A program made the position numbers and the translations under genes. From the IMG/VR virus record IMGVR_UViG_3300037153_000943, positions 1-44,617 of that record: a stretch of 44,617 nt of DNA; one strand, 5' to 3'. This document shows positions 1 through 44,617 of this stretch, one piece after another. The notes under the pieces were generated by a model, which was not told the DNA's origin, ran no database searches, and saw nothing but the letters and a program-made list of their open reading frames with translations. The first letter of the stretch is position 1. The number at the start of each line of letters is the position of its first letter. The stretch is from a virus.

Positions 1-96
1 ATGCTGACAGCCGGCGGCGTGATCGGCGATCTGTCGGCGAAAGGCAAGGCACGCTCACTGACCGGGCGCAGCGGATTCGTCGTGAGCACGCCATGA
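1..96 (+). CDS. 3' end of the GP88-like gene (continues from 43696-44586)
   Basis: This is the last 31 codons and stop of the gene that begins at 43696. It is a duplicate of the right-hand end and not a separate gene; no ribosome binding site precedes the ATG at position 1. The stop (94-96) overlaps the start of the next small gene at 93. Confidence 0.9.
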   Translation: MLTAGGVIGDLSAKGKARSLTGRSGFVVSTP

Positions 97-127
97 TCGG
101 CGCACTCATCATCGCCGGGTGGGCCGC
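1..127. repeat. Terminal direct repeat, left copy (assembly overlap)
   Basis: These 127 bases are identical to the last 127 (44491-44617). The left copy starts in the middle of a reading frame that is complete only at the right end. The simplest reading is a circular or circularly permuted genome cut open by the assembler. 127 is a common largest k-mer size, so this is probably not a biological terminal repeat. Confidence 0.95.
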
Positions 128-185
128 CTACAGCGCCGCCGCGCTCGAGCTGCTCCGGCGGATGGCACGACGGCGCGGCGACTGA
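93..185 (+). CDS. 30-aa single-span membrane peptide
   Basis: The ATG overlaps the stop of the GP88-like gene (ATGA), so translation is probably coupled. The product has a hydrophobic N-terminal half (residues 2-21, Ile/Leu/Ala/Trp rich) followed by a basic tail (RRMARRRGD), the pattern of a small inner-membrane peptide with its C-terminus in the cytoplasm. No family is recognised. Tiny coupled membrane genes are frequent in actinophage early operons, but a function cannot be assigned. Confidence 0.5.
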   Translation: MIGALIIAGWAAYSAAALELLRRMARRRGD

Positions 186-200
186 CGGGCCCCTACCGAG

Positions 201-232
201 CGCGCCCGGCATCCCCCACCATGCCGGGCGCG
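201..232 (+). other. 12-bp perfect stem-loop in early leader
   Basis: CGCGCCCGGCAT (201-212) and ATGCCGGGCGCG (221-232) are perfect inverted repeats around an 8-nt C-rich loop. It lies in the 95-nt gap between the mini membrane gene and the gene at 281. No T-tract follows, so it may act as an RNA processing or stability element, or as attenuation, more than as a classical terminator. Confidence 0.7.
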
Positions 233-237
233 GATCG

Positions 238-255
238 CACGGACGCCCGTCCGTG
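238..255 (+). promoter_or_regulatory. Perfect inverted repeat CACGGAC-GCCC-GTCCGTG
   Basis: Seven-base arms with a 4-nt centre sit 6 nt after the larger stem-loop and just before the Shine-Dalgarno of the gene at 281. It could be a second RNA hairpin or a dimeric-repressor operator; the sequence alone does not decide. Confidence 0.45.
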
Positions 256-267
256 ACACTGAGACAA

Positions 268-280
268 GGAGACTTCACGA
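268..280 (+). promoter_or_regulatory. Start-associated sequence GGAGACTTCAC, copy 1
   Basis: AAGGAGA is a strong Shine-Dalgarno, and CTTCACGA fills the spacer directly to the ATG at 281. The same SD-plus-spacer block recurs upstream of the ATG at 870 and inside the hairpin loop at 789-803, so the spacer as well as the SD is conserved. Confidence 0.65.
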
Positions 281-529
281 ATGGACCTGTACTGCCCACG
301 ATGCGCAGAGCCGTGGGACAACGACACCCTGCACGACGTTGCCGGCGAGCTCGGCTCGAGCTACCGCGCCGTCGCGGCCGACTTCCGGCGCCGCGGCTGC
401 GCGGCACTGGGCGAGCGTTGTGGTGAGCTCGCCCCGGCCAGCGCCCGTGCCGTCATCGCTGCCGCCTACGAGCTGGGCGGAGACGACATGGATGGCGCGA
501 TGTCCGACCTTGAGGACTGGCTGTCGTGA
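281..529 (+). CDS. 82-aa small zinc-finger-like early protein
   Basis: The protein begins MDLYCPRCAEPWDND, a CxxC knuckle at residues 5-8, followed by an alpha-helical region (DVAGELGSSYRAVAADF) and an acidic C-terminus (MSDLEDWLS). Further Cys occur near residues 40 and 47 (RGCAALGERC), so one zinc site is plausible. Small CPRC-leading proteins of this size are common in actinophage early operons, but I cannot name a function. The start is chosen on the SD AAGGAGA nine bases upstream. The stop overlaps the GTG of the next gene by 4 nt, so the two are co-translated. Confidence 0.75.
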   Translation: MDLYCPRCAEPWDNDTLHDVAGELGSSYRAVAADFRRRGCAALGERCGELAPASARAVIAAAYELGGDDMDGAMSDLEDWLS

Positions 530-762
530 GCGCCACCGATGACATGCGCCGAGCGATGCTGCCCGCCATGCCGGCCGAGCTCGCCGCCGCCCTCGAGCGC
601 GGCGAGCCAGTGTGGGACACGACGACATTGCAGGCGGAGTTCACCGTTGAGGGGTTCGCCGCCCCCTACGTCGTCGCCCGGCGCCGCGCCGACGGCACCC
701 GCGGCACGCTCATGTTCACCCACTCCCCGCGGCGGTACTTCGCCTGGCACGCCGACGCCTGA
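526..762 (+). CDS. 78-aa conserved-type small phage protein
   Basis: The GTG at 526 overlaps the preceding stop; an in-frame ATG at 541 is an alternative. The C-terminal half is beta-rich and ends with a RGTLMFTHSPRRYFAWHADA tail, and the middle (TLQAEFTVEGFAAPYVVARR) looks like a small beta-sheet domain. The Arg/aromatic content would suit nucleic-acid or protein contact, but no domain family is recognised. It is the second gene of the early pair; after it comes the hairpin at 773-819. Confidence 0.7.
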   Translation: MSATDDMRRAMLPAMPAELAAALERGEPVWDTTTLQAEFTVEGFAAPYVVARRRADGTRGTLMFTHSPRRYFAWHADA

Positions 763-772
763 ACGACATTGG

Positions 773-819
773 GCCGGCCCCGACCGCGGAGACTTCACAC
801 ACACGCGGCCGGGGCCGGC
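773..819 (+). terminator. 16-bp GC hairpin with the GAGACTTCACACA motif in its loop
   Basis: GCCGGCCCCGACCGCG (773-788) pairs with CGCGGCCGGGGCCGGC (804-819), with one mismatch. The 15-nt loop is GAGACTTCACACACA, the same word used as start-associated spacer at 281 and 870. There is no T-run, so it may be a pausing or attenuation structure or an RNA-stability element instead of a simple terminator. Confidence 0.6.
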
Positions 820-845
820 ACCGGACCGCTACCCTACCGACCCCC

Positions 846-869
846 AGACTTCACACGGAGACTTCACAC
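846..869 (+). promoter_or_regulatory. Tandem start-associated sequence AGACTTCACAC x2
   Basis: Two copies of AGACTTCACAC lie 13 bp apart (846 and 859), the second forming the SD (GGAGA) and spacer directly before the ATG at 870. It matches the leader of the gene at 281. Confidence 0.65.
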
Positions 870-1049
870 ATGACCACTGTCGCCACCTACCTCAACGGGC
901 GGATCCGCGTCACCGAACGTGACACCGGCTACGCCGTCGAGATCCACGCGCCGGGCACATTGCCCTCGCGCATCGGCCTCTACCCGCACCGCCACCGGGC
1001 CATCGCCGCCGCCCGCGCCCTCGCCGGGGAGATCGACCCCGATGCGTGA
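870..1049 (+). CDS. 59-aa small early protein
   Basis: It starts at the ATG immediately after the start-associated sequence GGAGACTTCACAC. The product (beginning MTTVATYLNGRIRVTERDTG) looks like a small beta domain followed by a short Arg/Ala-rich helix (HRAIAAARALAGEI). No family recognised. Its last codons overlap the start of the next gene at 1042 by 8 nt, which indicates translational coupling and supports it as a real gene despite its length. Confidence 0.6.
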   Translation: MTTVATYLNGRIRVTERDTGYAVEIHAPGTLPSRIGLYPHRHRAIAAARALAGEIDPDA

Positions 1050-1140
1050 CCTCGCCCGCAACCTCGCCGGCCTCGCCGCCTGGGCCGTCATCCTCACCTC
1101 GCCGATCTGGCTCCTCACACTGCTGGCGGTGATGCTGTGA
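1042..1140 (+). CDS. 32-aa single-span membrane peptide
   Basis: Starts within the end of the preceding gene and its stop overlaps the GTG of the next (1137). A basic N-terminus (MRDLARN) is followed by an almost uninterrupted hydrophobic segment rich in Leu/Ala/Trp/Ile to the C-terminus. It is probably a one-pass inner-membrane peptide. Function unknown; the neighbouring gene at 1137 also starts with a membrane segment. Confidence 0.5.
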   Translation: MRDLARNLAGLAAWAVILTSPIWLLTLLAVML

Positions 1141-1358
1141 CCGCCATCGTCGTCGTCCTGGGCATCATCGCCCTCATCTACGCCGCCGCCCGCGGCGGCG
1201 CCAACCACGGCCGCGACCAGGAACGCCGGCGCAACGGCACCTACCGCTACGAATGCCGACGCTGCCACCGATGGTCCTACGACCGCAGTGACCTCGTCGA
1301 GCGCGGCGACCACCTGCTCTGCCACAGCTGTTGCGTCGACATCGAGCTCGGCCGATGA
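1137..1358 (+). CDS. 73-aa membrane-anchored zinc-ribbon protein
   Basis: A hydrophobic N-terminal helix (residues 3-18, IVVVLGIIALIYAAA) is followed by a charged linker (DQERRRNG) and a zinc-ribbon-like pair of knuckles, CRRC near residue 40 and CHSC near residue 62. This gives a small protein anchored by its N-terminus with a soluble four-Cys domain. The GTG start overlaps the previous stop, and its own stop overlaps the start of the serine recombinase. No known family is recognised. Confidence 0.65.
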   Translation: MTAIVVVLGIIALIYAAARGGANHGRDQERRRNGTYRYECRRCHRWSYDRSDLVERGDHLLCHSCCVDIELGR

Positions 1359-2080
1359 CCGCCGCCTACATCCGCGTCTCGGGCGAAGCCCAGCTCGACG
1401 GCTACGGCCTCGACATCCAACGCGACGCGGCGACCGCCCTCGCCACGCTCGAAGGGCTCACCATCACCCACTGGTACAGCGACGAAGGCATCTCCGGCAC
1501 CTGCGAACAGGCCGACCGGCCCGGCCTCGACGAGCTCATCGTCCGGTGCCAGGACCATCCCGGCACCACCGTCGTGCTGCCCAAGCTCGACCGTCTCGCC
1601 CGCTCCCTGGCAGTGCAAGAGACGGTCCTCAAGATCCTCTGGGAAGCCGGCGCCACCGTGCTGTCGGCCGACCCGGCCGAATGCCACTACCTGCGCACCG
1701 GTGACGACCCCGACGACCCCACCCGCACCCTGATCCGCCAGGTGCTCGGCGCCGTCGCCCAGTTCGAACGCAACCAGATCCGCATGCGCCTGCGCGCCGG
1801 CAAACGCCGCCAGCTCGCTGCCCAGGGATGGTCCGGCGGGCCACGGCCCTACGGGTGGGACGACCCGGCCGAACGCTCCGTGCTCACCGACGTCGCTACC
1901 TGGCGCCGGGCCGGTGACACCTGGCGGGCGATCGCCCAACGTCTCAACATCGCCCGCCGGCACAAACGCTCCGGGCAGCCGTGGACGGCGACAGAGATCT
2001 GCCGCACCCACCGCCGCGCCCTCGCCCGGCCGGGATGCGACACGACGCTACAGTCGGAGGTGTCATGGACATCGCCGTGA
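1355..2080 (+). CDS. Small serine recombinase (resolvase/invertase type)
   Basis: The 241-aa protein has the N-terminal catalytic domain of serine recombinases: AYIRVS with the nucleophile Ser9, YSDEGISGT near 41-49 and KLDRLARS at 77-84 (the conserved Arg cluster), then the long E-helix ending FERNQIRMRLRAGKRR. The roughly 90-residue C-terminal part is a small helix-turn-helix type DNA-binding region (WRAIAQRLNI, WTATEICRTHRR). It lacks the 300-plus-residue C-terminal domain of large serine integrases, so resolution, inversion or dimer resolution is more likely than phage integration, which the tyrosine integrase at 14369-15517 would perform. The start overlaps the preceding stop (ATGA). Confidence 0.88.
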   Translation: MTAAYIRVSGEAQLDGYGLDIQRDAATALATLEGLTITHWYSDEGISGTCEQADRPGLDELIVRCQDHPGTTVVLPKLDRLARSLAVQETVLKILWEAGATVLSADPAECHYLRTGDDPDDPTRTLIRQVLGAVAQFERNQIRMRLRAGKRRQLAAQGWSGGPRPYGWDDPAERSVLTDVATWRRAGDTWRAIAQRLNIARRHKRSGQPWTATEICRTHRRALARPGCDTTLQSEVSWTSP

Positions 2081-2292
2081 ACGCCATCGTCGGTGCCCTC
2101 ATCCTGCTCGCCCTCGGCTGGCTCAAAGCCGACGTCAACCGGCTCACCGACAAGATCGACGAGCTCGACCGTCGCCTCAGCGCCCGCCTCGACGAGCTCG
2201 ACCATCGGCTCTCGGCACGCATCGACGAGCTGTCCGCACGCGTCGCCCGCATCGAGGGTCGCCTCGACGAACGCGAACACCGGACCCACTGA
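2065..2292 (+). CDS. 75-aa membrane-anchored coiled-coil protein
   Basis: The ATG at 2065 is preceded by GGAGG and overlaps the end of the recombinase by 16 nt. An N-terminal hydrophobic helix (AVNAIVGALILLALGWL) is followed by a heptad-patterned coiled coil built from near-repeats of RLSARLDELD / RLSARIDELS to the C-terminus. Such small TM-plus-coiled-coil proteins can be spanin-like or membrane-scaffold proteins, but here the gene sits at the end of the early operon and not with the lysis genes, so the role is open. It is followed at once by the bidirectional terminator. Confidence 0.7.
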   Translation: MDIAVNAIVGALILLALGWLKADVNRLTDKIDELDRRLSARLDELDHRLSARIDELSARVARIEGRLDEREHRTH

Positions 2293-2308
2293 CCGCCGCC
2301 CCCACCGT

Positions 2309-2343
2309 CCGGACCCCTGCCCTCCCACGGGGCAGGGGTCCGG
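2309..2343. terminator. Bidirectional hairpin terminator
   Basis: CCGGACCCCTGCCC (2309-2322) and GGGCAGGGGTCCGG (2330-2343) form a perfect 14-bp stem with a 7-nt loop. It lies in the 55-nt gap between two convergent operons (plus genes ending at 2292, minus genes ending at 2348), where it can stop both. Confidence 0.85.
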
Positions 2344-2347
2344 CGCG

Positions 2348-2671
2348 TCACACCCGCACCACCTCGTCGGTGCGGAACCAGATCACCTTGTCGACCCCGC
2401 CACCGGCGGATCCTGGCCGCGGCCGGCGACCGAACGACACCCCGATCTCGACGTGCACACGCCCGTCGGGGAAGCGTTGGCGGTTGACGGCGGCAACCCA
2501 CCCTTCGCGGCCGTCGTAGCGGCTCCAGGTGCCGCTCGCCGGTAGCGCACGATTGACCCGGACCCTCTCACCGACCCTCAGGTCGCTGTGCTCCGAGCCT
2601 GGGCCGGCGATGGCAGCGGCCCGCGACGCTCTGGCACGCGCCGCCCGTTCGACGGGCGACACCTTGCTCAC
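2348..2671 (-). CDS. 107-aa protein with an SH3/KOW-like C-terminal domain
   Basis: Last gene of the replication operon. The GTG start overlaps the stop of the preceding nuclease gene (GTGA). The first about 30 residues are Arg/Ala-rich and probably helical (VERAARARASRAAAIA). The rest (LRVGERVRVNRAL ... VHVEIGVSFG ... VIWFRTDEVVRV) reads as a small beta barrel of the kind that binds nucleic acid or proteins. The longer upstream frame extension is rejected because it would overlap the nuclease gene in another frame. No specific family is assigned. Confidence 0.65.
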   Translation of the reverse strand: MSKVSPVERAARARASRAAAIAGPGSEHSDLRVGERVRVNRALPASGTWSRYDGREGWVAAVNRQRFPDGRVHVEIGVSFGRRPRPGSAGGGVDKVIWFRTDEVVRV

Positions 2672-3003
2672 GGCCGGGTGACCAGCTCGACGAACGCCCA
2701 GCCGGGCATCACCACATAGCCCTTGTCCGGGTCCGACTTGCCCCGGCGGTGCAACACCAGCACCGGCAGCGCCACCTCGTCGACATAGCCCGCCGCGTTC
2801 AGCTCGGCCTGGTCCAAGAACACCGACAGGTCCACCCGGGTGTGGTTCTTCGCCTCCACCGAGAACACATGGACCCCGCGCCTGGCCAGGATGTCGTCGC
2901 CGGGGAAGCCCAACCCGCGGATGGTGGTGGTGAACCCGGCCTCCTGTAGCCAGCGCTGCACCGCCAGACGCCAACGGGATCCCTTGACATGGGTGGCGAC
3001 CAT
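2668..3003 (-). CDS. PD-(D/E)XK nuclease, Holliday-junction-resolvase-like
   Basis: This 111-aa protein has the compact archaeal-Hjc/phage-resolvase layout: an N-terminal helix (SRWRLAVQRWLQEAGF), then GFPGDD with Asp36/Asp37, then VFSVEAKNH with Glu50-x-Lys52, and a Gln in DQAEL (Gln66). These fit the metal-binding D...ExK signature and following Q/helix. Such enzymes cut four-way DNA junctions or branched replication intermediates before packaging. It is co-transcribed with the helicase-primase: its ATG shares bases with that gene's stop (TGATG). The start at 3003 is preferred because the longer frame lies fully inside the primase gene. Confidence 0.8.
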   Translation of the reverse strand: MVATHVKGSRWRLAVQRWLQEAGFTTTIRGLGFPGDDILARRGVHVFSVEAKNHTRVDLSVFLDQAELNAAGYVDEVALPVLVLHRRGKSDPDKGYVVMPGWAFVELVTRP

Positions 3004-5435
3004 CACTGTGCCTCCTCGGGAGCAGGGCCGAGCTTGATGACCGGCGAAGGACGGCCGGTGCTTGACGTGTGCTGGGCGATCTCGTGGGCCATGCCGTCCT
3101 CGATCAGGCGGCGAATCGCCCGGCGGAGCGTCCGCTCGCTGGCGTCGTGCTCGTCGGCGATGTCGTCGGTCATGTCGATCTGGCGGGCCGACTGCTCGGG
3201 ACGCTCGCGCAGGTAGGCGATGACGAGACGCTCGCAACGGTCGATCTCACGCTCTTTGGGTGGCTCGAGGTCGGCGTGTCTGGCCGGTTCGATCTCAATC
3301 GTCGTGTACCAGCCGGCGTGCTCGAGCCCGTCGGGCGGTGTCGGGGTGACGGTCATCATTCCCCACAGCCGGCGCTGCACCTTGTTGGCAGCTCGCTCGT
3401 CGATGTCGGTGTCGCCACCGGCATGACTGCCGCGGTCCTTGGCGATGTAGATCAACGAGTGACCGGCGGTGCGGGCGTCGAACGGCCTGCGCTCCAGTAG
3501 CAGCACGTCCTGACCGGTGAGCGCCTGACGGATCTCGCTCGCACCCAGCGAGCTCGACGGCACGTCGACCTTCTCGGACCCGTGAGCGATGACGACGACA
3601 GCTGGACCCGACAGCGCTAGCTGACGAAGGCCACCCATCACTCGGCGGATCAGGCTGCCGTCACGGAGCGATCCGTCGTTGATGGCGGCGACCACCTCTG
3701 ACAGCGAATCGATGACGACGAGCCGGAAACCCATCGACATCAGCGGGGTGAGATCAGCTGGCGGCTCGGTCGGGTTGGCGTAGCACAGCAACCCGGCGTC
3801 AATGAACGGTTCGATGTCGATGCCGAGGTCGACGGCGTAACGGTCGAGGAAGGTCTCGAGGGTGTCTTCGAAGTCGCAGTACAGAACCCGGTGCCCGGTC
3901 ATCACCTGCTGGAGCATCGCCACCATCATCAGCAACGTCTTGCCGGACGATGATTGGCCGAACAGCTCGTGCAACTTGCCGACCGGGAACAGGGTGGCGC
4001 CGTCGCTGCGCTCGAGGATGCCTTCGAGGCGCTCGCTGCGGTCGCGGTGCAGTGCCGACCTCATCTGCTCGATCCCCCGCGGCATCCACGTCGAGCTCCC
4101 CGTGCCGGCCTCGGCCCCGAGGTATCCGTCGAGCACCACCTTGGCCTCGCGCCGCACCCATTCGTCGCCAACGGCCTTCTTGGCTTGGGCATTGGACACA
4201 CCGGTTCTTTCCGACAGACGCTCCGCGAGAACGGACAACGGGTGTCTGTCCGAAGGGTCTCTGTCCGAATCATTTGGGAGGTATTCCTCCTGCTCAGAGG
4301 TATCGGCGTGGGGATTCTGGCGTTCCTGACCGCCCCCAGGTGTGTATGGGTCGCCGGTGCCGTCCGCAGGGCCAGAACCATCCCAGAGCTGGCTGTAGTC
4401 GGGGTCGATCCCAAGCGCCACACGGGCCGCCGCCTCGTCGCCGTCGTGGCGGGCCAGGGCGACGTACTGCAGCTTGGTGAACGTCCGCTGGCCGTCGGCA
4501 ACCCGCTCGGCGAGCAGACCCGGCGGGTTGTCGCTGAAGACGTACAGGGCGCCGTGGCCCTCGAGGTTGGGGAGGCGGACGCAGTCGTCCTCGTGGGCGA
4601 TCGCCGAACGATCCGTCGAGGTGTCCTCGCCGGGGCGCTTCCACACCGGGCACCCGCATTGGCGGTCGAACTTGCCGACCCACTCCCAGCCGTCGGGCTC
4701 GAGCAGGGTGTGCCACGGCGTCCGACAGGCCCACTGGGCGATGTCGTCATTGGCGAACCGCTCGGCCACGTCGACGGTGCGCTGCGTCCTCGTCTCGACG
4801 TGCGCCCGGATCATCGCCACCAGGCCGGCGGGGACGTCGGCGATCTCGTCGGTCAGGCTGACGTACGGACCCTCGGCCCGTTCGCTCGGCGGGACCACCG
4901 TGTAGCTGTTGCCCCAGCGCATCACCGCCCCGCCGGGCAGCACCAGCTCGCCGGGGTACTGCGGCAGGTCGAGATCGTCGGGCCGGTTGAAGTACCAGTG
5001 GGTGCCGCGCTCGTGGACCCACCCGCCGGAACGCTGCTTGCCTGGCGTCAGCACCGTCGGCTGACCGGCGAGCACGGCGGCGTCCTCGCCGAGCTGGCGC
5101 AGCAGCTCGCTGACCGTCTCGGACTGCTCGGGACCGTCGGCGTCGATCACCACGACACCCGAAGCGTGGGCGGCGATCCCCAAGTTGATGTGCTCGTGGA
5201 TCTCGGCGAGGTGCTTGGCCTTGCGCAGCACCCAGCGCTCGTCACTGCTGGCGTGGCTGACCCCGCACCGATGGTGCGGCCCGGCCCGCTTCAGCTCCCG
5301 CGACGTCAGCGGGCACAGCGGCTCCTTGCCGCCGGGGCGCAGGAACACGACGGCGAACCCGTTGCGCACCGCCGTGCGGGCGTGCTTGGCGAGCGGCGTG
5401 TCGACCGCCCACACCGTGAACGACCACGGCCTCAT
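3003..5435 (-). CDS. Bifunctional prim-pol primase / RepA-type helicase fusion
   Basis: In this 810-aa protein, residues 1-230 resemble the prim-pol (bifunctional primase-polymerase) N-terminal domain: a basic start, a GFAVVFLRPGGKEPL strand, VVVIDADGP with the catalytic-type Asp pair, and a GTHWYF strand. A Cys/His-containing segment follows (CGCPVWKRPGED near 260). The C-terminal half carries a RecA-like ATPase: Walker A GQSSSGKT at 493-500, a YCDFEDT strand, and Walker B LVVIDS with Asp576. The end (from about 740) is a winged-helix-like region. One polypeptide therefore supplies priming and unwinding at the phage fork. It directly abuts the DNA polymerase gene (no gap), confirming a replication operon. 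Confidence 0.85.
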   Translation of the reverse strand: MRPWSFTVWAVDTPLAKHARTAVRNGFAVVFLRPGGKEPLCPLTSRELKRAGPHHRCGVSHASSDERWVLRKAKHLAEIHEHINLGIAAHASGVVVIDADGPEQSETVSELLRQLGEDAAVLAGQPTVLTPGKQRSGGWVHERGTHWYFNRPDDLDLPQYPGELVLPGGAVMRWGNSYTVVPPSERAEGPYVSLTDEIADVPAGLVAMIRAHVETRTQRTVDVAERFANDDIAQWACRTPWHTLLEPDGWEWVGKFDRQCGCPVWKRPGEDTSTDRSAIAHEDDCVRLPNLEGHGALYVFSDNPPGLLAERVADGQRTFTKLQYVALARHDGDEAAARVALGIDPDYSQLWDGSGPADGTGDPYTPGGGQERQNPHADTSEQEEYLPNDSDRDPSDRHPLSVLAERLSERTGVSNAQAKKAVGDEWVRREAKVVLDGYLGAEAGTGSSTWMPRGIEQMRSALHRDRSERLEGILERSDGATLFPVGKLHELFGQSSSGKTLLMMVAMLQQVMTGHRVLYCDFEDTLETFLDRYAVDLGIDIEPFIDAGLLCYANPTEPPADLTPLMSMGFRLVVIDSLSEVVAAINDGSLRDGSLIRRVMGGLRQLALSGPAVVVIAHGSEKVDVPSSSLGASEIRQALTGQDVLLLERRPFDARTAGHSLIYIAKDRGSHAGGDTDIDERAANKVQRRLWGMMTVTPTPPDGLEHAGWYTTIEIEPARHADLEPPKEREIDRCERLVIAYLRERPEQSARQIDMTDDIADEHDASERTLRRAIRRLIEDGMAHEIAQHTSSTGRPSPVIKLGPAPEEAQ

Positions 5436-7232
5436 CTAGCCCTCCTTCTCGACCCAGTGGTCGCCGAGCTCGGTGCGCTCGACGCGCAGCAACGGGACAC
5501 GCCCGGCCGCCTCGACCAGCGCCGCCGGCGCGCTGCGCATGATCGCCTCGACCTCGTCGGCGGCGTCGGCGGCGACGACCAGCTCATCGTGGACGGCGAC
5601 GTACACGGCGTCGTCGAGGCCGTGGCGGTGCATCGCGAACAGGGCCTCGGCCAACAGGTCGTAGGCGCCGCCCTGGACGACGTAGTTGACCGCCTTGTAG
5701 CCGAGGAACGTGCGGTTGCCGGTGCGGAAGTCGGGGTCGATCGGACAGATCCGTCCGCTCAGGGTCTGCGCCTTGCCGTAGGCGTCGCCGACCCGGCGGA
5801 TCGCCGACGTGGCCGTCGCCAGGGCGGTGAACTGGCCCATCACCCGGCGCACCAGATCGCCCGCCTCGTCCTCGCCGATCCCGAGCTGCCAGGCCAACTG
5901 GCGGCGGCCCTGCCCGTAGAGCTGGGCGAGGAGGATCACCTTGGCCGTCTTGCGGGTCACGCCGGCCGCCGTGGCGATCGGCAGGTAGACGTCGCCGCCG
6001 GCCTCGAACTCGTCGAGCAGCACCGTCTCGCCGGCCAGGTTGGCGAACAGCACCGGCTCGATCGACGCCCAGTCCAACGACGTCGCCGCCGTGTCGAAGC
6101 GCATCATCCGGCGCACCCGCGGCGGGTACTGCTGCAAGGGCGGCTCCTTCATCGACATCCGCCCGGTGACCGCCTGGGCGACGGCGACCTGCGGATGGAT
6201 GCGCCCGTCACGGGCCAGGTGGGTCAGCTTGTGGGCGTAGTCGGTGATGAACCGCAATGCCTTGGAGCGCACCTCGAGCTGCTCGATCGCCGGGTGCTCG
6301 AGGTAGCGCAGGTGGCGGGCGTCGGCGGTCGGGCGCCCGTTGAGCAGCCGGGGGTACGTCGCCGGGATGCGGCCGAGCTCGTCGAGCACGTCCATCGTCG
6401 CCTCCTTCACCTTCGGCGGGGACAGCTCGACGTCGACGCCGTAGCTGGTCAGCACGGCGTCGGCTGCCCAGGCGTCGCGCTGCAGCTCGCGCTCTAGGTC
6501 GTCGACGACGTCGAAATCGATCCCGATCCCCCGGCAGGTGCGGGCCAGCAGCATCCGGTTGATTGTCTGCTCCCGCTCCATCAGGTACTCGGCGTCACCG
6601 GAACGGCGGAACGGGTGGTCACTGACGTGGCGGCGATGGGCCGCCGGGAGCACCTCGGCGAGGATCGCCGTCATCACCGCGTCACGGGCGGCGTACTGGC
6701 AGAACGCCTCCGACCCGGTGCCGAGGGAGCGGAACATCTCCGCCTTGGACCGTCCTGTCGTCTCCCGCCAGCGCTCCGCCAGGGAACGCTTGTCACCGAC
6801 CGAGCGGTCCGGGCAGTGGGTGGCGAAGGCGGTGGCCAGGTCGTGCCCGCCCCGCTCCGACGGTGCGGCGAGACGGGCGGCGACCAGCGTGTCGTAGACC
6901 TTGGCGACGGCGCCGAGGTCGAGGTAGCCGAGACCGTGGAGGATCGGCACGTCGAACGTCGAGTTGTGGACGAGCAGACGGTGAGCACCGGCGAGGGCGT
7001 CGACGATCGCCTGGCGGTCGGTGGCGGCGTCGAGGACGTGCGCCTCGTGCGGGGTGGCCAGCTGCACGGCGTGGACGTCCCAGGCGTCGACGCCCAGGCC
7101 GGCGGTCTCGATGTCGACGGCGACGGTGCCGGCGCGACGGGCCATGCGCACGGCCGCCGCGCCGTCACCGACGCTGTAGGGGACGGCGGCGAGCCCCGAC
7201 AGCAGGTGCCCGCGGTACGCCGTCTCGCTCAC
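5436..7232 (-). CDS. polA: Family A (Pol I type) DNA polymerase with 3'-5' exonuclease
   Basis: In this 598-aa protein the exonuclease domain shows DIET (Asp40, Glu42), VHNSTFD (Asn90, Asp94) and YAARD (Tyr180, Asp184), so proofreading residues are intact. The polymerase domain shows motif A as DWASIEP (Asp387, Glu392), the O-helix RKTAKVILLAQLYG and motif C VHDEL (His548, Asp549). Aligning the O-helix with E. coli Pol I (R754, K758, F762, Y766) puts Leu435 at the Phe762 position; Leu there has been associated with temperate and slow-replicating phages. There is no 5'-3' exonuclease domain. The GTG start overlaps the preceding stop. Confidence 0.93.
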   Translation of the reverse strand: MSETAYRGHLLSGLAAVPYSVGDGAAAVRMARRAGTVAVDIETAGLGVDAWDVHAVQLATPHEAHVLDAATDRQAIVDALAGAHRLLVHNSTFDVPILHGLGYLDLGAVAKVYDTLVAARLAAPSERGGHDLATAFATHCPDRSVGDKRSLAERWRETTGRSKAEMFRSLGTGSEAFCQYAARDAVMTAILAEVLPAAHRRHVSDHPFRRSGDAEYLMEREQTINRMLLARTCRGIGIDFDVVDDLERELQRDAWAADAVLTSYGVDVELSPPKVKEATMDVLDELGRIPATYPRLLNGRPTADARHLRYLEHPAIEQLEVRSKALRFITDYAHKLTHLARDGRIHPQVAVAQAVTGRMSMKEPPLQQYPPRVRRMMRFDTAATSLDWASIEPVLFANLAGETVLLDEFEAGGDVYLPIATAAGVTRKTAKVILLAQLYGQGRRQLAWQLGIGEDEAGDLVRRVMGQFTALATATSAIRRVGDAYGKAQTLSGRICPIDPDFRTGNRTFLGYKAVNYVVQGGAYDLLAEALFAMHRHGLDDAVYVAVHDELVVAADAADEVEAIMRSAPAALVEAAGRVPLLRVERTELGDHWVEKEG

Positions 7233-7576
7233 TTCGTCTGGTCGAACTCTTCGACGTCGCCGTTGGGGCGGACGATCTTGCCGGTGAACAGCTTCAGCGT
7301 CTTGGCCCCCTTCTTGTCGACGGCGGACAAGGTGACGGTCAACTGGTCGCCCGGCGTCGGCTGCAGGATGTACAGCTGGCGCAGCATCAGCACCTGACCG
7401 AACGTCGCCTTGGAGTCGTCGTCGAAGGTCACCTCGACGGCGGTGCGCCCGTCGAAGTCGACCTTGCGCAGGTCGCGGATCGTGCCGCTGACGGTGTCAC
7501 CGACCTCGAGGAACTTGAAGTACTCGGCCCCCTTGGCGGCCTTCTCCAGTTCCGGGTCGGACCAGAAGTTGGACAC
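7229..7576 (-). CDS. 115-aa small replication protein, possibly OB-fold ssDNA-binding
   Basis: The GTG at 7576 has a good SD (AAGGAGACAACC). The protein opens with NFWSDPELEKAAKGAEYFKF, then a beta-rich core (VGDTVSGTIRDL, TAVEVTFDDDSKATFG, QLTVTLSAVDKKGAKTLKLF) that alternates like an OB-fold barrel, and an acidic C-terminal tail (GDVEEFDQ), the usual feature of phage ssDNA-binding proteins. Position directly upstream of polymerase in the same operon fits that role. The same frame remains open upstream and there encodes the methyltransferase motif X (GNAVPPQLL); see the methyltransferase entry. The family is not confirmed, so the function is inference. Confidence 0.6.
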   Translation of the reverse strand: MSNFWSDPELEKAAKGAEYFKFLEVGDTVSGTIRDLRKVDFDGRTAVEVTFDDDSKATFGQVLMLRQLYILQPTPGDQLTVTLSAVDKKGAKTLKLFTGKIVRPNGDVEEFDQTK

Positions 7577-8214
7577 GGTTGTCTCCTTGCTGTGGTTGTT
7601 GTTGGTGGGGAGATTGGCGGCGAGCACGACGGCGAGGAGCTGCGGCGGCACGGCGTTGCCGATCTGGACGGCGCCAGCCCGTCAGCAGCGTGCCGGCTGT
7701 GGGTCGGGTCCGGCCACTTCGGGACGACACCGTCGCTGCGGCCGATGATGAACAGGCGCTCGCGGGTCTGGGGCACTCCGAAGTCCGCCGCGTTGAGCAC
7801 GCGGTGGTCGACGTCGTAACCGAGCCCGCCCAGCTCGCCGAGGAACCAGTCGAGGTACGGGATCTGCGGCTTGAACGTCAGGCCCTTGACGTTCTCGACG
7901 GTGACCACACGGGGCCGGATCTCGCCGAGCGCCCGCAGCAGCCACGGCATGCCGTCACGCGGATCGAGGTGGCCGCGGCGGTTGCCACCGGCCGAGAACG
8001 GCTGGCACGGCGGGGAGGCATGGACGACATCGACCCGGCCAGCGAGATGGCCGAACGGGTACACCCGCAGGTCGGCGCGGATCGTGGCGTGCCCGGCGCG
8101 GACATGGGTGATGCACGAGTCGGCGTCGTGGTCGATGCCGAGCGAGGCCAGCCCGAGCGAGGCCAGTCCCTCGGAGGCGCCCCCGGCACCGCAGAACAGG
8201 TCGAGCACGAGCAC
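7429..8214 (-). CDS. C5 cytosine methyltransferase lacking its recognition domain, probably defective
   Basis: Residues 1-160 are a standard m5C methyltransferase: motif I DLFCGAGG (5-12), motif IV PPCQPFS with the catalytic Cys70, motif VI ENV (107-109) and motif VIII QTRERLFIIG (149-158). After PDPTHS (168-173) the family normally has a recognition domain of roughly 100 residues and then motifs IX-X. Here about 10-15 codons follow, then the frame changes: motif X (QIGNAVPPQLL) lies at about 7630-7670 in a different frame, the one used by the gene at 7229. The in-frame tail is therefore an out-of-frame Ser/Arg/Pro-rich sequence. This points to a deletion that removed the recognition domain and shifted frame. 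The start is a GTG one base after the stop of the nuclease gene. Confidence 0.75.
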   Translation of the reverse strand: MLVLDLFCGAGGASEGLASLGLASLGIDHDADSCITHVRAGHATIRADLRVYPFGHLAGRVDVVHASPPCQPFSAGGNRRGHLDPRDGMPWLLRALGEIRPRVVTVENVKGLTFKPQIPYLDWFLGELGGLGYDVDHRVLNAADFGVPQTRERLFIIGRSDGVVPKWPDPTHSRHAADGLAPSRSATPCRRSSSPSCSPPISPPTTTTARRQPCPTSGPTRNWRRPPRGPSTSSSSRSVTPSAARSATCARSTSTGAPPSR

Positions 8215-8215
8215 G

Positions 8216-9166
8216 TCAGAACGGATCCCGCACCGTGGTCGCCACCGGCGGTTCGTCGTGGGAACGAATCACGTCACGGCGGTTCTGCCAGTCACGTGCA
8301 GCCCGGCACAGGTTCCCGGCCATGTGCCCGAGCACCAGGTCGACGTGGTACAGGGCGGCGGTGGCGACGCCCTCCTCGATGGCGTTGCGGATGTCGAGGT
8401 GGAGGATCAGGCCGTGACGCTGCGAGATCGGCCACGGCCACTCCAGGCGCTCCTCGTGCAACCCCTCGATCCAGTACGGCACCGAATGGGAGTAGGAGGC
8501 GATCTGCACGGCGTAGCTGTGCCAGTACGCCGGGCGCCCGCCCTCCACCTTCAACCGGCCCGTCTTGACGTCCAGCACCAGCCGGGTCCCGGCCGGGATG
8601 ACCAGGTTCTCGAACGACAACGGCTCGGTCAGCTCGACGACGCGGTCCAACGTGCCGGCGAGGCGCCAGCGGTCGTCGACCACCTTCTGTTCGACGGCGA
8701 GCACGCGCAGGCCGTGGCGTTGCATGCAGGTGTCATAGACACCGATCAGGGCGTCGACCAGCTTGGTCGGCAGGCCGAGGTCCTCGCCGGCGGCGAGCAG
8801 CTCGACCGGCGACTGCTCGGCCTGGTCGAGGTATGCGGTGAGGTCGTGGAACAACGTGCCGCGCTTGGCCGCCAGGAACGCGTCGGCAGCCTTCTTGGCC
8901 TCCACCGCCAGGCCGTCGAGCTGGGTGCGGTCCGTCTCGTCGTCGGGGTCGAGCACCTCCACCCCGGCCAGGTCGATGCGGCTGGCACCGAGCAGCACCC
9001 GGCGCTCGGACCACTTCTCCAGGTTGAACCGGTTCTCCACCTGGGCACCGAACCCGCTCGGACGGCCGTACATGACACGCGCTGGCCGGCCGGCCTGGGT
9101 CAGCTTGGTTGGCGAGTTCACGAACGGGGCACCGGTCGTGGGATGTCTCTGATAGTCCTCGCTCAC
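8216..9166 (-). CDS. RecB-family PD-(D/E)XK nuclease
   Basis: In this 316-aa protein, after an N-terminal helical part, the catalytic core reads GTLDRVVEL near 155-165, then LVLDVKTG (Asp199-Val-Lys201) and, about 20 residues on, the RecB/Cas4-type QIASY motif. This is the RecB-like exonuclease signature used by phage recombination or host-DNA-processing nucleases. It has no visible four-Cys Fe-S cluster, so it is closer to RecB-type phage exonucleases than to Cas4. The GTG start (9166) overlaps the stop of the small zinc protein upstream. Its place between replication genes suggests recombination or DNA end processing. Confidence 0.75.
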   Translation of the reverse strand: MSEDYQRHPTTGAPFVNSPTKLTQAGRPARVMYGRPSGFGAQVENRFNLEKWSERRVLLGASRIDLAGVEVLDPDDETDRTQLDGLAVEAKKAADAFLAAKRGTLFHDLTAYLDQAEQSPVELLAAGEDLGLPTKLVDALIGVYDTCMQRHGLRVLAVEQKVVDDRWRLAGTLDRVVELTEPLSFENLVIPAGTRLVLDVKTGRLKVEGGRPAYWHSYAVQIASYSHSVPYWIEGLHEERLEWPWPISQRHGLILHLDIRNAIEEGVATAALYHVDLVLGHMAGNLCRAARDWQNRRDVIRSHDEPPVATTVRDPF

Positions 9167-9294
9167 GACGACACGCCCCGGCACCACGAGCACCACAGCT
9201 CGGGTTCGGCGAGCTCGACCAGCTCGAGGTCGTCGACGGGGACCAGCTGGCGGCAGCTGTCGCAGACGATCACGTCGATCCGCTCGGCGCTCAC
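9163..9294 (-). CDS. 43-aa zinc-ribbon mini protein
   Basis: The GTG at 9294 overlaps the previous stop (GTGA) and its stop overlaps the nuclease start. The sequence contains two CxxC knuckles, CDSC and CSWC, about 24 residues apart, typical of a minimal zinc ribbon. Acidic residues between them (DDLELVELAEPE) make a general nucleic-acid binder less likely than a protein adaptor. Function unknown. Confidence 0.6.
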   Translation of the reverse strand: MSAERIDVIVCDSCRQLVPVDDLELVELAEPELWCSWCRGVSS

Positions 9295-9383
9295 CGCCCA
9301 CACCGCCCTGCACCCGCGATCACCGCGACGGTCCCGGCTGGCCTGGCTGTGGTGGCGGGCCAGGCGTCTGGCACGACGGTCAT
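9291..9383 (-). CDS. 30-aa bridging mini-ORF
   Basis: The ATG at 9383 overlaps the stop of the transglycosylase gene, and its stop overlaps the GTG of the zinc-ribbon gene, so it exactly bridges two coupled genes. The product (beginning MTVVPDAWPATTARPAGTVA) has no recognisable domain. It may be a real peptide or a spacer kept open to carry ribosomes across the gap. Confidence 0.4.
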   Translation of the reverse strand: MTVVPDAWPATTARPAGTVAVIAGAGRCGR

Positions 9384-9823
9384 GACCACGGCGCCATCCC
9401 CATCCGCCGGTAGGCGGCTGCGGCGCAACGCACGTTGACCTCGGCGTCGGTGATGTTGGCGAGCGTCGCCCCACACCACCGATGCCAGGTGGCGGCCAGC
9501 GAGCCCTTGAGGTTGATGCCCAACAGGCCGCCGCCGGAGTCGGTGCGGTTGATCACGAACACGTCGTGACGGCAGCCCGACTCGCGCCAGGCGATCGCCT
9601 TGAACGTCGCCGCCGGCAGGCCATGGGCCTCGAACAGCGGGACATAGCTGGCGCAGTCGCCCGGGGTGGGCGCGCGATCTGTCGCGCGGTCGGCGAGCTG
9701 GTGGGCGAAGGCTTCGGCGGCGGCCGGGTCCTTGGCATGCCAGGCGTCCCACGCGGCCCGCTCCCCAGGTGTGCAGCCGCACAGGGCGGCGAGCGAGACG
9801 ACGGTGGCGGCGAGCCGGTTCAC
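9380..9823 (-). CDS. Lipoprotein-type lysozyme-like / lytic transglycosylase domain protein
   Basis: In this 147-aa protein the N-terminus (MNRLAATVVSLAALCGC) is a signal peptide with a lipobox LCGC, giving lipid attachment at Cys17. After a helical linker, a lysozyme-like core appears: IAWRESGC with the catalytic-type Glu81, then GGGLLGINL (98-103) corresponding to the conserved GLxQI segment, and Trp113. This would be an exported, membrane-tethered peptidoglycan enzyme or binder. It lies in the early replication operon, well away from the virion transglycosylase (29572) and the endolysin (16063), which suggests a role in the infected or lysogenic cell such as cell-wall change or superinfection exclusion. 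That role is inference. Confidence 0.65.
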   Translation of the reverse strand: MNRLAATVVSLAALCGCTPGERAAWDAWHAKDPAAAEAFAHQLADRATDRAPTPGDCASYVPLFEAHGLPAATFKAIAWRESGCRHDVFVINRTDSGGGLLGINLKGSLAATWHRWCGATLANITDAEVNVRCAAAAYRRMGMAPWS

Positions 9824-10032
9824 GACGCCACCGATCGCTGTTCGGCGAGTTCGGCGCGACGGCGCAGCAGCTCGGGGCCACAGCGGGTGATCAGCTTCCA
9901 GCAGCGGCGGCACTCGTAGCCGCCGAACAGCTCAACGCGTCGGGGCACCGGGTCGGCGCACTGGCAGATCAACTGCCCGGCCTCGCGCCAGACCGCCATC
10001 TGATGGTCGGACGGACGGTGGTGGTCGCTCAC
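9820..10032 (-). CDS. 70-aa zinc-finger-like early protein
   Basis: The GTG at 10032 and the stop at 9820 both form 4-nt overlaps with neighbours. The sequence contains LICQC and, 16 residues on, ECRRCW and a further Cys in ITRCG, enough for one zinc site. The His-rich N-terminus (SDHHRPSDH) and Arg-rich C-terminus suggest nucleic-acid contact. Specific function unknown. Confidence 0.6.
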   Translation of the reverse strand: MSDHHRPSDHQMAVWREAGQLICQCADPVPRRVELFGGYECRRCWKLITRCGPELLRRRAELAEQRSVAS

Positions 10033-10241
10033 GACGCCCGCTCGAGGTAGTCGAGCAGGTCACGGCGGCGGACCCGACGGAGATGGCCGACCAACACGTA
10101 GGGGAGCTCGCCGCGGTTCATCAGCCGGTACACGCCGGCACGGTGGATGGAGCAGAACTCGGCCACCTCGGCGACGCTCATCAGCCTGTCGCCGGGGCGG
10201 CGAGCCTCCGGGGCGAGATCATCGGGCGGTTGATCCGACAT
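10029..10241 (-). CDS. Excisionase-like / MerR-type helix-turn-helix DNA-binding protein
   Basis: In this 70-aa protein the core LMSVAEVAEFCSIHRAGVYR, then MNRGELPYVLVGH, and LRRVRRRDLLDYLERAS is the winged helix-turn-helix pattern of the HTH_17/excisionase group: helix, turn, recognition helix with Arg-x-x-Val-Tyr-Arg, a short hairpin and a basic DLLDYL helix. The ATG at 10241 has a strong SD (AGGAGG). It is the first gene of the leftward replication operon, expressed from the promoter candidate at 10280-10308. It may act as the integrase's directionality factor, as a transcription regulator, or both. Confidence 0.75.
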   Translation of the reverse strand: MSDQPPDDLAPEARRPGDRLMSVAEVAEFCSIHRAGVYRLMNRGELPYVLVGHLRRVRRRDLLDYLERAS

Positions 10242-10279
10242 GTCCCCTCCTGTGCCGTGAACGACCTGGAACACGGGAC

Positions 10280-10308
10280 ACCATAGCACAGCGGGTCAAC
10301 GTGCCGCA
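10280..10308 (-). promoter_or_regulatory. Candidate leftward early promoter
   Basis: On the minus strand TATGGT (10285-10280) is a good -10 with a 17-bp spacer to a poor -35 (TGCGGC), which overlaps a TGCGGCAC operator-like site. It would start transcripts about 30 nt upstream of the excisionase-like gene. Weak -35 elements are usual in GC-rich actinobacteria. Confidence 0.4.
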
Positions 10309-10319
10309 CGGTGCCGCAT
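10302..10319. promoter_or_regulatory. Tandem operator-like sites TGCCGCAC / TGCCGCAT
   Basis: Two copies of TGCCGCA lie one helical turn apart (10302-10309 and 10312-10319). The same word is at 10472-10479 in front of the XRE gene, where it is half of an inverted repeat. Position over the leftward -35 region suggests repressor binding. Confidence 0.45.
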
Positions 10320-10336
10320 CGTGATCAGTTCAGCCA

Positions 10337-10365
10337 TTGCGCGGTGAGGCATCGTGTAGCAAGAT
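10337..10365 (+). promoter_or_regulatory. Candidate rightward promoter
   Basis: TTGCGC (10337-10342), 17-bp spacer, CAAGAT (10360-10365). It faces the XRE/SLOG pair and is back-to-back with the leftward promoter. The match is moderate; the following 125 nt contain no supported gene and would be a leader. Confidence 0.3.
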
Positions 10366-10471
10366 GACAAGTGACCCTCACGTTGGGCGGGGGACAGTCA
10401 GAGGGATCGGGGGTGCGAGCGACGAGATGTCACCTGACCGTTGCACGAGCGCCGGCAGACAGTCGTTGATA

Positions 10472-10508
10472 TGCCGCACCATGTTGCGTAATGTCGCGTG
10501 GTGTGGCA
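10472..10508. promoter_or_regulatory. Inverted repeat TGCCGCACCA / TGGTGTGGCA
   Basis: Ten-base arms (10472-10481, 10499-10508; one mismatch) are separated by 17 nt and end just before the XRE gene start. CGCACCATGTTGC within it (10475-10487) recurs exactly at 43490-43502, upstream of the other rightward operon. It is a good candidate for autoregulation. Confidence 0.5.
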
Positions 10509-10514
10509 GCCACG

Positions 10515-10694
10515 ATGACAATCGGACAGATCGTCGAACAACGTCGTCTCGACCTCGGCCTGACCAAAGCAGCGGCGGCCCGACGCGCCGGGGTGTCCCG
10601 CGGCACCTGGCACGAACTCGAGAGCGGCCACCGTCCGAACATGCAGCCCGACACGATGCACCAGATCGATGTTGCAGACCAGGAGGCATCATGA
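10515..10694 (+). CDS. XRE-family helix-turn-helix regulator (Cro/CI-like)
   Basis: In this 59-aa protein, IGQIVEQRRLDLGLTKAAAA, then RRAGVSRGTWHELESGHRP, is a textbook XRE/lambda-repressor-like HTH (helix 2-turn-helix 3 then a conserved Glu/Ser-Gly-Arg/His). There is no dimerisation or peptidase domain, so it is more Cro-like or a minimal immunity repressor. The ATG at 10515 is chosen; an ATG at 10491 in the same frame would add eight residues but lies inside the operator-like inverted repeat. No clear SD precedes it, so translation may be leaderless. Its stop overlaps the SLOG gene start (ATGA). Confidence 0.7.
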   Translation: MTIGQIVEQRRLDLGLTKAAAARRAGVSRGTWHELESGHRPNMQPDTMHQIDVADQEAS

Positions 10695-11170
10695 CGGTGA
10701 TCGGCTTCACGGGCACGAGGGAAGGCCTCACTCGGGCGCAGGACGACGTGCTGGACGAGTGGGCCAACTTGGGCGAGTTCGGTGACGTCAATCATCACGG
10801 CGACTGCGTTGGCGCAGACGCCGAGTTCGACTACTTCGCCCGCCGTTACGGCGGCAGGGTCGTCATCCATCCACCGACCGATCCGAAGTTGAGGGCCTTC
10901 TGCTACGAGAAGGACTACGGCTGGGCTGATGACGTCACGCTGCTCCCCGAGAAGCCCTACTTGGAGCGGAACAGAGACATCGTGGACGCCTGCGACCTGC
11001 TGATCGCCTGCCCGAAGCAGGAACGGACGTCGGCCCTCGGCGGCGACATGGCAGATACCCACCTGGCGCTCGCCCCAGGTGGTACCTGGGACACGATCCG
11101 CTACGCCCAGAAGGTCGGCAAGCCAGTGAGCATCATCTGGCCTGACGGCAGCGTGACCGAGATTAGCTGA
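10691..11170 (+). CDS. SLOG-family (YpsA/DprA-like Rossmann) nucleotide-binding protein
   Basis: In this 159-aa protein, GFTGTREGLT (5-14), HHGDCVGADAEFD (about 36-48), VVIHPP, the PEKPYLERNRDIVDACDLLI segment and PGGTWDTIRYAQKVGKPVSI match the small Rossmann-like SLOG/YpsA group, which binds nucleotides or nucleotide-derived ligands. Such genes are frequent in actinobacterial phages and in defence or stress contexts, but their substrates are unclear. The ATG at 10691 has SD AGGAGG and overlaps the XRE stop; the long upstream open frame is rejected because it covers the control region and the XRE gene. Its 3' end overlaps the convergent gene by 8 nt with no terminator. Confidence 0.78.
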   Translation: MTVIGFTGTREGLTRAQDDVLDEWANLGEFGDVNHHGDCVGADAEFDYFARRYGGRVVIHPPTDPKLRAFCYEKDYGWADDVTLLPEKPYLERNRDIVDACDLLIACPKQERTSALGGDMADTHLALAPGGTWDTIRYAQKVGKPVSIIWPDGSVTEIS

Positions 11171-11897
11171 TCTCGATGTTATCCCAGTGCCATGTGACGT
11201 GGCTGGCGTCATAGCCAGCACGCTTTGGCGGGTTGTACATCACGTCTTGGAAGATCACCTTCACCTCACCTGAAGGGATCGCCTCAGGCAGCACGAACGT
11301 GCTGATCCCGCCCTCGGGGCGCTCAACGGTGAGGGTGGCGCCGCCACCTGCACGGTTCTCCACACAGTGCGTATAGCGGGGCGCCCTGTCATCGGTGACG
11401 TGAGCCTCGCCGTCTGAGAACGTGACGTTTCCGTTGACGATCTGATGCTGGGTGCCACGGAAGTCCTTGATGCCCCAAGCGGGCAGGCCCTTCAGGTTGA
11501 AGTCGCCCTGGTCGAAATCCTCCACCACGTAGTCGAGACGTGGGGCGTGCTGGCGGTACAGGTCGGCTGAGACGACCGTCAGGTCGGTCCACTTTCCGCC
11601 GCCTTCATCGGTGGCGTTGACGTCGAAGCAGATGCGGTTCACGTCAGTGAACGTCTGCTTCGGTGAGAACGACATGATGGCGTAGCCAGTCGTGTCGAAC
11701 GCCGACATGACGTGCCCCGCAGCAGGGTTGCCGCCAGGCAGGCACTGGTAGAAGAACTTCGAGGTGTCCCCGTCTGCGACATCGAGGTCGCGCTTCGTCT
11801 GGTTCGGGTTGCCGCAGCTCATGTCGTGGTCGCCGTGAACGACCGCTGGGGTGTCACCACCCTGACGCAGATAGGCGTCGGTGCGGTTGCCGTTCAT
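11163..11897 (-). CDS. Moron-like gene: secreted-type beta-sandwich protein fragment
   Basis: This 244-aa product opposes all neighbours. It reads as a beta-rich, Trp/Asp/Asn-rich extracellular-type domain (VVHGDHDMSCGNP, HVMSAFDTTGYAIMSFSP, WTDLTVVSADLYRQ, and a final SHVTWHWDNIEI). I associate this with large actinobacterial secreted hypothetical proteins having a concanavalin- or galactose-binding-like fold (recollection, not searched). No signal peptide is visible, and the N-terminus begins abruptly, so it may be a 3' fragment of a longer gene. Base composition is less GC-rich than the replication operon. These points suggest recent acquisition. Confidence 0.5.
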   Translation of the reverse strand: MNGNRTDAYLRQGGDTPAVVHGDHDMSCGNPNQTKRDLDVADGDTSKFFYQCLPGGNPAAGHVMSAFDTTGYAIMSFSPKQTFTDVNRICFDVNATDEGGGKWTDLTVVSADLYRQHAPRLDYVVEDFDQGDFNLKGLPAWGIKDFRGTQHQIVNGNVTFSDGEAHVTDDRAPRYTHCVENRAGGGATLTVERPEGGISTFVLPEAIPSGEVKVIFQDVMYNPPKRAGYDASHVTWHWDNIEIS

Positions 11898-11961
11898 GCG
11901 CTCGGGCTGAACCCGTCTGCGCCTTAGCCTCCACACACCGACGAGTTGAGGACAATGTTCG

Positions 11962-12425
11962 ATGGCTGAGGTGAAGGCGAACAAGTTCGTCCGCTACGAG
12001 GCGGACGTCGAAGAGCCCTGGAGTGGCCGCGCGGGCGCCTCCGCGGACTGGTCCGGCCGTTCGACGCCGACCTCGTCGTCGACGACCCGACCGAGGGAGG
12101 AGGGGTCATCGTCACCGAGGTCAAGATGGGTTACGACCTTCTGCGGGCAGACAGCACCGTCATCCGACAACAGCTTCTGGCGTTCGCCACGGCGGCACCG
12201 ATCGATCGGGTGACAGACGTCATGCGGTTCATCGACAAGGGCAATGTCACTGATGAGCCGTCGATTCGGGCTGAACTTCAGGGTCTTCGGGCAGAGATCG
12301 AGGAGCTCAGGGCCATGATCTCTCGGAGCAATACAGGGGATGAGCGTAGAAGAACTGGCAGAGCAGGTCGAACTGCTCCACGTAACGATGATGTTCCTAT
12401 TCGGTCAGTTAAGACCAGTCCTTAA
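11962..12425 (+). pseudogene. Frameshifted small gene (two-frame coding continuity)
   Basis: The ATG at 11962 has SD TTGAGGA and opens MAEVKANKFVRYEADVEE. At about 12015-12020 (GAAGAGCCCTGG) coding sense moves to the -1 frame, which continues LEWPRGRLRGLVRPFDADLV, DDPTEGGGVIVTEVKMGYDL and a helical part to 12425, with a coiled-coil-like stretch (IRAELQGLRAEIEELRAMI). Frame 1 beyond this point becomes Ser/Arg/Pro-rich and ends at 12213. One missing C in the CCC run, or -1 slippage on it, would restore a single protein of about 150 residues. The last 86 nt overlap the next gene out of frame. No family recognised; it may be an active two-frame gene, a decayed gene or an assembly error. Confidence 0.55.
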
Positions 12426-12567
12426 TGGTTACCCAGCCCTTCTCACCGAGGTTGATACCCTCGGGGATGAGATCGAGGAGCTGAAGTCCCGCCTGGAGAC
12501 CACCGAAGGTCATCCGTCACCGACATTGATGAGCGCCAGGGGATCAGTAGGACAGCGCCATGTCTGA
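12340..12567 (+). CDS. 75-aa coiled-coil protein
   Basis: It starts at ATG 12340 (preceded by CAGGGG). The sequence MSVEELAEQVELLHVTMMFL has a Leu/Met-rich helix, and a second helix (LTEVDTLGDEIEELKSRLET) has clear heptads; the final 20 residues are unstructured. Codon use is less GC-biased than in the surrounding phage genes (for example the run around 12395-12430). Its stop overlaps the start of the next gene by 8 nt. No family recognised. Confidence 0.55.
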   Translation: MSVEELAEQVELLHVTMMFLFGQLRPVLNGYPALLTEVDTLGDEIEELKSRLETTEGHPSPTLMSARGSVGQRHV

Positions 12568-12943
12568 CCCTGCTGTGGAACCGCCGCCCGATTCCAGCGG
12601 TGTCTGCCCGCACTGTTCGCACCCCGTCTCCGGCAATGAACGGATCGCACCCAACGGAGCGCGGGACTGCCCACAGTGTCTGTGCCCCGACCATCGGAGG
12701 CCCGACCCCACTATGGAACCGCCGACCGATTCCGCGATGAGACTGGGCGCCGTGCCCGCCGGTATCTACCCTGCCACCCTCGCCCTGCTCGTCGCCCGCG
12801 GCTGTCCCGACGACCTGCTGCAAGACGCCTACGACTGGTTGGCCCGCCAGTTGCCCGGCGCCACCGTCGCCCACGCCCTGACGCAGATCGACCAGGCGAT
12901 CACCGTCGCCCGCAGCATGCACGCCGAGGACGACGATGCCTGA
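12560..12943 (+). CDS. 127-aa two-part protein with zinc knuckles and two MEPPxDS tags
   Basis: The ATG at 12560 follows GGACAG. The N-terminal part is a compact zinc-ribbon-like unit (CPHC, then 20 residues on CPQCLC). It is preceded by repeat copy R1 (encoding VEPPPDS, residues 6-12) and followed by copy R2 (MEPPTDS, residues 52-58). After R2 comes a separate helical domain (LLVARGCPDDLLQDAYDWLA, QIDQAITVARSMH). Because the repeat marks gene starts elsewhere in this cluster, this reading frame looks like two small genes fused across an R2 junction. An internal start at ATG 12736 could still release the second half alone. Function unknown. Confidence 0.65.
   Translation: MSDPAVEPPPDSSGVCPHCSHPVSGNERIAPNGARDCPQCLCPDHRRPDPTMEPPTDSAMRLGAVPAGIYPATLALLVARGCPDDLLQDAYDWLARQLPGATVAHALTQIDQAITVARSMHAEDDDA
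12575..12595 (+). repeat. In-frame start repeat, copy R1
   Basis: GTGGAACCGCCGCCCGATTCC, codons 6-12 of the gene at 12560 (VEPPPDS). Consensus core: GGAACCGCCGNCCGATTCC, with imperfect dyad symmetry GGAA-n-CG-n5-CG-n-TTCC. Confidence 0.8.
12713..12733 (+). repeat. In-frame start repeat, copy R2
   Basis: ATG followed by GAACCGCCGACCGATTCC, encoding MEPPTDS in the middle of the gene at 12560. It matches R1 and R4/R5 at all but one or two positions and is followed by GCGATGA, as in R3. Confidence 0.8.
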
Positions 12944-13001
12944 GCGCGCTATGGAACCGCCGTTCAATACCGCCGCGATGATCGGAGACAGCGATGGCTA
13001 A
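12936..13001 (+). CDS. 21-aa bridging mini-ORF made mostly of repeat R3
   Basis: Its ATG overlaps the stop of the preceding gene (ATGCCTGA), and its last codons overlap the start of the next gene at 12994, so it carries translation across the gap. Residues 6-12 are the diverged repeat copy MEPPFNT. Very short, with no independent fold; it could be a leader peptide or a relic of a gene start. Confidence 0.4.
   Translation: MPERAMEPPFNTAAMIGDSDG
12951..12971 (+). repeat. In-frame start repeat, copy R3 (diverged)
   Basis: ATG followed by GAACCGCCGTTCAATACC, encoding MEPPFNT. It shares the following CGCGATGATCG with R4 (CGCGACGATCG), so the repeated unit extends to about 35 bp in these two copies. 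Confidence 0.75.
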
Positions 13002-13272
13002 GGACGATCTCGCCGGGATCAACATGACCAACGGCGTCAACGAGAAGGGTGAGCCGTTCGTCACCATCGCCGTCAGCAACCAGGACGGCGACATCTGGCT
13101 CGGGCAGCTCTCGCCAGATGAGGTTCGCAACCACGCCCTGGCGTACCTCGCGGTGGCGGAAGCCGCCGAGCAGGACGCCGCCGTGCTCCGATGCATCCGC
13201 AAGCTGGAGCTGCCCGACGACCTGGCCGGTGCGATCGTCATCGAGCTGCGGAACAGTCGAGACGATCAGTGA
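12994..13272 (+). CDS. 92-aa small protein, helical C-terminal half
   Basis: The ATG at 12994 overlaps the mini-ORF. The N-terminus (NGVNEKGEPFVTIAVSNQDG) is a beta hairpin-like stretch. The middle (LSPDEVRNHALAYLAVAEAA) is a helix that resembles short phage proteins recording a per-residue filter or helix bundle, and the C-terminus (LPDDLAGAIVIELRNSRDD) is acidic. The stop overlaps the first bases before the adenine methyltransferase start (GTG 13269 / ATG 13278). Not assigned to a family. Confidence 0.6.
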   Translation: MAKDDLAGINMTNGVNEKGEPFVTIAVSNQDGDIWLGQLSPDEVRNHALAYLAVAEAAEQDAAVLRCIRKLELPDDLAGAIVIELRNSRDDQ

Positions 13273-13277
13273 ACGAC

Positions 13278-13814
13278 ATGGCTGGAATAGAACCGCCGTC
13301 CGATTCCGTCGCGACGATCGCTGCCGCAGATGGAGCCGACCGGATCAACCGCGGCGTGTTCTCATCCAACGTTGACGCGTGGGCGACGCCTGAATCGTTC
13401 ATGGCCGTGCTGCGCCGTGAGTTCACCTTCGACCTCGATCCGTGCGCGCTCGACTCGTCCGCCAAGGCACCGCGCTACTTCACCCCCGACGACGACGGGC
13501 TCTCGCGACGGTGGTGCGGGACCGTGTTCATGAATCCGCCCTACGGTCGCGTCATCGGCCGCTGGGTCGCCAAGGCCCGACAGGAGGCGGCGAATGGGGC
13601 CACCGTCGTCGCGCTGATCCCGGCCCGCACCGAGACGACGTGGTGGCACGAGAACGTGATGCCGCATGCCTCGGAGATTCGGTTCATCCGCGGTCGGTTG
13701 CACTTCGGCGGCGACCACGAACGCACCGCGCACAACGCGCCGTTTCCCTCGGCGGTCGTCATCTTCCGACCTGAGGGCGGCCCGCCGACACTGTCCACGA
13801 TCGACCGGGAGTGA
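13278..13814 (+). CDS. dam: Phage DNA N6-adenine methyltransferase (Dam-type)
   Basis: In this 178-aa protein, WATPESFMAVLRREFTFDLD, then PCALDSSAKAPRYFTPDDDGL and MNPPYGR match the small phage N6-adenine methyltransferase family. Asp54-Pro-Cys56 is in the cofactor region and Asn86-Pro-Pro-Tyr89 is the catalytic NPPY motif. It would methylate adenine in the phage genome, most likely against host restriction. The ATG at 13278 is preferred; GTG 13269 is in frame and overlaps the preceding stop. Residues 4-10 are encoded by repeat copy R4 (IEPPSDS), which is outside the conserved enzyme core, so the tag looks added to an otherwise normal enzyme. Confidence 0.88.
   Translation: MAGIEPPSDSVATIAAADGADRINRGVFSSNVDAWATPESFMAVLRREFTFDLDPCALDSSAKAPRYFTPDDDGLSRRWCGTVFMNPPYGRVIGRWVAKARQEAANGATVVALIPARTETTWWHENVMPHASEIRFIRGRLHFGGDHERTAHNAPFPSAVVIFRPEGGPPTLSTIDRE
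13286..13306 (+). repeat. In-frame start repeat, copy R4
   Basis: ATA followed by GAACCGCCGTCCGATTCC, three codons into the adenine methyltransferase (IEPPSDS). Identical to R5 after the first codon through the final C. Confidence 0.8.
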
Positions 13815-13819
13815 TCCAC

Positions 13820-14089
13820 ATGACATCGCCAGAACAGATGCTGGGAATGGAACCGCCGTCCGATTCCCGGCCGGTTCACATCGTCGACGAGATCGGCGAT
13901 GACCGCACTCACTGTGGGATCCGGCTCAAGGACCCGAAAGCCCTGCCCTACGTCGGCCGGCGCTTCGTCGACGCGCACATCAACGGTCGTCCGGGGATCA
14001 CGTTCTGTCCTGCCTGCGTCGGTAGCAACCCGTTGCCGTGGCTGCGAAAGGTCGACGACGAGACCTGGAACGTCACCGACCGTGACTGA
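13820..14089 (+). CDS. 89-aa zinc-binding-like small protein with MEPPSDS tag
   Basis: The ATG at 13820 follows GGGAGTGATCC and lies 5 nt after the methyltransferase stop; GTG 13811 is an alternative. Residues 10-16 are repeat copy R5 (MEPPSDS). The remainder has THCGIRLK near 31-38 and FCPACVG near 66-72, a likely Cys/His zinc site, with Trp/Arg-rich segments (NPLPWLRKVDDETW). Small proteins of this pattern are common in actinophages with no known function. Confidence 0.6.
   Translation: MTSPEQMLGMEPPSDSRPVHIVDEIGDDRTHCGIRLKDPKALPYVGRRFVDAHINGRPGITFCPACVGSNPLPWLRKVDDETWNVTDRD
13847..13867 (+). repeat. In-frame start repeat, copy R5
   Basis: ATG followed by GAACCGCCGTCCGATTCC, encoding MEPPSDS as residues 10-16 of the gene at 13820. 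Upstream GGGA matches R4 (GGA). Confidence 0.8.
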
Positions 14090-14125
14090 ACACCTGGCCC
14101 ACATCGACATGGAGGTTTCACCGAG

Positions 14126-14368
14126 GTGGCCCGTGACGACATGATCCACGCCATCGCCAGGCTGCAGCGCACCGTCGCCGGCCACGACCTCGAGCTCAAC
14201 GACCTGTTCGACGACCGGGTCACGGCCGAGCAGTTCACCGAGGTGGTTCGCGACATCCGCGCCGACATCGCCGCCGTTGTCGACGTGCTCGGGTTGTTCG
14301 GCCGGGTGCTGCAGCGCTGGCCCGACGCCCTCGACGAGCTCGCCTCGCGCCCAGCTCGGTGGGGCTGA
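14126..14368 (+). CDS. 80-aa helical small protein
   Basis: The GTG at 14126 is preceded by GGAGG at 14111-14115. The sequence is a run of amphipathic helices (MIHAIARLQRTVAGHDLELN, AEQFTEVVRDIRADIAAVVDV, LGLFGRVLQRWPDALDELA), probably a small coiled-coil or helical-hairpin protein. No MEPPxDS tag is present here, which marks the right limit of the repeat cluster. A 20-aa ORF at 14082-14144 overlaps both neighbours and is not well supported. The gene ends directly against the convergent integrase stop with no terminator between. Confidence 0.6.
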   Translation: MARDDMIHAIARLQRTVAGHDLELNDLFDDRVTAEQFTEVVRDIRADIAAVVDVLGLFGRVLQRWPDALDELASRPARWG

Positions 14369-15517
14369 CTACACGATCCTGGCGAGCGCCGCCGCCACCG
14401 GCAGTGTTCGCTTGACGCTGTGGGCGTAGCGAGTGGTGACCTGGACGAGGTTCTTGTGGCCGAGGTGCCGGGCGACGTCGGCGAGCGTGAACTCCCCGCT
14501 GTTCAACAGGATCGATCCGTTGGTGTGGCGCAGCTTGTGCGGGGAGACGTGCTCCAGCCCGAGCACCCTGAGTGCCTTGCGCAGGTGGTACGCCAGCCGG
14601 TTGTGGTCGAGCGGTCGGCCGGTGACCGTGAAGCACAGGTTGTTCTCGCGCCAGCCCCGCGGTGACCGTGCCCGGAACCGGCGGGCGTCGAGCTCGTGGC
14701 GCAGCGCGGCGATGAGATCCGGCGTCAGCTCAACGAACCGGTGCGACTGCGGGTTCTTGAGGTCGTCGACCACCTCGAAGCGGCGATGGCCGTCCTCTCC
14801 CACCATCTGCAACTCCCGGCGCACCTCGAGCACGCCGGCGTCGAGGTCGACGGCGTCCCAGCACAGCCCGGCGACCTCGCCCGGCCGCAGACCGGTCAGC
14901 AGACCCGTCAGCAGCGCTAGGTTCACTGGCGTCGGGTTGTCCGTGAGATGCCGGCGGACGAGGTGGAACTCGTCCTCGTAGAGAAAGGTGGCCTCTCTCG
15001 GCGGGCGCACGCCGGCGGGGAAGTCGGCGCCGATGACCGGGTTGACGGTGTTGAACCCGTGCTTCATCCCGTGCTTGAACGCCATGTGGAGATGGGTCCG
15101 GGTCTGCCACAGCTGCGACTGGCCGAGGTCACGCTCGTTGACCATCCACACGTAGAAGTTCTCGACGTCGCCGATCAGCACGGCGCTGGCGACGCGCTGC
15201 GCCAGCGGGTGGGCGGCGACGAGGCCGATGCTGCGGCGGTACGTCTCGCGGGTCTTGGGCTTGCGCTTGGCAGCGTGGAAGGCGTACCAGGCGTCGAGCA
15301 GCTGGGCGACGGTGCGCTCGCCGTTGGGAAGCTCAACCGACCCCTCGATCCGGGCGATGAAGTCGTCGCGCTTGGTCCGGCACTCGGCGACGTTGTCGCC
15401 GCGGACGGTGCGCTGCTTGCCGCCGGCCATGAAGCGCAACGTGACCTGGCGGCGATCGGGGTCCCAGCCGAAGCCCTTGGGCAGTGTGCGGGGCTTCGTG
15501 ACGGGTGGCTTCGGCAT
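14369..15517 (-). CDS. int: Tyrosine integrase
   Basis: In this 382-aa protein, the N-terminal about 60 residues form an arm-binding-like beta domain (GWDPDRRQVTLRFMAGGKQR). The core-binding helical domain is about 65-175 (RTVAQLLDAWYAFHAAKR, TRETYRRSIGLVA). The catalytic domain carries Arg211 (TGLRPGEVAGL), His327-x-x-Arg330 (SPHKLRH), His354 (LGHKN) and the nucleophile Tyr364 (TRYAHS). All residues needed for strand exchange are present, so it should be active. It reads leftward from the attP candidate at 15547-15733, the standard int-attP arrangement of temperate phages. The ATG at 15517 has AGGAG upstream. Confidence 0.95.
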   Translation of the reverse strand: MPKPPVTKPRTLPKGFGWDPDRRQVTLRFMAGGKQRTVRGDNVAECRTKRDDFIARIEGSVELPNGERTVAQLLDAWYAFHAAKRKPKTRETYRRSIGLVAAHPLAQRVASAVLIGDVENFYVWMVNERDLGQSQLWQTRTHLHMAFKHGMKHGFNTVNPVIGADFPAGVRPPREATFLYEDEFHLVRRHLTDNPTPVNLALLTGLLTGLRPGEVAGLCWDAVDLDAGVLEVRRELQMVGEDGHRRFEVVDDLKNPQSHRFVELTPDLIAALRHELDARRFRARSPRGWRENNLCFTVTGRPLDHNRLAYHLRKALRVLGLEHVSPHKLRHTNGSILLNSGEFTLADVARHLGHKNLVQVTTRYAHSVKRTLPVAAALARIV

Positions 15518-15546
15518 GGTCCTGTACTCCTGACAGCACGTCGAGT

Positions 15547-15733
15547 TCTGGTACTAGATCTGGTACTAGAACGTGTAGGTCACAGTAGAACACTATGCGA
15601 CGCCGTGCAACGTCCTACCTGCTAGAACGCGTTCGACGGATGCTCTGACCTGCCCCATTGTGATGCCACATCAACAGCACGAAAATAGCCATCTACCAGG
15701 GCTTTTCAAGTGCTGGTACTAGGTCTGGTACTA
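15547..15733. other. attP: Candidate attP with paired arm-type direct repeats
   Basis: TCTGGTACTAGA occurs as a perfect 12-bp tandem at 15547-15570, and CTGGTACTA occurs twice with the same 12-bp spacing at 15713-15733. The two pairs flank about 140 bp that contains the palindrome GAACGCGTTC (15625-15634) and an AT-rich stretch (about 15656-15710), unlike the rest of the genome. The position next to the integrase start and the pair-spacer-pair design match integrase arm sites around a core. The exact crossover core is not identifiable without a host attB. Confidence 0.6.
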
Positions 15734-15752
15734 CTTCGCGTACCTGGTCCGG

Positions 15753-15818
15753 TCAGTCACCGGTGTCGAGGTTCGGGTGGACCAGCTCGTGGCCGCTGCG
15801 GTCACGGAGACGTGTCAT
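15753..15818 (-). CDS. Possible 21-aa peptide after the holin gene
   Basis: The ATG at 15818 lies inside the 3' end of the holin gene and reads to a TGA at 15753. The peptide starts MTRLRDRSGHELVHPNLDTG. There is no clear domain; it is listed because it fills part of the 284-nt gap between holin and integrase. It may be chance. Confidence 0.2.
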   Translation of the reverse strand: MTRLRDRSGHELVHPNLDTGD

Positions 15819-16056
15819 GGCTGCCGTTGCGGTCGTGCTCGATGCGCCAGTGCCCCCGCTTGCGCCACCACCGTTGCGGCAGCCCGCCGACGGTGGCGAT
15901 CGCCAGGGACAGGATCAGCGCCATCAGCTCGGGACGGATCAAGTTCCGGTCAGTGAGCACGGCGACGAAGGCCAGTCCGATGATCGCCGCCAGCAGGTTG
16001 ACCCCGAGCACGACGATCGTGACGATGCGCACCCTGGCATCGTCGTCGGACTCCAC
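15802..16056 (-). CDS. Holin-like membrane protein
   Basis: The 84-aa protein has two hydrophobic segments, about residues 10-33 (VRIVTIVVLGVNLLAAIIGL) and 42-58 (LMALILSLAIATVGGL), with a short charged turn (LTDRNLIRPE) between. The N-terminus is acidic (ESDDDAR) and the C-terminus charged and Trp/Arg/His-rich (PQRWWRKRGHWRIEHDRN). A two-segment small protein directly downstream of the amidase fits a class II holin that would release the endolysin. No holin family is proven by motif. It starts at GTG 16056, 6 nt after the amidase stop. Confidence 0.65.
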   Translation of the reverse strand: MESDDDARVRIVTIVVLGVNLLAAIIGLAFVAVLTDRNLIRPELMALILSLAIATVGGLPQRWWRKRGHWRIEHDRNGSHDTSP

Positions 16057-16062
16057 CCGCCC

Positions 16063-16992
16063 TCAGTACTTCCCGCAGTACTTCTTCACGTCGCCACCGG
16101 CGATCGGGGTGACACTGCCCCAGGCATAGACGATCTTGCGCGTGGCGACGTCGACGGCGCCGCCGGCGATGCGCAGGTCACGCTCAGTCGAGTCGAGCCC
16201 GTCCATCGTCTGGGCCGTCGAGCCGTTGCCGAGCACGTAGGTGTTGCCGGTGTCCTTGTTCTTCGCCGCGCGCAGCATGGTGTCGTCCTCCTCAAGGGGT
16301 GGTGGCGGGGTCGGGCCGGGGCCGACGCTGCCGCCCGCTCGGCGCTGGCACTCGGCACGGATGTCGGCCAACGACCAGGTGCCCGAGCTGTTGGTCGAGC
16401 GCGGCTTCCACGGTCCCTGCACCGCGGCTGCGGTGGCCGGGTCGATCTTGCGGTCGGTGTAGCCGTCGCCGGCGCCGAGGGCGTGGCTGGTGACGTCGGC
16501 AGGCTGGTTGCCAACGAACGCGTTGAGCGCGTTGGAGCCGCGGAAGAAGGCGTCGATCTGGGCCTGCGGCCAGGCCTCGCCGACCCCGTTGTTGGCGACC
16601 TCGATCTGGAAACCCCAACAGTTGCCGTTGTTCGCACCACCGGTGCCACGGGAGAACGTCATCGCGTTGCCTTTGCCCGCGCAGTTCGAGGCGCCTCCGG
16701 CGATCGGCCAGAAGCAGCCGCTGCGGTCCAGCAGCACGTTGCCGACCGGGGCGTCGCTCGATCCGTTGATCATGTAGCTGAGGTCGCTCTGGACCGATGC
16801 CGAACTGGCCGTGTGGTGCCAGAACACCGCCAGCGGCGGGGAGGAGAACCCGCCCGAGCTGCGCGCCCGGCGCTCCCAGCCGTCGGTGATCGAGTTCTCC
16901 GACACCGTGCACCCGGCGCCGCGCAGGATGCCCACGAGGTCGTAGTACAGCGAGCCGATGACTACTGCCCCCCTCTGCGGCACGCCCGGCAC
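16063..16992 (-). CDS. Endolysin: N-acetylmuramoyl-L-alanine amidase
   Basis: About 310 aa. The N-terminal domain (about 10-225) is an Amidase_2/PGRP-type zinc amidase: AVFWHHTAS (His59/His60), the GFQIEVANNGVG strand with Glu near 130, and SHALGAGDGYTDRKIDP with His near 170. A GPGPTPPPP linker (about 228-236) leads to a C-terminal part of about 70 residues (TYVLGNGSTAQTMDGLDST and a final KKYCGKY) that could be a wall-binding module. It cuts the bond between MurNAc and the stem peptide. Start GTG 16992 (GTG 16983 also possible) overlaps the end of the HNH gene; no signal peptide, so a holin is needed. Confidence 0.88.
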   Translation of the reverse strand: MPGVPQRGAVVIGSLYYDLVGILRGAGCTVSENSITDGWERRARSSGGFSSPPLAVFWHHTASSASVQSDLSYMINGSSDAPVGNVLLDRSGCFWPIAGGASNCAGKGNAMTFSRGTGGANNGNCWGFQIEVANNGVGEAWPQAQIDAFFRGSNALNAFVGNQPADVTSHALGAGDGYTDRKIDPATAAAVQGPWKPRSTNSSGTWSLADIRAECQRRAGGSVGPGPTPPPPLEEDDTMLRAAKNKDTGNTYVLGNGSTAQTMDGLDSTERDLRIAGGAVDVATRKIVYAWGSVTPIAGGDVKKYCGKY

Positions 16993-17327
16993 TCTCGGTG
17001 ACCAGGACGGTCCTTACGCCAGTAGGTGTTCACCTCGTCGTAGGGGTGGCCGTGGACGCAGTGATCACGCTCCCGGCCGTTGCGAACGCGACCCTTCGCC
17101 GCTTTGTCCCGGGCATTGTCGCCAGCCGTGCCGAGAAACAGGTGGTCGATGTTGAAGCATGGTGGGTTGTCACAGGCGTGGAGCACGTGCAGGCCGTTAG
17201 GGATCGGGCCGTGTTCGGCCTCCCAAGTCAAGCGATGGACGTAGCGCACCCTGCCGTCAACACGCCGCTCTCCGTAGCCGCCAGAGGTACGAGCGCCCCC
17301 CCACTCGATGCAGTCCAGCGAGCCCAT
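16962..17327 (-). CDS. HNH endonuclease (homing-type)
   Basis: In this 121-aa protein the core YVHRLTWEAEHGPIPNG, HVLHACDNPPCFN (His50, Cys52, Cys57) and IDHLFLGTAGDNARD (His62) is the HNH_3 family pattern. A C-terminal Cys/His set (DHCVHGHPYD, CRACRRG) adds a zinc site. Such enzymes are commonly mobile, free-standing homing endonucleases in phage genomes; the position between tail-fibre-associated genes and the endolysin suggests an insertion in a late operon. Its start abuts the stop of the preceding gene, and its end overlaps the amidase start, so it does not break the operon. Confidence 0.85.
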   Translation of the reverse strand: MGSLDCIEWGGARTSGGYGERRVDGRVRYVHRLTWEAEHGPIPNGLHVLHACDNPPCFNIDHLFLGTAGDNARDKAAKGRVRNGRERDHCVHGHPYDEVNTYWRKDRPGHRECRACRRGGQ

Positions 17328-17561
17328 TCAGGACACCAGCGCACCCTGACGGCGCAGCCAGGCGATGACGATCACCAGCAGATCGATGGCGACCTGGCGC
17401 TCGTCGTCGTCCAGCGCCTCCCATCGGGGGACGCCGTAGCCGCGCAGTGCGGCGGTCTCGGCGGCGAGGGTGTGCAACTTGCGGGCAACCTGCTCGGGGT
17501 CAGGAGGCTCGGTGCCCCAGGAGTCGTCAGGATCGAAGTCACCGAACACGTCATCGGCCAT
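17328..17561 (-). CDS. 77-aa small late protein
   Basis: The ATG at 17561 is preceded by GGGAGG with a 5-6 nt spacer (GTG 17567 in frame is less well placed). The N-terminal 25 residues are acidic (DDVFGDFDPDDSWGTEPPD), then a helix (VARKLHTLAAETAALRGYG) and a hydrophobic C-terminal helix (QVAIDLLVIVIAWLRRQ) that could be membrane-associated. It is the first gene after the tail fibres, in the lysis neighbourhood, so a lysis accessory is possible. No family recognised. Confidence 0.55.
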   Translation of the reverse strand: MADDVFGDFDPDDSWGTEPPDPEQVARKLHTLAAETAALRGYGVPRWEALDDDERQVAIDLLVIVIAWLRRQGALVS

Positions 17562-17638
17562 CGACACCTCCCATGAGATCGAACATCATGGTACGACACG
17601 GGGCATGCCGCGACAGGGGCAACACGCCGGTAGCCTGC

Positions 17639-18598
17639 TCAGCCCGCCGCCTCGAGTCGGTCGAGTCGCCCACCCAGCTCGTCGATCGCCGCGCACAGCA
17701 GCGGCACGAGCTTGGTCAGGTCGCCCTGCTGGAAGACCGGGTTGCCGTCGCCGTCGACGGCGTCGCGCTCTCCGGTGATGGCGTACGGGGCGACGTCCTC
17801 GACGTCGGTGGACGACAGGAAGTCCCACTCGAGTCCGCCGCCGGCGTCCTCGTCGGCCAACCAGCGGCCGCGGTAGGCCCGCTTGCCGAGCTGGCGGACC
17901 CGATGAAGGGCGTCGGTGATCGCCGACACGAACCGCTTGCCACGCGGGTCGCAGGTCTCGTTGTAGGAGACGCTGGAGGCCGAGGCGACGGTGATCGAAC
18001 CGAGTCCGGTGTTGGTGGTGTTGCGGCCGAAACGGATGAACTGCCCGCCGACATCGGCGACGGGGCTGCCCGAGCGGGTCAGGCCGATCGTGTAGGTCGA
18101 CACGGCACCGGCGTTCTGGAAGAACTCGGCCCGGCCGTCATGACCGAGCCAGGCGCCAGGCTTGTTGGCCGCAGCGTCGGGGTTCTGCAGGGCGATCACG
18201 TCTCGCCCGGCGACCACGTCATCGGCGGTGGTCAACCCGGCGCCGCAGCTCACGTTGCCGCCGTCGGCGTTGAGGACGAGGGCCGAGGCGGCGCCGTTGT
18301 TGCGGGCCATGATCTCGTTGGTGTCGAAGGCGACGTTGAGGCCGGTGCTGAGACCCACCTGGAGGCCGTGCCCGTCACCGGTCAGGTCGGCGTCGCCGGT
18401 GCCGGTGACCCGCACCTTCGACGGGTAGCCGCTGAGCCGGGCGGTGAGCGAGGCGAACGTCGACGACGGGTCGCTGCCCAGCTCGTTGACGATGTCGGTG
18501 AGGGCGTTGGCGATGGCGTTGTGGTCGGCGGGATGGTTGCCGGCCTGGGGGGTCTGGTCGGCACGGGTGTTGCTCGGGATCGAGGGTGGATACGTCAT
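17639..18598 (-). CDS. Tail fibre with C-terminal S74-like intramolecular chaperone
   Basis: 319 aa. SD AGGAGG precedes the ATG. The N-terminus (TRADQTPQAGNHPADHNAIA, then a NALTDIVNELG helix) is the usual virion-attachment head of short fibres. The centre (about 60-215) is Gly/Asn/Asp-rich beta sequence typical of a trimeric shaft. The C-terminal about 100 residues (FVSAITDALHRVRQLGKRAY, AITGERDA, LTKLVPLLCAAIDELGGRLD) match the end of S74/endosialidase-type chaperone domains, with the final helix bundle. The usual SDxRLK cleavage signature is replaced by TCDPRGKRFV, so self-cleavage is uncertain. Together with the larger fibre next door it should contact the host surface. Confidence 0.7.
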   Translation of the reverse strand: MTYPPSIPSNTRADQTPQAGNHPADHNAIANALTDIVNELGSDPSSTFASLTARLSGYPSKVRVTGTGDADLTGDGHGLQVGLSTGLNVAFDTNEIMARNNGAASALVLNADGGNVSCGAGLTTADDVVAGRDVIALQNPDAAANKPGAWLGHDGRAEFFQNAGAVSTYTIGLTRSGSPVADVGGQFIRFGRNTTNTGLGSITVASASSVSYNETCDPRGKRFVSAITDALHRVRQLGKRAYRGRWLADEDAGGGLEWDFLSSTDVEDVAPYAITGERDAVDGDGNPVFQQGDLTKLVPLLCAAIDELGGRLDRLEAAG

Positions 18599-18619
18599 TC
18601 GGTTGCCTCCTGGTGATGG

Positions 18620-21600
18620 TTACGGGCTGGTCGGCAGCACGTCGGGCCGCACGACGATCCGCACTGCCCGATCCGACGGCGCGGTGACCGTGCCGTCGAC
18701 GAACTCGGCGACGACCATCAGTTGCAGCACGCCGGGACGCAACCGTTGCGGACCCCAGTCGAACGACACGATGCCCTCGTCGGGGTCGATGATTGCCGCC
18801 GGCAGCGGCAGCCTCGACCGTGGCACCTGCCCGTCGGGGACCGTGACGCGCGGGTCGTCACCGTCCTCGTGGGTGAGGACCAACGTGACCGACGAGGCGT
18901 CGCTGAGGTTGAGGGGGTACCCGACCTCGTCCTCGACCGTCACGGCCAGCAACGGGAGCTGGTCGCCGCTGCGCATCACGATCTCCTGGATTCCGGCGTC
19001 GGCGACACCCGACAACGGGGTGCCTCCGGTGAGGCGGGTCCGTGGCACCGTGTGGGCGTGCACGGTGCTGTCGACGAGGAGGACGAACAGGGTGAGCGTG
19101 ACGTCAGCGGCGGCGTGGGCGTGGGCCGTGTCGGCTACGAGGACGGTGGTCGGCAGTGCAGCGGTCAGCGTGACGTCTTGCGCGCTGTGGGCGTGGACGG
19201 CGCTGTCGACGTCGACGGTGACCCCCGAGATCAGCGTCGGCGAGGACGTCGTGTGACCATGAGACGTGTTGGAAACGACGAGCGTCCGCTCAAGGTTCTC
19301 GACGACGAGCACCATGTCGGTGGTGCCGTCGCTCCGTGACAGGCTCGGATATGTGACGGGCCGGCTGGCTGTCTGTCCTTCGGAGGCGGTGACGGTGGTA
19401 AAGGCGCCGGTCGTCGGGTCGTACCAGCGGATCTTCACGTTGCCAGTGCCGGCGAGCAGGGCGGTGTTGACGGTGACGGTGCGCGACGTCGAGAAGTAGG
19501 CAATCGCCGTGTCAGCATCGGCACCCTGGGCGGCCGTGGAACCGGTCGTACCGGCACCGGTCGTGACGAACGTCGTCGTCGCTTCCCAACCGATGCTGTT
19601 GCACAGATCCCAGATCGGCCATCCGCGCTGGAAGTCCTGGACCATGACGTTGTTCATCGCCGTCGTCCAGGTGTCCCCGGCCGTGAAACCGACCCCGGCG
19701 GCACCGAACGTCCACCAGTCCTCGTGGCCGTTGTTGATCCCCAGCGCCCCCTCGATCGGCAGGGCATAGTGCCGGTAGCGCTTCTCCAGGCGCTCCGGGG
19801 CGGACGAGGCGTGACCGATGTACAGCGGTTCGCAGTCCCACGTCGGTCCGTCGGGTGTGCGCGGATCGCCCTGATACGTGGACCGCCACAGTTGCACCCA
19901 GTCCGACGTGTGACCGCCGTCGTACTGGTACATCGCCTCTTCGGGGTCGAAGTAGGTGAACGCCCCCGGCGGCCACTGGGCCAGGGCGTCGGCACCTTGG
20001 TTGGGCTCACCAATGCACAGGATCGGCCCGTGGACGTCCTCGATGCCACGCACGAACTGGTCGAGTTTGGAGTCGGGACCGGAACTGTCGTCCAGGCCGT
20101 AGTGGAACACCCAGTTCGGCCAGGGGGCGAGGGCGGTCGCCCAGCGCTGGCCCGCGAGACGCATCTCAGCGTCGGACGCCGCCGCCATCGCCGCCTTTGT
20201 GGCGGTCTGCGACCCGCTGCCGGCATAGCAGGACACGCCGACATACATCCCGCGCCGCGTCGCCTCGGTCATCAGGTGTGGGATCTCGACGCTCCACAGC
20301 GTCCCGAGCGTCGAGCGGAAGGCCGTCCCGGACCATGCCGTGTTGCCGGATTCGCTGTTGGTGAACGGTGTCCAACCGGAGCCGATGTTCATCCCGGCCG
20401 AGCAGTCGACGACGAGGCAGTTGAACCCGCGGTCGGCCGCTGAGTTGACAGCGACGGTGATGTTGGCGGTGCTCTTGCGTTGCACCAGACCCCATGACGA
20501 CAGGGCGCGCACCTGGATCGGGACACCGTTCTGGTCGAGCCACTTGCGCAGCGACTTCGTCACCGGAAAGGCGAACGTGTAGGCGACCGTCAGCGCCGGG
20601 CTGGTAGCGATGTGGCCGTGTGTGCAGGCCACGACATTGATCACCCCGGGTAGGAACGTGTCAGGTGCCGAGGCAACATGGCCGTGCGCGCAGGCATCGA
20701 CGGCGAGGGTGACGGTGGGGACGGTGACGGTGGCGTAGTAGGAGACGTACCCCTCGTCGTAGTTGCCGTGGCTCCAAGTGACCGGCAACGGCGGCAGGTT
20801 GGGCGGCGTGAGGTTCGACTGCACGTTGACGCCGGGAGCCCCCTGCCAACGCAGCGCATTGCCACCACCACTCGTCGAGTAGCGGATCGCCACCCCGTAA
20901 CGAGTCCCGGCGGTGAGAGGGATGTTCGTCGCCGCCGTGTACCAGCCGACCGCCGTGCCGATGGAGATCGGGATCACCGATCCGACGCGGTTGGTCGGCA
21001 GCGGTGTCGAGTTGATCTCGTAGATCGCCAACTCGGCGGTGGTGGCGACACCACCGGAGTAGAAGGCGACCTGGGTGACGGCCTCACCGACGTTGGCGAC
21101 ATAGGTGTTGCTGGCAGCGATGTAGCACTCGTCGCTGTAGTTCGAACCGACCGTGTCGGAGTTGATGCCGATCGTGTTGTAGCCGATGATCCCGCCACCA
21201 CTAGGAGGCGGGGCTGACAGCAACGGACTCTCGACGTTGTGGGCATGGGCGCAGACGTCGACAGCGAGGGTGACGTCCCCGCCGGGCAGGGCAACCGAGG
21301 CCGCGCTGTGGGCGTGCGAGCCGGCAGCGACCGTGAGATCGACCGGCACCACGACGTACGCCCCGGCGCGGAAGTTGTCGTAGTAGACATCACCGGTGGA
21401 GCCGGCGAAACAGTTGAGCCCGACGTAGCTGCCGGTCAGCTCGGAGTCGGTGGCGGTGATGTGCAAGATGCCGTCGATGTACAGACGGATCGTGGAACCG
21501 ACAGCTTCCAGGCGCATCCGGGCGGTCGCCCCGCCGCTGCCGTAGGTGACGTTGGCCCGGCCGAGCACGGTGTAGGTCGAGTTGGCGTGGACGATGCCCA

Positions 21601-22552
21601 ACTCGCACTGGCCTGCTCCGGCACCACCGCTGGTGGTGTTGATCCCCGCCTCGTAACTGCTGACGGGGACCACCGTGCCGGGCGTGTTGTTCGCCGCCCG
21701 CAGGTGGAACCACATGTAGTTGCTCACCTTGGCCTTGGGGATGTCGACCTCGATGAAGTGGTCGACACTGGGCATCGGCTGGACCCAGCGGACGTAGTGG
21801 TCGCCGTTGACCTTGGTGGCGGTGTTGCCGGAGATGTACCAAGAGTTGGCCGGGACGTTCCAGTTCGGCCCGAGCGCGTTGGCGGTGCCCGAGGTCGTGT
21901 CCGCTCGGTTGAAGTCGTCGGTGAAGTCGGTGTCGCCACCGGTGAGGGTGACGTTCGGGGCGCTTTGGGCGTGCAGCGTGTTGTCGGGCGCGGCGACGCC
22001 GGGGACGACCAGCGCGGGCTGGCTGGCGGTGTGGGCGTGGGCAGCGGCGTCGACGGCGAGGCTGATCCCCGATGCGGTGACGGTGGCGTAGTAGGAGATG
22101 AGACCGGCTTCGTAGCTGCTGTGCGTCCAGGTGGCCGGCAGAGCAGGCAGGTCGACCCCCGACAGGATCGACAGCGTGTTGGAGCCGGCGGTCTGCCAGC
22201 GCATCGTGTTGCCGCCGAACCCGTTGGTGGCGTAGCGGATCGCCACGCCGTAGCGCGTCCCGGCAGTCAACGGGATCGAGCACGCCGCGGTGTACCACTG
22301 GGCCGTAGCGCCCAGCGGCACCGACACGACCGATCCGACCCGAGCCGCCGGTAGCTGCGCCGAGACGACGTAGATCGCCATCTCGGCGGAGACCCCCGCG
22401 CCGCTGCCGCTGTAGAAGGCGACCTGAGTGACGGTGTCACCGGCCGCGGCGACATAGGTGTAGGCGTCGGCCGTGTAGCACTCGTCCTGCCAGTTGCCAG
22501 CGACCGTGTCGGAGTTGGAAGCGATCGCGTTGTAGCCGATGGTGCCCGGCAC
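18620..22552 (-). CDS. Giant modular tail fibre/spike with glycosidase-like domain and HxH repeats
   Basis: 1310 aa. Two copies of a domain of about 155 residues (about 1-155 and 455-610) share YVA...TVTQVAFYSG, PLTAGTRYGVAIRY and SYYATVTV. A LamG-like beta sandwich lies between (about 205-400). Residues about 660-1000 read as a TIM-barrel glycosidase-like domain (NWVFHYGLDDSSGPDSKLDQ, GPILCIGEPNQG), followed by a collagen-binding-type segment (VKIRWYDPTTGAFTTV, about 1040). The C-terminal 120 residues resemble BppU-type baseplate domains (MRSGDQLPLLAVTVEDEVG). Nine short His-x-His repeats (VDACAHAH type) sit between domains at about 170, 411, 434, 620, 645, 1099, 1120, 1143 and 1166. The GTG start has GGAG upstream. 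Probably receptor binding plus polysaccharide degradation. Confidence 0.75.
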   Translation of the reverse strand: MPGTIGYNAIASNSDTVAGNWQDECYTADAYTYVAAAGDTVTQVAFYSGSGAGVSAEMAIYVVSAQLPAARVGSVVSVPLGATAQWYTAACSIPLTAGTRYGVAIRYATNGFGGNTMRWQTAGSNTLSILSGVDLPALPATWTHSSYEAGLISYYATVTASGISLAVDAAAHAHTASQPALVVPGVAAPDNTLHAQSAPNVTLTGGDTDFTDDFNRADTTSGTANALGPNWNVPANSWYISGNTATKVNGDHYVRWVQPMPSVDHFIEVDIPKAKVSNYMWFHLRAANNTPGTVVPVSSYEAGINTTSGGAGAGQCELGIVHANSTYTVLGRANVTYGSGGATARMRLEAVGSTIRLYIDGILHITATDSELTGSYVGLNCFAGSTGDVYYDNFRAGAYVVVPVDLTVAAGSHAHSAASVALPGGDVTLAVDVCAHAHNVESPLLSAPPPSGGGIIGYNTIGINSDTVGSNYSDECYIAASNTYVANVGEAVTQVAFYSGGVATTAELAIYEINSTPLPTNRVGSVIPISIGTAVGWYTAATNIPLTAGTRYGVAIRYSTSGGGNALRWQGAPGVNVQSNLTPPNLPPLPVTWSHGNYDEGYVSYYATVTVPTVTLAVDACAHGHVASAPDTFLPGVINVVACTHGHIATSPALTVAYTFAFPVTKSLRKWLDQNGVPIQVRALSSWGLVQRKSTANITVAVNSAADRGFNCLVVDCSAGMNIGSGWTPFTNSESGNTAWSGTAFRSTLGTLWSVEIPHLMTEATRRGMYVGVSCYAGSGSQTATKAAMAAASDAEMRLAGQRWATALAPWPNWVFHYGLDDSSGPDSKLDQFVRGIEDVHGPILCIGEPNQGADALAQWPPGAFTYFDPEEAMYQYDGGHTSDWVQLWRSTYQGDPRTPDGPTWDCEPLYIGHASSAPERLEKRYRHYALPIEGALGINNGHEDWWTFGAAGVGFTAGDTWTTAMNNVMVQDFQRGWPIWDLCNSIGWEATTTFVTTGAGTTGSTAAQGADADTAIAYFSTSRTVTVNTALLAGTGNVKIRWYDPTTGAFTTVTASEGQTASRPVTYPSLSRSDGTTDMVLVVENLERTLVVSNTSHGHTTSSPTLISGVTVDVDSAVHAHSAQDVTLTAALPTTVLVADTAHAHAAADVTLTLFVLLVDSTVHAHTVPRTRLTGGTPLSGVADAGIQEIVMRSGDQLPLLAVTVEDEVGYPLNLSDASSVTLVLTHEDGDDPRVTVPDGQVPRSRLPLPAAIIDPDEGIVSFDWGPQRLRPGVLQLMVVAEFVDGTVTAPSDRAVRIVVRPDVLPTSP

Positions 22553-22566
22553 CCGAGGTCTCCGAT

Positions 22567-22659
22567 CTAGGTGCTGTCGGTACCGTGCTCGCCATCATCG
22601 ACGACGAGCGTCACCGGTTCCTCGTCGGACTCGGTCCCGGACTCGTCATCGTCGCTCAT
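22567..22659 (-). CDS. 30-aa very acidic peptide
   Basis: The ATG overlaps the stop of the preceding gene (ATGA). The peptide begins MSDDDESGTESDEEPVTLVV and is almost all Asp/Glu/Ser/Thr. It fills the gap before the fibre gene. It may assist folding or be a chaperone-like acidic peptide; no family is known to me. Confidence 0.45.
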   Translation of the reverse strand: MSDDDESGTESDEEPVTLVVDDGEHGTDST

Positions 22660-23033
22660 GTCGGGCCGGCGAACGTGATCGTCCACGTCGGGATGTTGAC
22701 CCCAGCGCCACCGGACGTGAGCGCGGAGCCGGTGCAGGTCGTCTGGTAGATCAGCTTGGTCCCGTTGTCGAGCGTGATGTGGGTCGGTGTCCCCGACGCC
22801 GAGGGCGTCAACGGCCCTTTGGCGGCGACGGTGAGCTGACGCTGGCTGCCGGCGGCGATCGTGAAGTCGCCGGTTCCCATCCCGGTCTGCTCGGCGAGCC
22901 GGACCGAGTTGATGTTGGCGACGGTGGCGTTGATCGCCAGGCCAGCACCGGAGATGACGCACATCCGGGTGCAGGTCGTCTTGACGGTGTTGAGTCCCCC
23001 GTCGAGGACGGTGTCGTCGCACACTTTGGGCAT
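22656..23033 (-). CDS. 125-aa virion-associated beta protein
   Basis: Well-placed SD (GGAAGGAACC) and ATG 23033. The sequence begins MPKVCDDTVLDGGLNTVKTT and continues as alternating beta strands (CVISGAGLAINATVANINSV, GTPTHITLDNGTKLIYQTTC, IPTWTITFAGP). This short all-beta protein next to BppU-like and fibre genes is probably a fibre-base, decoration or head-fibre protein. Similar short MPKVCD proteins occur in actinophages in my recollection, but no named family is claimed. Confidence 0.6.
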   Translation of the reverse strand: MPKVCDDTVLDGGLNTVKTTCTRMCVISGAGLAINATVANINSVRLAEQTGMGTGDFTIAAGSQRQLTVAAKGPLTPSASGTPTHITLDNGTKLIYQTTCTGSALTSGGAGVNIPTWTITFAGPT

Positions 23034-23054
23034 GGTTGGTTCCTTCCGTTTGGT

Positions 23055-23558
23055 TCAGGGGGCGGAGAGATCGAAGGCGGGGGTGACGACGAAGCTCAGG
23101 TTGTCGTCACTGGGCAGTGACAGCCGGCGGCCCGACGTCATGGTCAACACGAACGTCGTCCGGTAGGTGCCGACCGGGACGACGTCGTCACCGTTCCACG
23201 AGTGCGACACGATGCCGTCCTCGGTCGGTGCGACGACTTCCAGCGGGAGCTGCACGGGGTCGACACCGTTGGTGGTGAGGACAAGGGTGGCGCTGGCCAC
23301 CGCGCTGAGATCGACCGGGCCGATCTCGTCGAAGATCTGCGCCTCGAACGCGGGGCTGATGTCGCCGTCACGACGCACCCACGACGGCTGCGTGGGTGAG
23401 CCGGCCGGCAGCGGCACCACCCGGTAGCGGTAGCCGGTGACCGGATCACTCGCCCGCTGCCCGTAGGTGATCGGCCCGCCATAGGTGGACGACCCGTAGG
23501 TGGCCGCGCTGAACGAGATCCCGGTGACGAACCGCAGGCGGTACCGCTGGGCAAGCAT
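23055..23558 (-). CDS. BppU-like baseplate/fibre-adaptor protein
   Basis: 167 aa. The N-terminal 50 residues are Tyr/Gly-rich (SAATYGSSTYGGPITYGQ). The rest resembles the N-terminal domain of upper baseplate proteins: WVRRDGDISPAFEAQIFDEI, DLSAVASATLVLTTN, EDGIVSHSWNGDDVVPVGTY, VLTMTSGRRLSLP. The C-terminal end of the large fibre (18620-22552) carries a related unit, so the two probably pack together. Role: adaptor joining fibres to the tail. The ATG at 23558 overlaps nothing and follows the internal protein stop by 3 nt. Confidence 0.65.
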   Translation of the reverse strand: MLAQRYRLRFVTGISFSAATYGSSTYGGPITYGQRASDPVTGYRYRVVPLPAGSPTQPSWVRRDGDISPAFEAQIFDEIGPVDLSAVASATLVLTTNGVDPVQLPLEVVAPTEDGIVSHSWNGDDVVPVGTYRTTFVLTMTSGRRLSLPSDDNLSFVVTPAFDLSAP

Positions 23559-23560
23559 CG

Positions 23561-26500
23561 TCAGCCCCCGGTAGGCATCTGCTCGAGGAACGGCAGGTTG
23601 AGCGCCCGCGCCAGGGTGGCCAGGCTGCGCTTGCGTGGGTCGAGCTGGTTGCGGATCTGGTAGCCGGTGCCGCTGTAGCGCTGCTCGTTGCCGAGCGCGA
23701 GGTCGCGCAGCGAACGGATCTGTGACGGCCCTTGCTGGGTGAGCTGCCAGAAGATCTCGCCGAGGCCATGACGGGGGTCGGTGATCAGTCGTTGCAGCGG
23801 GGAGGTCATCGCCGGCCGGCCGAACTCGTCGGTGCGGGCGGTGCCGGCGGGGCGGCTGAGCGCACGCATCTGGTACGGGTCGAAGCCGAGTCCGATGGTG
23901 CTGGCCGCCTTGAGCGCCGGTGACATCGCCTGGGGGATGTTCATCGGGTCGAGGGCGAACCCGAGCGGTGAGATGTCGGCGAACGGGGAGATCCCCCCGA
24001 GGTTCAACAGCTTGCCGGCGATCGGGATCCGCCCGCCCATCAGCGCCTGCAACGAGCCCTGCTCGTTGGGGTCGTTGTACATGTCAGCGAGGTGCAGCAG
24101 GAACGCGGCGCGGGTGGGGGACTGGACCGGCAAGCGCAGGGTGGCGCCGATGGAGTGGCGCAGCCACGGGTAGAACGGGAAGATCTGCTTGACGACCTGT
24201 CGTTCGAAGTTGCTCATCCGGCTGTAGTCGCCGAGCGAGCGCAGTGTGGTCTGCAGCGCCTGGTCAGTGGTCTCGCCCTCGGCCAGCTTGGACAGGAGAA
24301 CCGACGAGCGGGTGACGTTGTCGATGAAGTTGTTGATCCGGTAGCCGCGCTGGGCGCCGGCACGGACCGTCTCACCGACCTTGCCGGTGACGGCCGGCTC
24401 GTCGCCCAGCTCGCGGAAGATCTCGAACTCCTCCTGTGACAGCCCGGCGTTGGCGAGCTCCTCGGGGGCCCAGTCGGGCAGTCCTTCCTGGCGCCACAGT
24501 TCCCGCCATCCGCCTGCGGCACCGGCGATCTGTCGTGCCCGACGGGCCAGCTCGAGCGGCCCGACCCCGGCGTGGAACCCGGCTTGCAGGATGTTGCCGA
24601 CCAGGTTGCCGATCTGCCACTTCGGGGAGTACGGCAGCGCCCATGTCTTGAACGCTTTGTTGGTTCGGGTCAGGGCGCGCAGGCCGGGGATGTTGTAGCT
24701 CTCCGGGTTGAGGTTGTCGTAGACCTGTTTGGGCACGACGGTGGACTGCGGGCCGAGTCCGGTGTTGGGGTCGAGGCCGGCGTACCCGGCCTGTTCGACG
24801 TGGCCGCGCAAGGTGTCGGACGGCATGACCTCGCCGTTGTGGTCGGCGGCCCACTGCGCCAGCACCTGCTGCAGTTCGGGGAGCTCGTCGATGCGCTGCC
24901 CGAAGGACTCTTCGATCGCCGCGTTGCGCCGGCCCTCCACCCACTTGCCGGCCTGCTGCGCCTCGAGCCGGGCGTAGGCGTCGAGGGTGAGCGGCCGCAG
25001 CCCGCTGCGGCGGATGTAGTCGCTGCGCAGCGAGGGCTGGGTGAGCCGGTTGTCGGAGCCGAACCCCATTCCGCCGGTGACCGGCTCCCCGCCGATCAGG
25101 TGCTGCGGGTCGAACCCGGCGTCGACGAACTCCGACAGCGTGCTCATCGTGTCCTCGGCCAGTTGCAGGTAGACGTCGCCGGAGCCGGGATGTGCCTTGT
25201 TGGCCTTCTCGGCCATCTCGACGAGAGCGCTGATCTGGCGTTGCGCGGCCTGGGCGGAGGTGCGGAAACGGGCCGGGACCGCGGCGGTCCAGTCGTTGTA
25301 CAACTGGTTCATCGTGTTGGCCCGGCGGGCCTGGTAGCGCTCCATGACCCGGTCGATCTGGGCCTGCGTCTCGGCCGGGATCAGATGGCTGTTCTGGTCG
25401 ATGACGTCACGCACCCGGTACGGGCTGTTGAGCCGACGCCTGGCGTCGACCTCACCCTCGAGGGCGGCGCCCATGTCACCGAGCAGCCGGTCACGGCCAT
25501 GGGCGTTGGCGAGGGTGCGGCGCTCGAGGTCATCGAGGACGATGCCACGGTCACGCAGCTCGATCTGGAACTGCGCCGAGCGCTCGGCCGCCGACAGACC
25601 CATCGGGTCGTCGCCGGCGCCTTCTTTGAGGTATTGGCGCCATTCCTTGGCGAACCCGTGGCGTTTGGCGATGTCCATCTGCACCCGGTCAACGCCGGGA
25701 TGGCTGCGGGCGACGGCACCGTGGAGTGCGTTGACGGTCGGCTCGTTGACGTCTTCGTGGAGACGGTCCTGGAAGCTGCGTGACAGCTCGGTCTCGGCGT
25801 TGGCGATCGTCTCGTTGTGCCGGTCGACGGAGCGCCGCACCCGGTTGGCCCGGGCACGGTCGTTGGCGGCCCGGGCGCGCAGCTCGCCCTGGCGGATCCG
25901 TTCCCGTTCGAACGGAGAGGGCGGCTCGGTCGGCTCGCGCAGCGGGTTGCCCTCCGCGTCGAACTCGCCGGTCAACCGCGAGCCCGGTGTGCGCTCCCAT
26001 CCGGCGCCCCGCAATTGGCGGGCCTCCTTGACGATCTGGTCGATGCGCAGGCCGAGCTCGGCGATCTGCTGCTCGGTGGCCCCGGCGGCGTGGGCCTGTT
26101 CATAGTCGGCGGTGGCCTGTTGCAACTCGTCGGCGAGCTCACCGGCACGCTGGGCGATATGGGCCGGGATGTCACCGGTCGGCGGCGGGATCCGCAGATC
26201 GGCCATCGCGTCGGCCGCCGACGACAGCCGCTCGGAGCGCAACGCCCGGTTCTCGGCTCGCTCCCACACCCGCTGCGCCCGGTTGCGTTTGGCCTCGGCA
26301 GCGGCCCGGAACTCACTGATGCGGGTCGGACGCAGCACGGCGTCGAGCTGTTCAGGGTGCAGACCACGGGCAACGGCACGCTCGGTGCGCTGCCCGACCT
26401 GTGCAAGGACCTCGTCACGGACCTGGTTCATCCGGTCCATCACCTCGGGGGCGAGCTTGCCGTGGCGGTAGTCGATGGCCATGCGCACGTCGGACAGGGT

Positions 26501-27649
26501 CGGGCGCATCGACTCTTCGACCCCGGCGTAGGCGGTGTCGAGGAACTCGCCGAGCTCGTCGGCGTCGAGGCCGTGCAGCCCTGCTCCGAAGTTGGGCAGG
26601 TCGATCGAGGTGAGCACGGCACGGGCTTCGGCCTCGGACAGTCCGAGCTTGCGTCCGAGACTGGCGCCGCGCAGAGCCTGGCGGATCACCCGCACCGAGG
26701 CGCCGTGGGCGACCGCCTTGATCGAGCGCAGCACACCACCCTTCTCGGTCGCCTGGAAGGCGAGATCGGGTGCCACCCGTTCACCGAGCCGGGTCAGATA
26801 GGCCATCGGGTGCTCGAGGCCGGCCGCCTGGCCGAGGCGCATCAGGCCGCGGCCGGCGAGCTGGTAGGGGCGGGCCGGGAGGTTGGCGGCCCGTTCGCCG
26901 AGCGAGGTGACGTCGCGCACGACGTTGCCGACCCGCTGCAGACCCTGGGCGAGCTCGAGGTTGCCGCCGCGGGCGGCGACACCGGCAAGGCCACGGTAGG
27001 CGGCCGGTTGCACGGCGGCCGGTGCGACCGCTTCGCGTGCCCCGGCTTCGGCCAGCTCACGTACCGCTCCTTCGGTGGCGGCCCGGGCAGTGACCTCTCC
27101 GGCTGCCTCCCCGGCGACCGCCCCGCCGGCACCGATCGCCTTGGCTGCGGGACCGCCGATGATCGCCAGGTTGCCGATGTCCTCGAACAACTCGCCGACG
27201 ATGCGGCCCTCGCGGATCGCTTTGAGGTACTCGCCAGGGTGCGTGAACCGATAGCCGGTGTGACCGAACGAGCGGGTCAGCCCAGCGGCGGCGGGCATGT
27301 ACTCGCTGATCGAGCGCAACCCGTGCCCGCCGATGACGTCGGCGCCGACGCGCACGGGGGCGAAGATGTCAGTGCCGATGTCCTTGACGAAGTGGGCCAG
27401 GCCGAGCGGCAGGTTGCGGACGATGTCGCCGAGCTGGCCGAACACCGACTTCGGTTTCGGCGCGGGCCGGGTGATCGGGCGTGGCGCGACCTGCGGGGTG
27501 GTTGCCGCCTCCCGGGCGAGCAGGCTGGCGACCCGACCACCGGGGACGGCCATGCTCCGGGGCAGCGGGCGTGCAGTGGTGTGGATCACCGGTCCACCGG
27601 CCAGCCCGACGAGTTGGCTCGGGCGCAAGGTGCGGACCGGCGCTGCCAT
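23561..27649 (-). CDS. Large internal virion (ejection) protein, 1362 aa
   Basis: Long, Ala/Arg/Glu-rich, largely helical protein with coiled-coil stretches (about 380-640: ELADELQQATADYEQAHAAG, GELRARAANDRARANRVRRS) and a Gly/Ala-rich possibly membrane-inserting segment near 165-190 (IGGPAAKAIGAGGAVAGEAA). The C-terminal region (about 1040-1240, including KWQIGNLVGNILQAGF and KQIFPFYPWLRHSIGATLRL) is more hydrophobic and ordered. Its size and position after the transglycosylase and another Ala-rich protein match the T7-type ejected core proteins (gp14-gp16). Function as an ejection/channel protein is inferred from position and composition; no enzymatic motif is seen. The ATG at 27649 overlaps the previous stop; a longer in-frame GTG/ATG is not preferred. 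Confidence 0.65.
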   Translation of the reverse strand: MAAPVRTLRPSQLVGLAGGPVIHTTARPLPRSMAVPGGRVASLLAREAATTPQVAPRPITRPAPKPKSVFGQLGDIVRNLPLGLAHFVKDIGTDIFAPVRVGADVIGGHGLRSISEYMPAAAGLTRSFGHTGYRFTHPGEYLKAIREGRIVGELFEDIGNLAIIGGPAAKAIGAGGAVAGEAAGEVTARAATEGAVRELAEAGAREAVAPAAVQPAAYRGLAGVAARGGNLELAQGLQRVGNVVRDVTSLGERAANLPARPYQLAGRGLMRLGQAAGLEHPMAYLTRLGERVAPDLAFQATEKGGVLRSIKAVAHGASVRVIRQALRGASLGRKLGLSEAEARAVLTSIDLPNFGAGLHGLDADELGEFLDTAYAGVEESMRPTLSDVRMAIDYRHGKLAPEVMDRMNQVRDEVLAQVGQRTERAVARGLHPEQLDAVLRPTRISEFRAAAEAKRNRAQRVWERAENRALRSERLSSAADAMADLRIPPPTGDIPAHIAQRAGELADELQQATADYEQAHAAGATEQQIAELGLRIDQIVKEARQLRGAGWERTPGSRLTGEFDAEGNPLREPTEPPSPFERERIRQGELRARAANDRARANRVRRSVDRHNETIANAETELSRSFQDRLHEDVNEPTVNALHGAVARSHPGVDRVQMDIAKRHGFAKEWRQYLKEGAGDDPMGLSAAERSAQFQIELRDRGIVLDDLERRTLANAHGRDRLLGDMGAALEGEVDARRRLNSPYRVRDVIDQNSHLIPAETQAQIDRVMERYQARRANTMNQLYNDWTAAVPARFRTSAQAAQRQISALVEMAEKANKAHPGSGDVYLQLAEDTMSTLSEFVDAGFDPQHLIGGEPVTGGMGFGSDNRLTQPSLRSDYIRRSGLRPLTLDAYARLEAQQAGKWVEGRRNAAIEESFGQRIDELPELQQVLAQWAADHNGEVMPSDTLRGHVEQAGYAGLDPNTGLGPQSTVVPKQVYDNLNPESYNIPGLRALTRTNKAFKTWALPYSPKWQIGNLVGNILQAGFHAGVGPLELARRARQIAGAAGGWRELWRQEGLPDWAPEELANAGLSQEEFEIFRELGDEPAVTGKVGETVRAGAQRGYRINNFIDNVTRSSVLLSKLAEGETTDQALQTTLRSLGDYSRMSNFERQVVKQIFPFYPWLRHSIGATLRLPVQSPTRAAFLLHLADMYNDPNEQGSLQALMGGRIPIAGKLLNLGGISPFADISPLGFALDPMNIPQAMSPALKAASTIGLGFDPYQMRALSRPAGTARTDEFGRPAMTSPLQRLITDPRHGLGEIFWQLTQQGPSQIRSLRDLALGNEQRYSGTGYQIRNQLDPRKRSLATLARALNLPFLEQMPTGG

Positions 27650-29559
27650 CAGAAGCCGACGCTCCACAGGGCGATCTCGGCCAGTCTGGCGCTGACACCG
27701 GCCGTGCGCAGCTTGCGCAGCAGCCGCTCATGGGTCGGCTGCTCGTTGTCCTTCCAGTTGTCGAGCATGTCCTGGATCTGGGACTGGGCCTGCTCGAAGT
27801 CCGGTTTGGTCTCGGGCTGGGTGACGATCTCGAGGATGTCGAGCGGGTCGCCGAGCTTGTCGGGCGGTTCGGTGCCGTACCGGGAGGCGAGCTCGTCACG
27901 CGCCGCGGCCTCGTCGGCCTTGGAGGCGGTGGTCTTTCCCTTGGTGATCCCGGCCTGGTTGCGGACGGCGGCGGCGTACTCCTGCTCGCTGGTCGGCTGG
28001 CCGGACGCCTTGGCGAGGTAGTTGTAGACCGACGGCACCTCGTTGGGCATGGCGTTGGCGAGCTCGGCCGGGTCGATGTCGTAGCCCTGGTCGACGAGTC
28101 GCCGACCGGCCTCCTGCAGCGCGGCGCGCACGACATCGGAGGAGTACCTCGAGCCGACTCCGCCACCGGTGAGGACCGGTTCCCCCGCCGCGGTCTGGGT
28201 GGCCATCTTCTCGATGTCACGCGTCGGGTCGCCCATCACGATGCTGGAGAACCCGCTCGGGGAGATCATCGTGCCCTGCTGCAGGGCGCCCTGGACGACG
28301 TTGCGCGTGAACGGGTCGAGCCCCTGGACCTGCCCGGGGGTGAGCAGGATCCGGTTGCCGGTCGCTGGGTCAACGGTGGCGTACTGGTTGGCGGCCTGGC
28401 GGATCCCGGCGAGTCCAGTGGCCAGGGTGCGTGCCAGGATCGCCTGGTTCTGTGCGGGCAGGCGGGACGCCTGGGCCTGCAGCGCCGAGATCGCCGCGTT
28501 GGCTGCGGCGTAGCGGTTCGGATTGAGGTTGATCAGCGATGCCGACGGCGACTGCATCCCGGGCATCTGCGACGGTTGCAGCACCCACGGCGGCAGGTCG
28601 CCTCCGGCCGGCAATTGGTCGGAGTAGATCGGGACCCCAGAGTGGGTGTAGCCGACGACGTCGCCTGGCTGGGATCCGGGGGGTGCAGTTCGTCGGGGCG
28701 GCTGGTAGCCGGTCGAACCGACGACCGGTGGGCCACCGCCCATCGCTGCGATCGTCGACGGCGGGAGCTCGGCCAGCGACCGTTGACGGGCACGGTCCTC
28801 GGCGACGGCCTTGGCGGTGTAGGCAGCGGCCTGCATCCTCCAGAAGGCGTCACCGGCCACCTTGCGTTGGGCTGCCGATGCGGCCTTGGTGACGCGACGG
28901 CCGATCTGGCCGGCGTTCTGACGCAACGCCGCCAGGTTGGCGCCGATCAGATTGCTGACGTCGCCGGTGGCGCCGAGGATGTCACGGGCCTCGTTGCCGA
29001 GCATCGCCGAGAGCTCACCTTGGGACAGTTGCGAGTCCTGGGCGCTGGCCGCAGCGGCGTCCTGGGCGGCTTTGATGGCTGCGGCCTGGGCGGTGGCGTC
29101 CATCCGTGCCCGGGTCAGGTCGGTGTTGGCCTCGATCTCGGCGACCGACTGCTGGCCGCGGATCTGCTCCTGGCGCACGTTGTACTCGCCTTGGGCGCGG
29201 ATCGGGGCAACGGCCATCTCGACCTGCTGGGGGATGTACGAGCGGGTGGCCAGGACCGCCTGGTTGTAGTCGGCCATCCGCCGGTCACGGGCCGCCATCG
29301 ACGCCTGGTAAGCGGACGACGCCTGGCTCATCCCGGCGATCGCCTGGTCGTAGGGGCCGGTGATCGTCGAGGCGATCGAGCCGACCGCGCCGGTCGGGGC
29401 GCCGCGCAGCGCGGCTTCCTGCATCGCCTGTTGCACTGCGGTCTTGCGCTGGTTCTGTAGTTCGGCCTGGGCCGCCTTGTAGGCGTCGACGCCGGCCTGG
29501 CCGGCTTTGGCCTGGGCAGCGAGCAGGGCCGCGTTGGCGGCCGGGATCGGATCAGCCAC
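27649..29559 (-). CDS. Ala/Gln-rich internal virion protein, 636 aa
   Basis: The first 290 residues are Ala/Gln-rich helix (AALLAAQAKAGQAGVDAYKA, QAAAIKAAQDAAAASAQDSQ), consistent with a long helical core. A Pro/Gly-rich stretch (about 290-345) contains VGYTHSGVPIYSD, and a second helical half follows. The C-terminus (PTHERLLRKLRTAGVSARLA) is basic. The GTG at 29559 has a purine-rich SD (GGGGGAG). It sits between the transglycosylase and the 1362-aa protein; the three are probably released together to form a conduit during DNA entry, as in T7. Exact role not demonstrable here. Confidence 0.6.
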   Translation of the reverse strand: MADPIPAANAALLAAQAKAGQAGVDAYKAAQAELQNQRKTAVQQAMQEAALRGAPTGAVGSIASTITGPYDQAIAGMSQASSAYQASMAARDRRMADYNQAVLATRSYIPQQVEMAVAPIRAQGEYNVRQEQIRGQQSVAEIEANTDLTRARMDATAQAAAIKAAQDAAAASAQDSQLSQGELSAMLGNEARDILGATGDVSNLIGANLAALRQNAGQIGRRVTKAASAAQRKVAGDAFWRMQAAAYTAKAVAEDRARQRSLAELPPSTIAAMGGGPPVVGSTGYQPPRRTAPPGSQPGDVVGYTHSGVPIYSDQLPAGGDLPPWVLQPSQMPGMQSPSASLINLNPNRYAAANAAISALQAQASRLPAQNQAILARTLATGLAGIRQAANQYATVDPATGNRILLTPGQVQGLDPFTRNVVQGALQQGTMISPSGFSSIVMGDPTRDIEKMATQTAAGEPVLTGGGVGSRYSSDVVRAALQEAGRRLVDQGYDIDPAELANAMPNEVPSVYNYLAKASGQPTSEQEYAAAVRNQAGITKGKTTASKADEAAARDELASRYGTEPPDKLGDPLDILEIVTQPETKPDFEQAQSQIQDMLDNWKDNEQPTHERLLRKLRTAGVSARLAEIALWSVGF

Positions 29560-29571
29560 GGCTCCCCCTCA

Positions 29572-30969
29572 TCACACGACGACTCCTTGGGCGGCGTACT
29601 TGCGCATCAAGTCGGTCTGCTGGCGCAGGGACTCCTGCTGCGCGGCCTGCTGCCGTGCCCATGACAGGTCAGCGGCATCCTGTTGCGCCTTGAGGGCGTC
29701 CTTCTGCGCCTTCGAGGTCGCTGCTTGGGTGGCCTGTTCCTGTTCGGCTGAGATCACCCGGTCGAGCGCCTGCTGGCGGGCCAGGTCGCGGGCCTGCAGA
29801 TAGGTCTCCCCGGCCTGCTGCTTGGCCTGCGCCGCGGTGCGCTGCACGTCCTTGCGTTGGGCGGCAACGTCCTCGGCCTGACGGGCGTAGCGGGTGTTGG
29901 CCTCACCGGAACCGAGCACCCCTCGACGGACCAGGTCGGCAGTGACGTTCTGCTTGGTGCGCCCGGCGGTGCGGTCGATGTCGGCCATCGCGTCGGACAT
30001 CGAGGCACCGATCCGCTGGATCGCCGCGTTCTTCAAGTCTTCGGCAGTGGACAGGTTGAGCCCGACCCCGCGCAGGAAGGCGAGCAGGGCCGGGGTCGGC
30101 TGCGGCGCCTGCGGGTACTGCACGCCGAGCGTCTTGAGCAGGTTGGTCATCTCCGGCGAAGGCCGCGGTGCCGGCGCCGCCGCGGTCGCCGCCGGGTTGA
30201 CCACCGCCAACTGGCCGGCCTGGACGCGTTGCTGCGCCGGGTTGAGCTGGGCGAGGAAGTTGAGGTAGTCGCGAGCCTCCTGGGGCGTCTTGGGGTCGTT
30301 GATGAACTTGGCGATGTCGCCGAGCCCGTGCTTGCCTTTGAGGAACCCGGCGAGTTGCTGCTGGGTGGCGACGGGCTGTTGGCGCAGCCAGGTGGAGAAC
30401 ACGTTCTGCTGCGCCGAGACGTACTGCGAGGTGGGTGCCGACGGGGTCACGGTTCCTCCCGCGGTGATCGTTCCCCCGCCGGACCAGCCCTTGCCGAGCA
30501 GTCCCTGGTTGGCGGCGTTCTGCACCGCGGCGGCGGCGGCGTTGCGGTTGGTGCCGTAGAACGGGTCACCGCCGGAGGCCCACCCGCCTTTCGTGGCCCC
30601 CCACGGGAACAGGTTGGTGCCGCCGTTGGACAAGAAGTAGGCGGCCCGGGCGTTGGTCAGCGGGTCGAACAGGTCGGTGGCGCTCTTGATGATCCCGGCG
30701 GCCTTGAGTCGGGCGTCGTTGCTGTAGTTGATGCCGAACAGGCCGCGGTCGCCCGACACCTTGGCCTTGGGCGACGCGGTGCCGTGGATGCCAGGCCGGT
30801 AGTTCGACTCGCGCCCGGCGATGGCGACCATGTTGACCAGCGCCTGGCCACGGAACCCGGCTTGGTACAGGATCTGCGCGGTCTGCTCGCGGGTCAGCTT
30901 GGTGCCGGTCCAGTCGTAGACGCTGCGTGCCGCGTTCTGCGCCGGGGTGAGGGCGGGCTTGACGGCCAT
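29572..30969 (-). CDS. Virion-associated lytic transglycosylase
   Basis: 465 aa. The N-terminal lysozyme-like domain has VAIAGRESNYRPGIHG with catalytic-type Glu54 and GLFGIN (76-81), then a helical middle (about 180-330) and a Gln/Ala-rich C-terminal helix (EQEQATQAATSKAQKDALKA; QQAAQQESLRQQTDLMRKYA). The layout matches short-tailed phage internal proteins that open peptidoglycan for DNA delivery. It is separate from the endolysin (16063-16992). The ATG at 30969 follows the small gene by 2 nt, and it is co-transcribed with the two other internal proteins. Confidence 0.78.
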   Translation of the reverse strand: MAVKPALTPAQNAARSVYDWTGTKLTREQTAQILYQAGFRGQALVNMVAIAGRESNYRPGIHGTASPKAKVSGDRGLFGINYSNDARLKAAGIIKSATDLFDPLTNARAAYFLSNGGTNLFPWGATKGGWASGGDPFYGTNRNAAAAAVQNAANQGLLGKGWSGGGTITAGGTVTPSAPTSQYVSAQQNVFSTWLRQQPVATQQQLAGFLKGKHGLGDIAKFINDPKTPQEARDYLNFLAQLNPAQQRVQAGQLAVVNPAATAAAPAPRPSPEMTNLLKTLGVQYPQAPQPTPALLAFLRGVGLNLSTAEDLKNAAIQRIGASMSDAMADIDRTAGRTKQNVTADLVRRGVLGSGEANTRYARQAEDVAAQRKDVQRTAAQAKQQAGETYLQARDLARQQALDRVISAEQEQATQAATSKAQKDALKAQQDAADLSWARQQAAQQESLRQQTDLMRKYAAQGVVV

Positions 30970-30971
30970 CG

Positions 30972-31151
30972 TCAGGTCTCCAGCGCGGTCACCCGCGCCT
31001 CCAACGTGGAGATCACGTCGAGCAGCTCCCCGAGGTAGTCCTCCAGGTCGCGGTCGCGCTGCTCGTGGGCTTCGGCCAGCATCTGGCCGTCGAGCCGGGC
31101 GAGATGGTCGCCGCGCAGGGTGTACTGGAACGGCAGTTGGTTCAGGTTCAT
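30972..31151 (-). CDS. 59-aa small virion-operon protein
   Basis: The ATG at 31151 overlaps the tail-nozzle stop (ATGA). A short N-terminus (NLNQLPFQYTLRGDHL) is followed by an acidic helix (EQRDRDLEDYLGELLDVIST) with heptad leucines. Small helical proteins at this spot are often tail-assembly accessory proteins. The longer upstream extension is out of register with the nozzle gene and is rejected. Confidence 0.6.
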   Translation of the reverse strand: MNLNQLPFQYTLRGDHLARLDGQMLAEAHEQRDRDLEDYLGELLDVISTLEARVTALET

Positions 31152-32656
31152 GTCCGCTCCGTTCGCACGTTGCAGGCCACGATCACCTCGCGCAGCGCCA
31201 CCCCGATCATCTTGGTGACGTGCAGTTGGAAGCCGTTGCCGAACCCTTGCTCGCCGACGTTGACCCGCCACGAGTCGTCACTGCCGTCGACCGAGGCCCG
31301 TTCGGTGGGCTCGTCCCAGTTGGCGGTCACCCCGGCGGTCACCCCGCGTCCGTAGGCGCCGTGGGCGTCGAGACGGACCTCGATCTGGTTGAGCGCGTCG
31401 GACACGCCGCCGTTCCACTTGCGGAACTGGACGATGATCGAACGCACCTGCACCTGGCGGCCGATCGGCTCCCAGTACGACGGGAACGACACCTGCCCGA
31501 TGACCGGCCCGCTGCCGCCGATGTCGCCCGGGGCGGCGTACAGGTCGTCGACGCTGCCGGGCCGGTCCAGGGTGTGCTGGTAGGAGGTGATCACCACCGG
31601 GTCACCGACCGTCGTCGGGGCGAGCACGGCATACACGGTGTCGGGCGGTAAGCCGCCACCGTCGACGACGTTGCCCGGCACCAGCCCGCCGAGACGCCCG
31701 GGGAACAGGTGACGGCTCCACGCCCGTTCGCTCCACGACAGCAGTTCGGTCCCGGCGGTGACGTCGTTGGCCAGGACGAGGCGACGGGCGGTCGGGGTGA
31801 CGATCACGCTGTCGCAGGTGAACGGCGTGGAGCGCGGGGTGACGTCCTGGAGGGCGTCGAGGTAGACCCGTTCCCCGTTGAACCAGGCCGGCCGGGCCTC
31901 GACCGGCCAGTACAGGATCCGGTTGTCGGTGGTCACCGTCGTCAGGCGCGGGTCGACCGGTCCCAGTCCGATCGCCACCCCGCGCACCGAGGCCAGCGTG
32001 CCGAGCACCCCGGACACCGAGTTCCACCCGGAGCGCTTGCCGACGTACAGGGTGTTGAAGATCGGGTTGAGCGCGGTGATCGCCTCGTTGCCGCCGATGT
32101 CGAGGTAGTTGTTGGCGCCCCACTGGTCGTAATGGGCACCGGTGGCGTCGACGGTGGAGAACCAGATCCGCCACGGGATGTTGCGGTCGACCCCGACGAA
32201 GTAGTAGCCCCAGCGGACGATGTGCGACAGCGGCGACGGCAGCGACACCGCCGTGGTCGTCGTCGGGTTGGTGTGCTTGTACAACTTGCCGTTGCACAGC
32301 GAGTAGACGACCCCGGCGGCCATGACGAAGCGGACCGGGCTGGAGGGGGTCGGGTTGTCCGGGTACGGCGCCCATGCCGTCGCCGCCCCGCCGGCTACCG
32401 GGAACTCGTAGGGCCGTGAGAGGAACACGACGAGCTTGTTGCTGTAGCACCAGAACCCGAGCGGCCCAGGGACGATCGGATGGGTCGGCAGCCCGGTCAC
32501 CGTCAGCTGCTTCAACCCGGCACGCACTCCGAGCAGCCCGCTGGAGTAGGGGTACACGTTGACGCCGGAGAACGTGTCGGCGTCGGCCTTCGCCGGGTCG
32601 CGCACGCCGAAGTCCCCACCCTTGAAGTCGGCGACGCGCAGAGTGAAGTCGGCCAC
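31148..32656 (-). CDS. Tail nozzle-like protein (tubular protein B class)
   Basis: 502 aa, all-beta in appearance, with no visible enzyme motif. It opens DFTLRVADFKGGDFGVRDPA and continues with GVNVYPYSSGLLGVRAGLKQ, the way short-tail nozzle proteins list predicted strands. The later part has VRWGYYFVGVDRNIPWRIWF, WFNGERVYLDALQDVTPRST and a final QLHVTKMIGVALREVIVACN. Position right after the head-tail adaptor and before the internal proteins matches T7 gp12 / P22 gp10. The GTG at 32656 is 3 nt past the adaptor stop. Confidence 0.65.
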   Translation of the reverse strand: MADFTLRVADFKGGDFGVRDPAKADADTFSGVNVYPYSSGLLGVRAGLKQLTVTGLPTHPIVPGPLGFWCYSNKLVVFLSRPYEFPVAGGAATAWAPYPDNPTPSSPVRFVMAAGVVYSLCNGKLYKHTNPTTTTAVSLPSPLSHIVRWGYYFVGVDRNIPWRIWFSTVDATGAHYDQWGANNYLDIGGNEAITALNPIFNTLYVGKRSGWNSVSGVLGTLASVRGVAIGLGPVDPRLTTVTTDNRILYWPVEARPAWFNGERVYLDALQDVTPRSTPFTCDSVIVTPTARRLVLANDVTAGTELLSWSERAWSRHLFPGRLGGLVPGNVVDGGGLPPDTVYAVLAPTTVGDPVVITSYQHTLDRPGSVDDLYAAPGDIGGSGPVIGQVSFPSYWEPIGRQVQVRSIIVQFRKWNGGVSDALNQIEVRLDAHGAYGRGVTAGVTANWDEPTERASVDGSDDSWRVNVGEQGFGNGFQLHVTKMIGVALREVIVACNVRTERT

Positions 32657-32659
32657 CGC

Positions 32660-33277
32660 TCACAGCCATCCCCCGGGCCGAACCCGGACCCGTGTCGGTG
32701 CGGTGGTGCGTCGGACGTCGCGGCGCATCCGGGTCATCCACTCGCTGTACTCGGAGCCGTGGCGGGTGGCGTCGGCGCCGGCGCCTTCCCGTGACGACAG
32801 CAGCTCGGCGGCCTTGGCGACGATCGCCCCGGTGAACTGGTCGGGGATCGCCGGCCGGTCGAGGTCGTCTCGCAGCCACACCGGCTGGCGGTACCAGTAG
32901 TGGAGCAGGGCGGTGTCGGTCTGGACGATCGGACGCACCGTGATGGCGTCACTGATCGGGCACCACACCAGCGGCGCCTGGCCGGTGGCGTCGTTCCAGG
33001 CGAGCAGGTCGGCGGGAGCCACGGCGGCCAGCTCGTTCTGACCGTCGACGATCGCGCGGGTCGCCCGGTAGCCGACCGGCAGCGGGATGTCGGGGCTGGT
33101 GGCGGTGACGGTGACTGTGTCGACGACGTCGGACCACGGCCAGTGGTACTCGCCTTCGATCACCTGCACCGCCAGGTTGACGTGGTCGTCGAGGACCGAG
33201 TCGGTGATGAAGTCGTCCGAGACGGGGATCCCGAGCCGGTGCCGGGTGAGCCGTCGCAGGTCCATCAACGTCGCCAT
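32660..33277 (-). CDS. Head-tail adaptor (tubular protein A / gp4-like)
   Basis: 205 aa. N-terminal helices (MDLRRLTRHRLGIP, DSVLDDHVNLAVQVIEGEYH) followed by a Pro/beta middle (DIPLPVGYRATRAIVDGQNE) and a basic C-terminus (MRRDVRRTTAPTRVRVRPGG) that may reach into the portal. The pattern of several N-terminal helices binding under the portal, then a beta part, is typical of T7 gp11/P22 gp4-class adaptors. It is bracketed by capsid-side genes and the nozzle. The start ATG is directly at the end of the next gene region. Confidence 0.7.
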   Translation of the reverse strand: MATLMDLRRLTRHRLGIPVSDDFITDSVLDDHVNLAVQVIEGEYHWPWSDVVDTVTVTATSPDIPLPVGYRATRAIVDGQNELAAVAPADLLAWNDATGQAPLVWCPISDAITVRPIVQTDTALLHYWYRQPVWLRDDLDRPAIPDQFTGAIVAKAAELLSSREGAGADATRHGSEYSEWMTRMRRDVRRTTAPTRVRVRPGGWL

Positions 33278-33688
33278 CTACGCCTCCTCGCCGATGGCGT
33301 GACGCAGCCGGGGGCCGATCTCTTCGGTCGCCCAATCGACGACGTGGCGTTCATGCTCGGCTTCGACCCGGGCGTTGTGATCGGTGATCTCGTCGTGCAG
33401 CGGGATGCTGCGCCGCTGGCGGTCCCAGGCCAGCAGGGCGTCGATGATCCGCTCGTCGAAGGCCATGTCCGGCGCCGACCGGCACACCAGCCGGTACTGC
33501 CCGTCATCTTCCAGCCGCCACAGCTCGAAGCGGCGTCGCGGCTCGTCCCAGTACACGCCGAGCCGGTCGTCACCCTCCCAGCCCTTCACCGGGTCACCGA
33601 AGCGGACCCGGTCGATCAGGTCGCGCATCGGCGTGTCGATCCACAGCCGTCGGCCGTTGACCCACTCCGGGTGGATCAGCCCGTTCAT
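33278..33688 (-). CDS. 136-aa structural-operon protein
   Basis: Beta-rich N-terminal half with many charged and aromatic residues (NGRRLWIDTPMRDLIDRVRF, RRRFELWRLEDDGQYRLVCR) and a helical, charged C-terminus (LHDEITDHNARVEAEHERHV). It sits between the small 65-aa gene and the adaptor and overlaps the former by 4 nt. Its place suggests a head-completion or adaptor-associated protein, but no family is recognised. Confidence 0.55.
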   Translation of the reverse strand: MNGLIHPEWVNGRRLWIDTPMRDLIDRVRFGDPVKGWEGDDRLGVYWDEPRRRFELWRLEDDGQYRLVCRSAPDMAFDERIIDALLAWDRQRRSIPLHDEITDHNARVEAEHERHVVDWATEEIGPRLRHAIGEEA

Positions 33689-33882
33689 CGCCGCACCGGT
33701 CCTGCCGGCGCGCCCTGACGCTGGGGAACCGGCCGTGCAGTCAGAGATCGTTGTCGGGACCGCAGCGGCACCGGGCGGGCGTTGCCACCCGCACCGGTGC
33801 GCTGGGCGACGATGCGACGCGCCAGGTCGGCGATGACCGCACGCCGGAGCATGGAGTCGTCACCGCGCGGGGTCGTCGCCAT
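33685..33882 (-). CDS. 65-aa very basic small protein
   Basis: The ATG at 33882 lies 4 nt after the capsid stop. Rich in Arg/Ala/Pro (LRRAVIADLARRIVAQRTGA then VPLRSRQRSLTARPVPQRQG), it could bind DNA or act as a small decoration/head protein. There is one short helix; the C-terminus is probably disordered. No family recognised. Confidence 0.5.
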   Translation of the reverse strand: MATTPRGDDSMLRRAVIADLARRIVAQRTGAGGNARPVPLRSRQRSLTARPVPQRQGAPAGPVRR

Positions 33883-33886
33883 CGGG

Positions 33887-35125
33887 TCACGCCTCGGTCA
33901 GCGAACCCACCTTGGCGTGGGCGTTGCGGCCGTCGGTGGCCAGTTCGGCGTACAGGAACAGCGTCGCCTCGTAGGCGTCGACGTTGGGGACACGGTTGAG
34001 GACGGCCCCGTCCTCTTCCATGAACTCCCAGTCCGACATCTTGTACCACTGGAAGCGGCGGGTGGTCAGCCCGAACGCGGTGTTGTCGGGACAGTCCTTG
34101 TCGAACACCATCGCCACCGTGTTGGAGCCGGTGTTGCCCTGGTTGGTGTTGGACAGGTCGAGCGCCTTGAACCCGCCGTGCAGGTCGACGGGGTTGTTGA
34201 ACCGCTTGAGCGTGGTGAGCAGCGCGGCGTAGGCCCGCTGCACCCCGGCCGAGGTGACCCACAGGTTGATCTCCTCGCCGGAGTTGACGTTGACCTCCTG
34301 GGCCGCTTTGAGGAACATCGCCTCGGACACCGCCCGGTTGGAGCCGGGATCGTCGACATAGCTCGCCCACGACGGGACGACGGCCGGGTCGATGTTCCAC
34401 AGCGCGCCGGTCGCTGCGACCTGCTTCTGCAGCCCGGTGATCTCCTTCTGCGACGCGCCGGTGCCACCGGACCCGGCGAGGAAGATGATGTCACCGGCAT
34501 TGATGGTGGCGATGTTGGTGCCCGACACGGTGACCGTGCCGGCGGTGGTGTTGACCGCCGAGATGGTCCGCGCCGACGCGGTGGCGGTCGGGTTGGCGGT
34601 GGTGCCGACGTCGATGTTCATGCCGACCTGCAACTGGCGCTTCTGGTTGCTGGTCGGGGTCTGCAACGTGAGCGTGGTCGTGTTGGTCCCGGCGGCAACG
34701 GTGGCGATGCGGCCGTCACCGAACCCGTACAACTGGCGGTTGACGTCGTTGCGCAGGTCGCGGGTGACGCCCTGGGTCTCCGACGTGATCGCCCGGGTGA
34801 AGCTGCCCCGGTCCGAGCCCATCGAGCGGATCACCGGACCGGAGAGTTGGATCCGGCCGTAGTTGTACTTGAGGGTGACGCGCTCTTCGCTGTAGCCCTG
34901 GTGGCCAGCGTCGGGGAGCATGCCCATCTCGGCGCGGGCACCGATGCCGGTGTTGCGACCGGTGTTGATCGCCAGCACTGCGCGGCGGCCTTCGATGTCC
35001 TCCGAGTTGGTCTCGACCTGCGACAGCAGGAACACCTCGGAGTTGAGGATTGAGCGGATGCCCGGGAGGTAGAACTCTTTGAGCACGGCATCCGCGGTGG
35101 AACGGGTCAGTGGATCTGCAGCCAC
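33887..35125 (-). CDS. Major capsid protein
   Basis: 412 aa. Context is decisive: portal, scaffold, this gene, adaptor. The sequence is consistent with an HK97-fold coat protein: N-terminal helix (STADAVLKEFYLPGIRSILN), an E-loop-like stretch (GRRAVLAINTGRNTGIGARA), a spine-helix-like segment (DRGSFTRAITSETQGVTRDL) and a beta-rich insert (about 130-210, NTNTTTLTLQTP...ISAVNTTAGTVTVSGTNIA) that resembles an Ig-like or I-domain surface insertion. The rest includes AMFLKAAQEVNVNSGEEINL and a final A-domain segment. The GTG start has SD AAGGAG, the best in the late operon, matching high expression. Its 140-nt leader holds three 20-bp repeats. Confidence 0.8.
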   Translation of the reverse strand: MAADPLTRSTADAVLKEFYLPGIRSILNSEVFLLSQVETNSEDIEGRRAVLAINTGRNTGIGARAEMGMLPDAGHQGYSEERVTLKYNYGRIQLSGPVIRSMGSDRGSFTRAITSETQGVTRDLRNDVNRQLYGFGDGRIATVAAGTNTTTLTLQTPTSNQKRQLQVGMNIDVGTTANPTATASARTISAVNTTAGTVTVSGTNIATINAGDIIFLAGSGGTGASQKEITGLQKQVAATGALWNIDPAVVPSWASYVDDPGSNRAVSEAMFLKAAQEVNVNSGEEINLWVTSAGVQRAYAALLTTLKRFNNPVDLHGGFKALDLSNTNQGNTGSNTVAMVFDKDCPDNTAFGLTTRRFQWYKMSDWEFMEEDGAVLNRVPNVDAYEATLFLYAELATDGRNAHAKVGSLTEA

Positions 35126-35160
35126 TCGTGTTCTCCTTCGCGGGGATCGGTTGGGATCCG

Positions 35161-35250
35161 CCGAGCATCCGGCTCTGCACGGGAGGAGGGCCGAGCTTCA
35201 GGCTCTGCACCCGGTTGAGTTGTGGGCGGGCCGAGCTTCAGGCTCTGCAC
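35161..35250 (-). repeat. Three 20-bp direct repeats in the capsid leader
   Basis: CCGAGCTTCAGGCTCTGCAC occurs at 35191-35210 and 35231-35250 exactly, and as CCGAGCATCCGGCTCTGCAC at 35161-35180 (two changes). Spacing is 30 and 40 bp. In the mRNA sense each reads GTGCAGAGCCTGAAGCTCGG, in which GAGC and GCTC can pair around a 5-nt loop, and that inverted core is kept in the diverged copy. They lie between the scaffold stop and the capsid SD. Confidence 0.85.
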
Positions 35251-35265
35251 CCGCACGGTGGTCGG

Positions 35266-36078
35266 CTACGAGGCACCGCGACGTTCCCGCAGGAAGGCGT
35301 CGGTGGCGCGCCGTGCCTCGTCGATGTTGGTGATCGCCGGCGCCTCCGGTGTGGCGGCGACCCCGCCAGCCGGGGACACCATCGGGCGCCCGGAACGTCC
35401 GGCGACGAAGTCGTCGATGATCTTCTGGTCGTGGGCACGGACCATCTCCACCGCCTTGGCGATGTCACCGCCGGTGAAGTGGTTGGCGTTGTAGAGGACC
35501 GAGAACCCTTCGGCCGACTCGGGGTCGTAGCCCGCCGCACGCACCTCGGCGAACACGTCGTCGATCGCCCGCTGCTCGGCAACGCCACGGTCGCGAGCGG
35601 CGAGCGACTCCTCGATCATCGACTGCACCTGTTCGGGGGTGAGCTGGGCGACGGCCTGCTCGAGGGTCGGCGCCGCGGCCGGTTCAGCGTTGGCCTGGAA
35701 CTGGGGCGTCTCGCCGAGCACCTCCTGGGCGATCTGGGCCATCACCGCTGCCGCCTTGGCCGGGTCCTGCGCCCAGTCACGGGCGAGCTGGAACCACACC
35801 TGGCGGTCCTCGTCGGGGTACACCCCGAACACGTCGTCGTAGGCGCTCAGCGAGCTCGTCGCCGTCGATGCCTGTTCTCGGTAGCGCTGCGCCTCGCCGC
35901 GGATCTTGTCGACGTAGCCACGGGAGAACACGGCCTGGTCATCGGGTGGGGCGGCGAGCGGGTCATCGGCCCCGGTCCCCGCCGGCGGCGGGGATGCCGT
36001 CGGCGGGGTCGCGGCCGGAGCGGGCGCCGCCGGCTGCGAGACAGGCGCGGTGTCGCTGGTCAGTCCATTGTCACTCAT
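35266..36078 (-). CDS. Scaffold protein
   Basis: 270 aa. A Pro/Ala/Thr-rich disordered N-terminus (about 1-50: APVSQPAAPAPAATPPTASP) leads to acidic and helical segments (SRGYVDKIRGEAQRYREQAS, LEQAVAQLTPEQVQSMIEES) and a C-terminal basic patch (DEARRATDAFLRERRGAS) of the kind that binds the coat protein. The position between portal and capsid and the amino-acid composition are typical for podovirus scaffolds that leave the procapsid. The ATG overlaps the portal stop. Confidence 0.75.
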   Translation of the reverse strand: MSDNGLTSDTAPVSQPAAPAPAATPPTASPPPAGTGADDPLAAPPDDQAVFSRGYVDKIRGEAQRYREQASTATSSLSAYDDVFGVYPDEDRQVWFQLARDWAQDPAKAAAVMAQIAQEVLGETPQFQANAEPAAAPTLEQAVAQLTPEQVQSMIEESLAARDRGVAEQRAIDDVFAEVRAAGYDPESAEGFSVLYNANHFTGGDIAKAVEMVRAHDQKIIDDFVAGRSGRPMVSPAGGVAATPEAPAITNIDEARRATDAFLRERRGAS

Positions 36079-38204
36079 GGCGTTTCCTCGGGGGGTGGCG
36101 CCGCCGACCCGCCGGCGGGTGGGAGCGTTCCGCCGGCGAGCGGGGGTGTCGGGGTCGGACCGGGCGCACCTTCACCAGCACCCTGGCCAACGGCGTTGAT
36201 CTCGGCTTCGACGTCAAGTGGCAGCGAGCCGGGCTGGCCGAGCGCCTGGCCGGGCGACGCCGGGGCGCCGGTGGTCATCCCGGCTTGTGGAACGAGCATC
36301 CCGGCGGCCTGCGAAGTGGCCAGGTCGTTGGTCGGGATCGGCTTGGTCGCCTGGGTCGGCAGCATCGCCGCCAGCGGCGACACGCCGAGCGCCTGCACCT
36401 GCTCGGCCGCCGCGCCGGCGGCGTACATCTCGTGGGCCTGGCAGTGGTCACGCATCATCTGCTGGATCTGCGGCGGCAGGTAGTCCCACCGTTCGGAACG
36501 CTGGAAGTCGCGGTGGATCTTCAAGTGGTTCTGGTGGTCGTCGATGATGTCGACGGTGCGTGGCGTCCCGATCGTCAGCCAACGGTTCTCCCGCTGGGCG
36601 CGTGCCGTGTCCGGGTCGATCCCGGCGAGCAGGTCGTCCTGGTCGGGGAGGTCGGCGACCTTGGCCAGCTCGTAGGGGGTGCGGATGATCTGGCGGTCGT
36701 ACAGCTGCAAGGCGTAGGCGGCCTGGGCGGCCCGCGAGCGGGGCAGCACGGCGTCGAGCGGGACGACCGCTTCGGTCTGGCCGAGCAGGTCGCCGCCGGA
36801 CCACGAGATCGCCTCGGGGATGCCGTTGGTGTACACGGTCGCCTGACGGGTCTCGGCGACATTCGCCTCCCACAGCTTCAGGCACATCGTCGCTGCCCGG
36901 CCCCAGCATTCGGCGAGCGCCTTGGCCAGCGCCCCGACCGGGGTGTCGTCGTTCTCCGACAGGATCGACAGGGCGATCCCGGATTCGATCCCGGCGGGGG
37001 CGTCCCCGCGGGACACGTCGTGGACCGACAGGATGTCGTCCATCGCCGCACCGAGCATCTCGGGCTGGCGGATCCACCAATCGGGCATCGTCGGCGGGGC
37101 GTCCCAGTTCGGCTTCTGGCCGTTGATCGGGTTGTACTCAATGAACTCGCCGGGTGTGTCGGTGAGGTCCTCGACGTCGTCGATCGCCCCCATCGGCACC
37201 CAGCAGCGGGCGTTGCCGGCGAGCTTCATGTGCTCGACGATCGAGCTCCACGACGCGTTGAGCAGGGTCTGCACCGGCACCGCGTCGGTGACCGGGGTGT
37301 GCCCCCACCACCGGCCGTGGATCGGCTCGACCCGGGCGACGGCGATGTTCAACCGGTCGTCGAACGGGAACGGCCACTCACCACCGTCGACCACCTGGCC
37401 GTCGACGACGGTCATCACCACGCCGGGCTTGGTCCCCGACGGCCGCTGGTAGTAGGTGAGCACCATCGTCAGCGGGGTCAGCGAGGCAACGTCACCGTCG
37501 GCGACCCGCCACACCGTGTCGACCGCCCGGGCATCGGCCTTCGGTTCGACCGGCAGGTTGTAGATGTCCTTGGCCTCCGACGGCGGCATCGCCACACCAC
37601 GGATCCACCACAGGGCGTGCTCCAGGTCGCGGGTGCCCGGCTCGCAGCCGATCTCGTGCAGCGACACCGTGGACACTCGCACGTCGCCGGTGCCGATCGG
37701 CCGACCCAGCTCGTCGATCCCGATCGGGTTGCCGACCCGCTGATCCCACTCGACGCACAGCCCGGCGACGCTGGCCTCCCAGGTGCAGTAGGCGTGGTCG
37801 GTGCGAACGTCCTCCCAGTGCTGGGAGCGCTGCGCCTGCATCAGCGCCGCCTCGGCCAGCCGGGCGGCCTGGATGGCGGCATCGTCGGGCGAGCTCGGGG
37901 GCACGTCGAACACGAGGTTGCGGCGCATCAGCTTGGCCAGGATCCGCCGGCTGTCCGGTCCGACCCGGGCCACCGACGCCCGGACCCGGGTCGGCTCGCG
38001 GGGCATCTCCTCGAGCCGTTCGGTGGCCCGGTTCCAGTACAGCCACATCTGGCTCTGCAAGAAGGCGTGGTTGACCGCGGCGACCTCACGGACCCGGCGG
38101 GTGGCACGCTGGGAGCGGTCCCACTTCTCCCTGATCCTGGCCGGGGTCAGCGGCGCGTCCTCGCGCCGCGGCGCCGAGTAGATGCCGACCGTCGAGTCGC
38201 TCAC
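36075..38204 (-). CDS. Portal protein
   Basis: 709 aa. N-terminal helices (REKWDRSQRATRRVREVAAV), the clip/stem-like centre (RRILAKLMRRNLVFDVPPSS...VWRVADGDVASLTPLTMVLT), and a long helical crown part (LAKALAECWGRAATMCLKLW, QTLLNASWSSIVEHMKLAGN). The Pro/Gly-rich C-terminus (about 640-709) is a flexible barrel-end tail. The length matches P22/podovirus-type portals (about 700). It forms the dodecameric vertex for packaging and tail attachment. It starts at GTG 38204, which overlaps the preceding small gene's stop. Confidence 0.82.
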   Translation of the reverse strand: MSDSTVGIYSAPRREDAPLTPARIREKWDRSQRATRRVREVAAVNHAFLQSQMWLYWNRATERLEEMPREPTRVRASVARVGPDSRRILAKLMRRNLVFDVPPSSPDDAAIQAARLAEAALMQAQRSQHWEDVRTDHAYCTWEASVAGLCVEWDQRVGNPIGIDELGRPIGTGDVRVSTVSLHEIGCEPGTRDLEHALWWIRGVAMPPSEAKDIYNLPVEPKADARAVDTVWRVADGDVASLTPLTMVLTYYQRPSGTKPGVVMTVVDGQVVDGGEWPFPFDDRLNIAVARVEPIHGRWWGHTPVTDAVPVQTLLNASWSSIVEHMKLAGNARCWVPMGAIDDVEDLTDTPGEFIEYNPINGQKPNWDAPPTMPDWWIRQPEMLGAAMDDILSVHDVSRGDAPAGIESGIALSILSENDDTPVGALAKALAECWGRAATMCLKLWEANVAETRQATVYTNGIPEAISWSGGDLLGQTEAVVPLDAVLPRSRAAQAAYALQLYDRQIIRTPYELAKVADLPDQDDLLAGIDPDTARAQRENRWLTIGTPRTVDIIDDHQNHLKIHRDFQRSERWDYLPPQIQQMMRDHCQAHEMYAAGAAAEQVQALGVSPLAAMLPTQATKPIPTNDLATSQAAGMLVPQAGMTTGAPASPGQALGQPGSLPLDVEAEINAVGQGAGEGAPGPTPTPPLAGGTLPPAGGSAAPPPEETP

Positions 38205-38341
38205 GACTTCGCCCTCAACGGCCGCGGCTTGTGCTTGGCCCCTCGACGGCTGTTGGCGATGCGCGCGGCGAGCTGCTTGGAGTAGTGCTTGCGGCGCAGC
38301 GCTTCGTAGACGTCCCAGCGGCGTACCTGTGGCCCGGGCAT
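38201..38341 (-). CDS. 46-aa basic helical protein before the portal
   Basis: The sequence MPGPQVRRWDVYEALRRKHY continues with SKQLAARIANSRRG and a basic tail (KHKPRPLRAKS). The pattern W-x-x-Y-E-A-L-R-R-K ... S-K-x-x-A-A-R-I-x-N is, in my recollection, frequent in short actinophage proteins encoded before the portal. It overlaps both neighbours by a few nt (ATG 38341, stop within the portal start region). Too short for most gene callers, but its codon pattern and coupling support it. Confidence 0.6.
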   Translation of the reverse strand: MPGPQVRRWDVYEALRRKHYSKQLAARIANSRRGAKHKPRPLRAKS

Positions 38342-38667
38342 CAGCGGATCCTCGGGTTGCCGAGCCGGCGGGGCCGGGTGAAGCGGACCGGGGTGTCCTC
38401 GTTGCGGCTGGTGCCGATCAGCCGGCTGGCACGGTCGTACCAGTTGAGCCCGCCACCGGCACGGCGCACGGCGTTGGATCCGACGAGGCGGGCGTTGCTG
38501 TAGGCCGCCTTGCGCTTGCGAACCAGTTCGGCCGCCTCCGCGGTGGCCAACTCGGTCCTGGTCTTCCGGCGGTAGGTGTCGACCTCGGCCCGATCCGGCG
38601 GCTCGCCATAGATCGGCGAGTCTCCCCGCCGCCTCCCGCCGCCCGGAGGTCGCACCAGGGATCGCAC
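38341..38667 (-). CDS. 108-aa Arg-rich small protein
   Basis: The start is taken as GTG 38667 (MRSLVRPPGGGRRRG), 3 nt after the preceding stop. A Gly/Arg-rich N-terminus is followed by a helix (YRRKTRTELATAEAAELVRK) and a C-terminus with SNARLVGSNAVRRAGGGLNW then a basic tail. The strongly positive charge suggests DNA or portal contact. Not recognised. Confidence 0.55.
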   Translation of the reverse strand: MRSLVRPPGGGRRRGDSPIYGEPPDRAEVDTYRRKTRTELATAEAAELVRKRKAAYSNARLVGSNAVRRAGGGLNWYDRASRLIGTSRNEDTPVRFTRPRRLGNPRIR

Positions 38668-38669
38668 GG

Positions 38670-38843
38670 TCAGAGCACCAGCAGGCCGAGGGCGACGGCG
38701 GCCAGTCCGAGCGACATCACCGTCGCCCACAGCGCCTTGACGGTGTAGGCGACGAACCCGGCGATGAGGAAAAGGATCAGTGCAACCAGCATCATCACGT
38801 CGGAGAAGCCGGTGTTGCCGTGGGCGATGTCGGCGAGCAGCAT
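38670..38843 (-). CDS. 57-aa two-span membrane protein
   Basis: Very good SD (AAGGAGGAACCG) before ATG 38843. Two hydrophobic stretches: about residues 16-33 (VMMLVALILFLIAGFVAY) and 38-57 (LWATVMSLGLAAVALGLLVL), with a short Tyr-Thr-Val-Lys-Ala link. Small two-span late membrane proteins can be holins, antiholins or entry-associated; the position among head genes, far from the amidase, makes a second holin less likely but possible. It was not captured by length-limited ORF calling. Confidence 0.6.
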   Translation of the reverse strand: MLLADIAHGNTGFSDVMMLVALILFLIAGFVAYTVKALWATVMSLGLAAVALGLLVL

Positions 38844-38854
38844 CGGTTCCTCCT

Positions 38855-39085
38855 TCAGATCCCGACGGCGACGGGACGTTCGACGGTGGGACGTTCGACA
38901 CGATCGTCCTGGGCGTGCTCGAGGGCGATCACCTCGCCGGTGTGCCGGGCGATGGCCCGGTCGACGAGGGCGCGCCGCTCACCGGCCCACTCCCGTCGCT
39001 CCCGGGCCTGCATCGACACGACCGCCCACAGCACACCGGCGAGGGCGACGGCCACCGTGCCAAGGGTGAGAACCGCCGCGATCAC
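38855..39085 (-). CDS. 76-aa one-span membrane protein with charged tail
   Basis: The GTG at 39085 overlaps the stop of the preceding gene (GTGA). A hydrophobic N-terminal segment (IAAVLTLGTVAVALAGVLWA) is followed by a highly charged helix (QARERREWAGERRALVDRAI) and an acidic/basic C-terminus. It forms a pair with the two-span protein that follows; together they could form a small membrane complex (for example spanin- or holin-like), but this is inference. Confidence 0.55.
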   Translation of the reverse strand: MIAAVLTLGTVAVALAGVLWAVVSMQARERREWAGERRALVDRAIARHTGEVIALEHAQDDRVERPTVERPVAVGI

Positions 39086-39429
39086 TGCGCCACCGCCAAC
39101 GAGGAGGGCAGGTACTCCTCCATCCCGGCGAGACGGGTGGCGTTGAGAATCGCCGAGAACGCCCGGCGCATCCGCTGGTTCTCGGCGCGCAGGTCGGCGA
39201 TCTCGGCCTGCAACTGCTCGAGTTGGCCGGACTCGGCGATGTTCAACCCGAGGCAGCCGGCCATCATCCGCACTCCCAGCTCGGAGACGCACAGGCGCCC
39301 CCACGGCGGCAGTGCGTCGAGGTCACAGTCGAGGTCGCAGATCTGCTCACCAGGGGCGATCTCGTAGCGGCGGGTGACGAAGCACCCGCCGGTGACGGCG
39401 TCGACCGGGTAGGCGGGCCGGGCCTGCAT
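39082..39429 (-). CDS. 115-aa Cys-containing coiled-coil protein
   Basis: N-terminal half with Cys residues (GGCFVTRRYEIAPGEQICDL, then DCDLD and GRLCVSEL) and a coiled-coil C-terminal part (LEQLQAEIADLRAENQRMRR). The ATG at 39429 shares bases with the stop of the preceding gene. Unknown function; the coiled coil suggests oligomerisation. Confidence 0.55.
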   Translation of the reverse strand: MQARPAYPVDAVTGGCFVTRRYEIAPGEQICDLDCDLDALPPWGRLCVSELGVRMMAGCLGLNIAESGQLEQLQAEIADLRAENQRMRRAFSAILNATRLAGMEEYLPSSLAVAQ

Positions 39430-40358
39430 CAGAGCTTGTCCAGGATCCCGACGCGCGCCTTGCCCTGCTCCTCGGCGACGCGGATCGCCTCGACCTCGTC
39501 GGGATGGTCGGTGGCGTAGGCGAGCACATCGTCGACGGTGTGGTCTGACGGGTCATAGGCGTCCGACTCCTCCTGCTCGGGGTCGGGAACGCTCTCGGCC
39601 GGGTCGGGGTCGGGATGCTGCTCCACGCCGGGCTGGTCGTCGGGGCCGGACCATGTCTGGCCGGGGGCGAGACGGGTGTAGGTCTCCACCGCGTCGGCCT
39701 GCTCCTGGGACTCCTCGGGGGACACCGTCGTGTTCGGCTCGTCGTCGGTGGCCGACTCGAACACGGTGGCGTCGCGTCCGAGCACGCCCGGGTTGATCAG
39801 ACCGCCGGCCGGATCCTGCGGCGCCTCGACCTCGTCGTCCTGCTCCTCGGGGGTCTCGCCCACCTCCACCTCCTGTGTCGTCGTGTACACGACCCCGCCG
39901 ACAGGGATCGTGCAGCGGATCGTGTAGGTCCCGGCTGCGCCGTAGTCGTGGTCGTAGCCGCCGGCGTCGAACTGGTAGCCCTCGTCGCCCCAGTCCCAGC
40001 GGACCTGCTCGTCGGGCAGGTCGAGGTCGGCGTCGTCGGCCAGGTCGACGCGCACGCTGGTCCCGTCGACGGTTGCGGCGAACGCTGCGGACGGCGGGTG
40101 GGCGAGCATCACGTCGGCCGCCTGGTAGCCGGCGTCGGGAAACTGGGCGTCGAGCCCGGCCTGCACCGCCGCAGCGTCGGCAAGGCCAATGTTGGCGGCG
40201 CGGATCGTGTCGATCAGCCCGCTCCAGGTGGACAGCGCCCAGCTCGACGGCTGGCCCGACAACCCCCAGGTGCGCAACTCCAGCGGGACGGTGTCCTCGG
40301 GCGGTGGGGACGTCTCGGTCTGTTCCGCCTCGTCGGGCAGGGTCTCGGTCTCGGTCAT
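39429..40358 (-). CDS. Acidic PKD-like virion protein, 309 aa
   Basis: The ATG at 40358 (SD AGGAACC) overlaps the preceding stop. Acidic start (TETETLPDEAEQTETSPPPE), a helical segment (STWSGLIDTIRAANIGLADA), then a PKD/Ig-like domain (VRWDWGDEGYQFDAGGYDHD ... AGTYTIRCTIPVGG; the RWDWGDE-G...Y-H-Y signature of PKD folds), then a long Asp/Glu/Pro-rich disordered tail (about 175-290). It is probably a particle-surface or head fibre-type protein; low-complexity acidic tails are typical of exposed parts. The longer upstream frame is not used because it overlaps other genes. Confidence 0.6.
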   Translation of the reverse strand: MTETETLPDEAEQTETSPPPEDTVPLELRTWGLSGQPSSWALSTWSGLIDTIRAANIGLADAAAVQAGLDAQFPDAGYQAADVMLAHPPSAAFAATVDGTSVRVDLADDADLDLPDEQVRWDWGDEGYQFDAGGYDHDYGAAGTYTIRCTIPVGGVVYTTTQEVEVGETPEEQDDEVEAPQDPAGGLINPGVLGRDATVFESATDDEPNTTVSPEESQEQADAVETYTRLAPGQTWSGPDDQPGVEQHPDPDPAESVPDPEQEESDAYDPSDHTVDDVLAYATDHPDEVEAIRVAEEQGKARVGILDKL

Positions 40359-40705
40359 GGTTCCTCCACGGGGAGCAGGGCGGCCTTGACGATGGTGACG
40401 GTGGTCGAGGCGACAACCGTGTTCGGATCGGCGACAGGTCGGGCGCTGATCGTGTACGTCCGGGCCGCGGTGTAGGTGTGCTGCCAGGAGCCGCCGCCGC
40501 CGGGCCCGGTCGGATGATCGCTGTTGCGGCTGTCCCCCCAGCGGACGGTGAAGGTGGCGTTGGGCGGGAAGTTCGACGCCACCGCCGTGCACAGCGTGCC
40601 GACGGCAGTCGCGTAGAGGGTCGGCACGACCGGCAGCGCGCCGGCAGTGTCAGGTCGGATGAACCCCAACCCCGGCGGCATCCGGGCCGTGGAACGGGCG
40701 GTCAC
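40355..40705 (-). CDS. 116-aa PKD-like domain protein
   Basis: The GTG at 40705 overlaps the stop of the spike-base-like gene, and its own stop overlaps the next start. The C-terminal part (NATFTVRWGDSRNSDHPTGP, GSWQHTYTAARTYTIS, NTVVASTTVTIV) has the W-G-D ... H-T-Y ... Y-T-I pattern of a PKD domain, like its neighbour. Two adjacent PKD-type genes suggest tandem duplication or a paired surface structure. Role in adhesion or capsid decoration is inferred. Confidence 0.6.
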   Translation of the reverse strand: MTARSTARMPPGLGFIRPDTAGALPVVPTLYATAVGTLCTAVASNFPPNATFTVRWGDSRNSDHPTGPGGGGSWQHTYTAARTYTISARPVADPNTVVASTTVTIVKAALLPVEEP

Positions 40706-40983
40706 CGCCACAGCACCAACTTGGTGACGGTCGTCCCGGCGGACAGGATCTTCTTCGCCGACAACGGCATCAGCGTGCCGGTGGGGATCCCGGCGATGAC
40801 GACGGTGTGGCCGTCGTGGTCCAACACGGCGAGGTCGCCGCCGCCGCCGACCCAGATCGCCCGATGGCTGATCAGGTCGGTGTCGAGGGCGACGACGGAC
40901 TGCACACATTCGCAGTAGCCGGGCCCGGCGTTGACGATCACCTCGTTGGCGGACGGCTGCTGACCAGCGAGGTAGAACGCCAT
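40702..40983 (-). CDS. Spike-base / head-fibre-base-like beta protein, 93 aa
   Basis: The pattern NAGPGYCECVQSVVALDTDL, then HRAIWVGGGGDLAVLDHDG, TVVIAGIPTGTLMPLSAKKI and LSAGTTVTKLVLW matches a phage family I know as 'spike base protein' (RCAP_Rcc01079 type): aI-x-V-G-G-x-G-D-v-a-V ... v-P-a-G-t-l-x-P-i. It is a short all-beta protein attaching spikes or fibres to the particle. The ATG at 40983 (GTG 40986 also possible) shares bases with the TerL stop. It is followed by the two PKD proteins, so all three may form one surface structure. Confidence 0.65.
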   Translation of the reverse strand: MAFYLAGQQPSANEVIVNAGPGYCECVQSVVALDTDLISHRAIWVGGGGDLAVLDHDGHTVVIAGIPTGTLMPLSAKKILSAGTTVTKLVLWR

Positions 40984-42557
40984 CACATCCTCCCCAGCAC
41001 CGGATGGAAGCGGTGCCGACGCTCACGGCTGGCCAACTGCTGCCAGCAGCGCTCGTCACGGGTGTTCGGCTCGGTGCGCACCTTGCGCGGGTGCACGGCC
41101 CGGCGGGCGAGCTCGATGCAGGCGTACGACAGCACGTCGACCTGGTCGTCGTGGGCGGCGACGGGGAAGTTGACCACCTCGTCGAGGAACTCGCCGAGCC
41201 ACGGGGCATGCGCCGGCAGGTACACCCGGCCGGCGTCGCACACCGCCACCGCCGTCTCGGCTCGGGCAATCTTGTTGCGGTCCGGGGTCAGCCAGCGGAC
41301 CACCACGCCGTGGCGTTGCACGTCGTCGAACAGCGACAGGGTGGCCATCTGGCGTTCGATCCCGACCCACGCCGGCCGCCAGCGCTCCCACATCTCGGTG
41401 ACCATCGGGGCGTGGTCGGCGTGCTCGACACGCACCCGGCGCAGATCCAACAGGATCAGGCTGTGCGGATCGGTCGGGGCGACCGCCCACACCGCCATCG
41501 CCGTGAAGTCGGACCGCTTGGAACGGGTGAACGCCGGGTCCATCGTGGCGAACCGCCACGTCTCACGCTCGTCGACGAGCGTCTCACCCAGACGGTAGAA
41601 GCCCTCCCCGTCGGTGCCGGCGGTGTGCGTCCACGTCCCGAACCGGTCCCGGCGGAACATCCCGCCGCCGGCAGCGACCGGCCGCTGCTGGTACAGGCTG
41701 GCCCAGGCGCTCGGCCCGACATCGATGCGGATCCGGTCCAGCGCCGCCTCGTCGTAACGCGCCGGGCACAGGGCGTCACCCGGGCGGCGGCCCAGCATGT
41801 CGTCAACCTCGGCGACCGCCGGCATGCGCAGACGACGGACACGCATCCCCGTCTCGGTGGCCAGCAACCGTCCGACGATGTCGTCGACATGCCAACGGGA
41901 CATGATCAACAACAGCTTGGCGCCCGGCTCCCGGCGGGGCAGCCACACGTTCTGCCACCATTCCCACAGGTGCTGGCGCATCACCTCGGACTGCGCCTCC
42001 TCGACGTTCTTGACCGGATCGTCGACGACCAGCAGATGCCCGCCCTTGCCGGTGATCGCCCCGCCGGCCCCGGCGGTGCCCATCCCGCCCGGCGCGTTGG
42101 CCAGCTCCCAGCGGTTGGCCGCCCGGCTGTTGGGATCGATGTCGATCCCGAAGCGCGGCCCGTGCTGTGCGACCAGCTCGCGCACCCGGCGACCGTGAGT
42201 GGCGGCGAAATCCGCCTCGTACGACGCCAACAACACCCGGCGCTGGGGGAACTTGGCGAGATACCAGGCCGGCGTCCAACGCGAACACAGCTCCGTCTTG
42301 CCGTGACGCACCGGCTGATCGATCAACAACAGGTCACACGCATCATCCTCGACCATCTCGACGATGGCATCACTGGTCACCTGCAGATGATGGAACGGCT
42401 GCCACATGCCCCCGCTCAGCCCGGCGGCGAAGTGGGCGGGACTGCGCAACAACAACTGGTTGTCGAGCTCGACGACATAACGCTCCAACAACTCCGGGGG
42501 CAGGGCGGCGATCTCCTCGTCGCTCAGATGCCCCAGCGCAGCAAGAGCCGTCGACAT
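40983..42557 (-). CDS. terL: Terminase large subunit
   Basis: 524 aa from ATG 42557. ATPase: Walker A-type QPVRHGKTE (81-89), Walker B HLLVVDDP (Asp179/Asp180), coupling motif IMSRWH (218-223). Nuclease domain: ATMDPAFTRSKRSDF with Asp340, WVGIE with Glu401 and AHDDQVDVLSYA with Asp470/Asp471/Asp474. This is the two-domain motor that cuts and packages phage DNA into the portal (36075-38204). The in-frame extension upstream of 42557 is Arg/Cys-rich and has no SD, so it is left out. Confidence 0.93.
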   Translation of the reverse strand: MSTALAALGHLSDEEIAALPPELLERYVVELDNQLLLRSPAHFAAGLSGGMWQPFHHLQVTSDAIVEMVEDDACDLLLIDQPVRHGKTELCSRWTPAWYLAKFPQRRVLLASYEADFAATHGRRVRELVAQHGPRFGIDIDPNSRAANRWELANAPGGMGTAGAGGAITGKGGHLLVVDDPVKNVEEAQSEVMRQHLWEWWQNVWLPRREPGAKLLLIMSRWHVDDIVGRLLATETGMRVRRLRMPAVAEVDDMLGRRPGDALCPARYDEAALDRIRIDVGPSAWASLYQQRPVAAGGGMFRRDRFGTWTHTAGTDGEGFYRLGETLVDERETWRFATMDPAFTRSKRSDFTAMAVWAVAPTDPHSLILLDLRRVRVEHADHAPMVTEMWERWRPAWVGIERQMATLSLFDDVQRHGVVVRWLTPDRNKIARAETAVAVCDAGRVYLPAHAPWLGEFLDEVVNFPVAAHDDQVDVLSYACIELARRAVHPRKVRTEPNTRDERCWQQLASRERRHRFHPVLGRM

Positions 42558-42916
42558 TCGACCGCACAGCATGACACAGGACAGAACACGATGGAACGAC
42601 CCTGCGGGCGCCCAGAACCAGAACCGCCACGCACCCCCGGCCTCAACCGCCGTGACGACCAGAACCGGCATGGTCCAGGAGCTTCAACCCTGTGACACCC
42701 AAGAACCGCCGCGTTCTAGGAGCGGACAGTATCTATTCGTGGTTGGGGGCGGGGCTCATCGGGGGTGGGGGTGCGAGCTCCGATGCTGATCGGCGGTTCC
42801 GCACTCCAGGCCGGGAGCTGCTACCGCCCGTGAGCTGGGCGGCAGGGTGCTGGCATGCCTGCCGGCAGTGCTCGAGCGCCGGGAGCGTGAGCCGCCGAGT
42901 GCTCCACGGCACATCA
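42558..42916. other. Non-coding gap between terminase subunit genes (packaging-site candidate)
   Basis: About 360 nt with no well-supported gene, unusual in this tightly packed operon. It holds the inverted repeat CCGCCC/GGGCGG (42824-42829, 42837-42842), AGAAC/GTTCT (42702-42706, 42713-42717), a G-rich run (42743-42771) and an AT-richer spot (42729-42740). A 64-aa Arg/Pro-rich minus frame (42733-42927) overlaps the small terminase stop but looks non-coding. Location suits a pac/cos or small-terminase binding site. Confidence 0.35.
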
Positions 42917-42936
42917 TGACGCATCACAGTGCGTCA
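42917..42936 (-). other. Hairpin across the small terminase stop codon
   Basis: TGACGCA (42917-42923) and TGCGTCA (42930-42936) form a perfect 7-bp stem; the TGA stop of the small terminase (42924-42926) lies in the 6-nt loop region. It could damp read-through or affect expression of the downstream large subunit. Confidence 0.5.
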
Positions 42937-43421
42937 GTGTCGGTCCCTGTCTGTGCACTGTCTACGTCGACGACCCGCGCCAGCGCCGCGCGTGCCTCGT
43001 CGCGCAGTGCCATCGCCCGTGCCACCGCATCGGTCCCGACATGGGCAACGATGGTGGTCGGTCCTGTCGGGAGTCCTTCCTCCGCCCGTGCGATGTCGAC
43101 CAGTACTCGGATCAGGGTTGCCGGGTCACGTACTTTGATCTCACCGCGTACCACCTTGCCCATCACATCGACTGCTGTGGCCAGGGCCATTGGTCCGACG
43201 TCGTCCCGTTCGAACGTGTCTGCCATCGCTCGCAATCGTTTGGCAATGTCGCCGCGGTCGGCGCGGCGAGCGGCAGCTTGAGCGCGTCGGGTGGCGGCAC
43301 CTTTCTTCGCCGCGGCGACGGCTCGCGGGTCACCTTTCGTCCACGGGACGAGATGCTGTCGACGTCCCGTGTCTACGTCAGTGTCCTGGTCGTCGCGCGG
43401 GTCAGGCTCCGCGCGGACCAT
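42924..43421 (-). CDS. terS: Terminase small subunit-like protein
   Basis: 165 aa from ATG 43421. Helix-rich and basic (AVAAAKKGAATRRAQAAARR, DIAKRLRAMADTFERDDVGP), then a helical C-terminal half (MALATAVDVMGKVVRGEIKV; DPATLIRVLVDIARAEEGLP) and a final MALRDEARAALARVVDVD. Position upstream of TerL in the same orientation, size and charge fit a DNA-recognising small terminase, although no HTH signature is strong. The gene opens the late operon; a plus-strand operon starts 114 bp away in the other direction. Confidence 0.6.
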   Translation of the reverse strand: MVRAEPDPRDDQDTDVDTGRRQHLVPWTKGDPRAVAAAKKGAATRRAQAAARRADRGDIAKRLRAMADTFERDDVGPMALATAVDVMGKVVRGEIKVRDPATLIRVLVDIARAEEGLPTGPTTIVAHVGTDAVARAMALRDEARAALARVVDVDSAQTGTDTDAL

Positions 43422-43498
43422 GTACCGGAACAGTACACGCGCGAGAGCAGTACTGAGCACGCGCGTGGTCTATGTCTGTGCGCCGCCGTCGCACCATG

Positions 43499-43534
43499 TT
43501 GCAATGTGTCACATCATGTGCTAGGTTGCTGGGC
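43499..43534 (+). promoter_or_regulatory. Promoter with overlapping operators, leaderless start
   Basis: TTGCAA (43499-43504), 17-bp spacer, TAGGTT (43522-43527). Transcription would begin at about 43534-43535, at the ATG itself. Between the boxes lie two overlapping palindromes, ATGTGTCACAT (43504-43514) and CACATCATGTG (43510-43520). Just upstream, CGCACCATGTTGC (43490-43502) is identical to 10475-10487. Confidence 0.6.
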
Positions 43535-43699
43535 ATGACTTCACACACCCCAGCAGAGAGCGCCGCGTCACGGTTCTTCCGCGCCGCACACGCTCACACG
43601 CCGGAACGGCGCGCGGCAATCCTCGTCGGGATCGCCGAACGTGCCGCCGAGCATCAGCGCCTCTACGCGCAGTCATTCGCACGCCGGGAGCACTCATGA
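43535..43699 (+). CDS. 54-aa small helical early protein
   Basis: First gene of the rightward operon. Starts MTSHTPAESAASRFFRAAHA and is one long Ala/Arg helix (RRAAILVGIAERAAEHQRLY). The ATG at 43535 coincides with the predicted +1, so translation may be leaderless. The first codons (ATGACTTCACAC) also contain the GACTTCACAC word of the start-associated sequences. Its stop overlaps the GP88-like start (ATGA). Unknown function; N-terminal extension to 43472 would cross the promoter and is rejected. Confidence 0.65.
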   Translation: MTSHTPAESAASRFFRAAHAHTPERRAAILVGIAERAAEHQRLYAQSFARREHS

Positions 43700-44586
43700 T
43701 CGATCTGACGTCTCACATCGGCGACGTCGCGCCGGATCTGGACAGCACGTTCGGCGACGCCGTGCGCGCCCAGCTCAAGCAGCTCTCCCGGCCGGTCGAC
43801 GACTACGACACGCTCGCCGCGGCCCGCGCCCGGCACGGTTTCGTCCGTCGCCCGGCGGACCTGTTGACGCCACCCGACGCCAACCACAAGCTCGCCGGCG
43901 CGGCGACGCCGTCCTACGGTCTCACCCTGCACAGCTTCCGTGTCGTGCTGCCCGCCGCCGACGGGTACCGACGTCTCAGTTTGAATGCCTGCCCGCACGC
44001 CGGGCATTGCGTCAAGGTGTGTGTGCTGCGCAACGGCAACGGACGGTTCGGCAGTGTGCAACGCGCGTGGCTGTGGCGGACCGATCTGCTGGCGCGGGAG
44101 CCGCACGCGTTCGCCCGCATCCTGGCGTTCGAGCTCGTCCGGGCAGTGCGCAAGCACGGGCGGATCCTGTTCCGCCCCAACGTCAACAGTGACATCGCCT
44201 GGGAGACCGTCCTGCCGTCGCTGACGGACGGGTCGGTGCTGCCAGGCGTGCTGTCCTACGGCTACAGCAAACGTCCCGAAACCCTGCAGGGCGACGGGTG
44301 GCTCGGCGCGGCGTACCGCGTCGCCTATTCGTGGAACGAACGATCCGACGCCGGCGCCGTTGCCGCGGCGATGGCACGTGGCGTGCCGGTCGCCATGGTC
44401 ACCTCGCGGCGCAAGGGTGCGCCGACCGTCACGGCCGCGCCGTTCGACCCGGCGCCGGTCGTGCTCGACGCCGACAGCACCGACGAATGGATGCTGACAG
44501 CCGGCGGCGTGATCGGCGATCTGTCGGCGAAAGGCAAGGCACGCTCACTGACCGGGCGCAGCGGATTCGTCGTGAGCACGCCATGA
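43696..44586 (+). CDS. GP88-family protein (gene product 88-like)
   Basis: 296 aa. RLSLNACPHAGHCVKVC (Cys99, Cys105, Cys109) followed by GNGRFGSVQRAWLWRTDLLA and the FELVRAVRKHGRILFRPNVN segment is the actinophage 'gene product 88' pattern, with the A-C-P-x-x-G-x-C-x-x-x-C Cys motif. These proteins are widespread in actinophages; the Cys triad suggests a metal or Fe-S site, but biochemistry is not established. Here it leads the early operon, directly after the 54-aa gene. It is complete only when the circular genome is closed: the last 96 nt are also at 1-96. Confidence 0.8.
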   Translation: MIDLTSHIGDVAPDLDSTFGDAVRAQLKQLSRPVDDYDTLAAARARHGFVRRPADLLTPPDANHKLAGAATPSYGLTLHSFRVVLPAADGYRRLSLNACPHAGHCVKVCVLRNGNGRFGSVQRAWLWRTDLLAREPHAFARILAFELVRAVRKHGRILFRPNVNSDIAWETVLPSLTDGSVLPGVLSYGYSKRPETLQGDGWLGAAYRVAYSWNERSDAGAVAAAMARGVPVAMVTSRRKGAPTVTAAPFDPAPVVLDADSTDEWMLTAGGVIGDLSAKGKARSLTGRSGFVVSTP

Positions 44587-44617
44587 TCGGCGCACTCATC
44601 ATCGCCGGGTGGGCCGC
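44491..44617. repeat. Terminal direct repeat, right copy (assembly overlap)
   Basis: Identical to 1-127. It contains the 3' end of the GP88-like gene and the start of the 30-aa membrane gene. Removing one copy gives a circle of 44,490 bp in which every gene at the join is intact. Confidence 0.95.

Follow-up and report, generated by a model that had tools for sequence, protein, structure and literature searches.

In R-type pyocin fibres, T4 gp37 and P2 gpV, HxH motifs contributed by three chains form six-His iron sites, according to PMC6116203; for the T4 short tail fibre, given earlier as an iron-binding example, the same paper reports zinc in the crystal and describes the natural metal as unclear. 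PMC11705849 discusses the iron of phage fibres both as a staple of the structure and as a means by which phages exploit iron uptake in the ocean, and the fibre of Alteromonas phage R22Y (gp12) was modelled there as a trimer with an iron docked at each HxH. Four of the six HxH pairs of the R22Y fibre lie at spacings of 22 residues, and the protein matches the Pfam family PTR (PF12789). The same HxH spacing occurs in V19 (gp4) and L089.

The window analysed here is the whole 44,617-nucleotide stretch of the IMG/VR virus record IMGVR_UViG_3300037153_000943. On its minus strand, within a run of structural genes, an ORF reads from 22552 down to 18620 (18620..22552, stop included) and encodes a protein of 1310 aa containing ten 22-residue units, each marked by HxH or HxQ. 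The start codon is GTG, and a GGAG lies 7 bases upstream of it, as read by eye from the sequence. For this fibre-like protein with its HxH motifs, a virion role is suggested by the gene position.

Nine HxH pairs begin at residues 172, 413, 436, 623, 645, 1098, 1120, 1144 and 1165, and a degenerate HAQ at 194, all within three residues of the positions given by the sequence-only reading. Eighteen of the 34 His residues of the protein belong to these pairs. Across 50,000 shuffles the mean was 0.86 pairs and no shuffle had more than 7, compared with the nine observed; a chance origin was rejected on both HxH counts and matrix scores. The pairs mark copies of a unit with the approximate consensus LxVxDAxHAHTADNxxLTQ. 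Of the earlier ‘VDxxxHAH’ wording, VDxxxH is literally present in five of the nine; HAH occurs in six and HGH in the other three.

The units are grouped 2+2+2+4 between domains, at every domain junction, with spacings within groups of 22, 23, 22, 22, 24 and 21 residues. They were scored with a matrix trained without the window, at a threshold of 12 bits; eight of the ten exceeded it and a ninth reached 11.3 bits, against a shuffled maximum of 6.6 over 42,028 positions. All on the minus strand, the first group comprises unit 1 (H172, HAH; 22001..22066; 25.4 bits) and the degenerate unit 2 (H194, HAQ; 21935..22000; 12.5 bits), the second unit 3 (H413, HAH; 21278..21343; 17.9 bits) and unit 4 (H436, HAH; 21209..21274; 20.5 bits), and the third unit 5 (H623, HGH; 20648..20713; 11.3 bits, below the threshold but above the best shuffled score) and unit 6 (H645, HGH; 20582..20647; 16.1 bits). 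The last group contains unit 7 (H1098, HGH; 19223..19288; 24.1 bits), unit 8 (H1120, HAH; 19157..19222; 19.1 bits), unit 9 (H1144, HAH; 19085..19150; 15.2 bits) and unit 10 (H1165, HAH; 19022..19084), which was missed by the matrix but has its HxH in the sequence and aligns with relatives. Units 4, 5 and 6 each have a Cys two residues before the first His.

Between the unit groups lie several globular domains, also given in minus-strand coordinates. A beta domain is present twice, at residues 1-162 (22067..22552) and 453-613 (20714..21196); the duplication proposed earlier is borne out by the comparison of residues 1-170 with 455-629, which have 61% of residues in common and whose DNA is 71% identical over 532 aligned columns. 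The second copy has a weak, below-cut-off match to Pfam Lectin_like at 474-563 (E 4.9e-4). A LamG-like domain (residues 207-403; 21344..21934), recognized by eye, has no Pfam match; with phmmer it matches a single other ORF, in L022 (E 3.5e-8). The suggestion of a glycosidase-like barrel was strengthened: residues 673-973 (19634..20536) resemble an apiosidase/DUF4038-like glycoside hydrolase, with a match to Pfam Apiosidase (PF13204; E 2.8e-5) that, at 24.3 bits, does not reach the cut-off of 26.5, and with one PDB match, the DUF4038 protein 4qfu (E 0.016-0.023). The 4qfu alignment pairs GGD with GLD and DEPIYE with CEPLYI, segments in which we presume the catalytic acid residues are to be sought. 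A Collagen_bind_2-like domain follows at residues 1006-1085 (19298..19537; PF12904, 34.3 bits against a cut-off of 22). Apiosidase and Collagen_bind_2 usually occur as an adjoining pair, and the window protein shares this order with Apiosidase-like/DUF4038 proteins such as 4qfu; it differs from them in being a phage protein whose hydrolase domain is embedded between HxH groups and matches Pfam below the cut-off. The C-terminal domain (residues 1186-1310; 18623..18997) appears Ig-like by eye and has no Pfam match.

Whole-protein relatives were absent from 50,697 phage records, and pattern-based scanning of viral contigs, carried out for the full-length protein, the duplicated domain and the hydrolase region, yielded no confirmed relative (21 pattern matches for the duplicated domain, none confirmed). 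The repeat itself exists independently of this protein, as the search for its profile elsewhere established: the unit was found in 81 non-redundant ORFs or fragments at other loci, nearly all of them IMG/VR contigs, with as many as 32 copies in one array. Arrays of this length indicate a stalk-building repeat, so that the earlier label of ‘linker’, though it correctly places the units at domain junctions, understated them. A three-unit HMM trained without the window loci recovers all four loci derived from the window, with E from 3e-14 to 3e-21; by this match and by its spacing of about 22 residues, the window protein belongs to the HAH repeat family.

Among neighbouring units in these arrays, 710 of 805 spacings are exactly 22. 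Conservation is highest at the first His (99% of 643 units), followed by Leu at -7 (91%), the second His (87%) and Leu at +9 (86%), figures that are biased upward because 534 of the 643 units were found through HxH; the limited variety of the residue flanked by the two His is likewise partly a product of the search pattern. The second His is exchanged for Gln in about 9% of the 643 units, making HxQ the commonest variant in relatives; the exchange is seen inside arrays as well, where, with the first His required, it affects 46 of the 426 units in middle positions. Clusters of one unit are rare (5 of 98). Short groups with at least 80 aa on either side also occur in other ORFs, for example L163, L202 and L155. 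Ten ORFs were tested in the vicinity of the arrays of four other records, and seven of them have matches to portal, terminase, head, head-protease or tail-spike families.

The window repeat is recognized by neither Pfam nor PHROGs nor the PDB, and we found no published description of a 22-residue HAH repeat in the open-licence literature searched. With three queries and E limits of 1e-2 and 1e-3, the only array among the 50,697 phage records was XAI95683 of Microcystis phage Mae-JY22; the window's own four units, used as a query, found none of these records at E up to 0.1. XAI95683, annotated as hypothetical, resembles the window protein in its 22-residue units but carries them in a single array near the C-terminus, whereas those of the window are grouped between domains.

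Our preferred reading, to which we give a probability of roughly 0.45, is that the 1310-aa protein serves a tailed phage as a virion fibre or spike-like adhesin and forms a homotrimer whose HxH pairs act as metal staples. Sugar-binding beta domains and the apiosidase-like domain would hang on a stalk of 22-residue beta repeats with one HxH each. The three short strands of each unit (LxV, HxH and VxL) would wrap a three-fold axis, and three chains would bring six His into one layer around a single metal ion, for which Fe(II) is the likeliest candidate; hydrophobic layers would lie over and under it. Following every globular domain, the next group of units (2, 2, 2 and 4 along the protein) would bring the three chains back together and fasten them, which would let domains be inserted or duplicated while the stalk is kept. 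Ease of domain shuffling, as suggested earlier, fits the duplicated domain and its two units. T4 gp37, the pyocin fibres and P2 gpV offer a precedent, with HxH in a phage fibre or spike and six His from three chains around Fe; they differ in that the accessible portion of PMC6116203 does not present their sites as a regular array of 22-residue units. Nor was any sequence relation to the HAH unit found: a PDB search with the three-unit profile (hmmsearch, E up to 10) returned no HxH fibre, only an alkaline phosphatase chain at E 0.053. It also counts against the trimer reading that known trimerisation chaperones were found in none of 68 array proteins, among 19 families detected at E up to 1e-3.

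The tolerance of Gln at the second His is hard to square with a site that needs all six His, and it sits more easily with a different architecture, in which a single chain winds into a right-handed parallel beta-helix with one repeat per coil, the His and Gln form a polar ladder without metal, and the arrays are rigid spacer rods. Asn ladders stack in this way in pectate lyases. AlphaFold2 folds one chain of a seven-unit array into such a helix, with three strands per 22-residue coil (pLDDT 64.8, pTM 0.53), and the model aligns with a Bacillus pectate lyase (1ee6) over 148 of 154 residues (Z 14.6, 2.8 A; VIA). However, perfect repeats of random sequence are also folded by AlphaFold2 into unrealistic beta-solenoids, according to PMC11795689, and we read the VIA matches to beta-helix enzymes as a property of the model, not as proof of fold. 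Confidence was modest across the five models (pLDDT 42 to 65), and Foldseek gave no PDB match to the array model at E up to 0.001; a viral match at E 4.8e-4 was dismissed as meaningless (TM 0.19). Independently of AlphaFold2, the beta-helix family NosD weakly matches 8 of 41 arrays at E up to 10 (best 2e-4) and, with the limit set at 1e-3, 3 of the 68 array proteins searched in full length (best 3.1e-7), and the rarity of single units also favours a helix. Against it, the two-coil groups between the window domains would make poor free-standing helices, and short groups of this kind are better suited to a trimer staple. We regard the single-chain helix as a genuine but doubtful possibility. That the units are ordinary linkers, mostly flexible or locally beta and kept by recombination, with His pairs that may bind surface metals or host sugars and have no structural role, would agree with their location at domain junctions and with the low confidence of the AlphaFold2 model of the window's own units (pLDDT 53.8). 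It is nevertheless improbable, since position-specific conservation over hundreds of units and a fixed period are not expected of a loose linker.

The HxH period of about 22 residues, which the window has in common with PTR, raises the further alternative that the HAH repeat is a divergent PTR branch working exactly as PTR does, a mere extension of that family. The PTR proteins R22Y gp12 and V19 gp4 are likewise phage fibre proteins with HxH runs exactly 22 apart; the HAH array of L166 scores 54.1 bits against the PTR cut-off of 27, and R22Y is recovered with the HAH profile (E 5.8e-4). Yet PTR has no match in the window; it exceeds its cut-off in one of 16 records searched, and with E up to 1e-3 a single one of the 68 array proteins is matched. 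In the other direction, V19, L089 and L069, three further PTR records, escape the HAH profile. The units differ as well (GLQxALDxKA in PTR, LTQxHxLxVxDA in HAH): by eye, the latter half of the unit looks helical in PTR (GLQTALDGKA) and beta in HAH (LTQxHxLxV). Column permutations that preserve HxH reach the real profile-comparison score in 16 of 150 trials. We think this alternative very improbable. On the side of the metal staples we count the conservation of the first His and the 22-residue period, the trimer-iron model of R22Y together with its detection by the HAH profile and the L166 score, and the structural genes around the arrays and the window gene.

It is possible, if on the unlikely side, that this unnamed family builds metal-ladder stalks in phages, each unit adding one HxH metal layer and paired units serving as a reusable interdomain clamp; a long-array fibre may then carry at least 20 buried irons. 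Arrays of 10 to 32 units, if metal-bound, would be a much denser case than those for which the accessible text of PMC11705849 names six or seven sites, and the idea would be directly testable on one purified long-array protein. Pfam and PHROGs hardly detect the repeat, which makes its carrier genes hard to recognize as fibre-like, and a profile of the HAH repeat would flag such genes. Our first, loose tandem pattern gave, among the matches listed, mostly chance hits; follow-up filtering left three true loci besides that of the window.

A single ORF at 18620–22552 (minus strand, GTG start) encodes a fibre-like protein of 1310 aa. As the sequence-only reading had proposed, it carries nine HxH pairs (residues 172, 413, 436, 623, 645, 1098, 1120, 1144 and 1165) and a degenerate HAQ copy at residue 194; shuffled versions of the protein contained a mean of 0.86 and a maximum of 7 pairs in 50,000 trials. 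The pairs belong to HAH units, 22-residue repeats that, as HxH or HxQ variants, occupy every domain junction. The protein begins with a beta domain, two units, a LamG-like part and two further units, leading to a second copy of the beta domain that is 61% identical to the first, so the earlier placement of units between duplicated beta domains also holds. Two more units, apiosidase-like and Collagen_bind_2 domains, four units and a C-terminal domain complete the plan. Only the V, H and H columns are invariant in an alignment of the window's nine copies. Three of the ten window units (H436, H623 and H645; 20582–21274) have a Cys two residues ahead of the first His, compared with 27 of 612 units elsewhere; the Cys and both His residues of such CxHxH units would lie on the same side of a strand.

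The unit is not confined to this fibre. When pairs of HAH motifs were sought with a loose DNA pattern, at least 120 stretches matched, mostly by chance; true tandem arrays were present in three contigs among the matches listed. Tighter HAH-seeded patterns gave partly overlapping sets of 50 and 62 stretches. In 230 loci, 91 ORFs (window-derived ones counted) had two or more regex units 19–27 residues apart, and an HMM search, of the kind suggested by the sequence-only reading, raised the set to 102. Once redundant and window-derived entries were taken out, the set comprised 81 ORFs or ORF fragments, a number that exceeds that of independent genomes because fragments and same-contig neighbours are included. 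One comes from a bacterial MAG (L125), one from an isolate phage (L133) and the remainder from IMG/VR contigs.

Neighbouring units in these 81 ORFs are 22 residues apart in 710 of 805 cases, the runner-up being 24 (n=39). Counting from the first His, 643 units from outside the window keep that His in 99%, the second His in 87% (Gln instead in 9%), Leu at −7 in 91% and Leu at +9 in 86%, percentages that are biased upward since 534 units were found via HxH. Among the other 109, all in register, at least 101 have the first His and 60 have HxQ. In chains of at least four units, and counting only units with the first His, Gln also replaces the second His in 46 of 426 middle units. HxQ, the commonest variant in relatives, thus also occurs away from array ends, and the window HAQ is a normal variant. 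A 22-position matrix trained on the 643 outside units scored eight window units at 25.4, 12.5, 17.9, 20.5, 16.1, 24.1, 19.1 and 15.2 bits and the H623 unit at 11.3 bits, and missed the H1165 unit in both runs; the top shuffled score among 42,028 positions was 6.6 bits. A third His, nine residues ahead of HxH and often after LTQ, occurs in 43% of the 643 units and in none of the ten window units.

Weak neighbours included, the units of the 81 ORFs fall into 98 clusters, which range in size from 1 to 32; five consist of a single unit. Many relatives have a lone array close to the C-terminus. Multiple clusters occur in 12 of the 81 ORFs, and 12 clusters are flanked by at least 80 aa on both sides; the window's short groups between domains therefore represent a minority plan. 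In five of 80 ORFs (L170, L158, L172, L171 and L133) the array is followed by a second short C-terminal repeat, RT(F/L)xV...RT(F/L)xV, possibly a docking tail.

The parity of the conserved positions (L−7 with V−5, H0 with H2, position 7 with L9) is consistent with three short strands per unit, an arrangement that would fit a single-chain coil and a trimer equally well. Our tentative preference, at a probability of about 0.45, is for a homotrimeric stalk in which every HxH layer would gather six His residues as a metal staple. The shortness of the groups between domains and the HxH sites known from the literature speak for such a trimer rather than for a single-chain coil with a ladder of His or Gln. 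HxH metal sites have been described in pyocin fibres, T4 gp37, P2 gpV and others (PMC6116203). They have also been suggested for two Alteromonas phages, V22 (PMC10579305) and R22Y (PMC11705849), and for Shigella phage Sf14 (PMC11821841).

The single-chain coil, which we consider the less probable arrangement, would account for the tolerance of Gln at the second His, and is the fold predicted by AlphaFold2. Seven units of locus L164 (41 in-register rows) were modelled with three strands per coil (mean pLDDT 64.8, pTM 0.53); in VIA this model aligned with enzymes of the right-handed beta-helix fold (Z up to 14.6, with 2.8 Å over 148 residues), and Foldseek against the PDB gave no match at E up to 0.001. 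Window residues 1088–1190 (38 rows) reached a pLDDT of 53.8 and a pTM of 0.38. One report describes AlphaFold2 turning perfect random repeats into confident, unrealistic beta-solenoids, and doing better on natural families with well-diverged repeats (PMC11795689). NosD, a beta-helix family, is weakly but recurrently matched by the arrays of L168, L180 and L128, a lead to the fold that is independent of AlphaFold2 and favours the single chain.

PTR (Pfam PF12789, phage tail repeat like) has no match in the window. Its bit scores are 71.6 and 56.7 for the Alteromonas phages R22Y and V19, 101.8 for L089, 134.7 for L069 and 54.1 for the HAH array of L166. In a search of 16 records, PTR matched four at E up to 0.01, and one scored above the Pfam cut-off of 27 bits. 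Four of the six HxH pairs in R22Y are spaced 22, 22 and 22 residues apart, the period also typical of HAH units, as are the four pairs in V19. The HAH profile matched R22Y (E 5.8e-4), with no match in V19, L089 or L069. The profile–profile score of 21.7 was also reached when HAH columns were permuted (16 of 150 trials with HxH kept, 4 of 150 with full permutation), so a common origin of the two repeats is only possible. PTR domains are reported alongside S74 chaperones and collagen repeats in polinton-like viruses (PMC12220804).

An array was present in one of 50,697 phage records. Matches at E up to 1e-8 occurred in two of 398 genomes from the phylum of the Alphaproteobacteria MAG, itself one of the two, and a one-query scan of 84,980 species genomes, which catches close relatives only, confirmed one locus, again in this MAG. 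The repeat is thus mainly a feature of viral contigs. A Pfam search (E up to 1e-3) over 68 array proteins, the window's included, found NosD in three, Laminin_G_3 in two and a further 17 families once apiece, including a podophage fibre (Gp80), polysaccharide deacetylase, zinc carboxypeptidase, CBM96, Apiosidase and PTR. PHROGs matches were to head, minor head, minor tail and virion structural families, one member each. Ten ORFs near arrays in four records were searched: seven hit structural families, namely tail spike, head or head protease, terminase or portal, and the other three had no match.

The window itself encodes a terminase, portal, major head protein, DNA polymerase, primase, exonuclease and, fairly near the fibre genes, an integrase (14369–15517, minus strand; phrog_1, E 4e-49), which suggests that the phage is probably temperate. 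Two large ORFs of the structural region, of 1368 and 636 aa (23561–29559, minus strand), gave no hit in PHROGs up to an E of 1 and are perhaps internal virion proteins. For the head protein, 13 phage records match (eight Arthrobacter, two Microbacterium, one Cellulosimicrobium and two others), at 31–35% identity among the 12 matches listed, and the terminase matches 1814 records from many hosts; an actinobacterial host is likely. Adjoining the fibre ORF downstream is a second fibre gene (17639–18598, minus strand), whose C-terminal part hits families of tail fibres (phrog_18345 at E 7e-16) and by eye resembles an S74-type chaperone, though it has no Pfam match.
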